A stretch of 64,000 nucleotides of DNA, from the NCBI RefSeq assembly GCF_023093535.1, contig NZ_CP095757.1, positions 2,294,001 through 2,358,000 on the forward strand. The letters run 5' to 3'. This document shows positions 1-64,000 of this stretch, one piece after another (the first letter of the stretch is position 1; the number at the start of each line of letters is the position of its first letter). Below the pieces are notes generated by a model. That model saw nothing but the letters and a program-made list of their open reading frames with translations, did no database searches and had not been told where the DNA came from. The translations under genes and the position numbers were made by a program. The DNA is from Halovivax limisalsi (GTDB taxonomy: Archaea > Halobacteriota > Halobacteria > Halobacteriales > Natrialbaceae).

Positions 1-182
1 GGGTGACCCGTCGTCTCCCGCCTGAAGTGTTTCATGTCCGCGGGGATGTGCCAGGGCATCTCGCCGTCGACGCCGATGACGCCGTTTCGCGCGACTGCGA
101 CGATGGCGACCAGTTCGAGGTCCGTCTCCAGCGCTGCCCTCGCGTCGTCCGCCGCCCGGGTTGCGGTTTCGGATCCCGTCAT
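1..182 (-). CDS. folA: Dihydrofolate reductase, N-terminal part (runs off the window)
   Basis: This is the first 60 codons of dihydrofolate reductase, which reduces dihydrofolate to tetrahydrofolate with NADPH. After an N-terminal extension of about 21 residues, the protein reads VAIVAVARNGVIGVDGEMPW and then HIPADMKHF. This is the usual first strand, the Met20-type loop with the PW pair, and the helix that follows in DHFR. The ATG lies 2 bases after the thyA stop, so the two genes form an operon: thymidylate synthase consumes methylene-tetrahydrofolate and releases the dihydrofolate that this enzyme recycles. The C-terminal part lies outside the window, so completeness cannot be judged. Confidence 0.9.
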   Translation of the reverse strand, partial: MTGSETATRAADDARAALETDLELVAIVAVARNGVIGVDGEMPWHIPADMKHFRRETTGH

Positions 183-184
183 CG

Positions 185-1201
185 TCACTCCGCGACGCCG
201 AAGGTCAGTCCCTCGTGGGAGTCGTAGTCGGTGAGTTCGACGTCGTCGGCGGTGAGTTCGTCGATCGAGACGTCGGCCACTTCGATCGTCGGTCGCGACA
301 GCGGTTCCCGGGCGCACTGTTCGAGGAGACCGGGGACGTGGTCCATATTCTCGTCGCCGTCGTCCTCGGACGGCGCGGTCGACTCGAGCCAGTCGCGGAC
401 GTCGCGGTACTCCGCGCGGTCGTCGACGTCGGCCAGTCGATCTTGCAGGGCGTCGAGGTTGTCGGCGTACCACTCGCCGCGCTCGCCCGCGCCGCAGTAG
501 ACGTGGGCGTCGACGACCGTGTGGCCGAATTTTCCCGGTTCGTAACCCGTTTGCTGGGCGATCACCGTCGTGAGTAGCGCGTACGCGGCGATGTTGAAGG
601 GGACGCCGAGCGCGACGTCGCCGGAGCGCTGGGTCAGGTGACAGTTCAACCGATCTCCCTGAACGTTGAAGACGAACGTGTAGTGACACGGGGGCAGCGT
701 CGAGACGGCGGCGTTGGCGGGGTGCCAGGCGTCGACGACGAGCCGGCGGGAGTTCGGACTGTCCGAGAGCGTGTCGACGACGTACTGCAACTGGTCGAAC
801 GTCCGCCGACCGTCGGCCTCCTCGGTCACCCAGCGGTGGGCGTCGTCGGGCCAGGATTCGCCCTCGAGCCGGGCCGGCTCCTCCGGAACGGGGAAGCGAC
901 GCCAGAACCGGCCGTACGCGGTATCCAGCCGACCCTCGTCGTCGGCCCAGGCGTCCCAGATCCTGGTTTCCTCGCGGAGGTTTCGGTTGTGCTCCTCGCC
1001 GGAGAGGTACCAGCAGACCTCGTGGATCATCGAGTTCCAGCGGTAGCCGTCCATCCGCTTGGTCGTCAGGAGTGGGTAGCCCTCCCGCAGGTCGACCTCG
1101 TAGTGGCGGCTGAAGCGCGAGATGGTGTCGACGCCCGTCCGGTTGGGCTTGTAGGACCCCTCCGAGAGGACGGCGTCGACGAGATCCAGGTACTGTTGCA
1201 T
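185..1201 (-). CDS. thyA: Thymidylate synthase (ThyA type)
   Basis: ThyA makes dTMP from dUMP using methylene-tetrahydrofolate as both methyl donor and reductant. The 338-residue product shows the family landmarks: an N-terminal RTGVDTISRF segment (residues 21-30) that begins the phosphate-binding region, an LPPCHYTF catalytic motif with nucleophile Cys172, and the QRSGDVALGVPFN segment near 191-203 that contacts dUMP. It is longer than the E. coli enzyme (264 residues). The extra length is mostly an acidic insert around residues 85-135 and a longer C-terminal part, which is common in haloarchaea. It is first in an operon with folA. A TATA-like element 27 bases upstream suggests a leaderless transcript. 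Confidence 0.96.
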   Translation of the reverse strand: MQQYLDLVDAVLSEGSYKPNRTGVDTISRFSRHYEVDLREGYPLLTTKRMDGYRWNSMIHEVCWYLSGEEHNRNLREETRIWDAWADDEGRLDTAYGRFWRRFPVPEEPARLEGESWPDDAHRWVTEEADGRRTFDQLQYVVDTLSDSPNSRRLVVDAWHPANAAVSTLPPCHYTFVFNVQGDRLNCHLTQRSGDVALGVPFNIAAYALLTTVIAQQTGYEPGKFGHTVVDAHVYCGAGERGEWYADNLDALQDRLADVDDRAEYRDVRDWLESTAPSEDDGDENMDHVPGLLEQCAREPLSRPTIEVADVSIDELTADDVELTDYDSHEGLTFGVAE

Positions 1202-1223
1202 AGCACGTCACTCCCACCGATGG

Positions 1224-1233
1224 CTCATAAAAC
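1224..1233 (-). promoter_or_regulatory. TATA-like element of thyA-folA
   Basis: Read on the minus strand this is gttttatgag, centred about 27 bases before the thyA ATG. That spacing is typical of haloarchaeal leaderless promoters. Confidence 0.5.
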
Positions 1234-1405
1234 TTCGATTATTCGGACGGACCGGCAGCCACTCGGACTCGCCCCTGGGGGACGGCTGGCACCGACGCGG
1301 CGGTGCGGGCATAGCAGCGTTTCGGTCCGGACGCTGAAAACGCGTTCGACCACTTTCGCCGCGGACTCACAACGCTCATACGGGGGCCGTGCCTGGAATC
1401 GCTCG

Positions 1406-2986
1406 ATGGATGCTGCCGCCGGTCTTCGGCTGCTCGCACTCCCCGCCGAGATGGCGGCGACGCGGGAACCGGCCGCACTGACCGACGCCCGCACGTACGC
1501 CGACCCCGATCTCGTCTTGCTCCCCGGTCCGGACAGACGTCCGCGGGCCGCCGCTCGCGCGCGACGACACTTCGACGTCCCGGTCGTCCACCCGCCTCTC
1601 GGCGGCGCGAACGGTGCCGTCTCGGAATACGACATCGGGAGTACCCGATTGGTATCGGTCCAGCGGGCGACCGCGCTGTCGTCGGCTGGCGTCACCCTGG
1701 ACGGAACGGGTTCGGACGGGACGGATGAATCCGCGATTCTCGTCTGCGACGACGTCGGAATCTCGGTCGACCGGACGACGCTCGATGCGTCGCTCGACCA
1801 CGCCGATGCGCTCGTCGACCCCGTCCCCGCCGATCGCCGCCACCTGACGGTCCTCACCGGGCGCCTCCCCGCCACCTACGACCGGTGCTGGCTGCTCGAT
1901 CGCGAGTCCGGCGCCGTCCGCGCCGTCCGCGAACCGGCCGAGGTCCGGGCCGGCGGACGGTCGTCGTCGGACGCGTCGGCCGTCCGGGTCCGCGTTCGCG
2001 GCGTCGGCTCGGTCGACAACTACGGTGACAGCGCCACCGTCGTACAGATGGATCTGGCACCCGATACCTCGTCGGGCCGCGACGGTGTCGGCGACCGCGG
2101 CGAATCCGACGAACCCTGGCCGATCCGGACCGTCGAACCGATCGGCGCCGACGCGTTCGGGGTTCGCGCCGTCGACGGCGTCGGACCGAAGACCGCGGCG
2201 GCGCTGGCCGAACGCGGTGTCCGGAGCAAAGCCGACCTGCTCGAGACGCCGGTCTCCGACCTAACGTCGCTCCCCGGGATCGGCGAAACCGCCGCCCACC
2301 GGATGCATCAGCACGCCCGCGTGCTCGAAACCGGCGAGCCGCGTCGGGTGACGGTAGAGCCGCTTCCCGGTGAAACCGACGCCGAGCCGCCGCTGTGTCT
2401 CGACATCGAGACGGACGGCCTCTCTCCGACGATCGTCTGGCAGATCGGCGTCTACGATCCCGCGACCGACGACTACCGCGCGTTCGTCGAGCGGTCCGAC
2501 CCTTCGGACCCTGGGAGGGTCGTCGAATCGTTTCTCGAGTGGGTCCTCGGGACCCAGTCTGACCGAACGCTCCTCACCTGGAACGGCTGGCGGTTCGACT
2601 ACACACACCTCGAATCCTTCGTCGAGCGATTCGTTCCCTCGTACCGCGAAACCTGGGAGTCGATCGCGAAGCGCGACCTCTACCGGTGGGCCGTCACCGA
2701 CGGGAACGCCGTGCTCCCCGGGCGCACAAATAAGCTGGCGGCCGTCGCCGACGCGGTGGGATACGAGAGCGAGGGAACCGGGCTGGACGGGGCGACGACG
2801 GCGGCTGCCTACTCCCGGTTCATCCGGACGGGCGAGCCGCTCGACTGGGAGCGCCACGAGCGGTACTGCGAGGACGACTGCCGCGCGCTGTGGGCGATCT
2901 ACGAGGCGCTGGACGGGGCGCCCGTTTTCCGGCGGGGGTCAGAACCATCACCGGCCGGGCAGACCGGCCTGGGTGATTTCTCCTGA
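1406..2986 (+). CDS. Helix-hairpin-helix / DEDD 3'-5' exonuclease (YprB/MrfB-like)
   Basis: The 526-residue protein has three parts. Residues 1-240 are a poorly conserved N-terminal region. Residues 252-308 contain two helix-hairpin-helix motifs (VDGVGPKTAAAL and LPGIGETAAHRM), which bind the DNA backbone. Residues 328-505 form an RNase H-fold exonuclease with DIETDG (Asp333, Glu335), NGWRFD (Asp398) and YCEDD (Tyr487, Asp491), i.e. the DEDDy set of metal-binding residues. The protein ends in QTGLGDFS (519-526), which looks like a PCNA-interacting peptide. The stop overlaps the ATG of the next gene, a DUF1998 helicase, by one base. The B. subtilis YprB/MrfB nuclease is likewise paired with the helicase YprA/MrfA. 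The ATG at 1406 was chosen because the frame upstream of it overlaps thyA and its composition does not look coding. The repair role is inferred. Confidence 0.85.
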   Translation: MDAAAGLRLLALPAEMAATREPAALTDARTYADPDLVLLPGPDRRPRAAARARRHFDVPVVHPPLGGANGAVSEYDIGSTRLVSVQRATALSSAGVTLDGTGSDGTDESAILVCDDVGISVDRTTLDASLDHADALVDPVPADRRHLTVLTGRLPATYDRCWLLDRESGAVRAVREPAEVRAGGRSSSDASAVRVRVRGVGSVDNYGDSATVVQMDLAPDTSSGRDGVGDRGESDEPWPIRTVEPIGADAFGVRAVDGVGPKTAAALAERGVRSKADLLETPVSDLTSLPGIGETAAHRMHQHARVLETGEPRRVTVEPLPGETDAEPPLCLDIETDGLSPTIVWQIGVYDPATDDYRAFVERSDPSDPGRVVESFLEWVLGTQSDRTLLTWNGWRFDYTHLESFVERFVPSYRETWESIAKRDLYRWAVTDGNAVLPGRTNKLAAVADAVGYESEGTGLDGATTAAAYSRFIRTGEPLDWERHERYCEDDCRALWAIYEALDGAPVFRRGSEPSPAGQTGLGDFS

Positions 2987-5730
2987 TGACGCGGAACGAC
3001 CCGACACCGGCGGCCCCCAGCTCGAATGCACCGAGCGAGCACGACGGTATCCCGATCACCGGCGACGGCGTACTCGAGACGTATCCCGGAACGCCTGGCG
3101 AGGCGACCGTCGTCGATATTCCCGCGCGCGAAGCGACGACGGTCCCCGCCCGCGACGTCCTCCGTCCCGCCCTCGCCGGTCCGCTCGATCACGACCTCTA
3201 CTCCCACCAGGCCGCCGCGCTCGACGCGCTCGATCGGGACGAGAACGTCTGCGTCGCCACGAGCACCGCCTCGGGCAAGACGCTGATCTACGGTCTCCAG
3301 ATCGCACGGCACTACCTCGACGGGCCGAATTCGGGCGGCGAGGCCCCGGACGCACCCCGGCGCGATTCGACCGCGCTGGTCGTCTATCCGACGAAGGCCC
3401 TCTCGCGCGACCAGGAGCGGGAACTGAACGACCTCTACGAGCGGCTCGATCTCGACGTTACCGTCCGCGTCTACGACGGCGACACCGAACGCGGGGAGAC
3501 GCGCCGCGAAATACGCGAGGGGGCCGACGTGATCATCACCAACTTCGCGGGCGTCAACACCTACCTCCACGATCACGATCGGTGGGCCGGCTTCTACGGC
3601 GCGTGCGACCTCGTCGTGATCGACGAGTCCCACACCTACACCGGCGTGCACGGGATGCACGTCGCCTGGACGCTGCGGCGGTTGAAACGGGTGCTCGGCT
3701 ACTACGGAGCCGATCCCCAGTTCGTCCTGACGAGCGCGACGATCGGGAATCCGGCCGCCCACTCCGAAGCGCTGATCGACGAAGCCGTCACCGTCGTCGA
3801 CGACGACGGCTCACCGCGCGGGCCGCGCGACCTCGTCCTCTGGAATCCGCCGCGGGCGTCGGCCGCCGACGAGGACGGAGTCCAATCGGACGCGAACGAA
3901 GCCGAACCGAGCGCATACGAAGCGGACGATGCGGACGGCGAGCGCGCCGATCGACTTCCGGCCTCCGTCGAAGCTCCGCGGCTCTTCGCCCACCTCACGT
4001 ACCACGGCGCCCAGACGCTGCTGTTTACCCCTTCGCGGAAACTCGCCGAACTCTCCATCGAACGGGCCGAGAGCGCTCGCGAGCGATGGTCGGGCTACTA
4101 CACCGATCCCGATCGCGGTGACGATCTCCGCTCGTATCACGCCGGCCACGCGCGCAACTCCCGTCACGCCACTGAACGGGGGTTGAAGACGGGATCGATC
4201 GACGGCGTCGCGTCGACGAACGCGCTCGAACTGGGGCTCAACATCGGAGCGATGGACGCGACCGTCCAGCTGGGGTACCCCGGCCAGCGCCAGGCGTTCT
4301 GGCAGCAGATCGGTCGCGCCGGCCGCGGGACCGAGCGCGCACTGTCGGTGCTCGTCGCCGACCACCGGACGCTGGACCAGTACGTCGTCTCCAACCCGTC
4401 CTATCTCACCGAATCGGACGTCGAGGACGCCGTCGTCGACACGGACAACGACGCCGTCTTCGCCACGCACGTCCGCTGTGCGGCCGACGAACTCGCGCTC
4501 GACGAGACGGACGTCGATTCCTTCGCTGGCCGCGAGCGCCTGGCGTCGGCAGTCGAACTCTGGCGCCGGGCGGGCCACTGTTCCGGCCGACTGGAAACCG
4601 GCGTCTCCTACGCCGGCCCGCCGCGACCCCAGTCGTCGGTCTCGATGTACGCCACCGCCGGCGAGGAGTACGAGGTTCGCCTCGCCGACGGCGTCGACGC
4701 CCGACACGACCCCGAGATGGAGCCCCTCGCCCGCGAGCGCGTGTTCCGCGACTTCCACGAGGGCGCCGTACGACTCCACGAGGGCCGCCAGTACGAGGTC
4801 ACGGACGTCGTCCACGAGGGGCCCCAGCCCCACGTCGTCGTCCAGCCGGTCGACGTCGAGTACTACACGCGGACGAACCGCGAGGTGACCGTCCTCGACG
4901 CCGAGTCCGAGCGCTCGCGGGAGATCGGCGACTTCGTCCTCCACCACGGCACCGGCACGGTTCTCTCGTACTACGGCACGTACGACCAGGTGCGTATCGA
5001 GGGCGGGCGGAAGCGCCGGCAGAACGTGCCGACCGGCCTCCCGGCGCTCCCGATGGAGACCCAGCTGTGCTGGCTCGAGGTCCCCGCCGACGTCGAGGCC
5101 CGCCTCGTCGATCGCTACGGCGACTTCGAGGTGCCCGAACTCGACGGCGAGTTCGGCGACGGCGCTCACGTCGGCTACGCCGGCGGCTTGCACGCCGCCG
5201 AACACGCGACGATCGGCGTCGCGCCGCTCGAACTCATGGTGGACAAACGCGATCTCGGCGGCCTCGCCACCCTCTCGCTGGACGCCCACCTGGCGGCGCC
5301 GACGGACGATCCTGCAGCCCCCGACGATACTGCCACCGGAACGTCGGCCCGCGCGCCGGAGTCGATCGCCGCGGCCGAGGCGACGATCCGGTCGCGCGCG
5401 GACGACCTCGATCGCCCGCCGGCCAGCGGCTGGTTCATCTACGACGGCGTCGAGGGCGGACTGGGCTTCTCGCGGGCGATCTACGACGAGTTCGAGGCCA
5501 TCGCCGAGCGCGCCCGCGCGCTGATCGCCGGCTGCGACTGCGGCCGGGTCGACGGCTGTCCGGCCTGCATCATGGACGACCAGTGCGGCAACGACAACCG
5601 ACCGCTGCACGGCGAGGCGGCGATCGACGTCCTCGACGCGCTGCTCGGACAGGCGTCGACGTCGTCGGAACCGACCGCCGACGAATCCTCGGACGAACGG
5701 AGCCGACGACCGACGCTATTTTACTCGTGA
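2986..5730 (+). CDS. DEAD/DEAH-box helicase with C-terminal DUF1998/MZB domain (YprA/MrfA-like)
   Basis: A 914-residue superfamily 2 helicase. It has a Q-like YSHQAAALDAL segment (72-82), Walker A TSTASGKT (92-99), a DESH Walker B box in VVIDESHTYTG, motif III LTSATIG, a motif V-like ASTNALELGLNIG segment and motif VI QQIGRAGRG. The C-terminal end carries a cysteine cluster (Cys850, 852, 858, 861, 867) matching the zinc-binding DUF1998/MZB domain of MrfA. In Bacillus this helicase works with the MrfB nuclease in repair of mitomycin C damage, and here it is translationally coupled to an MrfB-like nuclease. There is an acidic loop after motif III (about residues 285-325), a halophilic insertion. 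A role in DNA repair is likely; the substrate is inferred. Confidence 0.88.
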   Translation: MTRNDPTPAAPSSNAPSEHDGIPITGDGVLETYPGTPGEATVVDIPAREATTVPARDVLRPALAGPLDHDLYSHQAAALDALDRDENVCVATSTASGKTLIYGLQIARHYLDGPNSGGEAPDAPRRDSTALVVYPTKALSRDQERELNDLYERLDLDVTVRVYDGDTERGETRREIREGADVIITNFAGVNTYLHDHDRWAGFYGACDLVVIDESHTYTGVHGMHVAWTLRRLKRVLGYYGADPQFVLTSATIGNPAAHSEALIDEAVTVVDDDGSPRGPRDLVLWNPPRASAADEDGVQSDANEAEPSAYEADDADGERADRLPASVEAPRLFAHLTYHGAQTLLFTPSRKLAELSIERAESARERWSGYYTDPDRGDDLRSYHAGHARNSRHATERGLKTGSIDGVASTNALELGLNIGAMDATVQLGYPGQRQAFWQQIGRAGRGTERALSVLVADHRTLDQYVVSNPSYLTESDVEDAVVDTDNDAVFATHVRCAADELALDETDVDSFAGRERLASAVELWRRAGHCSGRLETGVSYAGPPRPQSSVSMYATAGEEYEVRLADGVDARHDPEMEPLARERVFRDFHEGAVRLHEGRQYEVTDVVHEGPQPHVVVQPVDVEYYTRTNREVTVLDAESERSREIGDFVLHHGTGTVLSYYGTYDQVRIEGGRKRRQNVPTGLPALPMETQLCWLEVPADVEARLVDRYGDFEVPELDGEFGDGAHVGYAGGLHAAEHATIGVAPLELMVDKRDLGGLATLSLDAHLAAPTDDPAAPDDTATGTSARAPESIAAAEATIRSRADDLDRPPASGWFIYDGVEGGLGFSRAIYDEFEAIAERARALIAGCDCGRVDGCPACIMDDQCGNDNRPLHGEAAIDVLDALLGQASTSSEPTADESSDERSRRPTLFYS

Positions 5731-5825
5731 ACTCGCCGTTCGTCGGCGAGCGTTCCGGGCCGACGGACGAAATTTCAGCGATCGAAACGGTAACGTTTAC
5801 ACCCGCGCCGCCCACCTCCTCAGGT

Positions 5826-7118
5826 ATGAGAGAGATCGTGCTCCTGATCGGGGGCGGTGGCCGCGAACACGCCATCGCTCGCAGCCTCGCCGACAGCGAA
5901 GTCGACCTGTACGCCTGCGCGGGCAACCGAAATCCGGGGATCGCGGCGCTTTCCAGCGGGTTCGAGACGCTTGATACCGCCGACACCGACGCGGTCGTCG
6001 CGTACGCCGAGTCGATCGACGCGACGATCGCCGTCGTCGGGCCGGAAGGGCCGCTCGCAGCGGGCCTCGTCGACGCGCTGGAGGCCGCCGGGATCTACGC
6101 GTTCGGTCCGAAGCAGGCCGCGGCCCGGATCGAGACGGACAAGGCCTTCCAGCGGCGCTTTATGGCCGAGAACGGGATTCCGGGCTGTCCGGACTTCGAA
6201 ACGTTCGACGATATGGAGGCCGCGTGCGAATTCGTCGACGACTACGACGGCGACCTCGCGATCAAGCCGGCCGGCCTCACGGGCGGCAAGGGCGTGAAGG
6301 TCATCGGCGACCAGGTCACCGCCGACGAGGGCAAAGCGTACATTCGCGACTCCGACTACGATCGGATCGTCCTCGAGGAGCGCCTCGTCGGCGAGGAGTT
6401 CACGGTCCAGGCGTTCGTCGCCAACGGTTCCGTTCGGACGGCCCCGGCCGTGCAGGATCACAAGCGCGCCTACGAGGGCGACGAGGGGCCGAACACCGGC
6501 GGCATGGGAAGCTACTCGGCGCCCGGCACGGACCTGCCGTTCATGGACGACGGCGACTACGACCGCGCCGTCGAGATCATCGACGCGACGGTCGAGGCCC
6601 TCGAGGACTACAAGGGGATCCTCTACGGCCAGTTCATGCTCACCGCCGACGGACCGAAGGTCGTCGAGTTCAACGCCCGCTTCGGCGATCCGGAGGCGAT
6701 GAACACCCTGCCCGTCCTCGAAACCGACTTCCGCGACGTGCTGATCGCCGCCAGAAACGGCGAGGCGCTGCCCGATCTCTCGTTCACCGAGGAAGCCACG
6801 GTCTGTAAGTACGCCGTCCCCGAGGGGTATCCGACCGATCCGGAGGCCGGTGCGCGTGTCGAAATTGATGCGGAGAGCGCCGGGGAGGCGTTGCTCTACT
6901 ACGCCAGCGTCGACGAGCGCGACGACGGCATCTACACGACGACCTCGCGCTCGTTCGCCGTCGTCGGCCGCGCAAACTCGATCGGCGCAGCCGAGTCGAT
7001 CGCCGAGGACGCGCTGGCCGTCGCCGGCGAGGAGGGACTGCAAGTCCGCCACGACATCGGGACTGACGAACTCGTCCAGCGCCGGATCGACCACATGGCG
7101 GAACTGCGCGACGCCTAA
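5826..7118 (+). CDS. purD: Phosphoribosylamine-glycine ligase (GAR synthetase)
   Basis: PurD joins phosphoribosylamine and glycine using ATP, the second step of purine synthesis. The 430-residue protein has the standard length. It starts MREIVLLIGGGGREHAIARS, the glycine-rich N-terminal motif of the family. It then has the ATP-grasp signatures AIKPAGLTGGKGVKVI and GMGSYSAPG, and ends in the catalytic segment EFNARFGDPEAMNTLPVL. A gtttaca element about 28 bases before the ATG fits a leaderless start and argues against the much longer upstream frame, which overlaps the helicase gene. Confidence 0.96.
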   Translation: MREIVLLIGGGGREHAIARSLADSEVDLYACAGNRNPGIAALSSGFETLDTADTDAVVAYAESIDATIAVVGPEGPLAAGLVDALEAAGIYAFGPKQAAARIETDKAFQRRFMAENGIPGCPDFETFDDMEAACEFVDDYDGDLAIKPAGLTGGKGVKVIGDQVTADEGKAYIRDSDYDRIVLEERLVGEEFTVQAFVANGSVRTAPAVQDHKRAYEGDEGPNTGGMGSYSAPGTDLPFMDDGDYDRAVEIIDATVEALEDYKGILYGQFMLTADGPKVVEFNARFGDPEAMNTLPVLETDFRDVLIAARNGEALPDLSFTEEATVCKYAVPEGYPTDPEAGARVEIDAESAGEALLYYASVDERDDGIYTTTSRSFAVVGRANSIGAAESIAEDALAVAGEEGLQVRHDIGTDELVQRRIDHMAELRDA

Positions 7119-7342
7119 GCTGGGCTATCAGGCCGGGAGACAGACGGCGACAAACGGTGTTGGCCGGTTCGGTCCCGGTATCCTTTTGTGGGCTGTGACT
7201 GACCGTCGTGACGATGCTGGTCGTTCGATAGGTGGTGTTTGAGGACGCGGTTGCGTTCGTTCACAGTTAGTGATGAGCGTCGCAACCCGAGCGCAGCGCC
7301 GCAGGCGAACGAAATTCCGAATACGTGACTGCCACCAATCGA

Positions 7343-8770
7343 ATGACCGAGAACACCACGAATACGGACGATGCGAACGATCGGACAACTGAACACGCTC
7401 ACACACGACCGCTCTCTCCGCCACGACTCGACGCGATTCGCGAACACACGATCTCGTTCGATATCTCTGACCCGGACGTCGGGATCGACAAGGTGGAATC
7501 GCTTCGCGAGCGGCTAGAACCCGCTCGGGTCGTCGGTCTCGGCGAGTCGACACACGGGACGCGCGAATTCTTTCAGCTGAAACACCGCCTGGTGAGACAT
7601 CTCGTCACCGAGCATGACGTCCGCGCGATCGCTCTCGAATCGAATTTCGCCGAGACGCTCGCGATCGACGAGTACGTCGTCCACGGGACGGGATCGCTCG
7701 ACCTTGCTCTCGACGGGATCTACTTCTGGACGTGGACCGTCGAATCCGTCCGCGACCTGTTCGAGTGGCTGCGGTCGTTCAATCGTTGTCGCCCGATCGA
7801 CGATCGTGTACGGGTTTACGGTCTTGACATCCAGTACACTCAAGGCGCCGTCGATTGGCTGGTTTCGTTCTTCGAGGCGGCTGATCCCGGTCTCGACGGA
7901 CCGGTGTTGGGGGCGCTGGACGCCGTCGGCGACGGCGGAATCGCACCTGCACAGTCTGAACGGTCCGACGCCGGGTTCGATCGCGCGATCGAGACTGTCC
8001 GCCGGGTCACGGCTCACGTCGAACGGCATCGAGAGACCTATCGAAAGCGACGAGGCCGCAGGCGAGTCGTCCGCCTGGCCAAGCAACTGTCCGTCCTCGA
8101 ACGCACGCTCCGGTACCGACGAGCCGTTCGGGCGTGGGATCGAGCGACCGCGCCACGGTCGGCGACCGTCGCACGGCTACTCCAGTACCGGGACCGGGAA
8201 ATGGCCGACACTGCTGCGTGGGTTCTGGAAGCCACAGACGCCGACCAGCTGGCCATCTGGGCGCACGACGATCACGTGAATCGTGTCCTAACCCGTGACC
8301 GCAACTCCGATATCTCCGCCCCATCGATGGGTCGGTACCTCGCCGACCGGTATGGACCGGCGTACGTCGCCGTCGGGTTCGCCTTCGGTCGGGGCTCGTT
8401 CCAGGCCGTCGGCCCGCCAGCACCCTCGTCGGCGGCAGCGACGTCAACGGGAGCAGAAGGCGAACACCCCGACGGCGACGAATCGACCATATTGCGTCGC
8501 TATAGCCTCGATGCACGGGAGCTCGGCGACGTCGAGGCGATTCTCGACGAACTCGGTGAGTGCGTCACCGTCCTCGACATCCGCGACGCGGCGGCGGACG
8601 ACCGTCTGGCCGGGTGGCTCGGTACACCGCTCGATCACGTCTCGATCGGTGCCACGTTCGACCCATCGTGCGTCGAGGAGTTCATCGTCTCGGATTGCTA
8701 CGCCGACGCGTTCGACGTTCTCTGTTACGTCGACCGGACGACGCGGGCCCTGCCGCTCGACGGCGAGTGA
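7343..8770 (+). CDS. Erythromycin esterase family protein
   Basis: The 475-residue product belongs to the EreA/EreB-like family (succinoglycan biosynthesis/erythromycin esterase fold). Visible family motifs are GLGESTHGTREFFQLKHRL near residues 62-80, with the conserved Glu and His used to activate water; ALESNF; and a late WAHDDHV segment. Ere enzymes hydrolyse the macrolide lactone ring, but most family members in environmental microbes have unknown substrates, so macrolide resistance should not be assumed. A GTG at 7325 would add six residues; the ATG at 7343 is preferred. The gene stands alone between purD and an acyltransferase gene. Confidence 0.85.
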   Translation: MTENTTNTDDANDRTTEHAHTRPLSPPRLDAIREHTISFDISDPDVGIDKVESLRERLEPARVVGLGESTHGTREFFQLKHRLVRHLVTEHDVRAIALESNFAETLAIDEYVVHGTGSLDLALDGIYFWTWTVESVRDLFEWLRSFNRCRPIDDRVRVYGLDIQYTQGAVDWLVSFFEAADPGLDGPVLGALDAVGDGGIAPAQSERSDAGFDRAIETVRRVTAHVERHRETYRKRRGRRRVVRLAKQLSVLERTLRYRRAVRAWDRATAPRSATVARLLQYRDREMADTAAWVLEATDADQLAIWAHDDHVNRVLTRDRNSDISAPSMGRYLADRYGPAYVAVGFAFGRGSFQAVGPPAPSSAAATSTGAEGEHPDGDESTILRRYSLDARELGDVEAILDELGECVTVLDIRDAAADDRLAGWLGTPLDHVSIGATFDPSCVEEFIVSDCYADAFDVLCYVDRTTRALPLDGE

Positions 8771-8869
8771 GGGGCGCCGTAGTCAGTTTGTCACCTGCCA
8801 GCATCCGGCCCGCCGACCCGCGGTTGCTTCCACCTAGGTTCTTAACCGATCGGTTCGACTGACCGGACA

Positions 8870-9418
8870 GTGACCGCAGATCCCTCCCGTCACGATCGGA
8901 TCGACCGCCATCCGACGCCAGGGCCCGGCAACTCGCTGTCGGGCTGGCCGCGCGAACGGAATCCGTTCCGGGTGGCGCTCTCGTACGCGATCGTCTGGCT
9001 GGTGCGGCTCTCGCCGAGTTTGAAGCTCAAACGATGGCTGCTCCGTCGGCTCGGCGTGACCGTCGGAAAACGGGTCTCCTGGGGGCTCGAAGCCACGCCG
9101 GACGTCTTCTGGCCGGAACTGATCACCCTCGAAGACGATGCGCTCGTCGGTTACGACGCCACGATCCTCTGTCACGAGTTCCTGCAGGACGAGTACCGCA
9201 CCGGCGAGGTCGTCGTCGGCGAGCGCGCCATGATCGGCGCCGGCGCGATCGTCCTCCCCGGCGTCGAGATCGGCCGCGACGCGAGCGTGGCGGCGAACTC
9301 GCTCGTCACCAGAGACGTGCCGCCCGGCGCGGTCGTGGCCGGCGTCCCCGCGCGGCCGATGAACGGCGACGAGATTCACGGTGACGAGGCCGAACCCGAC
9401 GAGCGGTCTGACAGCTGA
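8870..9418 (+). CDS. Hexapeptide-repeat acyltransferase (left-handed beta-helix)
   Basis: The 182-residue protein has a hydrophobic N-terminal segment (about 30-55, AIVWLVRLSPSL). It is followed by the repeating hexapeptides of a left-handed beta-helix, best seen in VVVGERAMIGAGAIVLPGVEIGRD-type turns, and it ends in the typical PPGAVVAGVPARPM coil. Such proteins transfer acetyl or other acyl groups to sugars, amino acids or antibiotics; the acceptor here is unknown. It starts at a GTG. A ttcttaac element about 28 bases upstream supports this as a leaderless start. Confidence 0.85.
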   Translation: MTADPSRHDRIDRHPTPGPGNSLSGWPRERNPFRVALSYAIVWLVRLSPSLKLKRWLLRRLGVTVGKRVSWGLEATPDVFWPELITLEDDALVGYDATILCHEFLQDEYRTGEVVVGERAMIGAGAIVLPGVEIGRDASVAANSLVTRDVPPGAVVAGVPARPMNGDEIHGDEAEPDERSDS

Positions 9419-9448
9419 ACGCGATACGATCGGTGAACAGAAATTCGT

Positions 9449-10618
9449 CTACAGCGCCGACCAGCGCTTTCGCGCGTCGTTCCAGCCGGTCAGGTCGGCG
9501 ATCCAGCGTGCGGCGATCATCTTCTTCAGGTTGCGCGCCGGGAAGCCGCCGAACGTCCGCACAGGCACGCTGATGCCGAACGCGGGTTTGACGTCGTGGG
9601 CGACGGCGCGCTCCCCGACGGAGACGACGGTGCCCTTGTCCTCGTAGCGCCAGGACTGGAGCTTGCGACCCTCGATGGCGCGAGCGATGTTGGTGCCGAC
9701 GACCTCGGCGGCCTGCCAGGCGGCCTGGGCGGTCGGCGGCGCCGGGGCGTCGTTCTGTTCGACGATCGCCGAGTCCCCGATGGCGAAGACGCGCTCGTCG
9801 GAGGTCTGGAACGTCGAGGTCGCCTCGACCCGGTTGTGCTGGTTGTCGAGTTCCGCACCGTCGAGTGCGTCCTGGCCGGTGATGCCGCCCGTCCAGAGGA
9901 GGACGTCGTACTCGAGCGGGTCGCCCTCGTCGAAGTGGATCGCGTCCGCGGTCGCCTCGGTGATCGGATCGTCGGTGTGGATCCGGACGTTGGCGTCCTC
10001 GAGGCGTTCGCGGAGCGCGCCCTGGATCGACGGATCGTTGCCCGGGAAGATTTCCTCCATCGCCTCGACGATGTGGACGTCGATCGGGGCGCGGTGCTCG
10101 TCGCGGAACTCCGCGACCTCGCCGGCGGACTGGATGCCGGAGAGGCCGGCGCCGCCGATGACGATCTGGGCCGGATCGCCTCGCGTGGCCGCCTCGCCGG
10201 CCGCCTTGACGGCCTCGTGGATTTCGAGCGCGTCGTCGAGACTCTTGAGCGTGTACGACTCCGCTTCGAGACCGGGAATCCCGTAGAACGCCGTCCGGCT
10301 GCCCAGCGCGACCAGGACGTAATCGTAGGAGACGTCCGCCTCGGTCTCGAGTTCGACCACGCGTTCGTCGGTGTCCAGGCCGACGACGCGGTCGTTGACG
10401 AAGTTCGTCGTCTCGTCGGCGATCGAGCCGATCGGGATCGTGATGTCGGTCTGGACGGCCGGATCGCGGATGACCCGGTGGACTTCGTGCAGTACCAGGT
10501 GGTAGTCGATATCCGAGATCCAGGTGAGCGACGCGTCCCGACCGAGCGACGACTGGAGCGACTTGATCGCCCCGGCTCCGGCGTACCCAGAGCCGAGTAC
10601 GACGACGTCTGTACTCAT
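9449..10618 (-). CDS. Type II NADH dehydrogenase-like FAD oxidoreductase
   Basis: The 389-residue flavoprotein has the two dinucleotide-binding motifs of the NDH-2 / pyridine nucleotide-disulfide family: VVVLGSGYAGAGAI at the N-terminus for FAD and VIGGAGLSGIQSAGEVAEF in the middle for NAD(P)H. The FAD-contacting VFAIGDSAIVEQ lies near the C-terminus. NDH-2 enzymes pass electrons from NADH to menaquinone at the membrane without pumping ions. There is no clear transmembrane helix; the C-terminal RNLKKMIAARWIADL segment may be the usual membrane-surface helix. The ATG at 10618 precedes the FAD motif directly; the longer frame upstream would run into the arginase gene. Sulfide:quinone reductase is less likely, since no redox cysteine pair is seen. 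Confidence 0.85.
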   Translation of the reverse strand: MSTDVVVLGSGYAGAGAIKSLQSSLGRDASLTWISDIDYHLVLHEVHRVIRDPAVQTDITIPIGSIADETTNFVNDRVVGLDTDERVVELETEADVSYDYVLVALGSRTAFYGIPGLEAESYTLKSLDDALEIHEAVKAAGEAATRGDPAQIVIGGAGLSGIQSAGEVAEFRDEHRAPIDVHIVEAMEEIFPGNDPSIQGALRERLEDANVRIHTDDPITEATADAIHFDEGDPLEYDVLLWTGGITGQDALDGAELDNQHNRVEATSTFQTSDERVFAIGDSAIVEQNDAPAPPTAQAAWQAAEVVGTNIARAIEGRKLQSWRYEDKGTVVSVGERAVAHDVKPAFGISVPVRTFGGFPARNLKKMIAARWIADLTGWNDARKRWSAL

Positions 10619-10793
10619 GGCCGAACCTCGGGGTAGCTCCAATACAAAGGTGTTGAAACCCCGACCGCCGTGCGTGTAATTCTCACGCGAGAGGGCGAGT
10701 GCCGTCCGATCGGCGGGCATCGGTCGTTCGCCACGACGGGCATCGCGACCGGTCGGATCGAACGGAGCACGTCGATCCCGCGACCGAGCCCGC

Positions 10794-11714
10794 CTACAGG
10801 GTGCGTTTGCCGAACGCGCTGGCGACGACTTCGGTGGCGACGGAGGCGGTCTCGTTGGACTCGTCGAGGATCGGATTGACCTCGACGACGTCCATCGATC
10901 GCAGCGAGTCGTGTCGGTCGTGGTGATCGGCGACGGTTTCGAGCGCCGAGTGCGCCTCGCGATAGGTGACGCCGCCGCGGACGGGCGTCCCGACGCCGGG
11001 GGCGTGGGCCGGATCGAGCCAGTCCAGGTCCAGACTGACGTGGAGGCCGTCGGTCCCGCCGCTCGCCACCTCGAGCGCGTCTTCCACGACGGCCGTGATC
11101 CCGCGCTCGTCGATATCGGCCATCGTGAACGCCGAAATGGCGCTCTCGGTGATCGCGTCGCGTTCGCGGTCGTCGACGCTGCGCAGGCCGACGTAGGCGA
11201 CCGATTCTTCGGCGACGTTCGCCGCGCTGGCCCACTCCATCGACGCGAACTCGTCGTACCCGAGCGCGCCGGCCAGCGGCATGCCGTGGACGTTACCGCT
11301 GGGAGATGTCGTCGGCGTGTTGAGGTCCGCGTGGGCGTCGAACCAGATGACGCCGAGGGTCGACTCCCGGGACGCACCCTGCATCGTCCCCATCGAGATC
11401 GAGTGATCGCCCCCCAGGACGAGCGGGAACTGTCCGTCCTCGAGCGTCTGGGCGACGCGATCGCCGAGTTGCCGGCAGACGGCCGCCACTTCGTCGATGA
11501 ACTTCGCGTTCTCGACGTCGTCCGTCCGCCCCTCCGGATCGCGTTCCTCGGCCCGGGGGACGAACAGGTCACCCTCGTCCACTGATTCGACGCCGGCGGC
11601 GTCGAGCTGGGCTGCCAGCCCGGCGTACCTGATCGCCGACGGTCCCATGTCGACGCCTCGCCGGTTCGCCCCGAAGTCGACCGGCGCCCCGATGATCCGC
11701 ACGGTTCGGTTCAT
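10794..11714 (-). CDS. rocF: Arginase
   Basis: This enzyme hydrolyses arginine to ornithine and urea. The 306-residue protein has all the binuclear-manganese ligands of the ureohydrolase family: GGDHS (His104), DAHAD (Asp126, His128, Asp130) and SLDLDWLDP (Asp229, Asp231). The segment SGNVHGMPLA at 139-148 distinguishes arginases from agmatinases, and EVNP near 278-281 is also conserved. The gene stands alone on the minus strand, 175 bases upstream of the NADH dehydrogenase gene. It faces a divergent DtxR-like regulator, but nothing links the two functionally. Confidence 0.9.
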   Translation of the reverse strand: MNRTVRIIGAPVDFGANRRGVDMGPSAIRYAGLAAQLDAAGVESVDEGDLFVPRAEERDPEGRTDDVENAKFIDEVAAVCRQLGDRVAQTLEDGQFPLVLGGDHSISMGTMQGASRESTLGVIWFDAHADLNTPTTSPSGNVHGMPLAGALGYDEFASMEWASAANVAEESVAYVGLRSVDDRERDAITESAISAFTMADIDERGITAVVEDALEVASGGTDGLHVSLDLDWLDPAHAPGVGTPVRGGVTYREAHSALETVADHHDRHDSLRSMDVVEVNPILDESNETASVATEVVASAFGKRTL

Positions 11715-11826
11715 GTGCGTCCGTTCGTGAGATTTGACTAAAACGGTACTGCATCGGGCCGACGATCGACCGGATACACCGACGTGGCGACAGGTTTAGG
11801 GTCGGTGCGGTCGTCCGTTGGAGCGA

Positions 11827-12507
11827 ATGATGTTGAGCGACGTCATGGAAGATTACCTCAAGGTCATTTACCAGCTAGAACGCGACGGGGACGACCGCGT
11901 ACGGACGTCCGAAATCGCCGACGAGCTGGACGTGACGTCGCCGACAGTGACCAGCATGGTCGAAAAACTCGAAGATCGCGGCCTGCTCGACCGCGAGAAG
12001 TACAGCGGGGTCACGCTGACCGAGGAGGGGGCGACGGTCGCGATCGAGGTCGTCAGACACCACCGACTCCTCGAGGCCTATCTCGCCGAACACCTCGATT
12101 ACGACTGGGCGGACGTCCACGAGGAAGCCGACCGCCTCGAGCACCACATCAGCGAAAACTTCGAAGCGCGACTCGCTGAGGCGCTCGACGATCCGGCCGT
12201 CGACCCGCACGGCTCGCCCATTCCCGGCGCCGACCTCGAACCGCCGACGCCCCCGTCGGGCGAGGTCCTCGCCGCGTTCGACCCCGGCGACGTGGTCGTC
12301 GTCGAGGAAGTGGCCGACGACGACCCGGAGATGCTGTGTTATCTCTCCGAACGCGGCGTCGAACCCGGCGTCGAACTGGAGATCACCGAAGTCGCTCCGT
12401 TCGGCATGGTCACGGCGCGTCCCGTCGATGGTGATCGCGAACTCTCTCTGCCCGAGGACGTCGCCGGTCGAGTCCGCGTTCGGGAACCCGTCGACGCTCG
12501 AACCTGA
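11827..12507 (+). CDS. DtxR/MntR-family metal-dependent transcriptional regulator
   Basis: The 226-residue regulator has an N-terminal winged helix (MEDYLKVIYQLERDG followed by TSEIADELDVTSPTVTSMVEKLEDRGLL). Next come a dimerisation and metal-binding region rich in His and Glu (VRHHRLLEAYLAEHL to EADRLEHHIS) and a C-terminal FeoA/SH3-like domain from about residue 155. Proteins of this type repress iron or manganese uptake genes when loaded with Fe(II) or Mn(II). A gtttag element about 30 bases upstream supports the start at one of the two adjacent ATGs (11827 or 11830). Which metal it senses cannot be told from sequence. Confidence 0.9.
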   Translation: MMLSDVMEDYLKVIYQLERDGDDRVRTSEIADELDVTSPTVTSMVEKLEDRGLLDREKYSGVTLTEEGATVAIEVVRHHRLLEAYLAEHLDYDWADVHEEADRLEHHISENFEARLAEALDDPAVDPHGSPIPGADLEPPTPPSGEVLAAFDPGDVVVVEEVADDDPEMLCYLSERGVEPGVELEITEVAPFGMVTARPVDGDRELSLPEDVAGRVRVREPVDART

Positions 12508-12593
12508 CGGCCCGTCGACCGGTGGTGCCCACGCGACGTATCGACGGACCGCGCTGCCGGAATTGTACGGAGAAGAACGCCGTGACCACGCCA

Positions 12594-12600
12594 CTTAAGG
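12594..12600 (+). promoter_or_regulatory. TATA-like element of the winged-helix regulator gene
   Basis: The cttaagg motif lies 28 bases before the ATG at 12625, which fits a leaderless transcript. Confidence 0.5.
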
Positions 12601-12624
12601 AATTATGCTGCGAATCGGTCGACA

Positions 12625-13155
12625 ATGTCATCGATCGAACTCACGTCCAGCCAGAAGATGATCTTGCGCGCCTTGACGGACTTACACGCGGGGACCGAGG
12701 CGGCCATCAAGGGCGAAGATATCGCGGCGCAGGTCGATCGCAATCCGGGGACGATCCGAAACCAGATGCAGAGTCTGAAAGCCCTCCAGCTGGTCGAGGG
12801 CGTCCCCGGCCCGAAAGGGGGCTACAAACCGACCGCAAAGGCCTACGAGGCCCTCGGCGTCCAGCAACTCGACGAACCGGCGCCCGTCCCCATCGCGGTC
12901 GACGGCGAGCCGATCGACGACGTCGTCGTCGAGGAGATCGACCTCTCGAGCGTCCACCACCCCGACCTCTGCCGGGCCGAGATCCACGTCCAGGGGTCGA
13001 TCGACGTCGCAGACGGAGATCGCGTTCGCGTCGGCCCGACGCCGCTCTCGAAACTCGTCGTCGACGGCACCCTCGACGGGAAGGACGACACCGACAACGT
13101 CCTCATCCTCCGCATCGAGGAGATGATCGCGCCCGCCGAGGAGTCCGACCACTGA
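12625..13155 (+). CDS. Winged-helix transcriptional regulator (Rrf2-like)
   Basis: The 176-residue protein begins with a winged helix-turn-helix (LTSSQKMILRALTDL, then GEDIAAQVDRNPGTIRNQMQSLKALQLV, and a wing PGPKGGYKPT). The C-terminal half (about 85-170) is an acidic beta-rich domain without recognised ligand residues. It contains no cysteine cluster for an iron-sulfur site, so redox sensing of the IscR kind is not supported. It follows the DtxR-like regulator in the same direction but has its own TATA-like element, so the two are probably transcribed separately. Target genes are unknown. Confidence 0.8.
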   Translation: MSSIELTSSQKMILRALTDLHAGTEAAIKGEDIAAQVDRNPGTIRNQMQSLKALQLVEGVPGPKGGYKPTAKAYEALGVQQLDEPAPVPIAVDGEPIDDVVVEEIDLSSVHHPDLCRAEIHVQGSIDVADGDRVRVGPTPLSKLVVDGTLDGKDDTDNVLILRIEEMIAPAEESDH

Positions 13156-13324
13156 CGAACGAGGCTGGATCTCTCCGAATCCGCTCTCTCTGAGTATCTC
13201 GGTCGGACGGTTCCGCATCTTCGGACTGGACGCCCCGTTCTCCCGTTCGAGTTGGTCCGCCGGTAGCACGGAGATCGTCGATCGACAACGAAGTAGAACG
13301 GTACGCGTCGACGGACGGCCCCGT

Positions 13325-15796
13325 CTACTCCGAATCGGAGCCGTCCGGAGCGAGCGAGAGGACGTCCACGCTCGCGACGGCGTCCTCTGAGTCGACGTCC
13401 ATCACGGTGACGCCCATCGTGTTTCGCCCGACCGTGGAGATCTCGCCCGCGCGCGTTCGCATGATCTGGCCGCGTTCGCTCATGATGACCAGGTGGTCCT
13501 CCGGCGTCACGGCCTTCAGCGCGGTCACCGGACCGTTCCGGTCTTCGGTCTTGATGTCGATGAGACCCTTGCCGTAGCGCGACTGGGTGCGGTACTCGGA
13601 GAGGAGCGTTCGCTTGCCGTAGCCGTTCTCGGTGACCGTCAACAGGGCGCGGTCGTCGCCGGCGTCCGTGGCGACGAGCCCGGCGACGGCGTCGCCGTCC
13701 TCGAGATCGATGCCGTTGACGCCGCGGGCGTTGCGCCCCATCGCGCGCGCTTCGGTCTCGTCGAAGCGGATGGTCATGCCCCGCTCGGTCCCGATGACGA
13801 GGTCTTTCGTGCCGTCGGTCACCTCGACGTCGACGAGCGCGTCGCCCGCCTCGAGCGAGGCGGCGATGATGCCCGTCGTGAGGATGTTGTCGAACTCGTC
13901 GCCGCAGGTCCGCTTGACGTAGCCGTTTCGCGTGACCATCGTCACGTACTCGTCGTCGCCGAAGGCGTCCGTGTCGACGATGGCCGTGAGTTCCTCGCCC
14001 GGATCGAGGTCGAGGATGTTGACCGCGGACTTGCCCCGGGCCGTCCGGCTCATTTCGGGGATCTCGTAGGCCTTGAGCTGGTAGACCTGGCCCTGATTGG
14101 TGAAACAGAGCAGGTAGTCGTGGGTGTTGGCCTGGAAGACGGTCGTCACCCGATCGCCCTCCTTGACGTCGCAGCCGATGATGCCCTTCCCGCCGCGACC
14201 CTGCGGGTCGAAGTTCGAGACGGGCATGCGCTTGACGTAATCGTCCTCGGTCATGACGATGAGGACCTCTTCTTCGGGAATGAGATCCTCGTGCGTGACG
14301 GTGCCGACGTCCTCGATGATCGAGGTGCGCCGATCGTCATCGTACTCGTCCTTGATCGCCCGGAGCTCGTCCGTGATGACCTCGAGCAACCGCGATTCGT
14401 TCTCCAGGATCTCGGTCAGGTGCTCGATTTCGGCCTGGACGTCCTCGTACTCCTCCTTTATCTCGGCGGCCTCCATGTTGGTGAGGCTGCCGAGTTGCAT
14501 GCGGACGATGTGGGCCGCCTGCATCTCGGAGAAGCCGAACTCGTTCTCGAGGCCGGTGCGGGCCTCGTCGCGGTTCTCGGAATTGCGGATGAGTTCGACC
14601 ACGTCGTCGATCATGTCGAGCGCCTTGAGCCGCCCTTCGAGGATGTGGGCGCGCTCTTCGGCTTCGGCGAGGTCGTGTTCGGAGCGTCTGCGGACGACCT
14701 CGCGGCGGTGGGAGACGTACTCCTCCAGGGTCTCCTTCAGCGTCAGGACCTGCGGTTGCCCGTCGACCAGCGCGAGATTGATGACGCCGAAGGTCTTCTC
14801 GAGGTGGTTCTCGAGCAGCCGGTTCTTGACGATCTCCGTGTTCGCGCCGCGCTTGAGTTCGACGACGATCCGGACGCCGTTGCGGTCGGACTCGTCGCGC
14901 AGGTCGGAGATCCCCTCGATGACGCCCTCGTTGACGTCGTCGGCGATCCGCTCGACCAGCTTCGCCTTGTTCTGCTGGTAGGGCAGCTCCGTGATGACGA
15001 TGCGATCGCGATCGGGTTTCCAGTCTTCGACCTCGAACTCCGCGCGGACGCGGATGCGACCGCGGCCGGTCTTGTACGCCGAGTAGATGGCGTCCCGGCC
15101 GACGATGTTCGCCCCCGTCGGGAAGTCGGGCCCTTTGACGTGCTCCATCAGGTCCTCGACGGTGGCCTCGGGGTTCTCGATCAACTCGATCGTCGCGTCG
15201 ATCACCTCGCCGAGGTTGTGCGGCGGGATGTTCGTCGACATGCCGACCGCGATCCCCGACGAGCCGTTGACCAGCAGGTTGGGAAACGCCGAGGGAAGCA
15301 CCGTCGGTTCCTGCAGGCGATCGTCGTAGTTCGCCTGGAAGTCGATCGTGTCCTTCTCGATGTCGGTCAGCAACTCCTCGGCGATGGGGGCCATCCGGGC
15401 CTCCGTGTACCGCGGGGCGGCCGGCGGGTCGCCGTCCATCGACCCGAAGTTGCCCTGGCCGTCGACCAGCGGGTAGCGCATCGAGAAGTCCTGGGCCATC
15501 CGCACCAGCGCGTCGTAGATCGGACTGTCGCCGTGGGGGTGGTAGTCACCCATCGTCTCGCCCACCACGGACGAGGACTTGCGGTGACTCGACCCGCTGG
15601 TGACGCCCATCTCGTGCATCGCGTACAGAATCCGCCGGTGGACGGGTTTCAGCCCGTCCCGCACGTCCGGCAGGGCCCGTCCCGCGATGACGCTCATCGC
15701 GTAGTCGATGTAACTCTGCTCCATCTCGTCTTCGATCCGAACGGTCTCGACCGTCCGGGCGTCGACGTCCGTCGGATCCGGGGCTTCAGAACTCAT
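13325..15796 (-). CDS. gyrA: DNA gyrase subunit A
   Basis: GyrA is the DNA cleavage and wrapping subunit of gyrase, which introduces negative supercoils using ATP. The 823-residue protein has the catalytic tyrosine in APRYTEARM (Tyr130). It has an intact quinolone-region motif [13 protein letters not shown], with Ser91 and Asp95 at the positions of E. coli Ser83 and Asp87. It also has a GyrA box QGRGGKG at 532-538, which separates true gyrase from topoisomerase IV. The C-terminal half contains the repeated blades of the DNA-wrapping beta-pinwheel. It lies downstream of gyrB on the same strand, separated by a 300-base hairpin-rich spacer, and is probably cotranscribed with it. Confidence 0.98.
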
Positions 15797-15800
15797 ATCT

Positions 15801-16080
15801 CAAAATCTTGGGTTCGTTAGCGTTCGGCTCGGTGGCGGCGCTGGCAGTCGTCTCAACTGGTGCGGTAGCGGTAGTTCTCAGGCTGTTCCACCGCGAGCGC
15901 GGCCGCCTTGCGGCCGCGCGAGCGGGCCGACGACCGGTGTGGTAGCCGCGCTTCGCGCGGCTGTAACGGAGGGAGGAGTGCTTTTCATCGAAGCTGAGCG
16001 GGATCGAAGATCCCGCGATGTCCAAAAGAGCCGTACGGCTCTTTTGAAGATTTTGCCGAGGGCGCGCCGGAGGCGCGCCC
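15801..16080 (-). other. Multi-hairpin element between gyrB and gyrA, candidate structured RNA
   Basis: The gyrB-gyrA spacer holds five perfect stem-loops. They are 15897-15919 (10-bp stem, 3-base loop, extended by 4 more pairs to 15891-15925 across a mismatch), 15944-15962 (8 bp, 3-base loop), 15998-16016 (8 bp, 3-base loop), 16024-16045 (an uninterrupted 22-base palindrome) and 16060-16080 (9 bp, 3-base loop). In addition caaaatctt at 15801-15809 and aagattttg at 16047-16055 form a 9-bp inverted repeat about 240 bases apart that encloses four of the hairpins. In the gyrBA transcript this would make a closed multi-branch structure ending a few bases before the gyrA ATG. No convincing protein is encoded here. 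It could be a structured RNA, an mRNA processing site or a repeated intergenic element. Confidence 0.6.
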
Positions 16081-16096
16081 GCAGCGCAAAAGTTCG

Positions 16097-18334
<2,238 letters not shown>

Positions 18335-18357
18335 CCGCCACTGTTACGGATTTCCTA

Positions 18358-20790
18358 ATGACGTCGTTCCAGTCGTCGCTCGGCGACGAATCCGCGATCG
18401 CCGAAGAGCTGGCCGAGAGCCAGCAGGCGATCTCGATCGCCGAGTTCTTCGAGAAGAACAAGCACATGCTCGGCTTCGACAGCGGGGCGCGGGGCCTCGT
18501 GACGGCCGTCAAGGAGGCCGTCGACAACGCCCTCGACGCCGCCGAGGAGGCGGGCATCCTCCCGGATATCTACGTCGAGATCCAGGACGAGGGCCAGTAC
18601 TACCGGCTGATCGTCGAGGACAACGGCCCGGGAATCACGAAGGAGTCGCTGCCGAAAGTCTTCGGGAAACTCCTCTACGGTTCGCGCTTTCACGTTCGCG
18701 AGCAAAACCGCGGCCAGCAGGGGATCGGCATCTCCGCGGCCGTCCTCTACTCGCAGCTGACGAGCGGCAAACCGGCGAAGATCACCAGCCGGACGCAGGG
18801 CTCGCCCGACGCCCAGTACTACGAGCTCATCGTCGACACCGACGAGAACGAACCCGAGATCAGCGTCGATCGGGAGACGACCTGGGATCGCCCCCACGGG
18901 ACGCGCATCGAACTGGAGATGGAGGCGAACATGCGCGCCCGGAGCCAGCTCCACGACTACATCAAGCACACCGCGGTCGTCAACCCCCACGCCCGCATCG
19001 AGCTGGTCGAACCGAACGACCACTTCAAGTTCGAGCGCGCGACGGACCAGCTCCCCGAGGAGACCGAGGAGATCCGACCGCACCCCCACGGGGTCGAACT
19101 CGGCACCGTCATCAAGATGCTCGACGGGACGGACTCGCACTCGATCTCGGGATTCCTCCAGAACGAGTTCACCCGCGTCGGGAAGAAGACCGCCGAGTCG
19201 GTCATCGACAACTTCCGGGATCGCCACTACGGCCGGGAGATGAGCTGGTCGGCGCCCGTCTCCGGCGAGGACGTCGACGTCGCTGGAGCCGTCACCGACG
19301 CGACGGCGAACAAGGGCGCCCAGGCCACAGCGGACTTCGCCACGGCCGTCGCCGCGGCGATCGACGACGTCGATCGCGTCGCCCACCACGACGTCGAGCG
19401 GATCGTCGACGACGTCGCCGACGGCGTCGAGGACGACCACGGGACGACGTTCGGCGTCACGGTTCGAGAGAACGCCGTCGAAGCTGCCTGGACGGAACTG
19501 GTGCCGATCGCCGACCCTGACGGGGACGAGGAGGGCGCCGCCGAGGACGGACGGATCGCCGCCGATCTCTATCGGCTGGTCGACGGGGCGACGAGTTCAC
19601 GGAAGGACGACGCCGTCCTCGACGCGTTCGCCTCGCGGCTCGCGGGCAAGTTCGCCGACGAGGACGACCCACGCCACCGGCTGAACCGGACGCGGCTCCG
19701 GTCCCACGTCGATCGCGCCGCCGACATGACCGAGGAGCGCGACGACGCGAGTTTCGGCGACACCGCCCGCGAGAACGTCACCGACGCACTCTGGGACCGG
19801 ATGCGGACGGTCCCCGACGACCCCCCGCTGGTTCGCGAACTCACCGACGACCGGGACGCCTCGAGCGACCTCGTGGAGGCGATGCGCGAGACCGACATCA
19901 TGGCGCCGCCGACGCGGTGTCTCTCACCGATCACGGACGACCTCATCGAGGCGGGGCTCAAGAAGGAGTTCGACGCGGACTTCTACGCCGCGGCCACGCG
20001 CGACGCGGGCGTCTCCGCCGGCGATCCGTTCATCGTCGAGGCCGGGATCGCCTACGGCGGCGAACTCGAGGCCGAGGGTACTGCCGACGTCCTCCGCTTT
20101 GCGAACCGCGTTCCGCTGGTCTACCAGCGCGGCGCGTGTGCGACGACCGACGTCGTCAAGTCCATCGGCTGGCGCAACTACGGCCTCGACCAGCCGGGCG
20201 GCTCCGGCCTGCCGAACGGGCCGGCGGTGATCATGGTCCACGTGGCCTCGACGAACGTGCCCTTCACGAGCGAGTCGAAGGACGCGGTCGCGAACGTACC
20301 CGAGATCGAAGACGAGATCGAACTGGCGATCCGCGAGGCCGCGCGCGAGCTCAAACGCTACCTGAACAAACGCCGCTCGATGCAACAGCGCCGCGAGAAG
20401 CGCAACAAACTCGGGACCATCCTTCCGGAGATGGCCGAAAAGCTCGCGACCGTCACCGGGCGAGAACCGCTCGATATCGACGATTCCATCGCGCGAATCA
20501 TGAACAACGTGCTCGTCGAACGCTCCGTCGAGGGCGGGTCGGTCACGATCACGGTCGAAAACAACTCGTCGTCGAACGCCGACGTCGAACTGACCGATAT
20601 CGTCACCGCCGAACCCCGGAAGACCAACGGCGCGCAGGTGATCGAGATGGACGGGGAGTGGTTCGTCAAGTGGTCCGAGACCGTGAGTTCGGGAGACGAA
20701 GCGACGTTCGAGTACGACGTCGACGGCGAGGCCGAGTTCGATCTCGACGTGTCGGGCATCGAGGAGGAACTGCTGACGGTGGACGCATAA
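18358..20790 (+). CDS. top6B: DNA topoisomerase VI subunit B
   Basis: Top6B is the GHKL ATPase subunit of topoisomerase VI, which relaxes and decatenates DNA by double-strand passage. The 810-residue protein shows [22 protein letters not shown] and [14 protein letters not shown] in the ATPase domain (1-230). The H2TH and transducer regions are recognisable by [11 protein letters not shown] near 520 and the AYGG and [12 protein letters not shown] segments. A beta-sandwich C-terminal domain (about 720-810, [20 protein letters not shown]) resembles the Ig-like domain seen in some archaeal Top6B. It is much longer than the roughly 530-residue Sulfolobus protein because of an acidic insert at about 300-510 that contains a two-copy motif (see findings). 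It is two bases upstream of top6A. Confidence 0.97.
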
Positions 20791-20792
20791 TC

Positions 20793-21893
20793 ATGAGCAC
20801 GGATTCTACGTTGAACGAGGAGGAAGCGCGCGAACAGCTACTGGATCTGGCTGCGGACTTCTACGACCAGTTCGCGGCGGGCGACGTTCCAAAGATGCAG
20901 ATCCCGACCCGGACCAAGTCGAACATCGAGTACGACGAGGAGAAGGACGTCTGGGTCTACGGCGACCGCAGCAGCACGCGAAGTGCGAAGTCGGTTTCGG
21001 GCGCCCAGAAACTACTCAAGGCGACCTACACCATCGATTTCCTCGCCGAACAGCTCGATCAAGATCGCTCGTCCACCCTGCGTGAGCTGTACTACCTCTC
21101 CGAGTCCTGGGATCTCGACGAGGCGCAGTTCAACACGCAGGACGAGTCGAACAACCTCATCGAGGACTTAGAGATCGTCAGCGAGGTCAAGCGCGAGGAC
21201 TTCCACATGCGCCCGGAGGAGTCCGGTGCGAAGGTAATGGGGCCGCTCCTCCTCAGGGAGCAGACCCGACGCGGCGACCGCGAGATCCACTGCCAGAAGG
21301 ACGTCGGCCAGGGCGGGTACCAGATCCCGAACAATCCGGATACGATCGAGTTCCTCGACAACGAGGCGGAGTTCGTCCTCGCCGTCGAGACCGGCGGCAT
21401 GCGGGATCGGCTCGTCGAGAACGGGTTCGACGACGAGTACGACTGTATCGTCGTCCACCTGGGCGGACAGCCGGCTCGGGCGACGCGCCGGTTGACCAAG
21501 CGCATGCACGACGAACTCGGCCTTCCGGTCACCGTCTTCACTGACGGTGACCCGTGGTCCTACCGGATCTTCGGCTCCGTCGCCTACGGATCGATCAAGT
21601 CCGCCCACCTCTCCGAGTACCTCGCGACGCCCGAAGCGCAGTTCATCGGCATCCAGCCGGCCGACATCGTCGAGTACGACCTGCCGACGGATCCGCTCAG
21701 CGACTCGGACGTCAACGCACTCGAGAGCGAACTCGAGGATCCGCGGTTCCAGACCGACTACTGGGAGGAGCAGATCGAACTCCAACTCGAGATCGAGAAG
21801 AAGTCCGAACAGCAGTCGCTGGCCGCGCGCGGGCTCGACTTCGTCACCGACACCTACCTGCCGACTCGCCTCGAGGAGATGGGCGTCTTCTAG
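20793..21893 (+). CDS. top6A: DNA topoisomerase VI subunit A (Spo11-like)
   Basis: Top6A is the DNA-cleaving subunit and the archaeal relative of Spo11. The 366-residue protein has the winged-helix domain with [13 protein letters not shown], where Tyr101 is the expected nucleophile by alignment with Spo11 RDIFYS. Its TOPRIM domain shows AVETGG and the [13 protein letters not shown] acidic site. Length is normal for the family. It starts two bases after the top6B stop, so the subunits are made from one transcript. With gyrBA next door, both type II topoisomerases of the cell lie in one block. Confidence 0.97.
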
Positions 21894-21983
21894 GCGAGCG
21901 GGTCGCTCGTCGACCGGCCGTCGTCGGCGGTCGCCGACGTCCAGTGCAACATCCTTTTGCCGGGTTCCGTCGAATCTCCAGTA

Positions 21984-22400
21984 ATGAGTTCTCGACTGGC
22001 CCGGGTTCGCGCAGCGCTCGTCGCCATCGGCGTGGTGCTCGCCGTCGCGGTCGTATTTACGGTATTTATCGTCGCCCTCGGGGGCGGCGTCGGATTCGTC
22101 TGGGGAACGATCTTCGGCGGCGGCGGGGCCGGGCAGGCGGGGCCGACGATCGAGTTCGCGACGACGCTCGAGGGTGACCAACTCACGATCCGGCACGCGG
22201 GCGGTAATACGGTCGACCCGGCGGACGTCGTCCTCCAGGTCGACGGAGAACGTCGCGGGACCTGGGCCGACCACGGCGACTCGTCGACCGTCGCCGAGGG
22301 GTCGTCGATCACGCTCGACGGCGTCGCGTCCGGCGACCGGCTTCGGATCACGTGGGGCGGCGGCGACGAGCCGTTCGTCCTCGAAGAGACGACGGTCTGA
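21984..22400 (+). CDS. Membrane-anchored protein with pilin-like domain
   Basis: The 138-residue protein has one hydrophobic helix at about residues 10-35 (LVAIGVVLAVAVVFTVFIVAL) behind a short basic N-terminus, then a glycine-rich linker. The outer domain reads FATTLEGDQLTIRHAGGNTVDPADVVLQVDG. This beta-sheet pattern is shared with haloarchaeal proteins carrying the archaeal type IV pilin N-terminal domain. The anchor lacks the classic prepilin processing motif, so it may be a pilin-like membrane protein rather than a true pilin. It follows top6A by about 90 bases in the same direction. Function unknown. Confidence 0.65.
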   Translation: MSSRLARVRAALVAIGVVLAVAVVFTVFIVALGGGVGFVWGTIFGGGGAGQAGPTIEFATTLEGDQLTIRHAGGNTVDPADVVLQVDGERRGTWADHGDSSTVAEGSSITLDGVASGDRLRITWGGGDEPFVLEETTV

Positions 22401-22450
22401 TCGACGGCGTGACGGAGTACGTGACTCGGCCAAACCGCCCCTGACTGCCA

Positions 22451-23149
22451 TCAGTCGTCGAGCGCGACCGGAATCCCGGACGTCCCGACGTCCGTCAGGA
22501 ATGCGACCGCGTCGGTTTCGATCGCGTCGAACGTGTCGTAGTGAACCGGCACGACGAGGTCGGGCTGGATCGCCCGGGCCAGCTCCGCCGCCTCGTGACG
22601 ATCCATCGTGAAGCGCCCGCCGATCGGCGGACAGAGGACGTCCGCGTCGATCGTCTCGAGCGCGGGGAGAGCGTCCGTGTCGCCCGGCCAGAAGACGGTG
22701 ACGCCGTCGATCGTGACGCCGAACCCGCAGCCCGACCCCTCCGGGTGATAGGGCGTCCCGTCGTCGCGCGCGTGGGGCCCGTCGGGTCGGTTGTACGCCG
22801 GCGTCGTAAACAGGTCGAGCGGTCCGAGTGCGAACGCCGCGTCGCTCGCGACGCGCTCGACGTCGTAGGGAAGGGCCGACGGTTGGCGAGAGACCCGATC
22901 GATCGCATCCGCGTCGATGGCCTCGTGGACGACGACGATGGCGTCGTCGCGGGCGACGCGTTCGATGCCGTCCGGATCGTAGTGGTCGTCGTGACTGACC
23001 AGGACGAGATCACCGTCTTCGGGCCGGTGTCCGTCGAGGACGCCGTACCGTCCCGGGTCGACGTAGACGGTGACGCCGGTCCGGCCGCGGAGGCGGATGG
23101 TGGCGTAGCCGAGCCAGTCGAGAACGATCGATCGATGAGAGACGGGCAT
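22451..23149 (-). CDS. MBL-fold metal-dependent hydrolase (UlaG-like)
   Basis: The 232-residue protein matches the UlaG-like branch of the metallo-beta-lactamase fold. It begins with WLGYATIRLRGRTGVTVYVDP and has the metal motif VSHDDHYDPDG in place of THxHxDH. It then has FWPGDTDALPAL, with Gly-Asp for the bridging ligand, PPIGGRFTMD, and a late VPVHYDTFDAI. Proteins of this branch include lactonases and phosphodiesterases, but many are uncharacterised. It is convergent with the pilin-like gene and shows no operon partner that would name a substrate. Confidence 0.82.
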   Translation of the reverse strand: MPVSHRSIVLDWLGYATIRLRGRTGVTVYVDPGRYGVLDGHRPEDGDLVLVSHDDHYDPDGIERVARDDAIVVVHEAIDADAIDRVSRQPSALPYDVERVASDAAFALGPLDLFTTPAYNRPDGPHARDDGTPYHPEGSGCGFGVTIDGVTVFWPGDTDALPALETIDADVLCPPIGGRFTMDRHEAAELARAIQPDLVVPVHYDTFDAIETDAVAFLTDVGTSGIPVALDD

Positions 23150-23216
23150 CGGTCGCGATTGGTCGGCCCGGACGAAAAAACGTTCGCCGGCGCCCGTGGC
23201 GGGGCTGCGACGTCGG

Positions 23217-23528
23217 TCAGGCCGAGACGGGCGGGGCGCGTTCGACCTCGTACTCGTCGCCGTCGGTGGCGATGATGGCCCACTCGTAGGCGGGGTCCGC
23301 TCGGGTCAGGCGGCGCTCGAGTTCGGTTACTCGATCCGGATCGGCGACGAAGCACCGGTACTCGTCGGCGGATCCGACGGTATCGATGGTGTCGAGTGTC
23401 GTACTGACGTGGACGACCTTCCAGTCGCGTTCGGCCCGAAACGTCGGTCCGTCACCCTCGACGGTGTATCCGAGGTCGTCGAAAATCGATCGTGCCTGAT
23501 CGACGAGTCGCTTGTTAACAGGACCCAT
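23217..23528 (-). CDS. Small conserved haloarchaeal protein of unknown function
   Basis: A 103-residue acidic protein starting MGPVNKRLVDQARSIFDDLG. It has a predicted N-terminal helix, then a mixed alpha/beta segment (GPTFRAERDWKVVHVST, followed by CFVADPDRVTELERRL). No catalytic motif or metal site is seen. I have a sense of a family of this kind in haloarchaea but cannot name it with certainty. An AT-rich TATA element about 30 bases before the ATG (23552-23567) supports this start over the longer upstream frame, whose added residues are basic and unlike a halophilic protein. Confidence 0.75.
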   Translation of the reverse strand: MGPVNKRLVDQARSIFDDLGYTVEGDGPTFRAERDWKVVHVSTTLDTIDTVGSADEYRCFVADPDRVTELERRLTRADPAYEWAIIATDGDEYEVERAPPVSA

Positions 23529-23551
23529 TCCGCGTGGACCTACGACCCGGC

Positions 23552-23567
23552 GTATCATAAATTTTTG
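23552..23567 (-). promoter_or_regulatory. TATA-like element for the 103-residue protein
   Basis: On the minus strand this is aaaaatttatgatacg. It is unusually AT-rich for the surroundings and sits about 30 bases before the ATG at 23528, marking the start. Confidence 0.5.
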
Positions 23568-23658
23568 CACGGATCGACTCCGCGAACGAGAGTGCGACGC
23601 CGTCCGGCGGTTTCGAGGGATATGACGGACGTGCGGCGACGGTGCCGTTTTCGCTCGC

Positions 23659-23898
23659 TTATTCGTGTGCGGCGTCCCACTCGGTGGGTTTTCGAAGATT
23701 TCCACACCGGTTACACTGGATTCGCCCCATCGAATCCATCGCCACGTCCGTTCCCTCGCAGTTGGCGCAAAACCAGCCGTAGCGCTCGTCCCCTCGGGCC
23801 GATTCGTAGACGACGAAGAACGGCGCCTCCGAGCCCCGGTCGCCCTCGGAGGCGGCGACGTAGACGGTCTCGCCCTCCGCGGTCGAAATCGCTTCCAT
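23659..23898 (-). CDS. Small zinc-ribbon protein (DUF5816-like)
   Basis: The 79-residue protein begins MEAISTAEGETVYVAASEGD. It has a C-terminal zinc ribbon built from CANCEG and CNRCGN, 16-17 residues apart. The middle FFVVYESARGDERYGWFC is beta-rich. It resembles a haloarchaeal DUF of this size; the family number is from memory. It lies just upstream of the 103-residue protein on the same strand, but an AT-rich element separates them. No function can be assigned. Confidence 0.75.
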   Translation of the reverse strand: MEAISTAEGETVYVAASEGDRGSEAPFFVVYESARGDERYGWFCANCEGTDVAMDSMGRIQCNRCGNLRKPTEWDAAHE

Positions 23899-24023
23899 AC
23901 GCGAGGCGAACGCGTCCACGGCTAAATGCGTACCTCCTCGCGGCCGCCGCTCGCCCCTGTGGTCACCCGAGCGAACGGAACGTACTGAAAGCTTTACCAA
24001 CGACCGCCCCGTTCCGAGCGGTA

Positions 24024-24431
24024 ATGACACTGATCGTGGCCCCGGTTCGGTTTCCGCTCGATCGACGATCGTCGGCCACACTTGAACGCGCGATCGACCT
24101 CGCCGCGGAACGCGACGGCGACCTGACCGTCCTGCACGTCAACCTGTATCAGAATAGCCGCTCGATCACTCGCAGTCAACTCAAACGGGCCGTCGAGCGG
24201 AAGTTCGGCAAGCTGGAGAACGCCCGGTACGTCGTCAGGACCGGGTTCTTGGTCGAGGAAAGCATCCTCGACGAGGTCGCCGCCGAGGACGCGGACGCCG
24301 TCGTCATCGGCCGTCAACAGGCCAGCGCCTGGCGCCGCATCTATCACCGCCTCGTCGACAACCCGAACATCGACGAGTACCTGCGGACCCACCTCGATTG
24401 CGAGATCGTCACTGCGGACGTCTCCGGATAG
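24024..24431 (+). CDS. Universal stress protein-like protein
   Basis: The 135-residue protein has the Rossmann-like order of the UspA family. It begins MTLIVAPVRFPLD in place of the usual VPVDGS loop, then ERAIDLAAERDGDLTVLHVNL, a helical middle, and EDADAVVIGRQQASAWRRIYHRLVDNPNIDEYL. The glycine-rich GxxGxxxxxxxxxG(S/T) ATP loop is absent, so this is probably a non-nucleotide-binding member. A gcttta element about 28 bases upstream supports the start. The gene stands alone. Confidence 0.75.
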   Translation: MTLIVAPVRFPLDRRSSATLERAIDLAAERDGDLTVLHVNLYQNSRSITRSQLKRAVERKFGKLENARYVVRTGFLVEESILDEVAAEDADAVVIGRQQASAWRRIYHRLVDNPNIDEYLRTHLDCEIVTADVSG

Positions 24432-24576
24432 CGGCTCCCGAATGACGCGGGTCGGATCGTCGCCCTACTTCGGCCGTCACGGCCGAATACAGGGGTTCCT
24501 GCACTGCTATGCGGTCGTTCGTCCCGGCCGTCGAGGCCGATCACTCCGGATCGACGTCGCTCTGGTCACCGCGCGG

Positions 24577-25533
24577 TCACTCTCGCGGGCGCTCGTCTGC
24601 GAACTCGTCCGGAGCTGGGTCGAGCCCGTCCGAACCGGTGCCCGGATCGTCGAAGACGAGGTGGCGGTGCGGGTAGGCGAACTCGACGGGTTCGTCCTCG
24701 TAGCGCGTGCGAATGGCGCGCAGCACGGCCGAGCGATCTTTCGTCATCTTGTACGGCCGGCTGACCCAGAACCGCACCACCAGCCGGATGCCGTCGTCGG
24801 CGAACTCGCGGACGTCACACCGCGGCGCGGCGTCGTACCGCGCGCTTCCGATGCGGACGGCGGGACCGCCGGAGATGACCGTCTCGACCGATCTGGCCGC
24901 CCGCTTTGCCGCCGTAATCGCGGTCTCGAGGTCGCTCCCGTAGGTGATGACGAACTCGACGTCGATGCGGGTGCGCTCGTCCTCGGCCGAGTAGTTGATC
25001 ACGTCACGGTCGTGAATTTCCGAGTTCGGAATCACAAGGAAGGTGTTCTCCAGCGTGAAGACCTTGGTGTACCGGATCGTGATGTCCTCGACGAAGCCGA
25101 CGTGACCCGCGTCTGCGACCTCGATCATGTCGCCGATCTCGTAGGGTTGGTCGGTGAGGATGAACAGGCCGTTGATCAGACTGCCGATCAGCGGCGCGAG
25201 GACGACGGCCACGACCGCCGAGATGACACCGACGGAGAGGAGGATTTCGACATCGCCGACGCCGAGAATCCCGGCGACGACGATCGCCGTGAACAGCAAC
25301 ACCGAGAATCGGATCGTTCGCAGCACCGACCGTGTGACGCTCGGGCGTTCGATCCGTCGGGCGATGGTCCGACCGGCGAGCCGGACGACGACTTTGGAGG
25401 CGTACCAGCCGACGACCAGCACCAGCAGCGCGATCACGAGGCGAACCGGGTACGACCCTTCGTTGCCCTGGACTGCCCCGATGACCCTGCCGATCGTGGC
25501 CTCGTACACGTCCTCGGGAACGAACCCTCGCAT
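24577..25533 (-). CDS. Small-conductance mechanosensitive channel (MscS family)
   Basis: MscS channels open under membrane tension and release solutes after hypo-osmotic shock, which matters for a halophile meeting fresh water. The 318-residue protein has three hydrophobic helices within residues 28-130. The last is glycine- and alanine-rich (VISAVVAVVLAPLIGSLINGLFI) as in the pore-lining helix. The conserved beta domain then follows, with YEIGDMIEV, GFVEDITIRYTKV and VIPNSEIHDRDVINYS. The C-terminal alpha/beta domain ends in an acidic tail. A ttatcc element lies about 27 bases before the ATG on the minus strand. Confidence 0.92.
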   Translation of the reverse strand: MRGFVPEDVYEATIGRVIGAVQGNEGSYPVRLVIALLVLVVGWYASKVVVRLAGRTIARRIERPSVTRSVLRTIRFSVLLFTAIVVAGILGVGDVEILLSVGVISAVVAVVLAPLIGSLINGLFILTDQPYEIGDMIEVADAGHVGFVEDITIRYTKVFTLENTFLVIPNSEIHDRDVINYSAEDERTRIDVEFVITYGSDLETAITAAKRAARSVETVISGGPAVRIGSARYDAAPRCDVREFADDGIRLVVRFWVSRPYKMTKDRSAVLRAIRTRYEDEPVEFAYPHRHLVFDDPGTGSDGLDPAPDEFADERPRE

Positions 25534-25992
25534 GGGCGGACGTCTCGCCCTCGCTGGATAAGCGTTCTGTCCGCGCGCAACGTCACCCCTGCTAACTACA
25601 CGGGCATTCAGCTGATTCGCGCGCCGTCATCCCAGGACGCTGGCACGGTGACGAGCGGGCGAATGGAGGTCCACACTGGCCCGCCCCGACGATCCAGTCC
25701 CGCCAGGTTTCCCATCGTGGTCCCTGTTGGCCCGTCCGAACGGTCGCTGTAGATGAAGGGTTGCGACGGAACAAAGAGGATCCACGCCCATACGTCCACT
25801 CGCGCAGGACGGCCGCACGTGACGGGCGCCCGGCCCGGTCGGCCGACGCTGCTCGGTTCGACCTGGTGGGTCGTAGCGGTGACGCTCGAACCCGCAGCAT
25901 CGACGGGCTGACCCCGGGCACACGGTGAGAAGCGATGGGCACGTCGCAGCGGCAGGTACCGTCGACCTCGAACCCCACTCCCTCAGATTCAC
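25534..25992. other. 459-base gap without a supported gene
   Basis: Between mscS and the oxidoreductase gene I see no convincing gene. The open frames on both strands encode basic, arginine- and proline-rich products unlike the acidic proteins around them, and none carries a recognisable motif. It includes the mscS promoter (about 25555-25562). The rest may be regulatory or decayed DNA. Confidence 0.6.
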
Positions 25993-27078
25993 ATGGTGCC
26001 GGATCGATCGAACGTTCGCGTCGGAATCATCGGCCTGGGAAACATCGGCCAGTACCACGCCGAGCGATTGCTCGACCACGGCGTCACCCTCGTCGGCGGC
26101 GTCGACATCGCCGAATCCGCTCGCGACCGGTTCGAGCGACGGTACGGCGTCGAGGCGATGGATCAGTGCGACTCGTTACTCGATCGCGTCGACGCCGTCG
26201 TCGTGACGACGCCGAACGAGTATCACGAGCCCTACGCCGTCGCGGCGCTCGAGCAGGACGTCCACGTCCTCATCGAGAAGCCCCTCGCCGACTCCCTCGA
26301 GAGTGCCGAGCGGATCGCCCGCGCGGCGGCCGACTCGTCGGCGATCTGCATGGTCGGGTTCAACAACCGGTTTTCCAACACCATCCAGTACCTCAAACAC
26401 CGGATCGCGAGTGGCGACTTCGGCCAACTCTCGCACGTCGAGGCCAACTACGTGCGCAGGCGCGGCGTCCCCGGTCGCGGCACCTGGTTCACCCACCGCA
26501 AGAGTGCCGGCGGTGGCGCCGTGATCGACCTCGGCGTCCACGCCATCGACCTGGCGCTGTACCTGCTCGACTTTCCGTCGCTCACCGAGATCAGCGGCGT
26601 CACCCGCTCGGAGTTCGGCCGCCGGGAGGATTACGTCTACCTCGAAATGTGGGGTCGCGACGCCGGTCCGAGCACGTTCGACGTCGAGGACTCCGCGAGC
26701 GCGTTCGTCCGGACCGTCGACGATCAAACCGTCTCGCTCGAGATCGCCTGGGCGACGAACCGTCCGCCCACCCACGAGTTCGTCGTCCACGGCACCGACG
26801 CCGCGGCCCGGTTCGACCTGCTCGACGCGGATCTCACCATCCACACGGCCACAACCGGTGGCACCAACGCGTTCGAAGACACGAGCGTCCGAACGCGGGA
26901 CGTCGACACCCACCAGGAAGAACAGGCCGCGTTCCTCGATTCGATCGCCGCGGGGTCCGACGACGCCTCGAACGTCGACGAAGCGCTGACGGTCCAACGG
27001 GTCGTCGACGCCATCTATCGATCGAGCGCGTCGGGCAGCGCGGTCGCCGTCGACGAACGAGACGAGTCCGATCGGTGA
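25993..27078 (+). CDS. Gfo/Idh/MocA-family oxidoreductase
   Basis: The 361-residue protein has an N-terminal Rossmann fold with VGIIGLGNIGQYHAERL and the family motif VLIEKPLADSLESAE, where Lys is the catalytic or NAD-contacting residue. The C-terminal alpha/beta sheet domain includes GGGAVIDLGVHAIDLALYLL, which holds the active-site Asp and His. Members oxidise or reduce sugars, inositols and related compounds with NAD(P). It is the first of three consecutive genes with an isomerase-like protein and a second oxidoreductase, which suggests a sugar or polyol pathway. The substrate cannot be read from the sequence. Confidence 0.9.
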   Translation: MVPDRSNVRVGIIGLGNIGQYHAERLLDHGVTLVGGVDIAESARDRFERRYGVEAMDQCDSLLDRVDAVVVTTPNEYHEPYAVAALEQDVHVLIEKPLADSLESAERIARAAADSSAICMVGFNNRFSNTIQYLKHRIASGDFGQLSHVEANYVRRRGVPGRGTWFTHRKSAGGGAVIDLGVHAIDLALYLLDFPSLTEISGVTRSEFGRREDYVYLEMWGRDAGPSTFDVEDSASAFVRTVDDQTVSLEIAWATNRPPTHEFVVHGTDAAARFDLLDADLTIHTATTGGTNAFEDTSVRTRDVDTHQEEQAAFLDSIAAGSDDASNVDEALTVQRVVDAIYRSSASGSAVAVDERDESDR

Positions 27079-27160
27079 TTTCACGGACAGTCGCGTCTGC
27101 GGGTGATCGGACGCCGGCGTCGGTGGGACCTTTATCGGCGTTGATGTGGTCGTGAGAGGC

Positions 27161-28126
27161 ATGAAGCTCGGCGTCCACACCCCGCCGTTGTACGACCGTT
27201 CGTTCGAAGAGGCCCTGTCATTTCTGTCGGATCGCGGCGTCGACGCCGTCGAACCGGGCGTCGGTGGGTATCCGGGCGATACGCACCTCGATCGCGAAAC
27301 CTATCTCGACGCGCCCGAGGCCCAGGCGGATCTCCGACGACTCCTCGACGACCACGAGATGGAGATCAGCGCCCTCGCGTCGCACGACAATCCGCTCCAT
27401 CCGGACGACGAGCGCGCCGATCGGGCGCGGACGGCCCTCTCCGAAGCGATCCGGCTCGCAGACCAGCTCGACGTCTCGGCCGTCACCTGCTTTTCGGGCT
27501 TGCCCGCCGGGGGGCCCAACGACGAGGTGCCAAACTGGGTGACCGCACCGTGGCCCGAGGAGCACGCGGACGCGCTGGACTACCAGTGGAACCTGGCGAC
27601 GGACGTCTGGGCGGACCTCGCGGCGCACGCGGCCGACCACGGCGTCGACGTCGCGATCGAGATGCACCCCAACATGCTCGTCCACGAACCCCACGGCCTG
27701 CTGCGCCTCCGCGAGGCGACGAACGATCGCGTCGGGGCGAACCTCGACCCGTCGCACTTCTACTGGCAGGGCATCTCGATCACGGACGCGATCCGCCTGC
27801 TCGGCGAGCGCGACGCGATCCACCACGTGCACGCCAAGGACACGCGGATCTACGACGCCGAGGCGCGAACCCGCGGCGTCCTCGACGGCCGCCCCTACGC
27901 CGACCCGGCGGATCGCTCCTGGGCGTTTCGAACCGTCGGCTACGGACACGGCGCGCGCCACTGGAAGGACGTCGTCTCGACGCTCCGGATGGTCGGCTAC
28001 GACGGCGCGGTCAGCATCGAGCACGAGGACGCGCTCGCGAGCCCGACCGAGGGCCTCGAAGCGGCCATCGAATTCCTCCGACCGATCGTGTTCGAGGAGA
28101 CGCCGGGCGACGCCTACTGGGCGTAG
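27161..28126 (+). CDS. Sugar phosphate isomerase/epimerase family protein (TIM barrel)
   Basis: The 321-residue protein begins MKLGVHTPPLYDRSFEEALSFL and has the xylose-isomerase-like TIM-barrel landmarks. These are DAVEPGVGGYPGD with a metal-binding Glu, DVAIEMHPNM, ANLDPSHFYWQGI, IHHVHAKDTRIYD and VSIEHEDALAS, which together supply the Glu, Asp, His and Glu ligands of a divalent metal. Enzymes of this type isomerise, epimerise or dehydrate sugars and inositols. The neighbours on both sides are Gfo/Idh/MocA dehydrogenases, the partner family in inositol and keto-sugar catabolism. A tttatcgg element lies 23-30 bases before the chosen ATG. Confidence 0.88.
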   Translation: MKLGVHTPPLYDRSFEEALSFLSDRGVDAVEPGVGGYPGDTHLDRETYLDAPEAQADLRRLLDDHEMEISALASHDNPLHPDDERADRARTALSEAIRLADQLDVSAVTCFSGLPAGGPNDEVPNWVTAPWPEEHADALDYQWNLATDVWADLAAHAADHGVDVAIEMHPNMLVHEPHGLLRLREATNDRVGANLDPSHFYWQGISITDAIRLLGERDAIHHVHAKDTRIYDAEARTRGVLDGRPYADPADRSWAFRTVGYGHGARHWKDVVSTLRMVGYDGAVSIEHEDALASPTEGLEAAIEFLRPIVFEETPGDAYWA

Positions 28127-28215
28127 GCGCCAGTGACGGACCCAGCGTATCAGAACGGGTGACGGTCACGCCGCCGAGTAACAACCGCTAACCGTTGGAC
28201 CGGTGAAGCGCGGAC

Positions 28216-29343
28216 ATGGCCCTCGACGTCGGCATGCTCGGTTATCGATTCATGGGCCGAGCTCACGCGAACGCACTGGCGCGACTCCCGATGTTCGTCC
28301 CGGACGCCCCGGCGGTCGACCGCGCGGTCGTGGTCGGTCGCGACGAAGCGGCGCTCGCCGAAGCGGCTCCGGAACTGGGCTTCGATCGCTGGTCGACGGA
28401 CTGGCGCGATGCGGTCGAGGCGGTCGACGTCTTCTACAACCTCGGCCCGAACTTCCTCCACGCCGAGCCGTCGATCGCCGCGCTCGAGGCCGACACCGCC
28501 GTCCTCTGCGAGAAACCGCTCGCTCACACCCTCGAGGCGGCCGAGGCGATGGCCGACGCCGCGGCGTCCGCGTCGGTCCCGGCGTGGTGTGCGTTCAACT
28601 ACCGGTTCGTCCCGGCGATCCGGTACGCGCACCGCCTGCTCTCGAACGGCGAACTCGGCGAGATCAGGGAGGTTCGGGCCCGTTACCTCCAGGATTGGCT
28701 GGTCGATCCCACCGAGCCGTGGTCGTGGCGCCTGGACGAGGAGCTGGCCGGTACCGGGGTCCTCGGCGACCTCGGGTCGCACCTGATCGACCTCGTCCGG
28801 TTTCTCGTGGGCGACGCGGGCGGCGCGGGTCCGATCGAGCGCGCCAGCGGACAGTTGCGAACCTTCGTCGAGGAACGCCCGGTCGAGGGCGGCGACGAAC
28901 GACGGCCGGTCACGGTCGACGACGCCTGCACCGCCCAGCTGGCCTTCGAGGGCGGCGCGATGGGAACCCTGGAAGCGTCCCGGACGTCACCCGGGCACAA
29001 GAACGACCTCTCGCTCTCGATTCACGGCACCGAGGGAAGCCTGCGGTTCTCCCTCGAACGGCTGAACGAACTCGAACTGAAGCGCGCTGACGACCGGGGG
29101 TACGAGACGATCCTCGTCACGGACGAGGACGACCCGTACCTCGAGCACTGGTGGCCGCCCGGCCACGTGCTGGGCTGGGAGCACACGTTCGTCCACGAGA
29201 ACGCCGCGTTCCTCGCGGCCGTCGAGACCGGCGAACCCGCCGATCCGAGTTTCGCGGACGGCCGCGCGGTCCAGCGCGCGATCGCGGCGATCGTCGAGAG
29301 CGACGAGCGAGGCGAGTGGGTGACGTTGGAGCGAGGCGATTAG
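28216..29343 (+). CDS. Gfo/Idh/MocA-family oxidoreductase (second copy)
   Basis: A 375-residue member of the same family as the gene at 25993 but only distantly similar to it. The N-terminal motif is VGMLGYRFMGRAHANAL, a variant of the glycine-rich loop found in one subfamily. It is followed by VLCEKPLAHTLEAAE and the C-terminal LGDLGSHLIDLVRFLVG. The acidic insert EERPVEGGDERRPV near residues 218-231 is halophile-like. It lies 89 bases after the TIM-barrel gene. Two different dehydrogenases around one isomerase fit a pathway in which a sugar is oxidised, rearranged and reduced. The coding end is part of a short tandem duplication (29329-29374). Confidence 0.88.
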   Translation: MALDVGMLGYRFMGRAHANALARLPMFVPDAPAVDRAVVVGRDEAALAEAAPELGFDRWSTDWRDAVEAVDVFYNLGPNFLHAEPSIAALEADTAVLCEKPLAHTLEAAEAMADAAASASVPAWCAFNYRFVPAIRYAHRLLSNGELGEIREVRARYLQDWLVDPTEPWSWRLDEELAGTGVLGDLGSHLIDLVRFLVGDAGGAGPIERASGQLRTFVEERPVEGGDERRPVTVDDACTAQLAFEGGAMGTLEASRTSPGHKNDLSLSIHGTEGSLRFSLERLNELELKRADDRGYETILVTDEDDPYLEHWWPPGHVLGWEHTFVHENAAFLAAVETGEPADPSFADGRAVQRAIAAIVESDERGEWVTLERGD

Positions 29344-29374
29344 GTGGCGGTCGAGCGAGGTGATTAGGTGGCGG
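29329..29374 (+). repeat. 24-base tandem duplication across a stop codon
   Basis: Two copies of gagcgaggNgattaggtggcgg (29329-29350 and 29353-29374) differ by a single base. The first contains the stop codon of the second oxidoreductase gene. Confidence 0.85.
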
Positions 29375-29459
29375 GGAGAGAGGCGAGTGGCGATAGACGG
29401 AGGGCAGCCGCTCGCGTGCCGCGGTGAGTTTTTGTCGCTCGCCGCCCCATCCGGAGGGT

Positions 29460-30686
29460 ATGAAGGTCATCAAGGACAGCGTCCACGACCACATCGCGGT
29501 CGAGGGCGTCGCGCGGGCGCTGCTCGACACCCCGGCCTTGCAGCGCCTGCGCCGGATCTCCCAGCTGGGGACGGTCTCGCTCGTCTATCCCTCGGCCAAC
29601 CACACGCGGTTCGAACACAGCCTCGGCGTCTATCACGTCGCCTGCGAGGCGCTCGACCAGCTCGGCATCGAAGGGATCCAGGCCGACCGGATCACGGCCG
29701 CCGCGTTAGTGCACGACGTCGGCCACGGTCCCTACAGCCACAACCTCGAGGACCTCATCCACCGGGAGACCGGCCGGTACCACGACGACGTCGAGGCGCT
29801 GCTCGAGAGCGGCGAGATCGGCGACGTCCTGCGCGAACACGACCTCGATCCGTCGCGGATCGCCTCGCTCGTGGCCGGCGAAGGGCGCTACGGGCAACTC
29901 GTCTCCGGGGAACTGGACGTCGACCGGATGGATTACCTGGTGCGCGACGCCCACCACACTGGCGTCCCGTACGGAACGATCGACTACGGCCGATTGATAC
30001 GCGAACTCACGTTCGTCGATGGCGAACTCGTCCTCGGGGCGGGCAACGTCCAGACCGCGGAGAGTCTGCTCGTCGCTCGCGCGCTCATGAATCCCACCGT
30101 CTACAGCCACAGTGCGGCCCGCATCAGCAAGGCGATGCTCCGCCGGGCGGCGGCCTCGATGCTCGAGGCCGGCGCGACGGACGGCGAGACGCTGTCGCGG
30201 ATGGACGACCACGAGCTGCTCGTCTCGCTCCGATCGTGCGAGGCGAGCGCGGCGCTGGTCCGCCGACTCGACCGGCGGCGACTGTACAAACGCGGCGTCT
30301 GGGCCGAGATCGACGACGTGCCGGGCGGCATCATCGAGGCCGATCACGGGACGATCCGGCGCTTCGAGGGCGAGATCGCCGATCGAGCGGAGGTCCCGCC
30401 GGAACACGTCATCCTGGACGTCCCCGACCGGCCCTCCATGACCGAATCGACGACCCGGGTGATGGTCAACGGGGAGATCCGCCAGCTGGGCCACCAGTCG
30501 CCGCTGGTCGACGCGCTCCGGTCCGCCCAGTACGCCCAGTGGCGACTGGGCGTCTACTGCCCGGCCGCGGAACGCGAACGCGTGGGTCACGCGGCGCTGA
30601 ACGTCCTGGGGCTCGACGTCGACGGCCCGCTGATCAGCGACGTCCGCGACGGGCTGTACACGACGCTCGACCAGTTCGGCGGCTGA
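29460..30686 (+). CDS. HD-domain phosphohydrolase (SAMHD1/dGTPase-like)
   Basis: The 408-residue protein starts MKVIKDSVHDHIAVEG and has the SAMHD1-like HD motifs: TRFEHSLGVYH (His53), LVHDVGHGPYSH (His85-Asp86) and LDVDRMDYLVRDAHHTG, which supplies the last metal-binding Asp. Relatives hydrolyse dNTPs to nucleosides and triphosphate or act as other phosphohydrolases. The ATG at 29460 is directly preceded by ggaggg, a Shine-Dalgarno-like element, and matches the conserved N-terminus; an in-frame start 36 bases earlier is less likely. The C-terminal 150 residues are acidic and less conserved. The substrate is not established. Confidence 0.88.
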   Translation: MKVIKDSVHDHIAVEGVARALLDTPALQRLRRISQLGTVSLVYPSANHTRFEHSLGVYHVACEALDQLGIEGIQADRITAAALVHDVGHGPYSHNLEDLIHRETGRYHDDVEALLESGEIGDVLREHDLDPSRIASLVAGEGRYGQLVSGELDVDRMDYLVRDAHHTGVPYGTIDYGRLIRELTFVDGELVLGAGNVQTAESLLVARALMNPTVYSHSAARISKAMLRRAAASMLEAGATDGETLSRMDDHELLVSLRSCEASAALVRRLDRRRLYKRGVWAEIDDVPGGIIEADHGTIRRFEGEIADRAEVPPEHVILDVPDRPSMTESTTRVMVNGEIRQLGHQSPLVDALRSAQYAQWRLGVYCPAAERERVGHAALNVLGLDVDGPLISDVRDGLYTTLDQFGG

Positions 30687-30806
30687 TCGGTGTCGGCAGA
30701 CCGGCGTGATCGCCGACCGTTCCCGTCCGCTTCGGCGGCTATCGGCCCCGGCTTCCCGCCCGGCGCGTGACGAACCGTTTTAGGCCGCAGCGGCGCAAGG
30801 CTGGGT

Positions 30807-31853
30807 ATGGACCTTGCCGGAACGATCCTTCGCGGACCGGAGTTCGAACCGGTCGAGGGTCGCCTGCGCGTCGTCAACGGCGTCATCCAGGAGATCGTCC
30901 CCGACGACGTCGACTCGGAGCGCATCGTCGCGCCGGCGTTCGTCAACGCCCACACGCACCTGGGCGACTCCATCGCGAAGGAGGCGGGGCGCGGACTCTC
31001 GCTCGAGGAACTGGTCGCACCGCCTGACGGGCTCAAACACCGACTCCTCCGGGAGGCGAGCGACGACGAGTTGATCGAGGGGATGCGGCGATCGCTCTCG
31101 TTCGCGCTCCGGAGCGGCACGGCGGCCTGTCTCGACTTCCGCGAGGGAGGCGTCGCCGGCGTCGAACAGCTGACCAGGGCGAGCGACGGACTGGCGATCG
31201 ACGCCTACGCTTTCGCCCGCGACTCGATCGACGCGATGCGCGCGGGCGACGGCTTCGGCGCGAGCGGCGCCAACGACGACGACTTCGTCGAGGAACGAAC
31301 CGCCACGCGCGAGGCGAGCAAGCCGTTCGGCATCCACGCGGGCGAACCCGATTCGAGCGACGTCGATCCGGCGCTCGACCTCGAACCCGACTACCTCGTC
31401 CACGTCGTCCACCCCGAACCGCGCCACCTCGACCGCATCGCTGAGACGGACGTTCCGATCGTCTGCTGTCCGCGCTCGAACCTGGTGACCGGGGTCGGCC
31501 TGGCTCCCTTCGAGGAGCTCCACGAACGGACCACGCTCGCGCTCGGCACGGACAACGTGATGTTGAATTCGCCGTCGATGTTCCGCGAGATGGCGGTCGT
31601 CTCCAAGTACAGCTCGCTCGACGCGCCGACGGTCCTGCGCATGGCGACGCGTAACGGTGCGAGACTCGTCGGTCGCGACGACGGCCTGCTCGAACCCGGC
31701 CGACCCGCCAATTGCCTCGTCCTCGACGCCTCGACGGACAACCTCGTCGGCGTCCGCGACCCCGTCCGGGCCGTCGTCCGTCGGGCCGGGACGGCCGACG
31801 TCGACGAGGTCATCGTCGACGGCGACGCCGTGCTCGGTTCGAGCGCGGACTGA
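30807..31853 (+). CDS. Amidohydrolase family protein
   Basis: The 348-residue protein has the amidohydrolase metal-site landmarks. These are VNAHTHLGDS for the first His pair, then FGIHAGE and VHVVHPEP for the next histidines, and ALGTDNVMLNSPSMFREM for the catalytic Asp. The N- and C-terminal parts form the small beta-sandwich (AGTILRGPEFEPVEGRLRVV; VDEVIVDGDAVLG). It belongs near the adenosine/cytosine/S-adenosylhomocysteine deaminase group, so a nucleoside or pterin deaminase is possible. A ttttagg element 27 bases upstream supports a leaderless start. The HD phosphohydrolase upstream may share a nucleotide theme, but separate promoters are likely. Confidence 0.85.
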   Translation: MDLAGTILRGPEFEPVEGRLRVVNGVIQEIVPDDVDSERIVAPAFVNAHTHLGDSIAKEAGRGLSLEELVAPPDGLKHRLLREASDDELIEGMRRSLSFALRSGTAACLDFREGGVAGVEQLTRASDGLAIDAYAFARDSIDAMRAGDGFGASGANDDDFVEERTATREASKPFGIHAGEPDSSDVDPALDLEPDYLVHVVHPEPRHLDRIAETDVPIVCCPRSNLVTGVGLAPFEELHERTTLALGTDNVMLNSPSMFREMAVVSKYSSLDAPTVLRMATRNGARLVGRDDGLLEPGRPANCLVLDASTDNLVGVRDPVRAVVRRAGTADVDEVIVDGDAVLGSSAD

Positions 31854-31961
31854 GCGACGCCGACCGAGAGCAAGCGCCGCTTTTCGTGTGGATGCGGCGT
31901 ACGTCGGTCGAACCGACGATAGCGTTATTACGCTGGCCCTGCGTATGGTATCGTATAACAC

Positions 31962-32486
31962 ATGTACGACCGCGTTCTCGTTCCGACGGACGGCTCGCAC
32001 GCCGTCGAGCGCGCCGTCGACCACGCCATCGACCTCGCGTCGAGACACGACGCGGTCATACGCGCCGTCTACGTCGTCAACGCCACCAATTACGGCGGTC
32101 TGCCGATGGAGACGGCGTGGGACGGCATCGGGAACGCGCTGCACGAGGAGGGCCAGGCCGCCGTCGATCGCGTGGTCGAACTCGTCGAGGAGTCCGGCGC
32201 CGACGTCGAGGTCGAGACCGTCGTCCTCGAAGGGTCGCCGGCGAGAGCGATCGTGGAACACGCCCGGTCGAGCAACTGCGACCTCATCGTGATGGGAACC
32301 CACGGCCGCGGCGGCATCAACCGCCTCCTCCTCGGCAGCGTGGCGGAACGCGTCGTCCGGGCTTCGCCGATCCCGGTCATGACGGTCCGGGTCGGCGAGT
32401 CGCCCCCCGAGGACGCACCCGCCGACGACGCGAGCGCCGAAGCCGCCGACGACTCCGGCGTCGAACCCGCTGTCGGCGTCGAGTGA
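31962..32486 (+). CDS. Universal stress protein (UspA family, ATP-binding type)
   Basis: The 174-residue protein begins MYDRVLVPTDGSHAVERAVDHA and carries the full nucleotide-binding loop GTHGRGGINRLLLGSVAERVV. It is therefore an ATP-binding Usp, unlike the one at 24024. The last 30 residues are a disordered acidic tail. Usp proteins are induced by stress and often act as dimers; the specific role is unknown. A gttatta element about 35 bases upstream and a second AT stretch close to the ATG make the transcription start uncertain. Confidence 0.92.
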   Translation: MYDRVLVPTDGSHAVERAVDHAIDLASRHDAVIRAVYVVNATNYGGLPMETAWDGIGNALHEEGQAAVDRVVELVEESGADVEVETVVLEGSPARAIVEHARSSNCDLIVMGTHGRGGINRLLLGSVAERVVRASPIPVMTVRVGESPPEDAPADDASAEAADDSGVEPAVGVE

Positions 32487-32628
32487 GCCGGTCACCGGGG
32501 TCAGGGGCGAACGAGACGGGACCGTTGGATCGATCACGCATCTTCGCATTCGGGCAGCCGTCAGTCCACACGAGGTGAGCCTCGCTTGTTCTTCGCGATC
32601 GGTCCGCGACGGTCGACCGGCGACCGAC

Positions 32629-33582
32629 TCAGGCCGGTCGCAGGTGTTCGCAGTCGCCGGCCGTGACCGTGACGCGGTCGCCGTCGTCCGTCTCGACGAC
32701 GAGCGCGCCGAAGGACGTGACGTCGACCGCCGTTCCGACGACGTCCCCGCCGGAGCGCGTGATGCGCACGCGCCGCCCGAGCGTCAGCGCGTGATCGCGC
32801 CAGTCGTCGATCGTCTCCCCGAGCGCCTGCCGACGCTCGTCGAACCGTTCGAGGAGCGTCTGGAGGAACAGTCGCCGGTCGACGGGGTCCGCTTCGCGCG
32901 CGACGCTCGTCGCGCCGTCGGGGAGCGACGCCGCGTCGACGTTGGCGTTGACGCCGATCCCGCAGGCGAGCCACTCGATGCGATCCGTTTCGCCCTCCAT
33001 CTCCGTGAGGATCCCGGCGAGTTTGCGGTAGCCGCGGTCGGTGTCGGCCGGGACGACGACGTCGTTCGGCCACTTGATCCGGGCGTCGACGCCGGCCTCG
33101 CGGGCCGTTCGGGTCACCGCCACGGCGGCCGCGAGCGTGTACAGCGGCGCCTTCGCCGGTGGAATCGCGGGTCGCTGCAGGATCGTCGTCCAGATTCCGC
33201 CGTCGGGCGAGTTCCACTCGCGATCGAGTCGACCCCGGCCGACGGTCTGGCGGACCGCGACCACGGCGACGTCGCGCCCGTCGGACGCGGCGCCCTCGGC
33301 CGCCAGTTCGCGCGCCCGCCGGTTGGTGCTGTCGAGCTCCTCGTGAAAGTCGATCGAGAACGGCGCTTCGAGTCCGTACTCGATCAGCGGCCCGGAGTAC
33401 CCCGATGCGTCGGCGAGGACGTAGCCCGCATCGGCGGCCTCGATCTCGAAGCCCGCCTCCCGAAGCGCCTCGACGTGTTTCCAGACGGCCGCCCGCGAGA
33501 TGCCGATCGTCTCGGCCAGGTCGGGACCGGATACCGGGCCGTCCGCCAGCGCGTCCAGGACGGCGCGTCGCGTGTCGTTCAT
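32629..33582 (-). CDS. birA: Biotin-protein ligase with repressor-type winged helix
   Basis: BirA activates biotin with ATP and attaches it to a lysine of biotin carboxyl carrier proteins. The 317-residue protein has an N-terminal winged helix (residues 1-60, GPDLAETIGISRAAVWKHVEALREAG), so it may also act as a biotin-responsive repressor. The catalytic domain shows DSTNRRARELA, QTVGRGRLDREW for the biotinyl-AMP loop, and KWPNDVVV. A small SH3-like domain closes the C-terminus. It lies 16 bases downstream of tyrS on the same strand, so both are probably cotranscribed. Confidence 0.94.
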   Translation of the reverse strand: MNDTRRAVLDALADGPVSGPDLAETIGISRAAVWKHVEALREAGFEIEAADAGYVLADASGYSGPLIEYGLEAPFSIDFHEELDSTNRRARELAAEGAASDGRDVAVVAVRQTVGRGRLDREWNSPDGGIWTTILQRPAIPPAKAPLYTLAAAVAVTRTAREAGVDARIKWPNDVVVPADTDRGYRKLAGILTEMEGETDRIEWLACGIGVNANVDAASLPDGATSVAREADPVDRRLFLQTLLERFDERRQALGETIDDWRDHALTLGRRVRITRSGGDVVGTAVDVTSFGALVVETDDGDRVTVTAGDCEHLRPA

Positions 33583-33598
33583 GATCGTGGGCGGTCGG

Positions 33599-34582
33599 TC
33601 ACTCCTCGCGGAGCGCTTCGAGGCGCTCGCGACCGGGGGCGATCAACTCGTCGAGCGAGGCGGCGAGCGTCGACTTCGCGTCCGCGGGGTGAAGGTCGCC
33701 GCTCTCCAGGTCGCTCGCGAGCGCTTCGTAGGACTCGTAGGTGACGTCGCCGCCGTACTCGTCGGGGCGCTCGACGGTGACGGACTCGAAGCGCGGGAAG
33801 ACGTGGTACTCGAAGAGTTCGAGGACGGGGTTCTCGAGGTCGCCCTCCGGATCGCGCGTCGGCGGGCAGAACGCGCTATTGATCTTCTCTCGAAGGTCCT
33901 CGGCCGAGTCCGCCATCGAGATGGTGGTGCCCTCGGAGGAGGACATCTTCCCCTCGCCGGTCTCGAGGTCCGCGATGATCGGCGTGTGGATCGCCGGGCG
34001 GACGTCGTAGTCCAGTTCCGGGAGTCCCTCGCGGGCGAGCATGTGGACCTTCCGCTGGTCGAGGCCGCCGACCGCCAGGTCCAGGTCGAGGTACTCGATG
34101 TCGAGCGCCTGCATCAGCGGGTAGACGACGTGGCTCACTTTCGCCGCCTCGCCCGACTTGATCTCGGCCATCGCGCGCCGGGCGCGATTGAGCGTCGTCG
34201 AGAGTTCGAGCTCGTGCAGATCGAGGGTGTACTCGTCGTCGAACTGGTAGTCCGACCCGTAGACGAACTCCGTCCGCTCCTCGTCGAGGCCGTAGGCGAG
34301 GAACTGCGCGCGCATCCGCTCGGCCGTCTCGCGGATCTCCTCGAACGTCCCCTTCCCGTTGAGGTAGGCGTGGACGTCGGCCAGCAGGACAACGACCTCC
34401 ATCCCCGCCTCCTGGCAGTCGATGAGCTTGTTCGCCGTCAGCAGGTGCCCGATGTGGAGCACCCCCGAGGGCTCGTAGCCGACGTAGACCCGCTTGCCCT
34501 CGGGATCGTCGGCCAGTTCGCGCACCTCGTCCTCGGTGACCACCTCGTCGGCGTTGCGGGTGATCAACTCGTATGCGTCCAT
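33599..34582 (-). CDS. tyrS: Tyrosyl-tRNA synthetase
   Basis: TyrRS charges tRNA-Tyr. The 327-residue class I enzyme has the length and order of the archaeal type: GYEPSGVLHIGHLLTA with the HIGH motif at 43-46, then YPLMQALDIEYLDLDLAVGGLDQRKVHML, the archaeal and eukaryotic amino-acid-binding region. KMSSS follows in GEGKMSSSEGTTI. The conserved AVGG and DQRK separate it from TrpRS. A TATA-like gcataaatcg lies about 26 bases before the ATG at 34582, supporting this start over a longer frame. It is first in an operon with birA. Confidence 0.96.
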   Translation of the reverse strand: MDAYELITRNADEVVTEDEVRELADDPEGKRVYVGYEPSGVLHIGHLLTANKLIDCQEAGMEVVVLLADVHAYLNGKGTFEEIRETAERMRAQFLAYGLDEERTEFVYGSDYQFDDEYTLDLHELELSTTLNRARRAMAEIKSGEAAKVSHVVYPLMQALDIEYLDLDLAVGGLDQRKVHMLAREGLPELDYDVRPAIHTPIIADLETGEGKMSSSEGTTISMADSAEDLREKINSAFCPPTRDPEGDLENPVLELFEYHVFPRFESVTVERPDEYGGDVTYESYEALASDLESGDLHPADAKSTLAASLDELIAPGRERLEALREE

Positions 34583-34603
34583 GCGTGTGGGGTGTCGGCG
34601 GAC

Positions 34604-34613
34604 CGATTTATGC
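34604..34613 (-). promoter_or_regulatory. TATA-like element of tyrS-birA
   Basis: Minus-strand gcataaatcg about 26 bases before the tyrS ATG, consistent with a leaderless transcript. Confidence 0.5.
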
Positions 34614-34726
34614 CTTCGTTTCCGCGTCGCACCCGTCGGCGGGAGCGCACCCGTACCGCCGTTCCCATCAGTCAAACGAAACGTTTCATGGCCACCTTTT
34701 TAGCCGCCGCTCCGCGCATGGCCCGC

Positions 34727-36274
34727 ATGGACGAGTCGGACCTGGTCTCCCGGACGGCCGACGTCCTCGCGGTCGACCCCGACGCGTATCAGGCGCGCGT
34801 CGACGAGGAGGCGGAGGCGTTGAAGGCGGACCTGTCGGAAGGCGTCTTCGACAACCCGCAGGCCATCGTCGGCCTCGAGTACGAGTTCTACGCGGTGAAC
34901 GCCGACGACGCGTCGCTGGTGCGCGTGCCCAGGCGACTGCTCGAACTCATCGGCTTCGAGAAGGAGCTCGGGCTCCACAACGCGGAGATGACCACCAGTC
35001 CGCAACCGCTCTCGGGCCACGGCCTCCAGGCGCAGGCCTCCGAAGTCAGGGCGCGCCTCGAGACCGCCCAGACGGTGACGAACGCCGAGGGGATGCGCCT
35101 CGTCTCGGACTCGATGTGGACGATTCCGCCGGAGGGCGAACGGGCGCGCGACTACCTCACCCAGAGCGTCGCTCGGACCGTCGAAGTCGACGGCGAGGAG
35201 CGAACCCTCCGGATCGCGGCGAACATGAGCGACGCAGCGCGCTATCACGCGATGGCGAACACGGAGCGGGCGAGCGCGGCGGGAATGCGAATCGAGGCGC
35301 CACACGTCACGATCGAGGCCGACACGGTGATGCCCGAGAGCCTGATCACCTCGATCCAGCCCCACTACCAGGTGCCCCACGCTCCGGACCTGCCGGCGTA
35401 CTTCAACTACGCGCTGCGGATCGCCGGCCCGCTGCTCGCGCTGGGCGCGAACTCGCCGTTCTTCCCGCCGGACAGCTACGACGCGGGAACGACCGTCGAG
35501 GACGTCCTCGCGGACGGCTGGATGGAACACCGCATCTCAGTCTTCGAGACCGTCCTGAACGCCGACACGGAAGGGCCCGGCAAGGTTCGCTTCCCGCGCG
35601 ATCTCACCGGGACCGGCGAGGCCGTCGATCGCATCGCCGCCGACGACGCCGTCGTGCCAACGCCCGTCGAGAAACTCGGTCGGTACGACGATCGGTTCGC
35701 TCACCTTCGGCGCACCCACGGCACGTACTGGCGCTGGGTGCGGCCGGTCTTCGACGGCGCGTCGCGCTCGGCGGCCAACGCCCGCATCGAGTTCCGCCCG
35801 ATCCCCGCGCAGCCGACGGTCGCGGATTCGATCGCGTTCCAGGCGGTCTTCGCCGGCCTCATGGAGAGTCTCACCCGACTCGAACACCCGGTGGCCGATC
35901 TCGACTGGGAACTCGCCCGCGAGAACTTCTACGACGCGATGCGGAACGGCCTCGACGCGGACCTCTTCTGGATCACCAACGACGGGCAGGAGACGACCGA
36001 CCGCGAGCGCCTGTACGAGGACCTCCTCGCCCACGCGATGGACGGGCTGACCGGCCGCGGGCTCTCTGGCGCGACGGCCTCGGCGTACGTCGATCCGCTC
36101 CGCAAGCGGGTCGAACGCGGGGTCACGCCCGCCGCCTGGAAACGAGACCGCGTCCGTGAGCGTCAGGCCGCGGGCGACCCCCTGCAGGACGCGATTACGG
36201 CGATGCAACGCGCGTACGTCGACCGACAGACGGAGACGCTACTCGAGGGGACCTTCGTCGACTGGCTCGAGTGA
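34727..36274 (+). CDS. Glutamate-cysteine ligase family protein (GCS2-like)
   Basis: The 515-residue protein resembles the GCS2 branch of glutamate-cysteine ligases. It has IVGLEYEFYAVN near residues 45-57 for the acidic metal-binding strand, LHNAEMTTSPQPL, ARYHAMANTERA, HVTIEAD and IEFRPIPAQPTVADSIAFQAV. Haloarchaea use gamma-glutamylcysteine as their main thiol, so that product is plausible, but a related carboxylate-amine ligase cannot be excluded. Possible ATG starts lie at 34688, 34718 and 34727. A ttttag element at 34698-34703 lies inside the longest version and 27 bases before 34727, so the last was chosen. Confidence 0.75.
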   Translation: MDESDLVSRTADVLAVDPDAYQARVDEEAEALKADLSEGVFDNPQAIVGLEYEFYAVNADDASLVRVPRRLLELIGFEKELGLHNAEMTTSPQPLSGHGLQAQASEVRARLETAQTVTNAEGMRLVSDSMWTIPPEGERARDYLTQSVARTVEVDGEERTLRIAANMSDAARYHAMANTERASAAGMRIEAPHVTIEADTVMPESLITSIQPHYQVPHAPDLPAYFNYALRIAGPLLALGANSPFFPPDSYDAGTTVEDVLADGWMEHRISVFETVLNADTEGPGKVRFPRDLTGTGEAVDRIAADDAVVPTPVEKLGRYDDRFAHLRRTHGTYWRWVRPVFDGASRSAANARIEFRPIPAQPTVADSIAFQAVFAGLMESLTRLEHPVADLDWELARENFYDAMRNGLDADLFWITNDGQETTDRERLYEDLLAHAMDGLTGRGLSGATASAYVDPLRKRVERGVTPAAWKRDRVRERQAAGDPLQDAITAMQRAYVDRQTETLLEGTFVDWLE

Positions 36275-36406
36275 TCGGCGGATCTCCGGTGACCGACCGA
36301 TTTCGGCGACTCGGACCCGATGATCGGCGAATGTCCGGCCAGCCGAACCCGGACGGCGCTTCGATACCGCGGTTTCCCGTTCGTTTCGACCGCGTGGCCG
36401 CAACAC

Positions 36407-36413
36407 CTTAATC
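36407..36413 (+). promoter_or_regulatory. TATA-like element of the cofD cluster
   Basis: The cttaatc motif lies 26 bases before the cofD ATG. Confidence 0.5.
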
Positions 36414-36435
36414 GGTGCCGGGGCATTTTCACGGT

Positions 36436-37428
36436 ATGGTAACGTTCCTCTCCGGCGGGACGGGCACGCCGAAACTGCTGGACGGGGCGACGGCGGCGTT
36501 CACCCCCGACGAGACGACTGTGGTGGTGAACACGGGGGACGACGTCGAACTCGGGGGCCTGTTCGTCTCGCCGGACGTCGACACGCTACTCTTTCAGGGC
36601 GGCGGCGTGCTCGATCGGGAGACGTGGTGGGGGATCGACGGCGACACCCACCGGACGCACGAGGCGCTCTCGGAACTCGCGAGGGCCGCGGGCCGATCGA
36701 ACGACCCGAATTTCTTGCCCCCCGAGCGACAAACGAGCGGGCGCGAGCTCGCCAGGTGGCGGCGGTTCTCGGGCGCGGGAGAGTTCATGACGATCGGCGA
36801 CCGCGACCGGGCGCTGCACCTCCTGCGGACGAGCCTTCTCGACGAGGGCAAGACGCTGTCGGAGGCCACGGCGATCGTCGCTCGGGCCTTCGGGATCTCG
36901 ATCGACATCCTGCCGATGAGCGACGACCCCGTCGCGACGCTGATCCACACCGACGAGGGCCTGCAACACTTTCAGGAGTTCTGGGTGGCTCGCGACGGCG
37001 AACCCGCGATCGAGACCGTCGAGTACCGCGGCTCGGCCGACGCGGAGCCGGCGCCGGGCGTGCTGGACGCCCTCGAGGACGTCGTCGTCATCGGCCCGTC
37101 GAACCCGGTCACGAGCATCGGCCCGATGCTCTCGCTCGCCGGGATCGGCGACGCGCTGGCGGAGACGACGGTCGTCGCCGTCTCGCCGTTCCTCGGTGAC
37201 GAGGCGTTTTCCGGCCCGGCGGCGAAGCTGATGGCGGCCGTCGGCGCTCCGGCCAGCACCGCCGGCCTCGGCGCCGTCTACCCCTTCGCCGACGCGTTCG
37301 TCGTCGACGAGCGGGACGAATCGACCCTCGACCGGCCCACCGTCGAGACGGACATTCGGATCGACGGTCCGTCGGACGCGGAGCGGGTCGTCGAAGCGGT
37401 CGCCCGGGCGATCGATCGGGTCGAATGA
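36436..37428 (+). CDS. cofD: 2-phospho-L-lactate transferase (coenzyme F420 synthesis)
   Basis: CofD transfers the phospholactyl moiety from lactyl-2-diphospho-5'-guanosine to the deazaflavin Fo, making F420-0. The 330-residue protein has [17 protein letters not shown] at the N-terminus, [21 protein letters not shown], and [15 protein letters not shown], the conserved segments of the family. F420 is a hydride carrier also found in non-methanogenic haloarchaea. Its stop overlaps the start of the next gene in ATGA, which ties the flavin TIM-barrel protein downstream to the same transcript. Confidence 0.95.
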
Positions 37429-38213
37429 CCGACGTGCCCTTCGAACCGCGCCTCGCGCTCGCCAGCCTCAGCGGCGCGGCCGACGCCGCCTGGGCTCGCG
37501 CCGGCGCGGGCGAGGCCGGCGCGGCGTTCCTGGGCGGCGTCGCCCTCGACGAGCCCTCGCGGGCGGCGGCGCGCGACCTCGTGGCCCGCGGTCGATCCGA
37601 GTTCCTGCCGGACGATCCGTTCGCGTTCGTCGCGGCCGAACTCGACGCGCTCTCCTCCGTCCCGATCAGACCCGGGGTCAACGTTCGCGCGACGACCCCG
37701 GACCCGATCGAACGCGTCGCGTCGATCTGTGCCGACCGAAACGCACTTCTCGAGATCAACGCCCACTGCCGCCAGGACGAACTCTGCGCGGTCGGCTGCG
37801 GGGAATCCCTCCTCCGTGACACCGAGCGCCTCGTCGAGTACGTCGACCGCGGCGCGGCAGCCGGGGCGGAGACCGGGGTGAAGGTCCGTGCGGAAGTCGG
37901 TGATGTCGACCTGGTCGAGACCGTGCGAGCGATCGAAGCGGTCGGCGCGTCGTTCGTTCACGTCGACGCGATGGATACGGAATCGTGCATCGCCTCGATC
38001 GCGGCAGCGACGGACCTGGTCGTGATCGCGAACAACGGCGTCCGCGACGCCGCCACGGTCCGGGAGTACGTCGGATACGGGGCCGACGCGGTCAGTATCG
38101 GCCGACCGAGCGACGACCCGCGGGTCAGAGAACGCGTGGCCCGGGCCGTGGTGCAGGCTTTCGGCGAAGCGACGGGCACTCCGGTCGAACCGAGCGGACG
38201 GACTGGACAATAG
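37425..38213 (+). CDS. tRNA-dihydrouridine synthase-like flavin TIM-barrel protein
   Basis: The 262-residue protein overlaps cofD by 4 bases. It has the layout of a flavin-binding TIM barrel: [22 protein letters not shown] (Cys115, 121, 125), [18 protein letters not shown] and FVHVDAMD. The C-terminal phosphate-binding turns are [29 protein letters not shown]. This matches archaeal proteins annotated as Dus-like or dihydroorotate-dehydrogenase-like. It lacks the Dus C-terminal tRNA-binding domain, so tRNA may not be its substrate. Placement between cofD and a CitG-like gene suggests a cofactor role. Confidence 0.75.
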
Positions 38214-38241
38214 CTAAGGCGCACCCCCGACGAGTGGGCGT

Positions 38242-39135
38242 ATGTTCGAGCGTCTCGACCGGGCTCGGGAGGGCGCGGACGGCGGCTTCGGGCCGGTCGA
38301 TCGAGCCCAGCTCGCGTTGCTGCTCGAGGTGGCTGGGACGCCGAAACCGGGGAACGTCGATCGCTCCCGCGATCTCGCCGAGCTCCGGTTCGAGCACTTT
38401 CTCGCGGGTGCCGTCGGAGTCAGGGCGGGCCTCGACCGGGCCGCCGCGGGCGAACCGATCGGGACGTCGTTCGAGCGGGCGGTCGCGGGGATGACTCGGT
38501 TCGCCGGACGAAACACCCAGTTCGGGTCGCTGCTGTTGCTCGTCCCGCTCGTTTCGGCGGCGCGAGGCGGACTGGACCGGTCGAGCGTCGAACGCGCAGT
38601 CTCGGAGACGACGGTCGACGACGCCGCCGCGTTTTACCGGGCGTTCGAGCACGTGTCGGTCGCCGTCGACGAGCCGCCGGCGGACGCCGCCGCCCTCGAC
38701 GCTCGCCGGGGTGCCGACGCGATTCCCGCGGTTCGGGACCGCGGGCTCGACCTGCGATCGGTGCTGGAACTGGGAGTCCCCGGAGACGACGTCGCCCGCG
38801 AGTGGGTGACCGGGTTCGAACGGTCGTACGACGCGGCGCGGCGGCTCTCGGTCGCCGACGGTCCGCTGCAGGATCGCGTCGCGTCCGTCTTCCTGGAGTT
38901 ACTGGCCGAGCGGCCGGATACCCTCGTTTCGATCCGCCACGGCGAGTCGGTCGCCGCCGAGGTCCGCAAACGGGCGCGCGACCTCGTCGAACGGGGCGCG
39001 TTCGAGCGGGATCGCGACGCGGTCGAGACGTTCGCGACCGAGCTCGTCGAGCGAGGGATCAACCCCGGAACCACGGCGGATCTGACCGCCGCCGGACTGT
39101 TCATCCGCCTGGAGGGCGGACCCGTAGATCGATGA
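38242..39135 (+). CDS. Triphosphoribosyl-dephospho-CoA synthase (CitG/MdcB)-like protein
   Basis: The 297-residue helical protein has the CitG signature LLEVAGTPKPGNVDRSRDL near residues 27-45. It also has NTQFGSLLLLVPLVSAA, the conserved substrate-binding segment, and DTLVSIRHG towards the end. Bacterial CitG makes the prosthetic-group precursor of citrate lyase from dephospho-CoA and ATP. No citrate or malonate lyase genes are nearby, so a different phosphoribosyl-type or cofactor reaction is likely. It follows the flavin TIM-barrel gene by 28 bases and precedes a DUF447 gene. Confidence 0.8.
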   Translation: MFERLDRAREGADGGFGPVDRAQLALLLEVAGTPKPGNVDRSRDLAELRFEHFLAGAVGVRAGLDRAAAGEPIGTSFERAVAGMTRFAGRNTQFGSLLLLVPLVSAARGGLDRSSVERAVSETTVDDAAAFYRAFEHVSVAVDEPPADAAALDARRGADAIPAVRDRGLDLRSVLELGVPGDDVAREWVTGFERSYDAARRLSVADGPLQDRVASVFLELLAERPDTLVSIRHGESVAAEVRKRARDLVERGAFERDRDAVETFATELVERGINPGTTADLTAAGLFIRLEGGPVDR

Positions 39136-39169
39136 GTGGACCGAACGTCGATCCGACACCGATCGAACG

Positions 39170-39931
39170 ATGAACGGAGCTGACGGCGACCCGATCGAAT
39201 ACGCCTCGTTCGACCCGAAGACCGGGGCGAACGGGGGCGACGGTGCGGACGAATGGCGTTCGGCGGCGACGAGAGCCGCCGACGCGGCTGCAGCGTCGAC
39301 CGGGGACGGCTGGCCGCTGTCGCTCTCCGGCGTCACCGAATCGCTCGTCACCACTCGCGGCCCGAACGGCCGGTGGAACCTCGCCCCGCTGGGATTGTTC
39401 GCCGACTCGTCGGACTCCGGGACCTCGACCGAGACCGTGGACTCGGTCGTGACCGCGAAAACGTGGGGGCGAACGCGAACGAGGCGGAACTTCGAGCGCG
39501 AGGGGACGGGCTGGGTCCAGTTTTCGACCGACCCGGTCGCCTTCGTCGACGCGGCCCTCTCGATCGTCGAACTCGACGAGCCGGTCCTCGTCGACGCGGC
39601 CGCCTGGGTTCGGGTCGACGTCGAACGCGTCGAATCGGGCGACGAAGACGGCACCGAGTGGGTTCGCTGGCGGCTGCGGCCGACCGCGGGCGCGGTTCGA
39701 CGCACCCGCGTCCCGCGATTCGCCCGCGCGCCGATAGCCGTCGTCGAGGCGAGCGTTGCCGCGTCCCGACTCGACGCGCCGGGATACGACGCGGCTCGCG
39801 GCCGCGCAGTTATCGCCCGAGCGGGCGAGACCGTGCGACGGACCGGCGACGAACGAACCGTTCGAGCCTTCGATCGACTGCTCGAACACGCGGGCCTGGA
39901 CGACCCGTCGGCCGACGGTGGCGACCGCTGA
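39170..39931 (+). CDS. DUF447-family flavin-binding-like protein
   Basis: The 253-residue protein has VTESLVTTRGPNGRWNLAPLGLFAD near residues 51-76, the N-terminal beta-barrel motif of the DUF447 family, which has an FMN-binding split-barrel-like fold. TAKTWGRTRTRRNFEREGTGWVQFSTDP is the next conserved block. Residues 20-45 and 78-90 are acidic, low-complexity inserts. It is the last gene of the cofD run, 34 bases after the CitG-like gene. The family has no firmly known reaction that I can state. Confidence 0.75.
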   Translation: MNGADGDPIEYASFDPKTGANGGDGADEWRSAATRAADAAAASTGDGWPLSLSGVTESLVTTRGPNGRWNLAPLGLFADSSDSGTSTETVDSVVTAKTWGRTRTRRNFEREGTGWVQFSTDPVAFVDAALSIVELDEPVLVDAAAWVRVDVERVESGDEDGTEWVRWRLRPTAGAVRRTRVPRFARAPIAVVEASVAASRLDAPGYDAARGRAVIARAGETVRRTGDERTVRAFDRLLEHAGLDDPSADGGDR

Positions 39932-40005
39932 ACCGGCCGTAGCGGCCAATCTACCGGTCGACGGCCCCGTCGATTCGTGACCGGCCCGCCCGACGAAAAG
40001 CGGTG

Positions 40006-40014
40006 TCTATTAAG
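40006..40014 (+). promoter_or_regulatory. TATA-like element of rps17e
   Basis: The tctattaag motif lies about 28 bases before the S17e ATG. Confidence 0.5.
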
Positions 40015-40037
40015 GGCCGCAGGTTTCACTGACACGC

Positions 40038-40229
40038 ATGGCCATCAAACCCGCCTACGTCAAGAAGACGGCGGCGCTCCTGCTGGAGCGCTACCCGCAG
40101 GCGTTCACCGACGACTTCGAGCAGAACAAAGAAAGTGTGAGCGAACTTACGAATATCGAGTCGAAGGGCGTCCGCAACCGCGTCGCCGGCTACGTCACCC
40201 GAAAACAGCGATCGTCGCAGGCGGCCTGA
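40038..40229 (+). CDS. rps17e: 30S ribosomal protein S17e
   Basis: The 63-residue protein begins MAIKPAYVKKTAALLLERYP and continues FTDDFEQNKESVSELTNIESKGVRNRVAGYVTR. This is the short archaeal form of S17e, a small-subunit protein shared by archaea and eukaryotes but absent from bacteria. It is complete and monocistronic, with its own TATA-like element upstream. Confidence 0.97.
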   Translation: MAIKPAYVKKTAALLLERYPQAFTDDFEQNKESVSELTNIESKGVRNRVAGYVTRKQRSSQAA

Positions 40230-40392
40230 ACCCGCAGCCAGGGTCGCCCCACCCTCGGTTCGGAACGCCGTTCGACGAGCGTGGCGTTCGCGAAGCGCCG
40301 ACGTTTGACCGAGCGGAACGCTCTCGACGGTCACCGTTCGTATCGACGGCCGCTGACAGATTCGAACTCGATACCGTCAAACCGCGGGCGCG

Positions 40393-40668
40393 TCAGTGCT
40401 CCGGCTCCGGGTTCCAGGAGAAGTCCAGCACGACGGCCAGTGTGAACACGATCACACCGACGACGACCGCGGCGAAGCTCCGCAGCACGGGCTCGAGCGG
40501 ATCGTACGGGTCCGACGGGACCAACTGATTCCAGATGTCCGCGTAGACGCCGAGGATTTCGTAGGCGCCGTAGAGGACGAGGACGACGCCGACCACGAGC
40601 AGGAGGCGGTTGACGATCGCTCCGTCGACCAGCGTTTCGCGTACCGGATCGGTGAGTTTCTCGAACAT
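40393..40668 (-). CDS. Small two-helix membrane protein, unknown function
   Basis: The 91-residue protein has two hydrophobic segments, about residues 20-42 (RLLLVVGVVLVLYGAYEIL) and 62-84 (LRSFAAVVVGVIVFTLAVVL), joined by an acidic loop with DIWNQLVPSDPYDPLEP. It is probably an integral membrane protein. It lies between rps17e and the divergent asd gene, without clear partners. No family is recognised. Confidence 0.7.
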   Translation of the reverse strand: MFEKLTDPVRETLVDGAIVNRLLLVVGVVLVLYGAYEILGVYADIWNQLVPSDPYDPLEPVLRSFAAVVVGVIVFTLAVVLDFSWNPEPEH

Positions 40669-40910
40669 GGGTATGTGGATGCCCCGACTCGGGCTGGTGA
40701 GCGGCCCAGCGACCGAATCGGGGTCGTTGGCCGAAAATTCGGCTGACGGCGCTTAATAGCTTCTATTCGGCACACGGTCGGCGTCGGATGGCGCGTCGCA
40801 GTCGCGACGCCGCCCGGTTCCGCGAGCGCGGCAGTCGCGATCGCACCGTGCGGGGTCTATATTTGTGTGCACCCAAACTGTTTTCCTCGGTCGTAGCCGA
40901 GACGACGACG

Positions 40911-41945
40911 ATGACTGTCACCGTCGGAGTCCTCGGCGCCACCGGCGCGGTCGGACAGCGATTGGTCGAACACCTCGATCCGCACCCGCAGTTCGAGATC
41001 GCGGCCCTGACAGCGAGCGAATCGAGCGCGGGGTCGACGTATCGGGCGGCGGCGAAGTGGCGAACGGGGACGCCGATCCCGGAGGACGTCGCGGAGATGA
41101 CCGTCACGCGAACCGCGCCGTCGGCCGTTCCCGACGACGTCGACCTCCTCTTCTCGTCGCTGCCCTCCGCCGTCGGCGCCGAGGTCGAACCCGCCTTCTG
41201 CGAGGCCGGCTACGTCGTCTCCTCGAACTCGTCGAACGAGCGGATGGCCCCGGACGTGCCGCTGGTCGTCCCCGAGGTCAACGCCGAGCACCTCGACCTC
41301 TTGGAAGTCCAGCGCGACGAACGCGGGTGGGACGGCGCGCTGGTGAAAAATCCGAACTGCTCGACGATCACCTTCGTCCCGACGCTGGCCGCGCTCTCGG
41401 ACCTGGACCTCGAACGCGTCCACGTCGCGACGCTCCAGGCCGTCTCCGGCGCGGGCTACGACGGCGTCACGTCGATGGAGATCCTCGACAACGCCGTCCC
41501 CCACATCGGCGGGGAGGAGGAAAAACTCGAGACGGAGTCGCGAAAACTGCTGGGCACGTTCGACGGCGCCGAGATCGTCGAAGACTCCGTCGAGGTCGCC
41601 GCGTCGTGCAACCGGATCCCGACGCTCGACGGTCACCTCGAGAACGTCTGGATCGAGAGCGCCGAGCCGGTGTCGATCGAGGAGGTGACGACGAAGATGA
41701 CCGAGTACCCGTCCCTCCCGCTTCACTCCTCGCCGGATCAGCTCATCACCGTCTTCGACGAGCCCGACCGTCCGCAGCCCCGCCTCGATCGGGGACGCGG
41801 CGACGGGATGTCCATCTCCGTCGGCGGCTTCAAGGAGTCTCCATTCGGGGTGCAGTACAACTGCCTGGCGCACAATACGATCCGCGGCGCCGCAGGCGCG
41901 AGCCTCCTCAACGGCGAACTCCTCCTCGACCGCGGCTACCTCTAG
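40911..41945 (+). CDS. asd: Aspartate-semialdehyde dehydrogenase
   Basis: Asd reduces aspartyl phosphate to aspartate semialdehyde, the branch point to lysine, threonine and methionine. The 344-residue protein has VGVLGATGAVGQRLVEHL for NADP binding and VKNPNCSTITF with the catalytic Cys150. Next comes SGAGYDGVTSMEILDN, and a late VGGFKESPFGVQYNCLAHNT. These features match the archaeal/fungal type. The ATG at 40911 matches the conserved start. A tctatattt element at 40856-40864 would give a 5' leader of some 25 bases. Confidence 0.95.
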   Translation: MTVTVGVLGATGAVGQRLVEHLDPHPQFEIAALTASESSAGSTYRAAAKWRTGTPIPEDVAEMTVTRTAPSAVPDDVDLLFSSLPSAVGAEVEPAFCEAGYVVSSNSSNERMAPDVPLVVPEVNAEHLDLLEVQRDERGWDGALVKNPNCSTITFVPTLAALSDLDLERVHVATLQAVSGAGYDGVTSMEILDNAVPHIGGEEEKLETESRKLLGTFDGAEIVEDSVEVAASCNRIPTLDGHLENVWIESAEPVSIEEVTTKMTEYPSLPLHSSPDQLITVFDEPDRPQPRLDRGRGDGMSISVGGFKESPFGVQYNCLAHNTIRGAAGASLLNGELLLDRGYL

Positions 41946-42067
41946 CTGCAGCCGCGCGTAGACCGATCCGCTTCCGGGATTCGGTTTCGACCGGCTCGGG
42001 GCTGTCGATCGGATTACGATAGCCGGAGTGACCCATCTGTGACGGTGTTGACCGCCTGAATCGAACC

Positions 42068-42075
42068 GCTTAATC
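42068..42075 (+). promoter_or_regulatory. TATA-like element of the hbd-ech pair
   Basis: The gcttaatc motif lies about 28 bases before the ATG at 42100. This supports that start over the GTG 21 bases earlier. Confidence 0.5.
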
Positions 42076-42099
42076 GGCGTGGCGATCCATGCTCCGCGC

Positions 42100-43005
42100 A
42101 TGGACGTAACGGTACTCGGAGCCGGTACGATGGGACGCGGTATCGCCCAGGTGTCCGCGCAGGCGGGCCACGAGGTGGTCGTCCGCGATCTCGACCCCGA
42201 CCTCGTCGAGGCGGGGCTCGACGGAATCGAATCGACGTTGCAGGAGGGCGTCGATCGCGAGAAGGTTACGCCGACGGCGCGCGACGAGACGATGGCGCGG
42301 CTGTCCGGGACGACGGACCTCGAGGACGCTGTCACCGGCGCGGATCTCGTGATCGAGGCGGTGCCGGAGGACCTCGAACTCAAGCAACAGACGTTCGAGC
42401 GCGTCGAACCGGTCGTGTCGGCCGAAACGATCATCGCTTCGAACACCTCGTCGCTCTCGCTGTCGGCCATCGCCAGCGTCCTCGATCAGCCCGAGCGCGC
42501 GATCGGGCTGCACTTCTTCAATCCGGTCCATCTCATGTCGCTGGTCGAGATCGTCGTCCCGCAACAGGCGAGCGGGGAGACGGTCGACGTCGCGGAGACG
42601 TTCGTCGAGGGTATCGAAAAGGAGCCGATCACGGTCAGGGACGCCGCCGGATTCGCGTCGTCGCGCCTCGGCGTAGCGCTCGGCGTCGAAGCGATCCGGA
42701 TGCTCGAGACCGGGGTTGCGGGACCGCGGGATCTCGACCGCGCGATGACGCTGGGGTACAATCACCCGATGGGGCCGATCGAACTCACCGACGTCGTCGG
42801 GCTCGACGTGCGACTCGACATCCTCGAACACCTCCGCTCGGAGCTGGGCGAGCGATTTCGGCCGCCGCAACTGCTCCGCCAGCGGGTTCGGGCCGGCGCG
42901 CTCGGGAAGAAGTCCGGCGAGGGATTCTACGTCTGGGAGGACGGCGAGATCGTCGGCGTGAGCGACGCTGTCGCCGCCCAGTGCGGAGGTGAGAACGGTG
43001 TCTGA
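42100..43005 (+). CDS. 3-hydroxyacyl-CoA (3-hydroxybutyryl-CoA) dehydrogenase
   Basis: The 301-residue enzyme oxidises 3-hydroxyacyl-CoA with NAD, or runs the reverse reaction. The N-terminal Rossmann fold has VTVLGAGTMGRGIAQVSAQAGHEVVVRD. The catalytic part contains ASNTSSLSLSAIA, IGLHFFNPVHLM with the active-site His, and GFASSRLGVAL. Substrate specificity lies in the C-terminal helices (DRAMTLGYNHPMGPIELTD). It is followed, with an 8-base overlap, by an enoyl-CoA hydratase. The two act on consecutive beta-oxidation intermediates. Confidence 0.94.
   Translation: MDVTVLGAGTMGRGIAQVSAQAGHEVVVRDLDPDLVEAGLDGIESTLQEGVDREKVTPTARDETMARLSGTTDLEDAVTGADLVIEAVPEDLELKQQTFERVEPVVSAETIIASNTSSLSLSAIASVLDQPERAIGLHFFNPVHLMSLVEIVVPQQASGETVDVAETFVEGIEKEPITVRDAAGFASSRLGVALGVEAIRMLETGVAGPRDLDRAMTLGYNHPMGPIELTDVVGLDVRLDILEHLRSELGERFRPPQLLRQRVRAGALGKKSGEGFYVWEDGEIVGVSDAVAAQCGGENGV
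42985..42990 (+). promoter_or_regulatory. Shine-Dalgarno site inside the 3-hydroxyacyl-CoA dehydrogenase gene
   Basis: A perfect ggaggt lies 7 bases before the GTG at 42998. It marks that codon, rather than the in-frame GTG at 42989 which overlaps it, as the start of the hydratase gene. Internal operon genes in haloarchaea do use such sites. Confidence 0.65.
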
Positions 43006-43819
43006 GTCCGAGGCCGACGTGCTGGAGCGAGCCTACGAGACCATCGGCGTCGCGATCGGCGAGCACGCCGACTTCGTCGCGACGGTGACGATCGACCGAC
43101 CGGAGGCGCGCAACGCGCTGAACGCGACCGTTCGCGAGGAACTCGTCGACGCGCTGACCGCCCTCGAAGCCGACGAGCGCGCGCGGGTCGTCGTCCTCAC
43201 CGGCTCCGACGAGGCCAAGGCGTTCGTCGCCGGCGCCGACGTCGCCGAACTGCGCGAGCGAACGCTCGTCGAACAGCGCGAAAAGAGCAAACGGCCGCGG
43301 GTCTACGAGACGGTCGACGAACTCGACCTCCCCGTGCTCGCCCGGATCAACGGTCACGCCCTCGGCGGCGGGTGCGAACTGGCGGTCGCCTGCGACGTCC
43401 GCATCGCCGACGAGCGTGCCAAACTCGGCCAGCCGGAGATCACCCTCGGGTTGATCCCGGGCGGCGGGGCCACCCAGCGGCTCCCGAGGCTGATCGGCGA
43501 AGGCCACGCGATGCGACTCATCTGCTCCGGCGAACTCGTCGACGCAGACGAGGCGGGGCGGATCGGCCTGGTGGAGGACGTCTGTGCGCCCGATGAACTC
43601 GACGACGCCGTCTACGACCTCGCCGGGTCGATGGCGGAGAACAGTCCGCTGGCGCTCCAGTACGCGACGCAGGCGGTCAGAGCGAGCGCGCGCCAGCCGC
43701 TGGAGGCGGGTCTCGAGTACGAGAAATCCCTCTTCGTGCAACTGTTCGCGACCGAGGACAAGAACGAGGGTATCGACGCGTTCTTCGAGGATCGCGACCC
43801 CGAGTGGTCCGGACGGTAG
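42998..43819 (+). CDS. Enoyl-CoA hydratase/isomerase family protein
   Basis: The 273-residue crotonase-fold protein has RPEARNALNATVREELVDAL at the start of the fold and AFVAGADVAEL for the first oxyanion-hole strand. It also has RINGHALGGGCELAVACDVRIADE and KLGQPEITLGLIPGGGATQRLPRLIG, where the Glu of PEI is a hydratase catalytic residue. This suits hydration of enoyl-CoA to 3-hydroxyacyl-CoA, the substrate of the dehydrogenase encoded just upstream. The start is a GTG chosen by the Shine-Dalgarno site at 42985. There is a short N-terminal acidic extension. Confidence 0.93.
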   Translation: MSESEADVLERAYETIGVAIGEHADFVATVTIDRPEARNALNATVREELVDALTALEADERARVVVLTGSDEAKAFVAGADVAELRERTLVEQREKSKRPRVYETVDELDLPVLARINGHALGGGCELAVACDVRIADERAKLGQPEITLGLIPGGGATQRLPRLIGEGHAMRLICSGELVDADEAGRIGLVEDVCAPDELDDAVYDLAGSMAENSPLALQYATQAVRASARQPLEAGLEYEKSLFVQLFATEDKNEGIDAFFEDRDPEWSGR

Positions 43820-43879
43820 GTTCTGCATCCGTGAGCTCGAATCGGGTGGGAGACGGTACGCCCGATATCGACGGGAATG

Positions 43880-43928
43880 GTGGGCCCGAACGAATCGGAA
43901 TCGTGGCCCGAAGGAATAGTGGCCCGAA
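43880..43928 (+). repeat. Three short direct repeats
   Basis: The unit gtgg(g)cccgaa occurs at 43880-43890, 43903-43912 and 43919-43928, just downstream of the hydratase gene. No function is visible. Confidence 0.5.
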
Positions 43929-44013
43929 CCGGGACGCGTCCTCGAGGAGCCCGTTCGGACCGAAGTTACGTGAGAGTCGAGTCCGCAGAGGCGATCGGAC
44001 GAACGGCGGTGGC

Positions 44014-44247
44014 TCAATCCGCCGAGATGGGCGTCGCGCTGCCGGTCTGGCTCGCGGTCCCGGAGGCGTCGTCGGACGCCGTCTCCGGACCGTTGACGAA
44101 CATGGCGTGGCCGATGAAGACGGCGGCCACCATCGCCCCCAGCGGCACGGCGACTGACGTGGGCAAACCGACGATGCTGAGCAGCGCGGCGGTTCCGAGC
44201 AGTGACGTCGGGATCAGCGTCAGGACGATGTCGTAATAGTGAGCCAT
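44014..44247 (-). CDS. Small two-helix haloarchaeal membrane protein
   Basis: The 77-residue protein starts MAHYYDIVLTLIPTSLLGTA and has two hydrophobic helices: about residues 7-28 (IVLTLIPTSLLGTAALLSIV) and 34-54 (VAVPLGAMVAAVFIGHAMFV). A short Ser/Thr/Ala-rich acidic tail follows. The length and pattern match small conserved membrane proteins of haloarchaea, but no function is known to me. A clear gtatataaag element about 28 bases upstream marks the ATG at 44247 as the start. Confidence 0.75.
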   Translation of the reverse strand: MAHYYDIVLTLIPTSLLGTAALLSIVGLPTSVAVPLGAMVAAVFIGHAMFVNGPETASDDASGTASQTGSATPISAD

Positions 44248-44560
44248 AGCTAGTGCAAACAACGGGAAACAGGTATATAAAGATTCGGCATAATGGGGTC
44301 GTACTCGATACGATCCACATGGCTATCCACGAGGGATTGTACCCATAACTTATCTGGACTCGATGGATGAGTTCGGTGCGCCTGTCCACCGGGCGTTGGA
44401 CGAATACGGTCGGCGCTACCGTGGTACGGGCACATCGGATCGGAGGATCGCACGTCAGACGTCGAGACGATGCCCGCTATCGAGTCATGAGCGATACCCA
44501 TCCCGAGTGTCCCCGGAAGTCGTCGGTTCACCGCGGACTCCAGTTTCGTTCCGGCGTCGA
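44248..44560. other. 313-base gap without a supported gene
   Basis: This stretch contains the promoter of the 77-residue membrane protein (44273-44282) and an AT-rich patch around 44290-44355. Open frames here are basic and lack motifs, and I see no RNA gene. Confidence 0.6.
44273..44282 (-). promoter_or_regulatory. TATA element of the 77-residue membrane protein gene
   Basis: Minus-strand ctttatatac about 28 bases before the ATG at 44247, one of the strongest TATA matches in the window. Confidence 0.6.
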
Positions 44561-44992
44561 TCACGGGGTCGTCGCCCCAACGCGGTGACGGTAGGCGCGA
44601 ACCAGGACGTCGCCGGCGTGCACGCCGACGAGGATGATGGCGCCGAACCCGGTGAAGACCGCGGTGAACTCCCACGGAACGCCGCCAGGGAGCGGTGGCG
44701 ACCCGCGCAGCAGGAATCCGACGTTCGCGGCCGCGAACCAGCAGACGACGAGCAACCGGAGTCGATCGACGGCACCGGCGGGCGGGTTCGGATAGAGACC
44801 GCCGAGGACCGATATCGTGAGCCAGCCGAGGAGGAACGGCGCGACGGTCTCTCCGGTCCTGAGCAGGTTGCCGAACGGATCGCCCCCGTGTGTTTGTTGG
44901 CCGACAACCACGAGCCCGACGATCGCGATACAATCGAGGAGGAGGACGGGTCCCCATCGCGCGACGGATCCGGCCGACGTCCGAGTACCCAT
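44561..44992 (-). CDS. DUF3054-family membrane protein
   Basis: The 143-residue protein has four hydrophobic segments at about 10-30, 45-62, 78-97 and 108-130. It has the RTGETVAPFLLGWL and DRLRLLVVCWFAAANVGFLLRG stretches typical of DUF3054, a family of small bacterial and archaeal integral membrane proteins of unknown role. An aaatctatac element at 45016-45025 lies about 28 bases before the ATG at 44992; an in-frame GTG at 45004 is therefore less likely to be the start. It diverges from the J-domain gene. Confidence 0.8.
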   Translation of the reverse strand: MGTRTSAGSVARWGPVLLLDCIAIVGLVVVGQQTHGGDPFGNLLRTGETVAPFLLGWLTISVLGGLYPNPPAGAVDRLRLLVVCWFAAANVGFLLRGSPPLPGGVPWEFTAVFTGFGAIILVGVHAGDVLVRAYRHRVGATTP

Positions 44993-45015
44993 ACTCGGAT
45001 CCACCGGGCGCCCAC

Positions 45016-45025
45016 GTATAGATTT
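45016..45025 (-). promoter_or_regulatory. TATA-like element of the DUF3054 gene
   Basis: Minus-strand aaatctatac about 28 bases before the ATG at 44992. Confidence 0.5.
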
Positions 45026-45151
45026 CTCGAACCGATCCCGCTCGACCGTCTCGTCGTCCCGCTCGAGCGGCGGTGCTATCGACGGCGACGTGATTCCGTC
45101 GCCCGATCGATTCCCACCCGGCGGGGGCGATCAATCATACGGAGAGCAGAA

Positions 45152-45161
45152 CTAATATATC
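45152..45161 (+). promoter_or_regulatory. TATA-like element of the zinc-ribbon J-domain gene
   Basis: The ctaatatatc motif lies about 28 bases before the ATG at 45184. Confidence 0.55.
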
Positions 45162-45183
45162 AGTAACCCGTAGAAGTCGACAG

Positions 45184-45837
45184 ATGGGAGTGGCCGACGA
45201 TCGGCAACCGGGGTGTGATGGGTGCGATCGGACCGTCGCCGTCGAGAATCTCCGGACCGTCTCGATGCCGGACGGCAGCTCGCTCGCCTGCTGCCCCCAG
45301 TGTGAACCACACGCCCGGTCCGCCGCGAAGAAACTCGCCGAACTCGAGACGAATCGCGACCAGTGTGACGGCTGTACCGATACGTTCCCGACGACCTCGC
45401 TCGACGACGTGGTACTCACCGACGGGACCGTCGTGACCCTCTGTCAGTCGTGTCGTCGTGACGCGCCCGGCTCCTCGGGCACCGACGACTCGGCGGAACC
45501 GGCCGAGACGACCGAGATCGCCCGCCGGAAGAATCTCTGTAGCCAGTGTCACGAGTGGCACTCGGCGGAACTCTACCGCGTGACGCTGATCCACGACCGG
45601 ACCGAGACGCTCTGTGAATCGTGCAAGCGCGCGGCGGAACGGGAGGGAATCGTCGTCGACGTACAGATGCGAAAGACGGAAGCGAGAGACATTCTCGACG
45701 TGGAGGAAGGTGCGAGCGAACGCGAAATTCGACGCGCGTTTCTCGGACGGATCAAGCAGGCCCACCCCGATCGCTCGACCGGCAGTACGGACGCCTTCCG
45801 CCTCGTCAAAGCGGCTTACGATCGACTCTCCGACTGA
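45184..45837 (+). CDS. Protein with three zinc ribbons and a C-terminal J domain
   Basis: The 217-residue protein has three CxxC-CxxC pairs: Cys11/14 with 37/40, Cys61/64 with 87/90, and Cys119/122 with 144/147. Each pair is spaced 20-26 residues apart, as in treble-clef or ribbon modules. The C-terminal 50 residues (about 165-217) form a J domain, with ARDILDVEEGASEREIRRAF and the HPD triad at 194-196, which in DnaJ proteins stimulates the Hsp70 (DnaK) ATPase. This order, zinc modules first and J domain last, is the reverse of classic DnaJ, and no G/F region or substrate-binding domain is present. It could be a specialised Hsp70 adaptor. Its 3' end overlaps the convergent TIR gene by 22 bases. 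Confidence 0.85.
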   Translation: MGVADDRQPGCDGCDRTVAVENLRTVSMPDGSSLACCPQCEPHARSAAKKLAELETNRDQCDGCTDTFPTTSLDDVVLTDGTVVTLCQSCRRDAPGSSGTDDSAEPAETTEIARRKNLCSQCHEWHSAELYRVTLIHDRTETLCESCKRAAEREGIVVDVQMRKTEARDILDVEEGASEREIRRAFLGRIKQAHPDRSTGSTDAFRLVKAAYDRLSD

Positions 45838-46475
45838 TTCGTTCCCACAACGTTCGTCGGGCTCTCCCCGCCCGGCTCTGCCCGGCGAACGAATCCGATC
45901 GTCGCTGGATCGAAGTAATAAGACGTCTCGCAGACGTCACAGTCCGTCTCGAGCAGCTGACCGTGCGTGTGCAGCTTCCACAGTTTCGTCTGCCCGATCT
46001 CGAGTTCGAGCGTGACCGGGTGCCCGCAGTCCGCGAGCGTACACGGGAACCGGATGTACCAGTTCGGCACCGAGAGCGCACCGATGGGCGCGAGTTCGGA
46101 GCGGAGCCGACAGAGGAGATTGAAGATCGTCACCGACGGATTCTCGCGATCGATCGAGACGCCTTCGACGCCGTCGATGAACCCGCCCACCGTCGCTTCG
46201 GTATCGTACATCGGTAGGACCGGAATGCCCTTCGCGATCGCGTACCCCACCTCTTGATTGATCCACTGACTACGGACCGCATCGTCCGTCAGAACCGCGA
46301 CGACGATGTCCGAATTCGCCAGCCGACCTTCGAGCCGATCGCGACTGCGACCGGATTCGATCTCCTCGAGCGCGAGGTGGACGCCGAACGGGAAATTCTT
46401 GACCGTCGAGAAGAGCTCCTGGACCAGTTCGAGGTCCGTCGGATCGTGCGAGACGAACACCTGTTCACCGGACAT
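45816..46475 (-). CDS. TIR-domain protein with C-terminal zinc ribbon
   Basis: The 219-residue protein starts MSGEQVFVSHDPTDLELVQEL. It has a TIR fold: the strand-A VFVSH box, GVHLALEEIESGRSRDRLEGRLANSDIVVAVLTDDAV, and SQWINQEVGYAIAKGIPVLPMY. Glu75, four residues after Trp71, aligns with the catalytic Glu of NAD-cleaving TIR domains such as SARM1. Residues 140-195 hold Cys145, Cys150, Cys179 and Cys182, a probable zinc ribbon that could bind nucleic acid or protein. TIR proteins in prokaryotes often act in antiviral defence by degrading NAD or making signal molecules. No known defence partner (such as ThsA or an Argonaute) is next to it, so the role is inferred. Confidence 0.85.
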   Translation of the reverse strand: MSGEQVFVSHDPTDLELVQELFSTVKNFPFGVHLALEEIESGRSRDRLEGRLANSDIVVAVLTDDAVRSQWINQEVGYAIAKGIPVLPMYDTEATVGGFIDGVEGVSIDRENPSVTIFNLLCRLRSELAPIGALSVPNWYIRFPCTLADCGHPVTLELEIGQTKLWKLHTHGQLLETDCDVCETSYYFDPATIGFVRRAEPGGESPTNVVGTNQSESRS

Positions 46476-46502
46476 CGTCAGTTACCCTAGCAAGCGCACT
46501 GA

Positions 46503-46514
46503 CCGTTATTAATG
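46503..46514 (-). promoter_or_regulatory. TATA-like element of the TIR gene
   Basis: Minus-strand cattaataacgg, about 28-39 bases before the ATG at 46475. It lies next to the inverted repeat at 46515. Confidence 0.5.
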
Positions 46515-46534
46515 TATCTACCTCGGTGTAGATA
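46515..46534. promoter_or_regulatory. Inverted repeat upstream of the TIR promoter, candidate operator
   Basis: tatctac (46515-46521) and gtagata (46528-46534) form a 7-bp inverted repeat with a 6-base spacer, directly upstream of the TATA element of the TIR gene. A related tatcta half-site lies at 46561-46566. Confidence 0.4.
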
Positions 46535-46660
46535 GTTTAGTTTGCGTTCGCTACGCTAATTATCTATAGTTTCATCAGGGCATTCGTCCGTTGGAGGTAA
46601 CATTCTCGGGATCATCACGCCAATTCTGTTCAGTTCCGATCGGAGGAACGGGGTAACACC

Positions 46661-47305
46661 TTAGATTGACGATACGAGGTCGTCGAGCGCGGCTCCGGGA
46701 TCGGACGCTTTCGCGACGCCGCTTGCGAGCAATACGCCATCCGCGCCGAGCGCTCGTGCCGCGTCGACGTCGGCGCCCGTCGAGATGCCGGCGCCGCAGA
46801 GGACCGAGACCGATTCGTCGACGCGAGCCGCCGCGGCCACGGCGTCTTCGACGACGTCGGGGTCCCCCTGACTGACGGGCGTCCCGGTCCCGATGAGCTC
46901 GGGCGGTTCGACGGCGACGGCGTCGGGCCCGAGCGCGCACGCGGCGGCGACTTGGTCCGGGTTGTTCGCACAGACGATCGTCTCCAGCCCCGCCTCGCGA
47001 CTCGCCGCGACGGCGCCGTCGATCGAGGCGAGCGTGAGTCGCCGTTCGGAGTGGTTGAGTAGCGTCCCGGTCGCACCGGCGTCGGCCGCGTTCTCGGCCA
47101 GCGTGTGGCCGGTGTTGCTGCCCGGGTCGACGGCGTCGACGTGCTGGGCCCAGGTTTCGACCCCCGTCTCCGCAACCGCGCGGAGGTGCGTCGTCGGCGG
47201 TGCGATCGCGAGTCTGGCGTCGGTACCGCGCCCGACCGACGCGGCCGCCTCGGCGACCGCGACCGGATCGCACGGGTAGGTCTTACAGTTGACGAGAACG
47301 AACAT
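46661..47305 (-). CDS. tpiA: Triosephosphate isomerase
   Basis: TpiA interconverts dihydroxyacetone phosphate and glyceraldehyde 3-phosphate. The 214-residue protein is short, as usual in archaea. It begins [10 protein letters not shown] with the catalytic Lys8, has [11 protein letters not shown] with the electrophilic His, and [12 protein letters not shown] with the catalytic Glu. The phosphate-binding turn is [27 protein letters not shown] poly-T (cttttt) stretch about 27 bases upstream on the minus strand may be its TATA element. The gene is monocistronic. Confidence 0.95.
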
Positions 47306-47397
47306 ACAGAAGGTGCCCCCGGCGGCTGCAAAAAGATTCCGAGACTACGCGGCGGATCGGTTCCGATAGTGGTCCGGCCCGCGAGACGAGTGCGGGG

Positions 47398-47940
47398 TCA
47401 ATCCTTCCGCTTGACGACGTCGCCGAGCGTGTAGCTGCCCGTCGAGGAACCGCCCTCCCAGTCGGCCTCGGCGTCCGCGCCGGCGCCACCGGTCAGGCTG
47501 ATATCGAGGAACCGTTCGAGTTTCGACTGCACGCTGTCGCTCGGGAGCGTCTCGCCGCGTTCGAGCTTCCTGATGAGACTCGCCTTCTCGTTTAACTCGT
47601 TGGCGAGGTCGGACTGGCTGAGCTCCGCGTCCTCGCGCGCCCGCCGGATCCGATCGTCGTAATCGGAGACGAGTTCGTCCATCTCGTCGAACATGTCCGA
47701 TCGGGACGACCCGCCTCCGGACCGCCCGCCGGCCGAGCTGGCCGTCGACGCCGACCCGTCGCCGCCCCCGGAGTCGCTCGACCCGGTCGAGTACTTCGTG
47801 GACGTGCTCGACGTCGAGCTCGCCGTCTGCACCTCCGTTCCGAAGTCGGTACAGTCGGCGCAGACGTCGAGTTTCGCACCCTCGACCTTGATCTTCTTCG
47901 GGGCCGTCGTCTCGGCGCCACACATCTCACACTGAACCAT
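47398..47940 (-). CDS. Multiprotein bridging factor aMBF1 (TIGR00270 family)
   Basis: The 180-residue protein has the archaeal MBF1 layout. An N-terminal zinc ribbon (CEMCG to CADC, residues 4-30) is followed by a Ser/Gly/Thr-rich linker (about 35-85), unusually long and low in complexity. A Cro/C1-type helix-turn-helix (about 90-150, RRAREDAELSQSDLANELNEKASLIRKLERGE) closes the core. MBF1 links transcription factors and, in archaea, is associated with the small ribosomal subunit. A tttatc element about 27 bases before the ATG suggests a leaderless start. Confidence 0.92.
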   Translation of the reverse strand: MVQCEMCGAETTAPKKIKVEGAKLDVCADCTDFGTEVQTASSTSSTSTKYSTGSSDSGGGDGSASTASSAGGRSGGGSSRSDMFDEMDELVSDYDDRIRRAREDAELSQSDLANELNEKASLIRKLERGETLPSDSVQSKLERFLDISLTGGAGADAEADWEGGSSTGSYTLGDVVKRKD

Positions 47941-48112
47941 ACGTGTGGGTATTGCGTCACGCCAGATAAAGCATACGCCCCGCCGTACGCCGCGTGAACA
48001 GCGACCTGAGTCGCCCGCGAGTTGCTATCGATGACGGGCCAACCGACGGGGACCGCGGCGTCTCGAATCGCTGGCGATCCGACGAGCGTCGACCGTCCCT
48101 CCGGTCGAACCG

Positions 48113-48724
48113 TCAGGAGAGTGCTCGCCAGGCGTAGTAGAAGCGCTGCAGCGCCGTGAGGTGTCCGACCGCCGCCAGAAACACCAGCAGCCAGCCGACG
48201 ATCCCGTACGGACCGTAGGTCGCCGGGAGCGGGACCGCGAGGAAGCCGACGAGCCCGATGATCGCCAGGCGATCCGCTCGACCGACCAGCCCGCCGTACA
48301 CCCGGTCGAGGCCGACCGCCTGGGCCTGCGTCCCGAGGTACGACGTCAGCAGGACGCCGGTCACGGCCGCCAGCCCGAGCGCGTACGCGCCGATCCCCGC
48401 GGCGAGTCCGCCGATGACGACCACGTCGGCGTACCGATCCAGCACGTGATCGAGCATGTCGCCGCGCTTCGAGGAGACCTCCTGTTCGCGGGCGAGCGCG
48501 CCGTCGACGACGTCGAGCCAGCCGTTCAGGAGGACGAGCAGCGAGGCGACCGCGTACCACCAGCGCGCCTCCACACCGCCGAGGTAGAACGCGACCGCCG
48601 CCGCGCCCGCCGCGCCGAACGCGATGACGCTCACGCCGTCGGGCGAGAGCCCGGCGCGATCGAACCCGACGACGAACGGCCTGATCGCCCCCGACACGTA
48701 CGGGCGGAGCTGATCGAGCGTCAT
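48113..48724 (-). CDS. CDP-alcohol phosphatidyltransferase (archaetidylinositol-phosphate synthase-like)
   Basis: The 203-residue membrane protein has the complete CDP-alcohol transferase motif D71-VVDGALAR-x8-G88-xxx-D92-xxx-D96. It has about five or six hydrophobic helices. Family members exchange CMP on a CDP-activated lipid or alcohol for a polar head group or inositol phosphate. Its size and helices resemble the archaetidylinositol phosphate synthases of archaea. The ATG overlaps the stop of the upstream kinase gene in ATGA, so it belongs to the hisC operon. Confidence 0.88.
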   Translation of the reverse strand: MTLDQLRPYVSGAIRPFVVGFDRAGLSPDGVSVIAFGAAGAAAVAFYLGGVEARWWYAVASLLVLLNGWLDVVDGALAREQEVSSKRGDMLDHVLDRYADVVVIGGLAAGIGAYALGLAAVTGVLLTSYLGTQAQAVGLDRVYGGLVGRADRLAIIGLVGFLAVPLPATYGPYGIVGWLLVFLAAVGHLTALQRFYYAWRALS

Positions 48725-49239
48725 TGCAGGTACCCCACGTAGTCCACCTCGCCGGCACTCGGCGCCCGGTCGCCAGCGAGGACCGCCTCGATCGAACGCG
48801 CCACCGAGTCCGGCGGTTCCTCCGTCGTCTCGATCTCGTAGACCGAATCGAGACCGTGGGCCTCGACCGCTTCCGACAGTATCACGTCGAGCGCCTCGCT
48901 CTCCGCGTTCTCTCGGGCCTTCGCCTCGGACTCGCCCCGCTCGCGGAGTCGCCGCTCGAGCGTCGCCGGCTCGCAGCGAAGGACGACGACGCGGTCCGCG
49001 TCGAGGTGGTGAGCAAGGTGCGACTCGAAGACGACGTCGCGCCGGTCCGCCAGGACGGCGTCGAGGGCGTCCAGGTCGGCGATCACGCTGTCGCGCTCGT
49101 CGTCGACGTCGGTGTAGAGCGACTCGTCCTCGATCACCTCGTTCAGGTGGACGAGGTCGTGCTCGTCGAGGCGGTCGGCCAGGCGCGCCGTCGCCGTCGT
49201 CTTCCCGGTTCCCGGCGTCCCGGTCACGGCGACTCTCAC
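48721..49239 (-). CDS. Adenylate kinase family protein (Fap7/AK6-like)
   Basis: The 172-residue P-loop kinase has MRVAVTGTPGTGKTTATARLADRL with Walker A at its very start. HLNEVIEDESLYTDVDDERDSVIADLD is the Fap7/AK6-type acidic region, followed by DVVFESHLAHHLDADRVVVLRC and RRLRERGESEAKARENAESEALD. Homologues act both as adenylate kinases and as ribosome biogenesis factors for small-subunit rRNA maturation. The start is a GTG that overlaps the hisC stop in GTGA; a longer frame would need an arginine-rich extension and is rejected. The 4-base overlaps on both sides indicate coupled translation. Confidence 0.88.
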   Translation of the reverse strand: MRVAVTGTPGTGKTTATARLADRLDEHDLVHLNEVIEDESLYTDVDDERDSVIADLDALDAVLADRRDVVFESHLAHHLDADRVVVLRCEPATLERRLRERGESEAKARENAESEALDVILSEAVEAHGLDSVYEIETTEEPPDSVARSIEAVLAGDRAPSAGEVDYVGYLQ

Positions 49240-50369
49240 GCGTCCGACACCTCCGGTCGCCCGTCTCGCTCGGCGTCCACCGACGCGAGCACCTCGTTGA
49301 GCGTCGCGGCGGCGCGTTTCGTTTCGGCCTCGGTCCCGCACGTCACGCGAATGCAGGATGGAAGGCCGAAGCTCGTGCAGTCCCGGACGATGATCCCTCG
49401 CTCCCGTAGTCGTGACGCGACGACACCCGCGTCGCCGACGTCGACGAGGACGAAGTTACCCTCCCCCGTCCGGACCGGCGCGTCGACTTCGTCCGCGAGG
49501 TACTCGCGCGCCCAGCGGGCCGTCTCGACCGAGCGCTCGACGTGTTCGTCGTCGGAGAGGGCGGCGAGACCGGCCCGGCAAGCCGGGACGCTCACGGCGA
49601 AGGGCGTGTTGACCCGGGCGTAGGCGTCCGCCCAGTCGGCCGGCACGATCGCGTAGCCGAGGCGCAACCCGGCGAGACCGTACGCTTTCGAGAACGTCCG
49701 AACTACCGCGACGTCGTCGCGCGCGTCGAAGCCGTCTCGCCCATCGAGAAGCGCCACGGCGCTGTTCGCGTCCGCGTATTCACCGTACGCCTCGTCGACG
49801 ACGACGAGCGTCCGGTCGTGGGTTTCGGCGGCGATTCGTTCGATATCCGCGAGCGACGCGGTCGACCCGGCCGGGTTGTGCGGGCTGGTGAGGTAGACGA
49901 CGCGCTGCCCGTCGTACGCCGATAGCACGGTCTCGGCGTTCTGTTCGAAGTCCGAGGCCTTCGAGAGCTCGTACGTCTCGACCGTTCCGTGGTGATACCG
50001 GGCGCTCATCCCGTAGTACGCGAAGCCGGGCTCGGGTACGAGCACCGAGTCGCCGGGCTCGAGCGTGGCTCGCGAGAGGTAATCGATCGCCCCGTCACCG
50101 CCCGCCGAGAGCCAGATCTGCGCGGCGTCGACGCCCCATCGTTCGGCGAGCGCGTCCGTCAGGTCCGCGTGGACGGCCTTCGGGTACGAATTCACCTCGT
50201 CCGCAGTGGCCCGGAGGGCCTCGACGGCGTTCGGCGAGGGCCCGTGGGGATTCTCGTTGGAGGCCAGTTTGACGAACTCGTCGGGCTCGCGCCCGAGTTC
50301 GCGTGCGACCTCCTCGATTCCCCGACCCGCCTCGTAGACGTCGTGGGTCGAGAGATCACGCGTGTGCAT
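49236..50369 (-). CDS. hisC: Histidinol-phosphate aminotransferase
   Basis: HisC transfers an amino group from glutamate to imidazole-acetol phosphate in histidine synthesis. The 377-residue PLP enzyme of fold type I has VKLASNENPHGPS for substrate binding, VYLTSPHNPAGST and VVVDEAYGEYAD. The Schiff-base lysine lies in TFSKAYGLAGLRLGYA (Lys228). A ccttaagc element about 27 bases before the ATG suggests a leaderless start. It heads an overlapping run with an adenylate-kinase-like gene and a lipid transferase gene, neither of which has a known link to histidine. Confidence 0.95.
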   Translation of the reverse strand: MHTRDLSTHDVYEAGRGIEEVARELGREPDEFVKLASNENPHGPSPNAVEALRATADEVNSYPKAVHADLTDALAERWGVDAAQIWLSAGGDGAIDYLSRATLEPGDSVLVPEPGFAYYGMSARYHHGTVETYELSKASDFEQNAETVLSAYDGQRVVYLTSPHNPAGSTASLADIERIAAETHDRTLVVVDEAYGEYADANSAVALLDGRDGFDARDDVAVVRTFSKAYGLAGLRLGYAIVPADWADAYARVNTPFAVSVPACRAGLAALSDDEHVERSVETARWAREYLADEVDAPVRTGEGNFVLVDVGDAGVVASRLRERGIIVRDCTSFGLPSCIRVTCGTEAETKRAAATLNEVLASVDAERDGRPEVSDA

Positions 50370-50444
50370 ACTGGATCAGTGACACCCCCGACGCTTAAGG
50401 AAACCGCAACGAGTTGCGTCGCCGCGACTCGCCGGCCCGATCGA

Positions 50445-51977
50445 CTAGACGAAGTCGCCGAGTCCCGCCTGATCCTCGTCCGATTCGCCCCCGTCGGACG
50501 GATTGTCGTCGTCGGACGGTTCGTCGACGGCGTCCGCACTCGATTCGGTGTCCGCCTTCGAGGAACCGACCGCCTCGTCCCCCCCGCCGTTCGGGGACGG
50601 CTCGCCGTCGAGCGTCTCCTGGTCGTCCGAGCCGTCCGTCGGCTCGGCCGGTGCGTCCCCGCGCGTCGCGTCGAGGAAGGCGTCGCCCGCGTTCGAGACG
50701 ACGCGCTCTTCGCGGCGGTCTTCGGCGTCCGCGACGACGTTCTCGACCTTGTTGGTCGTCTTGCCGCTGCCGGTGACGAACGAGACCTCCGCCTCGTCGA
50801 GTTCGTAGGCGGCGGTCATCGCGACGGTCAGGTCGCGGTTGTGACAGTGGTGGGTCATCGCCGAGAGGTACGGCAGGACGTCGTTTCGCGCCGTCGCGAC
50901 GCTGATGCCCTCCCGCTCGGCGATGCGCTCGGCGATGGCGTCGCGCGTGTCCCGGCTCCCGCGGGTGCGACCGAGTTTCGACCAGTAACTCGGCGGGCCG
51001 TAGCGCGTCCAGCCGCCCTTCGGCTCGCGGCGAGAGGCGGCCACGCCGGCGGTGATGTTGTCGGTCACGTAGCGCCAGTAGGAGTACTCCTGCGTCGAGC
51101 GGACGCGACCGAGCCAGCGGTCGCCGTTGGCCAGGTAGCCGTAGGCGTCGGCGAGCTCCGCGCCGTGGTAGTCCTTCGGGACGTTGTCCTCGATCCAGTT
51201 GATCAGGTCGTCCGGCGTCTCGTCGACGTCGTAGGCGGCCTGCAGGGCACCCTCCGCGTCTTCCTCCTTGATGAGCGCGTCGAGGAAGTCGAAGATGCCC
51301 TCCGTTCGATCGCGCTCGCCGGTGACGACGTCCTCGCGGGTGAGCCGCTCCGCGTCTTCGGCGACCGCCTGGAGGTCGTTGACCGCCGACCGGAGGTCCC
51401 CGCTCGTGCTCTCGGCGATGGCCTCGAGCGCCTCCGGTTCGAACTCGACGTCCTCCTTGCGGCAGATGTCGCGCAGGACGGGCACGATCGAGCGCGCCGA
51501 GACGTCGCGGAACTCGATCGACCGACAGGCGTTTCGCAGCGAGTTACTCATGTCGTAGAACTCGTTCGCGACGAGAACCATGGGCTGGTCGGCGGATTTG
51601 ACGACGTTCGTGACGGCCCGCGATCCGCCGTAGTCGGCGTTCCCGTGGAAGTTGTCGGCCTCGTCGAGAATCAGCAGCCGGCGCCCGCTCGTCCCGGCGG
51701 TGAGCGTCCCCGTCTTCGACGCCTCGCCGGCGACGCGCTCGATCACTTCCTTCCCACGGTGGTCGCTCGCGTTGAGTTCCATCACCGGCCACCCCATGTC
51801 GTTCGCGAGCGCGTGCGCCGCGGAGGTCTTGCCCACGCCGGGGCTCCCGTGGACGATCACGGCCTCGCGGTGCTCGTCCCAGGTCTCGGCCCACTCGCGC
51901 AGCTGATCGCGAGCCTTGTCGTTGCCCCGGACCGCCGACAGGGTGTCGGGGCGGTACGTCTCCGTCCAGTCGCTCAT
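50445..51977 (-). CDS. rfcL: Replication factor C large subunit (clamp loader)
   Basis: RfcL, with small RFC subunits, loads the PCNA clamp at primer ends. The 510-residue protein has a Walker A VHGSPGVGKTSAAH, Walker B LLILDEADN, and sensor-1-like LVANEFYDMS. It has the archaeal RFC-L collar helices, and a long acidic, disordered C-terminal tail (from about 405). It ends in QAGLGDFV, the PCNA-interacting peptide expected in archaeal RfcL. The tail is rich in Asp, Glu, Ser and Gly, typical for haloarchaeal RFC-L. It is monocistronic. Confidence 0.96.
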   Translation of the reverse strand: MSDWTETYRPDTLSAVRGNDKARDQLREWAETWDEHREAVIVHGSPGVGKTSAAHALANDMGWPVMELNASDHRGKEVIERVAGEASKTGTLTAGTSGRRLLILDEADNFHGNADYGGSRAVTNVVKSADQPMVLVANEFYDMSNSLRNACRSIEFRDVSARSIVPVLRDICRKEDVEFEPEALEAIAESTSGDLRSAVNDLQAVAEDAERLTREDVVTGERDRTEGIFDFLDALIKEEDAEGALQAAYDVDETPDDLINWIEDNVPKDYHGAELADAYGYLANGDRWLGRVRSTQEYSYWRYVTDNITAGVAASRREPKGGWTRYGPPSYWSKLGRTRGSRDTRDAIAERIAEREGISVATARNDVLPYLSAMTHHCHNRDLTVAMTAAYELDEAEVSFVTGSGKTTNKVENVVADAEDRREERVVSNAGDAFLDATRGDAPAEPTDGSDDQETLDGEPSPNGGGDEAVGSSKADTESSADAVDEPSDDDNPSDGGESDEDQAGLGDFV

Positions 51978-52019
51978 TGGCGAGTATTGGCGTGAGTCGC
52001 GTTTAGGGATTGCGGAGCG

Positions 52020-52172
52020 TCACTCGTCGTCGGCCGTCTTCAGGTCTAGCCGAGACGTTACATCCGCGTACGCATCGTCGCTCGAGCCGATGCCGTCACC
52101 GTTCGATTCGACGAGGTGGAACCCGACGAGCGGCGTGAAGCCGTGGTCCTCGATGACCGTCGTCGCGTACAC
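52020..52172 (-). CDS. Possible small acidic protein or gene remnant
   Basis: A 50-codon reading frame from a GTG gives V-Y-A-T-T-V-I-E-D-H-G-F-T-P-L, then LVGFHLVESNGDGIGSSDD, and ends LKTADDE. Codon use is strongly haloarchaeal (GC at third positions, acidic product). The same frame stays open upstream, without a plausible start, back to the stop codon of the Tat-exported protein gene at 52272. It is either a tiny protein, a decayed gene whose 5' end is lost, or coding-like sequence by chance. No family is recognised. Confidence 0.3.
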   Translation of the reverse strand: MYATTVIEDHGFTPLVGFHLVESNGDGIGSSDDAYADVTSRLDLKTADDE

Positions 52173-52271
52173 GTTTATCCATTCATCGCGTCCCTCTCGG
52201 CACGCGCACGTCCTCGAAAACGGTCGGTGGTGGGCCCACCGATCCGGAGTCGCGGCGCCATCGTCGCGTCG

Positions 52272-52928
52272 TTACTTCGGCGTCAGCTCGAGATAGAGGT
52301 CGTCGAATAGGTTCGTATAGTAACTCGTCTCCCAGAAGATGTTCATCCCGAGCGCGACCCAGGCCGTCGAACTTCCGTCGCTCGTGAACTCGCCGGTGGT
52401 ATCGTAGTAGACCCACTGATCGTCCGCAGAGTGGAGGTCACCCTCGATGGCGAGGGCGTTGTCGTTGTTACGGCTCAGAATGTCGGCTTCCGTCTCGGGG
52501 TTGTCGTTCCCGAAGTACGCGTTCCCCGAGACGATCTTGTTGTAGCTCTGTTCCTGGTTGTATCCCGCGAACTCGAGGGTCACGTCGTACGTCGTGTTCG
52601 GGTCGACGTCGACCGGCTGCTCGATCCAGATGGTGCCATCGTCGGCGTCCCCGCTGAGACCGGCTTCGAAACAGCCACCGAACCATTTACTCGCGGTCTG
52701 ACCAGTGTGGTGGGTCAGATGGTGTTCGATCGGTTCGGAACCGCCCGGTTGAGTCGGAAGGTCCGAGTCGATCGTCCACTCGTCGCCGATCTCGTAGTGG
52801 AAGTAGTCTTCGACGACGATCGTGTTGGCCGAGGTCGTGCTGGCAGCCGCGGATCCGACGAGCGTCGATGCACCGAGTCCAGTCGCCGTGACTCCACGGA
52901 GGAAGCCGCGCCTATTAGTATCGGACAT
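52272..52928 (-). CDS. Tat-exported protein of unknown function
   Basis: The 218-residue protein begins with a twin-arginine signal (TNRRGFLRG, then GATGLGAST-type hydrophobic residues to ASTTSA near residue 34), so it is exported folded. The mature part is acidic and beta-rich: a jelly-roll-like pattern (DYFHYEIGDEWTIDS, TYDVTLEFAGYNQEQ, TAWVALGMNIFWETSYYTN, DDLYLELTPK). This resembles carbohydrate-binding or galactose-binding-like modules, with no catalytic site seen. A ggtataaaac element (52953-52962) about 29 bases upstream supports the ATG. Its AT-rich promoter and downstream remnant suggest an accessory locus. Confidence 0.7.
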   Translation of the reverse strand: MSDTNRRGFLRGVTATGLGASTLVGSAAASTTSANTIVVEDYFHYEIGDEWTIDSDLPTQPGGSEPIEHHLTHHTGQTASKWFGGCFEAGLSGDADDGTIWIEQPVDVDPNTTYDVTLEFAGYNQEQSYNKIVSGNAYFGNDNPETEADILSRNNDNALAIEGDLHSADDQWVYYDTTGEFTSDGSSTAWVALGMNIFWETSYYTNLFDDLYLELTPK

Positions 52929-52952
52929 TGCAGTAGTTACTTTTCACTCGTT

Positions 52953-52962
52953 GGTATAAAAC
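52953..52962 (-). promoter_or_regulatory. TATA element of the Tat-exported protein gene
   Basis: Minus-strand gttttatacc, about 29 bases before the ATG at 52928, in an AT-rich patch. Confidence 0.55.
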
Positions 52963-53197
52963 ATTTCTATTTTCTTATTGGAAACGAGAGGGGGATGTCC
53001 TTCAGATATCATACTTAATTGAGTGAAATTTGATATAGTATCCATCTGGGCGCTGAGGTCTCACGGCAGAGTTCGTCTCGGCGGTCCAGCGCGGTGCGTG
53101 GACAGCCGCGGGGTACGTCGCTCCTCAAATCGTCGCCCGGTTGAACGGGTGGCCGTCGTGCGACGTCCCTAACTCCACGGAAGCCGATCGGATCCGT

Positions 53198-53950
53198 ATG
53201 GACGTTGCAATTCTCACCGTCGGCGACGAGTTGCTCGCCGGGGAAACGACGAATACGAACGCGTCGTGGCTCGCCGGGCGGCTGGCCGACCGCGGCGCGC
53301 GGACTCGTCGGATCGCGACCGTCCCCGACGATCGAGCCGCCATCGGCGAGTACGTGTCTCGTTTCCGCGAGGAATTCGACGCCGTGCTCGTCACCGGCGG
53401 GCTCGGCAACACGCACGACGACGTGACCGCCGAGGCCGTCGCGGCGGCGTTGGATCGCGACCTCGTCGCGCCCGAATCGCTCCAAGAACGCCTCCGCGAG
53501 AAGGCCGCCCGCGTGCGAGAGGAGCGACCCGAACTGTTCGAGGAGCACGATCTCGAACTCGACGCCGAAGCTGCCGCTCGCGTGCCGACCGGTGCCCGAC
53601 CCGTCGTCACCGACGCGGGCTGGGCTCCGGCGTTCGTCGTCGATCGCGTCTACGTGCTTCCCGGCATCCCCGCTGAGATGGAAGCGGCGTTCGAGCGCGT
53701 CGCGACCGACTTCGACGGTGACGCGATCAGCCGCTCGATCTTCACTCCCCTCCCGGAGGGTGCGCTTCCGAGCGTGCTCGAAACGGTCCGCGATCGGTTC
53801 GACGTCGCCGTCGGCAGCTACCCGGGCGCAGACGCCGCCCCGGGTCGGATCCGCGTCTCGGCGAGCGAGCCGTCGAGCGTTGCGGCGGCGATCGAGTGGC
53901 TCGAATCGACGATCGAGACGGTCGACCCGCCCGTCGAGACGGACAACTGA
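53198..53950 (+). CDS. CinA-like molybdopterin-binding domain protein
   Basis: The 250-residue protein has the N-terminal CinA / MoCF-like fold: MDVAILTVGDELLAGETTNTNASWLAGRLADRG, VLVTGGLGNTHDDVTAEAVA, and VLPGIPAEMEAAFE. This corresponds to the COG1058 domain found in bacterial CinA. Bacterial CinA adds a nicotinamide mononucleotide deamidase domain that is absent here. The archaeal single-domain form may be a nucleotide pyrophosphatase. The ATG at 53198 was chosen because it precedes the conserved strand; 19 more residues upstream have no conservation. Confidence 0.88.
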   Translation: MDVAILTVGDELLAGETTNTNASWLAGRLADRGARTRRIATVPDDRAAIGEYVSRFREEFDAVLVTGGLGNTHDDVTAEAVAAALDRDLVAPESLQERLREKAARVREERPELFEEHDLELDAEAAARVPTGARPVVTDAGWAPAFVVDRVYVLPGIPAEMEAAFERVATDFDGDAISRSIFTPLPEGALPSVLETVRDRFDVAVGSYPGADAAPGRIRVSASEPSSVAAAIEWLESTIETVDPPVETDN

Positions 53951-53979
53951 AACGGCGTATCCGTTCGAGGCGGCGTCAC

Positions 53980-54474
53980 TCAGAGGTCGAGCGAGACCAG
54001 TTCGCCCCACGTCTCGAAGCCGTGTCGGCGGTAGAAATCGGACGCCCGCTCGTTGTCCGGATCGACGTCGAGAACGAGTCGAGAGAGCGGGAGCGATTGG
54101 TCCGAAACGACGTCGACCGCTCGTTCGATCAATTCGTCCGCGACGCCGGTTCCCCGGTGGGTCGGCTCGACGTAGATTTCGTTCAGGACCGCCGCGTCCC
54201 AGATCATCGCGAGCCGATCGGGGAGGACGAAGACGTATCCGACGGGCGTCCCGTCGGCCTCGGCGAGCGTAATCGCCCCGGGTTCGTCGTCGACGCACCG
54301 GTCGACCCACGCCAGGTAGCGCTCGCGATAGCCGTCGTCGAGTTTGGTTGCGTACCGATCCTCCTTCGCGTCGTCGCCCGTCTCCCCGCCCAGTTCGAGC
54401 TCGAACGAGCGCTTGAGCCGCCACAGCGCGCTTCGGTCCGTCGTCGGGTCGTACGGTCGTAGGTCGACGGTCAT
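53980..54474 (-). CDS. GNAT-family N-acetyltransferase
   Basis: The 164-residue protein has the GNAT core. TLAEADGTPVGYVFVLPD forms beta strand 4. NEIYVEPTHRGTGVADELIERAV holds the acetyl-CoA-binding R-G-T-G-V-A loop, and LVLDVDPDNERASDFYRRHGFE is the usual C-terminal motif with the Tyr and Phe. The substrate is unknown. It is convergent with the CinA-like gene and starts 67 bases before the end of the YdjM-like gene on the same strand. Confidence 0.85.
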   Translation of the reverse strand: MTVDLRPYDPTTDRSALWRLKRSFELELGGETGDDAKEDRYATKLDDGYRERYLAWVDRCVDDEPGAITLAEADGTPVGYVFVLPDRLAMIWDAAVLNEIYVEPTHRGTGVADELIERAVDVVSDQSLPLSRLVLDVDPDNERASDFYRRHGFETWGELVSLDL

Positions 54475-54541
54475 GGCGAACCCCTCGGAAGTAATCGTCT
54501 TCGGTGTATCGATTCCCGGAAGGGACCGACGCGTCGCGAAC

Positions 54542-55198
54542 TCAGTTCGCCGTCGCGCGCTCGTCCAGGATTCGATAGCCGACGGCGAGGTAGCCGACCA
54601 GGCCGGTGATCAGCAGCTCGCCGGAGGAGGCGAGGTGGTAGATCCGTTCGGTGTCCGGCTGGGCGCCGGGACCGGGGTCGAACCCGGTGTAGTAGTGGGT
54701 ATCGCTCGTCGTCCCCGTCGCGGTCGATTCCGAGAGCTGGCTCGTCCCTTCCTCCGTCGTGAACTCGACGAACGTCTGGACCAGTCCGTCCTGGTTGGAG
54801 TAGTAGAGCTCGCCGGAGAGGTCGTAGAACTGATCCTGCAGCGGCCAGAAGAGGTTGATGCCGTTGAAGAACGCGTCGAGCAGCAGGTGGGCGAAGAGCA
54901 CGCAGACGAGCGCCACCCAGCCGACGCGGACTCCGGTCGATCCCCACCGCTCGCGGACGGCCGAGCGCTCGCGTAGCGACCCGTCCCAGACGAGCACGAG
55001 GGCGGGGACCGCGACGACGAACAGGTTGTGAAACGCCGCTCGATGAGTCCCCTGCCAGTACATCCCGACGATCGTGTCGAGGTCGATGACCGCAGCCGCT
55101 GCCAGCACCACCAGGATGGCGCGCGCGCTGAACCGATCACCGAGGAGGGCGACGCCGAGGAGCCCCGCCAGGCCCACGTGAATTAGCGTCGAGGGCAT
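54542..55198 (-). CDS. Membrane-bound metal-dependent hydrolase (YdjM/DUF457-like)
   Basis: The 218-residue protein starts MPSTLIHVGLAGLLGVALLG, with His7 in the family position. It has GTHRAAFHNLFVVAVPALVLV and LFAHLLLDAFFNGINLFWPL, the His/Asp pairs found in YdjM-like integral membrane hydrolases. About four hydrophobic segments are visible, the last near the C-terminus (LLITGLVGYLAVGY). An acidic extramembrane loop of about 60 residues precedes it. The biochemical reaction is unknown. Confidence 0.8.
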   Translation of the reverse strand: MPSTLIHVGLAGLLGVALLGDRFSARAILVVLAAAAVIDLDTIVGMYWQGTHRAAFHNLFVVAVPALVLVWDGSLRERSAVRERWGSTGVRVGWVALVCVLFAHLLLDAFFNGINLFWPLQDQFYDLSGELYYSNQDGLVQTFVEFTTEEGTSQLSESTATGTTSDTHYYTGFDPGPGAQPDTERIYHLASSGELLITGLVGYLAVGYRILDERATAN

Positions 55199-55319
55199 AG
55201 AACAGGGTATTGTCCGGCGACGTCTTGGACCTTTGCGTTCCTCGCACGGACCGATGGATACGAACGCCGGCCGTCGTCCCTTCGGTAGCTACTTGCACCA
55301 TCGGTTCCAGAGCACGACC

Positions 55320-56030
55320 ATGCCGAACCGCGGGACGCGAGACGCGCTCGCCGAGAAGATCGCCGGGGAGATCACCCTCAGCGACGACCCCGGCGCGACG
55401 CTGCGCAAGTGGCGGACCGACTTCGACGTCTCCCAGACGACCCTGGCGTCGGAACTCGAGGTGTCCTCGTCGGTCATCTCGGATTACGAGAGCGGGCGGC
55501 GCGAGAGCCCGGGAATCGGCGTCGTGCGTCGACTCGTCACCGGGCTCCTCGCGATCGACGAGCGACGCGGCGGCGAGCGCATCAGGCAGTACGGGCGCGT
55601 CCTCTCGGCGGGCTTCGAGAGCGACGTCGTCTACGACCTCCGCGAGTATCCGACCGCACGGTCGCTCTCTTCCGTCTACCGACAGATCGGCGCCGAGGAA
55701 ATCGCCGCGGGCGAGGCGGATCGGATCACCGGCCACACCGTCATCGACAGCATCCGGGCGATCACGCGGCTCTCGAGCGAGGAATTCATTCGACTCTACG
55801 GGCAGTCGACCAGCCGCGTCCTCGTCTTCACGGGCGTCACCCGCGGTGAGTCGCCCCTCGTCGCACTCCGCGTCGTGTCGCCGACCCCGAACGCTGTCGT
55901 CTTACACGGAATCGACCGGGAAGATCTCTGGGAGCACGCGGCCGACCTCGCGCGGATCGACGGCTACTCGCTCGCGGTGACGACGACGCCCATCGATGCG
56001 ATGCTCGACGACCTGGCGTCGATCGAGTGA
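55320..56030 (+). CDS. XRE-family helix-turn-helix transcriptional regulator
   Basis: The 236-residue protein has an N-terminal Cro/C1-type helix-turn-helix (about 20-75, ATLRKWRTDFDVSQTTLASELEVSSSVISDYESGRR). A longer C-terminal domain with RVLVFTGVTRGESPLVALRVVSP and VVLHGIDREDLW may sense a ligand. This order is typical of an archaeal regulator group. The ATG at 55320 sits close before the first helix; an upstream start would add 29 poorly conserved residues. It diverges from the YdjM-like gene. Targets unknown. Confidence 0.88.
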   Translation: MPNRGTRDALAEKIAGEITLSDDPGATLRKWRTDFDVSQTTLASELEVSSSVISDYESGRRESPGIGVVRRLVTGLLAIDERRGGERIRQYGRVLSAGFESDVVYDLREYPTARSLSSVYRQIGAEEIAAGEADRITGHTVIDSIRAITRLSSEEFIRLYGQSTSRVLVFTGVTRGESPLVALRVVSPTPNAVVLHGIDREDLWEHAADLARIDGYSLAVTTTPIDAMLDDLASIE

Positions 56031-56114
56031 GACCGCGCTCGGGCGGGCGTGCCACCGCGTCTATGCGATATGGTGGTACGCGAGCCGGGTCTCACTGGAG
56101 GAGCCGATCCCCGC

Positions 56115-56498
56115 TCATGCGATCTGGTCCTCGTACGCCTCCGCCGTGAGGAGGGCGTCCAGTTCGGACTCGTCGTCGAGGTCGACCTCCAGCATCCACC
56201 CCTCCCCGTACGGATCCTCGTTGACCAGCTCCGGCGCGTCGAAGAGCGCCTCGTTGACGGCGACGACCTCGCCGCTGACTGGTGCGTAGAGGTCCGAGAC
56301 GGCCTTGATCGATTCGACGACGCCGAAGGTCTCGTCGGCCTCGATCGTGTCGCCCGCCTCCGGGAGTTCGACGAAGACGACGTCGCCGAGTTCGTCCTGG
56401 GCGAAGTCGGAGATGCCGATCCTGGCCGTGCCGTCGGATTCGGCCGCCCACTCGTGCGATTCGAGGTACCGTCGATCCGCTGGAACGTCGAAACTCAT
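56115..56498 (-). CDS. gcvH: Glycine cleavage system H protein
   Basis: GcvH carries the aminomethyl group on a lipoyl arm between the P, T and L proteins. The 127-residue protein has the lipoyl domain with [15 protein letters not shown]-type strands and the lipoylated lysine in [19 protein letters not shown] (Lys65). Its ATG overlaps the gcvT stop by one base, so the pair is translationally coupled. The P protein (gcvP) is not seen before the next convergent gene and must lie elsewhere. Confidence 0.95.
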
Positions 56499-57604
56499 TA
56501 TACCGTATCGATGAAGGGGATGCGTTCGACCTTTGCTCTTTTCGTTCGACCGCGGACCGAGACCTGAATCTCGGTGTCCGGGTCCGCGTAGCCGACGGGC
56601 ACGTACGCGAGGCCGATCGCCCGGTCGAGCGTCGGACTCATCGTCCCGCTGGTGACGGTGCCGATGACGGTCCCGTCGTCCTCGACGGCGTGGCCGTGGC
56701 GGGCGACGCCGCGCTCTTCGAGCGAGAAGCCGATCAGTCGCTCCTCCACGCCCGCCTCCTTCTGGGTCGCGAGCGCGTCCCGCCCGACGAACTCGGTGTC
56801 GAGCGAGACGGTGAAGCCGATGCCGGCCTCGTAGGGCGTTCGCGGGTTCGACTCGGCGTCGAAGTCCTGGCCCGAGAGCAACAGACCCGCTTCGAGGCGC
56901 AGCGTGTCCCGCGACCCGAGTCCGCAGGGCTGGGCGTCGTCCGCGAAGGCGTCCCACACCGTTTCGGCATCGGCCGCGGGGAAGATGAGTTCGAAGCCGT
57001 CCTCGCCGGTGTAGCCGGTCCGCGCAGTCCAGCAGGTGACGCCGTCGACCGTCGCGTCAGTCGCGGTAAAGCGGTCCAGCTCCGCCACCGTCTCTGAGTC
57101 GGCCACCGCGTCGGCGACGAGCCCCGGCGCGTTCGGTCCCTGGACGGCGATCATGCCGTACTCGCGAGTCAGGTTCTCGACCGTCGCGTCGAGGTCCCAC
57201 TCGTCGCGGTGGTCACGCCAGCGCGCGTCCATCGTCTCGTCCGCGCCCGCGTTCGGGACGAACAGGTAGACGCGCTCGTCGTCGCGGTCCGGCCGCCGGT
57301 AGACGACGGTGTCGTCGAGCATCACGCCGTCCGCGTCGGTGATGGCGGCGTACTGGGAGTCACCCGGTTCGAGGCGGGAGACGTCGTTCGTCGTCAGCCG
57401 ATCCATCAGCGTCCGGGCGTCGGGTCCAGCGACTTCGATCTGGCCCATGTGCGAGACGTCGAAGATCCCCGCGTCCTCCCTGACGGCCTCGTGTTCGGTC
57501 CGGATGGAGTCGAACTCGACCGGCATCTCCCAGCCTCCGAACTCGGTGAAGCTGGCACCCCGCTCGTCGTGGGCCGCGTACAGCGGCGGCGTCTGTAACG
57601 ACAT
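56498..57604 (-). CDS. gcvT: Aminomethyltransferase (glycine cleavage T protein)
   Basis: GcvT releases ammonia from the aminomethyl-lipoyl arm and passes the C1 unit to tetrahydrofolate. The 368-residue protein begins [20 protein letters not shown]. It has [25 protein letters not shown] and [14 protein letters not shown] with the folate-contacting Glu. Near the C-terminus is [20 protein letters not shown]. The folate dependence agrees with thyA and folA at the other end of the window. The ATG at 57604 was chosen as it matches the conserved start. Confidence 0.95.
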
Positions 57605-57750
57605 GGTCGAGCAATTCAGACGGGCGTAGTAATGTCTTTTCGTCGCGACGGGCTGGAATCCGCCGTCCATCGTCCGCGTCTCCGTCCGACAGCGGGGTTC
57701 ACCGGGCGCCGTGACGCCAGTCTTTTTTGGGCTCCCACGAAGGTCCGGGC

Positions 57751-58209
57751 ATGCGAAACCCACTCCGGGGGCTCTTCGGTCGCGACGCGGCGGACGGGGT
57801 TGGCCTCTTCGTGGACGGCCCGAACGTCTTTCGCGACGAGTTCGACGTGGACCTGGACGACGTCCGCGACATCGGCGCCGATATCGGTCGGATCGCGACG
57901 GCCCGCCTCTATGTCGACGAGCACGCGCCGCCGGGATTCGTTCGGGCCGGGGAAGCCCGCGGCTTCGAGGTCGTCGTCACGAGCGGCGACGTGGACGTCA
58001 AACTCGCCGTCGACGCGACGGCGTTCGTCGCGGACGGACGACTCTCCACGCTGGCCGTCGTCTCGCGGGACACCGACTTCAAACCCGTCCTCGAGCACGC
58101 GAACGCCAGGGGCGTGGAGACGGTCGCGATCGCGCCCGGGGAGTACGGCCGATCCGACGCGCTCGCGAACGCCGCCAACCGCGCGACGACGCTCGACCCC
58201 GACTCGTAG
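57751..58209 (+). CDS. NYN-domain (LabA/DUF88-like) protein
   Basis: The 152-residue protein starts MRNPLRGLFG and has a PIN-like NYN domain: VGLFVDGPNVFRDEFDVDLDDV with the conserved Asp and Asn, then VVTSGDVDVKLAVDATAF and LAVVSRDTDFKPVLEHANARGVETVAI, where Asp, Asp and Asp complete the acidic site. NYN proteins are often metal-dependent RNA nucleases. A cttttttgg element about 27 bases upstream supports the start. It diverges from the glycine cleavage genes. Confidence 0.88.
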   Translation: MRNPLRGLFGRDAADGVGLFVDGPNVFRDEFDVDLDDVRDIGADIGRIATARLYVDEHAPPGFVRAGEARGFEVVVTSGDVDVKLAVDATAFVADGRLSTLAVVSRDTDFKPVLEHANARGVETVAIAPGEYGRSDALANAANRATTLDPDS

Positions 58210-58392
58210 TCGAACAAAAACCGGTGCCGGCCGACCGACGGTCCGCCGCGTTCTCGGGTAACCGCGGACGATCTCGGCCGCCATCGTCGTTGATGGTCCG
58301 AGTGGCCAAGAAGCGGTCTCCCGACTCGGAGCCGTTACGAGGGCCGATTACGGCGAAAAAAGGACGAATCGAAGCCAATCGGGGGGACGGGC

Positions 58393-59961
58393 TTACTTGC
58401 CGAGTTCCTCCAACTGGATAGTGTAGGACCCGCTGCCGCTGTATGCGTCGACGAGCAGTCCCAGTTCCTCGTTGCCGGTGAGGTCGACGGTGATCGACTC
58501 CTGACTGCCCTGGTTCCGGGACGCTTCGTCGTAATCGGACGTCGTCGGCTCTCTCCCGTCCAGGGTGAGGTAGAGGTCGAAGTCCGCGTTGGACGGTCCG
58601 GAGATCGAGACGGTCGCTTCGCACGGGTTCGACGTGCGAAGCGAGTACGAGTACGTGTCGCTGTCGCCCCACCAGCCGCCGCTCAGTTCACCGTCGGCCG
58701 AGGCGGTCTCGCGCTCCTCGCCGCAGTCGCCCGGATCGCCGCCACCGCCGTCGCCGCCGACGATGTTCAGCGCGTCGACGCGACCGGCGCCCTGGTATCG
58801 CGGGGGGAGGCCGATGTCGACGGCCGTCTGTTCCAGCAGGTTCCAGAGTTGCTGGGGCGAGAGGTTGGGATTGGCGGATTTGCCGAGAGCTGCGACACCG
58901 GAGGCGACCGGACACGCCATCGATGTGCCCGACATGGTCTCGTACTCGCCGAAGGGAACGGGGGCGAGGACGTCGACGCCCGGCGCGGCGACGTTGATCT
59001 CCGGGCCGCGGTTCGAGAAGCTCGCGAGGTTCTCGTTCTCGTCGATCGCCGAGACCGCCACGCAGTTCTGGTACGCCGCCGGGTACGAGACCGAACCGCC
59101 GTCGTTGCCCGCCGCCGCGATCGGGAGCGCGCCGTTCTGGAACGCGTAATTGATCGCCCGGCGGCCCGTCTGGCTGGGGCCTGCGCCACCGAGGGACATG
59201 TTGATGATGTCGGCCCCCTGATCGGCTGCCCATTGGATCGCGTCGGCGATGTCGCCCATCGATCCGCCGCCGTTTCCGAGCGCGCGACCGGAGATGAGCC
59301 GACAGTTCGAGATACCCGCGGTGCCGGCTCCGTTCCCCGTCGTCGCCGCCGCACAGCCGCTGACGTGCGTTCCGTGATTTTCGCTTGCGCCGGCGGGATA
59401 GGGATCACCATCCCTGTCGACGAAGTCGTAGCCGTTGCCGCCCTGGAAGCGATCCGCGAGATCGTCGTGGTCGTACTGGACGCCCTGATCGATGACGGCG
59501 ATCGTGACGTCCATCGAGCCGACCTCGGTATTCCAGGCCTGGTCGGCCCGCACCTGCTGGGGCGCGTACTGCTGATCGAAACCGGGATCGTTCGGCCGCT
59601 CCAGCGGGTATCTCGTCACGTTGGGTTCCGCGTACTCGACTCCCGGCTGGCGTTCGAGTCGTTCGATCGTCGACTCCATCGCGCGCGGTTCGTCGTCGGC
59701 GAGCCGAACGGCCACGTATTCGAGCGTCTCGTTCTCGTGAACGATCGACGCGTCGTCCGGCACGGCCGTCGTAACGGTCGATCGAACGCTCGCGAGGGCG
59801 GTATCGTCCGCCACGCCGACGAGGATCTCGTCTTCTTTCGGACCGGGTTCGCGACCCGGTGTCGCGCTGACGATGCCACCCAATCCGAGGGCGGCACCGG
59901 CTCCACCGGCTGCTTTCAGGATCGTACGCCGATTCATCGATCGGTTATGTTCACCAGACAT
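58393..59961 (-). CDS. Halolysin-like subtilisin serine protease (Tat-exported)
   Basis: The 522-residue protein has an N-terminal Tat signal (SMNRRTILKAAGGAGAALG), a propeptide to about residue 122 and an S8 catalytic domain. The domain shows AVIDQGVQYDH (Asp158), NHGTHVSG (His196), the oxyanion Asn286 in AAAGNDGG, and SGTSMACP (Ser347). After a Gly/Asp-rich linker (about 405-415), residues 430-520 form a bacterial pre-peptidase C-terminal beta domain. Export by Tat is the usual route for haloarchaeal proteases. Starts at 59961 and 59937 are possible; a catattaac element (59986-59994) fits the first. Confidence 0.95.
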   Translation of the reverse strand: MSGEHNRSMNRRTILKAAGGAGAALGLGGIVSATPGREPGPKEDEILVGVADDTALASVRSTVTTAVPDDASIVHENETLEYVAVRLADDEPRAMESTIERLERQPGVEYAEPNVTRYPLERPNDPGFDQQYAPQQVRADQAWNTEVGSMDVTIAVIDQGVQYDHDDLADRFQGGNGYDFVDRDGDPYPAGASENHGTHVSGCAAATTGNGAGTAGISNCRLISGRALGNGGGSMGDIADAIQWAADQGADIINMSLGGAGPSQTGRRAINYAFQNGALPIAAAGNDGGSVSYPAAYQNCVAVSAIDENENLASFSNRGPEINVAAPGVDVLAPVPFGEYETMSGTSMACPVASGVAALGKSANPNLSPQQLWNLLEQTAVDIGLPPRYQGAGRVDALNIVGGDGGGGDPGDCGEERETASADGELSGGWWGDSDTYSYSLRTSNPCEATVSISGPSNADFDLYLTLDGREPTTSDYDEASRNQGSQESITVDLTGNEELGLLVDAYSGSGSYTIQLEELGK

Positions 59962-60325
59962 TCCAGTTTAGGATAGCTGCTGGGGGTTAATATGAGTTCG
60001 GAAACGATTAAATTACTATTGGATTACTAATACAATTAACTACTCGGTTTGGGTAATATTATATTAGCCCGCCTCTATTTAGATCGAGTGCTTGATCCGT
60101 CGAAAATTACCGTGCTTTTCCATGTTAGACGAGCGTACCGGACCGGAGTAAACCGCGGTCACGTTTACACGCGAACGGTGGCACCTCCTCAATCCCCTGG
60201 GTCTCGCCGGACGTCGCCGAACAACACACTCCGGCGCGGGTACCGGGACCGAGTACCGATGTCGAGCATATCGCGTCGAAACGGTGGATCCGACACCTTT
60301 TGCCCTCGGCGCCCAACGCTCTCGT
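59962..60325. other. 364-base gap, partly AT-rich, without a supported gene
   Basis: Positions about 59990-60120 are markedly AT-rich for this genome (runs such as attaaattactattgg and gggtaatattatattag). They contain the halolysin promoter (59986-59994). The rest, to 60325, is GC-rich and includes the TatD promoter (ccttttgcc at about 60296). Open frames here are basic and motif-free. Confidence 0.6.
59986..59994 (-). promoter_or_regulatory. TATA-like element of the halolysin-like protease gene
   Basis: Minus-strand catattaac about 28 bases before the ATG at 59961. Confidence 0.5.
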
Positions 60326-61180
60326 ATGACCGACGACGCGCCAGTGCTCGACAACCACCTCCATCTGGATCCGGAGGCGGGGCGCGGAATCGATGCCGTT
60401 CGAGCGTTCGCGCGCTCCGGGGGCACGCACCTTCTGGTCGTCAACAAACCGTCCTGGCACCTCGGACCGCTCCCGGAGGGGCCCGACCACTTCGATTCGG
60501 TCTTCGAGCGGACGATCGAGATCGTCGAGGCGGCGTCGGCCGAACTCCCCGGCCGGGCCTGGGCCGTCCTGGGCGTCCATCCCACGCTGATTTCGCGATT
60601 GACGGACGCGGGACTGGATCCGGAGACGGCCGGGGAACGCATTCGAACGGGCCTGGAGCGGGCGGCGTCGTTCGTCGCCGACGGCCGGGCGCTCGCGCTC
60701 AAGTCCGGGCGCCCCCACTACGACGTCTCGCCAGCGGTGTGGGAGGAATCGAACGCGTGCATTCGACGCGCGCTCGACCTGGCGAGCGACGTCGACTGTG
60801 CACTCCAGTTACACACGGAGGCCACCGAGGATCTGACCGACGTGTCGAGGTGGGCGGTCGAAGCGGGTCTCGAGCCCCACCGCGTCGTCAAGCACTACGC
60901 CGGCGGTCGACTCGAGGGCGTCACGCCGAGCGTGATGAGCGATCGTGATCGACTCGAACGAGCGGCCGAGCGCGGCGACCCATTTCTCATGGAAACCGAC
61001 TTCGTCGACGATCCCGACCGGCCGGGCGCCGTTCTCGGCCCGAAGACGGTGCCGCGGCGGGTGTCGTGGCTGGGCGAGAACGGACGCGACGCGGCGATCG
61101 AACTCGCCCACGTCGAGACGCCGGCGCGCGTATACGGGATAGACACAGTGGAGACGCTCGAATCCGGGCATGAGACGTGA
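60326..61180 (+). CDS. TatD-family metal-dependent hydrolase
   Basis: The 284-residue protein starts MTDDAPVLDNHLHLDPEAG, with the metal-binding H-x-H pair, and has AVLGVHPTL with a further His. It also has CALQLHTEATED and VVKHYAGG with metal-site histidines, and FLMETDFVDD with the catalytic Asp. TatD-like proteins are TIM-barrel hydrolases, often DNases or D-aminoacyl deacylase-like, but this branch is uncharacterised. The ATG at 60326 has a ccttttgcc element 27 bases upstream. A longer start 42 bases earlier is not favoured. Confidence 0.88.
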   Translation: MTDDAPVLDNHLHLDPEAGRGIDAVRAFARSGGTHLLVVNKPSWHLGPLPEGPDHFDSVFERTIEIVEAASAELPGRAWAVLGVHPTLISRLTDAGLDPETAGERIRTGLERAASFVADGRALALKSGRPHYDVSPAVWEESNACIRRALDLASDVDCALQLHTEATEDLTDVSRWAVEAGLEPHRVVKHYAGGRLEGVTPSVMSDRDRLERAAERGDPFLMETDFVDDPDRPGAVLGPKTVPRRVSWLGENGRDAAIELAHVETPARVYGIDTVETLESGHET

Positions 61181-61236
61181 ATTCGCACCCGGAGCGGTAG
61201 AGAAAGGCATTTGAAGCGGCCGGTGTTGGTTCGAGT

Positions 61237-61818
61237 ATGAGCAATCCCCCGACCGAATTCTACTCGGCCGAACGCTGGCAGAACTGGATCGAACGAATCG
61301 ACGACGAGGAGATCGATCCGGAGGACGAGGAATCGGCCCGCCTGCTTCTGAACCTGCAGGACGACACGGCGATCGCCGTCGCGAAGATCGTCTCGGCCTA
61401 CGACGACGGGCAACTGGACGAGGAGGACGTCCTCGAGAAACTCGCCGAAGTGCGCGAGATCGTGCTCTCGGACGTGGACATCGACGACGAGGAGACCCTG
61501 ATGCTCGTCGACGGCGTCCAGACGAGCCTGGTCTGCGTCTTCTACGCCGCCGAGGAGTACGTCGCCGGCGGTCCGGCGACGGACGCCGAGGTGGGCGAGT
61601 ACATCCGCGCGGCGGCCGACGCCGAGGCCGAGGACGACTTGGACGCGGCGCTGGGCTACGTCGCCCAGGCCGGCACGCTCGTCATCGACGGCGAGGAGAT
61701 CGACATCGCCGTCGCCGAAGAGATCGAGTACGGCCTCGTCACGGAGTGGGTGAACGGACTCGACAGCCTCCAGAACGCGATGAGCGATCCGGAGGTCGTC
61801 GAGGAAGACGACGAGTAG
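61237..61818 (+). CDS. DUF2150-family acidic protein
   Basis: The 193-residue protein is very acidic and helical. It starts MSNPPTEFYSAERWQNWIERI and continues with repeated DDEE-rich stretches and VDGVQTSLVCVFYAAEEYVAGGP. The pattern matches the DUF2150 family of haloarchaea and methanogens, whose function is unknown to me. It lies 56 bases after the TatD-like gene, with a weak promoter-like element (catttgaagcg) between them. Confidence 0.82.
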   Translation: MSNPPTEFYSAERWQNWIERIDDEEIDPEDEESARLLLNLQDDTAIAVAKIVSAYDDGQLDEEDVLEKLAEVREIVLSDVDIDDEETLMLVDGVQTSLVCVFYAAEEYVAGGPATDAEVGEYIRAAADAEAEDDLDAALGYVAQAGTLVIDGEEIDIAVAEEIEYGLVTEWVNGLDSLQNAMSDPEVVEEDDE

Positions 61819-61882
61819 GCGGGGGATTTTCGACGCCGCGGTGGCCACCACACGTTTAACCGCCTAGTACCTTCTCTCCTCC

Positions 61883-63820
61883 ATGCCCTTCGGGGGTGAC
61901 GAGCGCGCCGTGTCCGTCGTCGTCGGAGCGGTGCTCATGCTCGGCATCCTCGTCTCCGCGCTCGCGATGTACCAGGCGAGCGTGGTCCCGAACCAGAACA
62001 CGGAGATCGAGTTCCAACACAGCCAGACCGTCGACGGCGACCTGCAGGACCTCCGGAACGCGATCGTAAACACGGCCGGGGACGGGACCGACCGAGCGGT
62101 CCGCGTTCAACTGGGGACTCAGTATCCAGCCCGAACGTGGGCGATCAACCCGCCCGATCCGCGGGGGAGGTTGCGTACGACCGAGCCACGACCGCTCGAA
62201 ATCAGGAACGCGACCGTCTCGGACCCCGGATCGTACGACGGGAACCTGAGCGAACTCTTCGCGCCTCACAACACCACGTCGATCGTCTACGAACCCGACT
62301 ACAGCGAGATCGACGGCCAGCTTCGGACCGTCCTCGATCACTCGTTGCTCTATCGCGAGCAGACGGAGACGTACAACCGAACGCTCGCTCCAGAGCAGCT
62401 ACTGACTGGCGACACCATCTCGGTCGTCGTCTTGAACGGGACCCTCGACGAGTCGGGGACGGATTCACTCAGTATCGATACCGAGACGCTGAGCGGACCG
62501 AGCGATCCGGTGACGATCGAGCCGGCACCCGGCAAGAATATTTCGATCCGGGTTCCGACTCGAAACCCCGCCCACTGGGTCGAAGAGATCGGAACGACGT
62601 GGGGCGAGAACAATATGACAGCGACGCCCGACGGCGACGAGTACGTCGTCATCGCCTACAGAGGGGAGTCCTACGACCTGCAGATGAGTCGCGTCGGCGT
62701 CGGCGAGGGGACCGTTTCGAGCGACGACTTCGATATCAGCCGAACGGACGACGGGACTCAGCAACGGAGCAATTCGACGTTCGACGTCGAGTGGGATCAC
62801 GAACCGCCACAGGAGATGGAGGCGGGTTCGCACGAACAGTTCAACCTCACCGTCACTGATCGCCAGAGCGGCGAACCGATCAGTAACGCGTCGGTCTCGT
62901 ATTCGAGCGCCGGCGGCGGCGTACTTTCGATCGAGCACTCCCATCCGAACACGCGGACGAGAACGGACGATCGGGGACGGGCGACGGTCTGGGTCGAGGC
63001 GACCGCGGAAGGTGACGGTACGATCTACGGATCGAGCGGCGACGGAACGGATGCCCTCCCGGTAACCGTCACCGAAGCGTCGGGCCCGTCGGGTGGCCTC
63101 GCCGTCTCGATCCAGGATTCGAACGCGCCGATAAACGTCGGCGAGACGTACACGGTGTCCGTGAACGTAACGAACACCGGTGACACCGAGCAAACCCAGG
63201 ATATCACGCTGGAAACGGACGGCGTACTCCGGGATTCGACGACCGTGACGGTCGGCGGTTCCGCGAGCACGGTCGTGTCGCTATCCTGGCAGACGACGAC
63301 CGGTGACGGCGGCGAGTACACCGCCCTGGTACAGAGCGAGGACGACGATGCCGCCGAGAGCCTCACGGTCGCCGATCTGTCGTTCGCCGGCGGTGACGGG
63401 ACCTTCGATCGGAACGGTGACGGCGTCGACTCGTTGATCGCGTTCGACGTCGCGAACGATCGATCGGACGACGTCACGCTGACCGCAATCGAGATCGCCT
63501 CGACGTCCGCACCGGCGAACGAGATCGACGGAGCAGGGCGCGGTACCAACGCCGATCCGGAAGCGGCGGTGGACGTAAACGGCGATGGGTTCGCGGACGC
63601 GACCGCCAACAGCAATCAGCAATTTTCGATCGGCGAACGCATGTCATTCGACAGCCAGCCCACGCTCACGAGCGGTTCCGAGGCGCGGTACAACGTCGGC
63701 GAGTTCCGGAATAACGGCGAGACGGTTTCGATGGGCGGCGAATCGGTGACGGTCGTCCTCTACTACGAAGAAGCCGATGGGACGGAACGAAGCGTCCAGT
63801 TCACGATCGACGACCTGTAA
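61883..63820 (+). CDS. Long pilin-like surface protein with Ig-like and CARDB-like domains
   Basis: The 645-residue protein starts MPFGGDERAVSVVVGAVLML, the charged-then-hydrophobic start of archaeal type IV pilin-like proteins: residues 8-30 are one hydrophobic segment behind a short G-D-E-R. The rest is an outer region with several beta domains. Near 315-395 is an Ig-like module (FNLTVTDRQSGEPISNASVSY, DDRGRATVWVEAT), and near 405-480 a CARDB-like module (INVGETYTVSVNVTNTGDTEQTQDITL). The end is a dockerin-like calcium-binding-type segment (DRNGDGVDSL, DVNGDGFADA). Many NxS/T sequons suggest glycosylation. The size far exceeds a normal pilin of 150-200 residues, so it is probably a surface-anchored adhesin-type protein. 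Confidence 0.75.
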   Translation: MPFGGDERAVSVVVGAVLMLGILVSALAMYQASVVPNQNTEIEFQHSQTVDGDLQDLRNAIVNTAGDGTDRAVRVQLGTQYPARTWAINPPDPRGRLRTTEPRPLEIRNATVSDPGSYDGNLSELFAPHNTTSIVYEPDYSEIDGQLRTVLDHSLLYREQTETYNRTLAPEQLLTGDTISVVVLNGTLDESGTDSLSIDTETLSGPSDPVTIEPAPGKNISIRVPTRNPAHWVEEIGTTWGENNMTATPDGDEYVVIAYRGESYDLQMSRVGVGEGTVSSDDFDISRTDDGTQQRSNSTFDVEWDHEPPQEMEAGSHEQFNLTVTDRQSGEPISNASVSYSSAGGGVLSIEHSHPNTRTRTDDRGRATVWVEATAEGDGTIYGSSGDGTDALPVTVTEASGPSGGLAVSIQDSNAPINVGETYTVSVNVTNTGDTEQTQDITLETDGVLRDSTTVTVGGSASTVVSLSWQTTTGDGGEYTALVQSEDDDAAESLTVADLSFAGGDGTFDRNGDGVDSLIAFDVANDRSDDVTLTAIEIASTSAPANEIDGAGRGTNADPEAAVDVNGDGFADATANSNQQFSIGERMSFDSQPTLTSGSEARYNVGEFRNNGETVSMGGESVTVVLYYEEADGTERSVQFTIDDL

Positions 63821-63900
63821 CGCTGTCCGATCCGCGGATATCGACGACCGTCGAAACTACAAACGACAATACCAAATAGCGGCTCCGTCACCTCTCTTCC

Positions 63901-64000
63901 ATGACCAGTGTCGGTATCGACGCGTTCGAAATCTGGACGGGGAATCTGGTACTCGACCTCCCCAACACGTTCGCTCCGGCCCAGGGCGAGGATCCGGAGA
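63901..64000 (+). CDS. Hydroxymethylglutaryl-CoA synthase, N-terminal part (runs off the window)
   Basis: The 33 visible codons read MTSVGIDAFEIWTGNLVLDL and continue PNTFAPAQGEDPE. This is the conserved start of archaeal HMG-CoA synthase, with its VGIDA strand. The enzyme condenses acetyl-CoA with acetoacetyl-CoA to start the mevalonate route to the isoprenoid lipids of archaea. A ccaaatagc element about 28 bases upstream supports a leaderless start. Most of the gene lies beyond the window. Confidence 0.85.
   Translation, partial: MTSVGIDAFEIWTGNLVLDLPNTFAPAQGEDPE

Follow-up and report, generated by a model that had tools for sequence, protein, structure and literature searches.

A modular, covarying hairpin element of haloarchaea that mostly follows the stop codons of housekeeping genes, including gyrB of Halovivax limisalsi

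Introduction

The REP sequences and BIMEs of enterobacteria are dispersed extragenic palindromes that often lie behind genes, occur in many copies, and form modular composites. The haloarchaeal element described herein shares these properties. However, it is about 110-250 nt long, contains a long-range helix, a conserved box, and a stem with GA mismatches, and lies 0-5 nt past stop codons; a REP-type GTAG/CGTC tag was not apparent in the copies inspected. Pneumococcal BOX elements are modular repeats of optional hairpin units, and are set apart by description through a different module order, host, and position. MITEs are characterized by terminal inverted repeats and target-site duplications; helix P1 of the haloarchaeal element pairs its start with an internal stretch and not with the opposite end.

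The nearest described repeats of haloarchaea are the PATEs and SMRs of Haloquadratum, which are likewise short, non-coding, and palindromic, with one inserted in another (PMC3119063). In PATEs, the palindromes are close to the two ends, the termini are related to those of IS605, and insertions are strain-specific (PMC3119063). The present element differs from PATEs and SMRs in anatomy and in position, being anchored to genes at positions common to genera and families. Archaeal T-stretch terminators resemble it in having a T-run shortly past the stop codon. In Haloferax volcanii, T-stretches terminate transcription, and one tested hairpin stopped 59% of transcripts (PMC7237163). In contrast, the T-runs of the haloarchaeal element occur on both strands and are embedded in a conserved multi-hairpin structure.

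Rfam yielded chance-level matches only (E-values of 0.6 and above), none of which reached the gathering score. The element was not described in the literature found by searches without subscription journals and preprints, including PMC3119063, PMC7237163, PMC3403918, and PMC7002113. A haloarchaeal hairpin family anchored at stop codons is apparently undescribed. This family is large and structured, occurs in over half of the haloarchaeal species sampled, and is fixed to the stop codons of core genes.

Results

Hairpins in the gyrB-gyrA spacer

The window analyzed was a 64,000-nt stretch of the H. limisalsi genome (NZ_CP095757.1, positions 2,294,001 to 2,358,000). A preliminary description, made by reading the letters, had reported five perfect hairpins between gyrB and gyrA and had considered a chance origin unlikely. 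Both statements were upheld. Five perfect non-overlapping hairpins with stems of 8-10 bp were present at 15897-16080: 15897-15919 (stem of 10 bp, loop of 3 nt), 15944-15962 (8 and 3), 15998-16016 (8 and 3), 16023-16046 (10 and 4; a 24-nt palindrome), and 16060-16080 (9 and 3). Elsewhere in the window, 630 stretches of 304 nt were compared: 559 contained no such hairpin, 67 contained one, and 4 contained two; the maximum in 500 shuffles by two-base blocks was also two. When 15885-16100 was folded as RNA, z-scores against dinucleotide shuffles were -5.9 (plus strand) and -6.7 (minus strand).

The 9-bp inverted repeat (15801-15809 with 16047-16055) that was thought to close the array beside the gyrA start does exist; the closing role was not sustained. 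The arm near the gyrA start, AAGATTTTG, was missing from the gyrB-gyrA spacers of three element-bearing congeners, and a single 9-bp match per 300 nt is near chance (our estimate, about 0.2). This left arm is probably a chance match. The true enclosing helix is P1 (16086-16096 with 16051-16056 and 15989-15992), which is anchored on the gyrB stop codon. It begins directly past this codon, just beyond the interval initially delimited, and the real limits of the element are about 15891-16096. The coordinates of the gyr copy were set by hand; model R1 (see below) misaligns P1 in this copy because the P3/P4 module sits within P1. The parts are as follows.

15891-16096, minus strand (oriented by the flanking gene; in the family, the plus strand folds better): whole element, at the gyrB 3' end
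16086-16096, minus strand: P1 5' strand CGAACTTTTGC, directly after the gyrB stop codon
16088-16091, minus strand: T4 of the gene strand, within the P1 5' strand
16060-16080, minus strand: P2 hairpin, 9 bp, sequence variable, pairing constant
16051-16056, minus strand: P1 upper 3' strand GCAAAA, with TTTT at 16051-16054 on the plus strand
16023-16046, minus strand: P3, 24-nt palindrome, which forms an optional module with P4, inside P1
15998-16016, minus strand: P4 hairpin, 8 bp, the second hairpin of the optional module
15989-15992, minus strand: P1 lower 3' strand TTCG, whose partner is CGAA at 16093-16096, with family-wide covariation
15968-15989, minus strand: sequence-conserved box GATGAAAAGCACTCCTCCCTCC, with TTTT at 15982-15985 on the plus strand
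15944-15962, minus strand: P5 hairpin, 8 bp, 3-nt loop, sequence variable
15891-15925, minus strand: P6 stem-loop CCGCTCGC..GCTCGCGG, with an internal TC/TC mismatch (GA/GA on the plus strand)
16097-18310, minus strand: gyrB reading frame, its stop codon abutting the element and its true start inside the frame
13325-15796, minus strand: gyrA reading frame
15801-15809, minus strand: left arm of the 9-bp inverted repeat, outside the element family

Architecture and covariation

The order of the parts was constant across copies. The stop codon is followed by the P1 5' strand ([CGAA]C[TTTTTC] and variants), an internal loop, the variable hairpin P2, the upper and then the lower 3' strand of P1, the conserved box GATGAAAAGCACTCCTCCYTCC, a short outer pair with the variable hairpin P5, GGTCGTCGGCCCGC, and the stem-loop P6, which terminates in GCGG. 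Many copies in the taxonomic family of the window had an extra hairpin between CAGCCTTTCCCCG and CGGCCAC. Optional two-hairpin modules occurred at fixed joints, and P3 with P4 in the gyr spacer is one such pair. At this same spacer, the P3/P4 module was present in genomes G000 and G002 and absent in the congeners G001 and G004, in which the element itself was kept.

Model R1 (144 positions, 38 pairs) was built on 19 copies. In the R1 alignment of 106 distinct copies, which leans towards structure because it was fitted to the model, standard pairs occupied 95.6% of cells, versus only 38-48% in slid controls. Two-sided changes were found in 33 of the 38 pairs, and double-change cells numbered 680, against 177 ± 13 in shuffles. 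The lower part of P1, read directly from the sequences, changed on both sides (CGAA/TTCG, CAAC/GTTG, CGAC/GTCG, CAAA/TTTG, and CTAA/TTAG). The element is a modular, covarying structured element that is spread through haloarchaea.

Distribution

A nucleotide search with the gyr spacer returned about 30 matches in this genome and many in four congeners. The earlier suggestions of a dispersed repeat family and of a structured element shared with other haloarchaea were borne out: copies occur throughout this genome and its congeners, matches extend across the class, and the stems covary. Neither of the outcomes that would have refuted the preliminary description, namely stems without covariation or an element found nowhere else, was encountered.

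R1 matches numbered 10-26 per genome in this genus, the weakest of which may be chance, and 3-48 in each genome of other taxonomic families. Of the 125 genomes from the family of the window, 114 had matches, as did 227 of 391 genomes of the class, representing 64 of 86 genera. In a phylum-wide sample, no R1 match was reported outside the order, to which all 26 matching genomes belonged. Four plasmid records also gave matches, and in one of these the element once more follows gyrB; phage records gave none. The Natrinema thermotolerans megaplasmid CP031304.1 (L355, 987 kb) has a gyrB and a gyrA of its own, between which the element lies, 3 nt past the annotated gyrB end. A viral origin was considered and rejected; the sole pattern match in IMG/VR was apparently ordinary coding sequence without the element. 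Two weak R1 matches in the window, 39031-39165 (minus strand, E 0.0085) and 41310-41419 (plus strand, E 0.026), lie inside coding frames and are probably chance.

The gyrB gene carried the element at 6 of 30 fetched loci of the family, and further adjacent coordinate pairs at gyrB were noted in this family (for example, in G025, G028, G060, G063, G065, G075, and G083). The congener G003 had no element and a gyrB-gyrA spacer of 80 nt. Since only part of the family carries the element at gyrB, sites are gained and lost. In the element-free relatives L368 and L380, gyrB and gyrA overlap or nearly so. No TATA-like motif was seen by eye ahead of gyrA in the present genome.

Position at stop codons

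Placement was judged by a crude frame test. By this test, 93 of 130 copies directly followed an open, GC3-rich frame of the same strand (6% for random positions), and P1 mostly started 0-4 nt past the stop codon among them. The same was true of 72 of 86 further copies, mostly from other taxonomic families (7% for random positions), and the distance to the stop codon in both sets was mostly -1 to +5 nt. Many of the remaining copies were off the stop codon because inserted modules shift the start of the model. The proteins encoded upstream cluster across genera and families, namely, the same genes carry the element. Named by eye from their C-termini, these genes encode thermosome, eIF2-beta, PAN, rpl10e, acyl-CoA dehydrogenase, FtsZ, S8e, a TrkH-like protein, and gyrB. 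In most cases, copies are anchored 0-5 nt past the stop codons of housekeeping genes.

A role at convergent genes, which was suggested by facing pairs of elements, was rejected because no enrichment was found in a count: element-bearing genes had 42 convergent and 49 co-directional neighbors, against 114 and 104 in the background. The facing pairs themselves were seen at L143, L178, L180, L215, L232, L233, and L276. Convergent pairs such as FtsZ or S8e with its neighbor have one element each, 50-180 nt apart, and are common to several species.

The folded strand

P6 consists of 2-bp steps separated by TC/TC mismatches. TC/TC was found in 158 of 159 cases at the first site, although the search pattern itself demanded the 3' TC there, and in 118 of 146 at the unconditioned second site. 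The pairs between the mismatches covary (GC/GC, AC/GT, and GT/AC). Read on the complementary strand, the mismatches become tandem GA/GA flanked as C-GA-G, which is the classic sheared motif. Imperfect P6 pairs were G.U 29 times on the complementary strand and once on the gene strand. Furthermore, with each strand compared with its own dinucleotide shuffles, the complementary strand folded 5.3 ± 0.26 kcal/mol better over 216 copies, and was the better one in 90% of them, in each of three sets. The folded molecule, RNA or single-stranded DNA, hence appears to be of the strand opposite the gene, which has the GA/GA mismatches in P6 and in 90% of copies folds better. It is consequently doubtful that the array folds within the gyrBA transcript, as had been proposed, since the better strand family-wide is the complementary one (here the plus strand of the window). 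The gyr copy alone showed no strand asymmetry, both strands folding about equally well.

A strand call from wobble pairs alone was abandoned: A.C exceeded G.T by 39 to 8 in the first sample and equaled it at 17 to 17 in the second, and only the P6 part was kept. The wobble bias outside P6 was weak, and overall it was not replicated in the second sample. G.U was scarce on both strands of the element in comparison with tRNA (31 G.U and 0 A.C in 648 cells, 4.8%, from 30 tRNAs of the same genome), and selection or exchange at the DNA level may therefore have played a part.

T-runs

TTTT was found inside the first 15 nt of 192 of 216 copies, which corresponds to the T4-T5 shortly past the stop codon of archaeal T-run terminators. 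Among 52 genes of the window, only 4 had T4 within 40 nt past the stop codon. At least two T4 runs occurred on the opposite strand of 196 of 216 copies and on the gene strand of 17 of 216; those on the opposite strand sit downstream of P6 and P5. An antisense promoter belonging to the element was rejected, as no TATA-like excess and no AT-rich peak faced it.

Discussion

We tentatively favor, with less than even confidence, the reading of the element as a transcription boundary at gene ends that bears T-runs on either strand and the hairpins of which would act mainly on opposite-strand RNA. Transcripts of the gene strand might be released at the T-run past the stop codon, with read-through permitted in operons that depend on it, such as gyrBA. 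RNA arriving on the opposite strand would fold P6, with its tandem sheared G.A pairs, and P5 just ahead of two T-runs, and would be released before antisense into the gene arises. In this genome, the blocked direction would be that of the plus strand of the window, from the gyrA side to gyrB. The tight gyrBA pair in relatives and the lack of a TATA-like motif before gyrA suggest that full termination on the gene strand would be harmful here. Together with the T-runs and the absence of a facing promoter, the tight pair favors a boundary directed mainly against opposite-strand RNA. However, several observations count against a boundary: the T-runs lie at least 12 nt from the P5 hairpin, unlike those of bacterial terminators; element-bearing genes show no enrichment for convergent neighbors; the wobble bias is weak outside P6 and G.U pairs are scarce; and the two strands of the gyr copy fold about equally well. 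From the observed anatomy, covariation, position, strand asymmetry, and T-runs, we infer termination, its direction, and its benefit. That RNA-structured "antisense stops" end opposite-strand transcription at housekeeping stop codons throughout haloarchaea while permitting gene-strand read-through is a broader claim, which we regard as rather unlikely.

The main rival is a non-autonomous mobile repeat of the REP, PATE, or SMR type. Such a repeat would transpose as single-stranded DNA, one strand being the folding one, and would persist chiefly right behind genes; IS605-type elements employ a single strand. The mobile repeat better explains dispersal (copies number in the tens in each genome), gain and loss at a given site (the gyrB copy is absent from G003 but present in congeners, and 6 of 30 gyrB loci are occupied), and the exchange of hairpin modules, and both the species-typical sequence of the copies in genome G314 and the DNA-like scarcity of G.U are in its favor. 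However, it does not explain the stop-codon precision: the distance of 0-5 nt in most copies is too tight for random insertion followed by selection because stop codons are not a common target sequence. Moreover, the same genes are occupied in different families, phage records gave no match, the lone viral match is a coding coincidence, and one of the four plasmid copies again lies behind gyrB. We consider a mobile repeat to be possible, but on balance improbable. The better folding of the complementary strand would also suit copies that are cis-antisense or small RNA genes transcribed against the flanking gene. No promoter-like signal faces the element, its last helix has no U-run behind it, and its structure is kept while sequence similarity between the stems of one copy and another is low, which makes such genes doubtful indeed.

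A structure in the 3'-UTR of the gene's own mRNA, acting in stability, processing, or translation termination, would account for the fixed place right past the stop codon and the gene-strand orientation. On that strand, however, folding is worse against shuffles in 90% of copies, the conserved mismatches are TC/TC, and P1 would be covered by the ribosome at the stop codon; we consider this reading about as doubtful as an RNA gene. Pairing at the DNA level, as a cruciform, supercoil, or gyrase site, is consistent with nearly all-Watson-Crick stems, few G.U pairs, and 3-nt loops, and BIMEs of Escherichia coli bind gyrase. Both P6 and the folding energy are strand-asymmetric and the unpaired box is conserved in sequence, and thus a double-stranded DNA feature is quite unlikely. 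Perfect, variable stems with 3-nt loops might even arise in neutral local sequence when template-switch repair maintains palindromes. This is highly improbable, because the long-range helix P1 covaries over 35-150 nt and both architecture and position are conserved across the order.

If the element sets gene ends, as in the favored boundary reading, it offers a testable handle on how Rho-less archaea bring transcription and antisense RNA to a halt, and would supply the genetics of haloarchaea with ready-made terminators or insulators. Were it mobile instead, it would be a repeat with stop-codon precision, for which a novel mechanism would be needed.

Several further features of individual copies were noted. 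P5 loops were exactly 3 bases long in 48 of 48 scored hairpins, with no single preferred sequence; this is unusual for RNA, in which tetraloops are common. The stretch GGAGG-GTG-CTT-TTC-ATC-GAA on the complementary strand of many copies was considered as a small peptide and rejected, since copies from other families no longer have the GTG and the stretch is therefore not coding. The copies of genome G314 (L303-L310) had P1 and box sequences almost identical to one another and unlike those of the related genome G159, and this near-uniformity suggests homogenization or recent spread. An insert forming a three-way junction, TGTCGTTCG(hairpin)CGTGATGACG(hairpin)CGAACCACG, recurred at the P2 joint (L008, L015, L022, and L144), and its TGATGA resembles a box C or kink-turn motif. 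A partial second P1 5' arm preceded the element in some copies, for example CGAACTTCTGCCCTG and then CAAACTTTTGCGCTG (L010 and L011, the gyrB 3' ends of G002 and G001, respectively; L138; and L008), as would be seen if a newer element had come to lie within or next to an older one.
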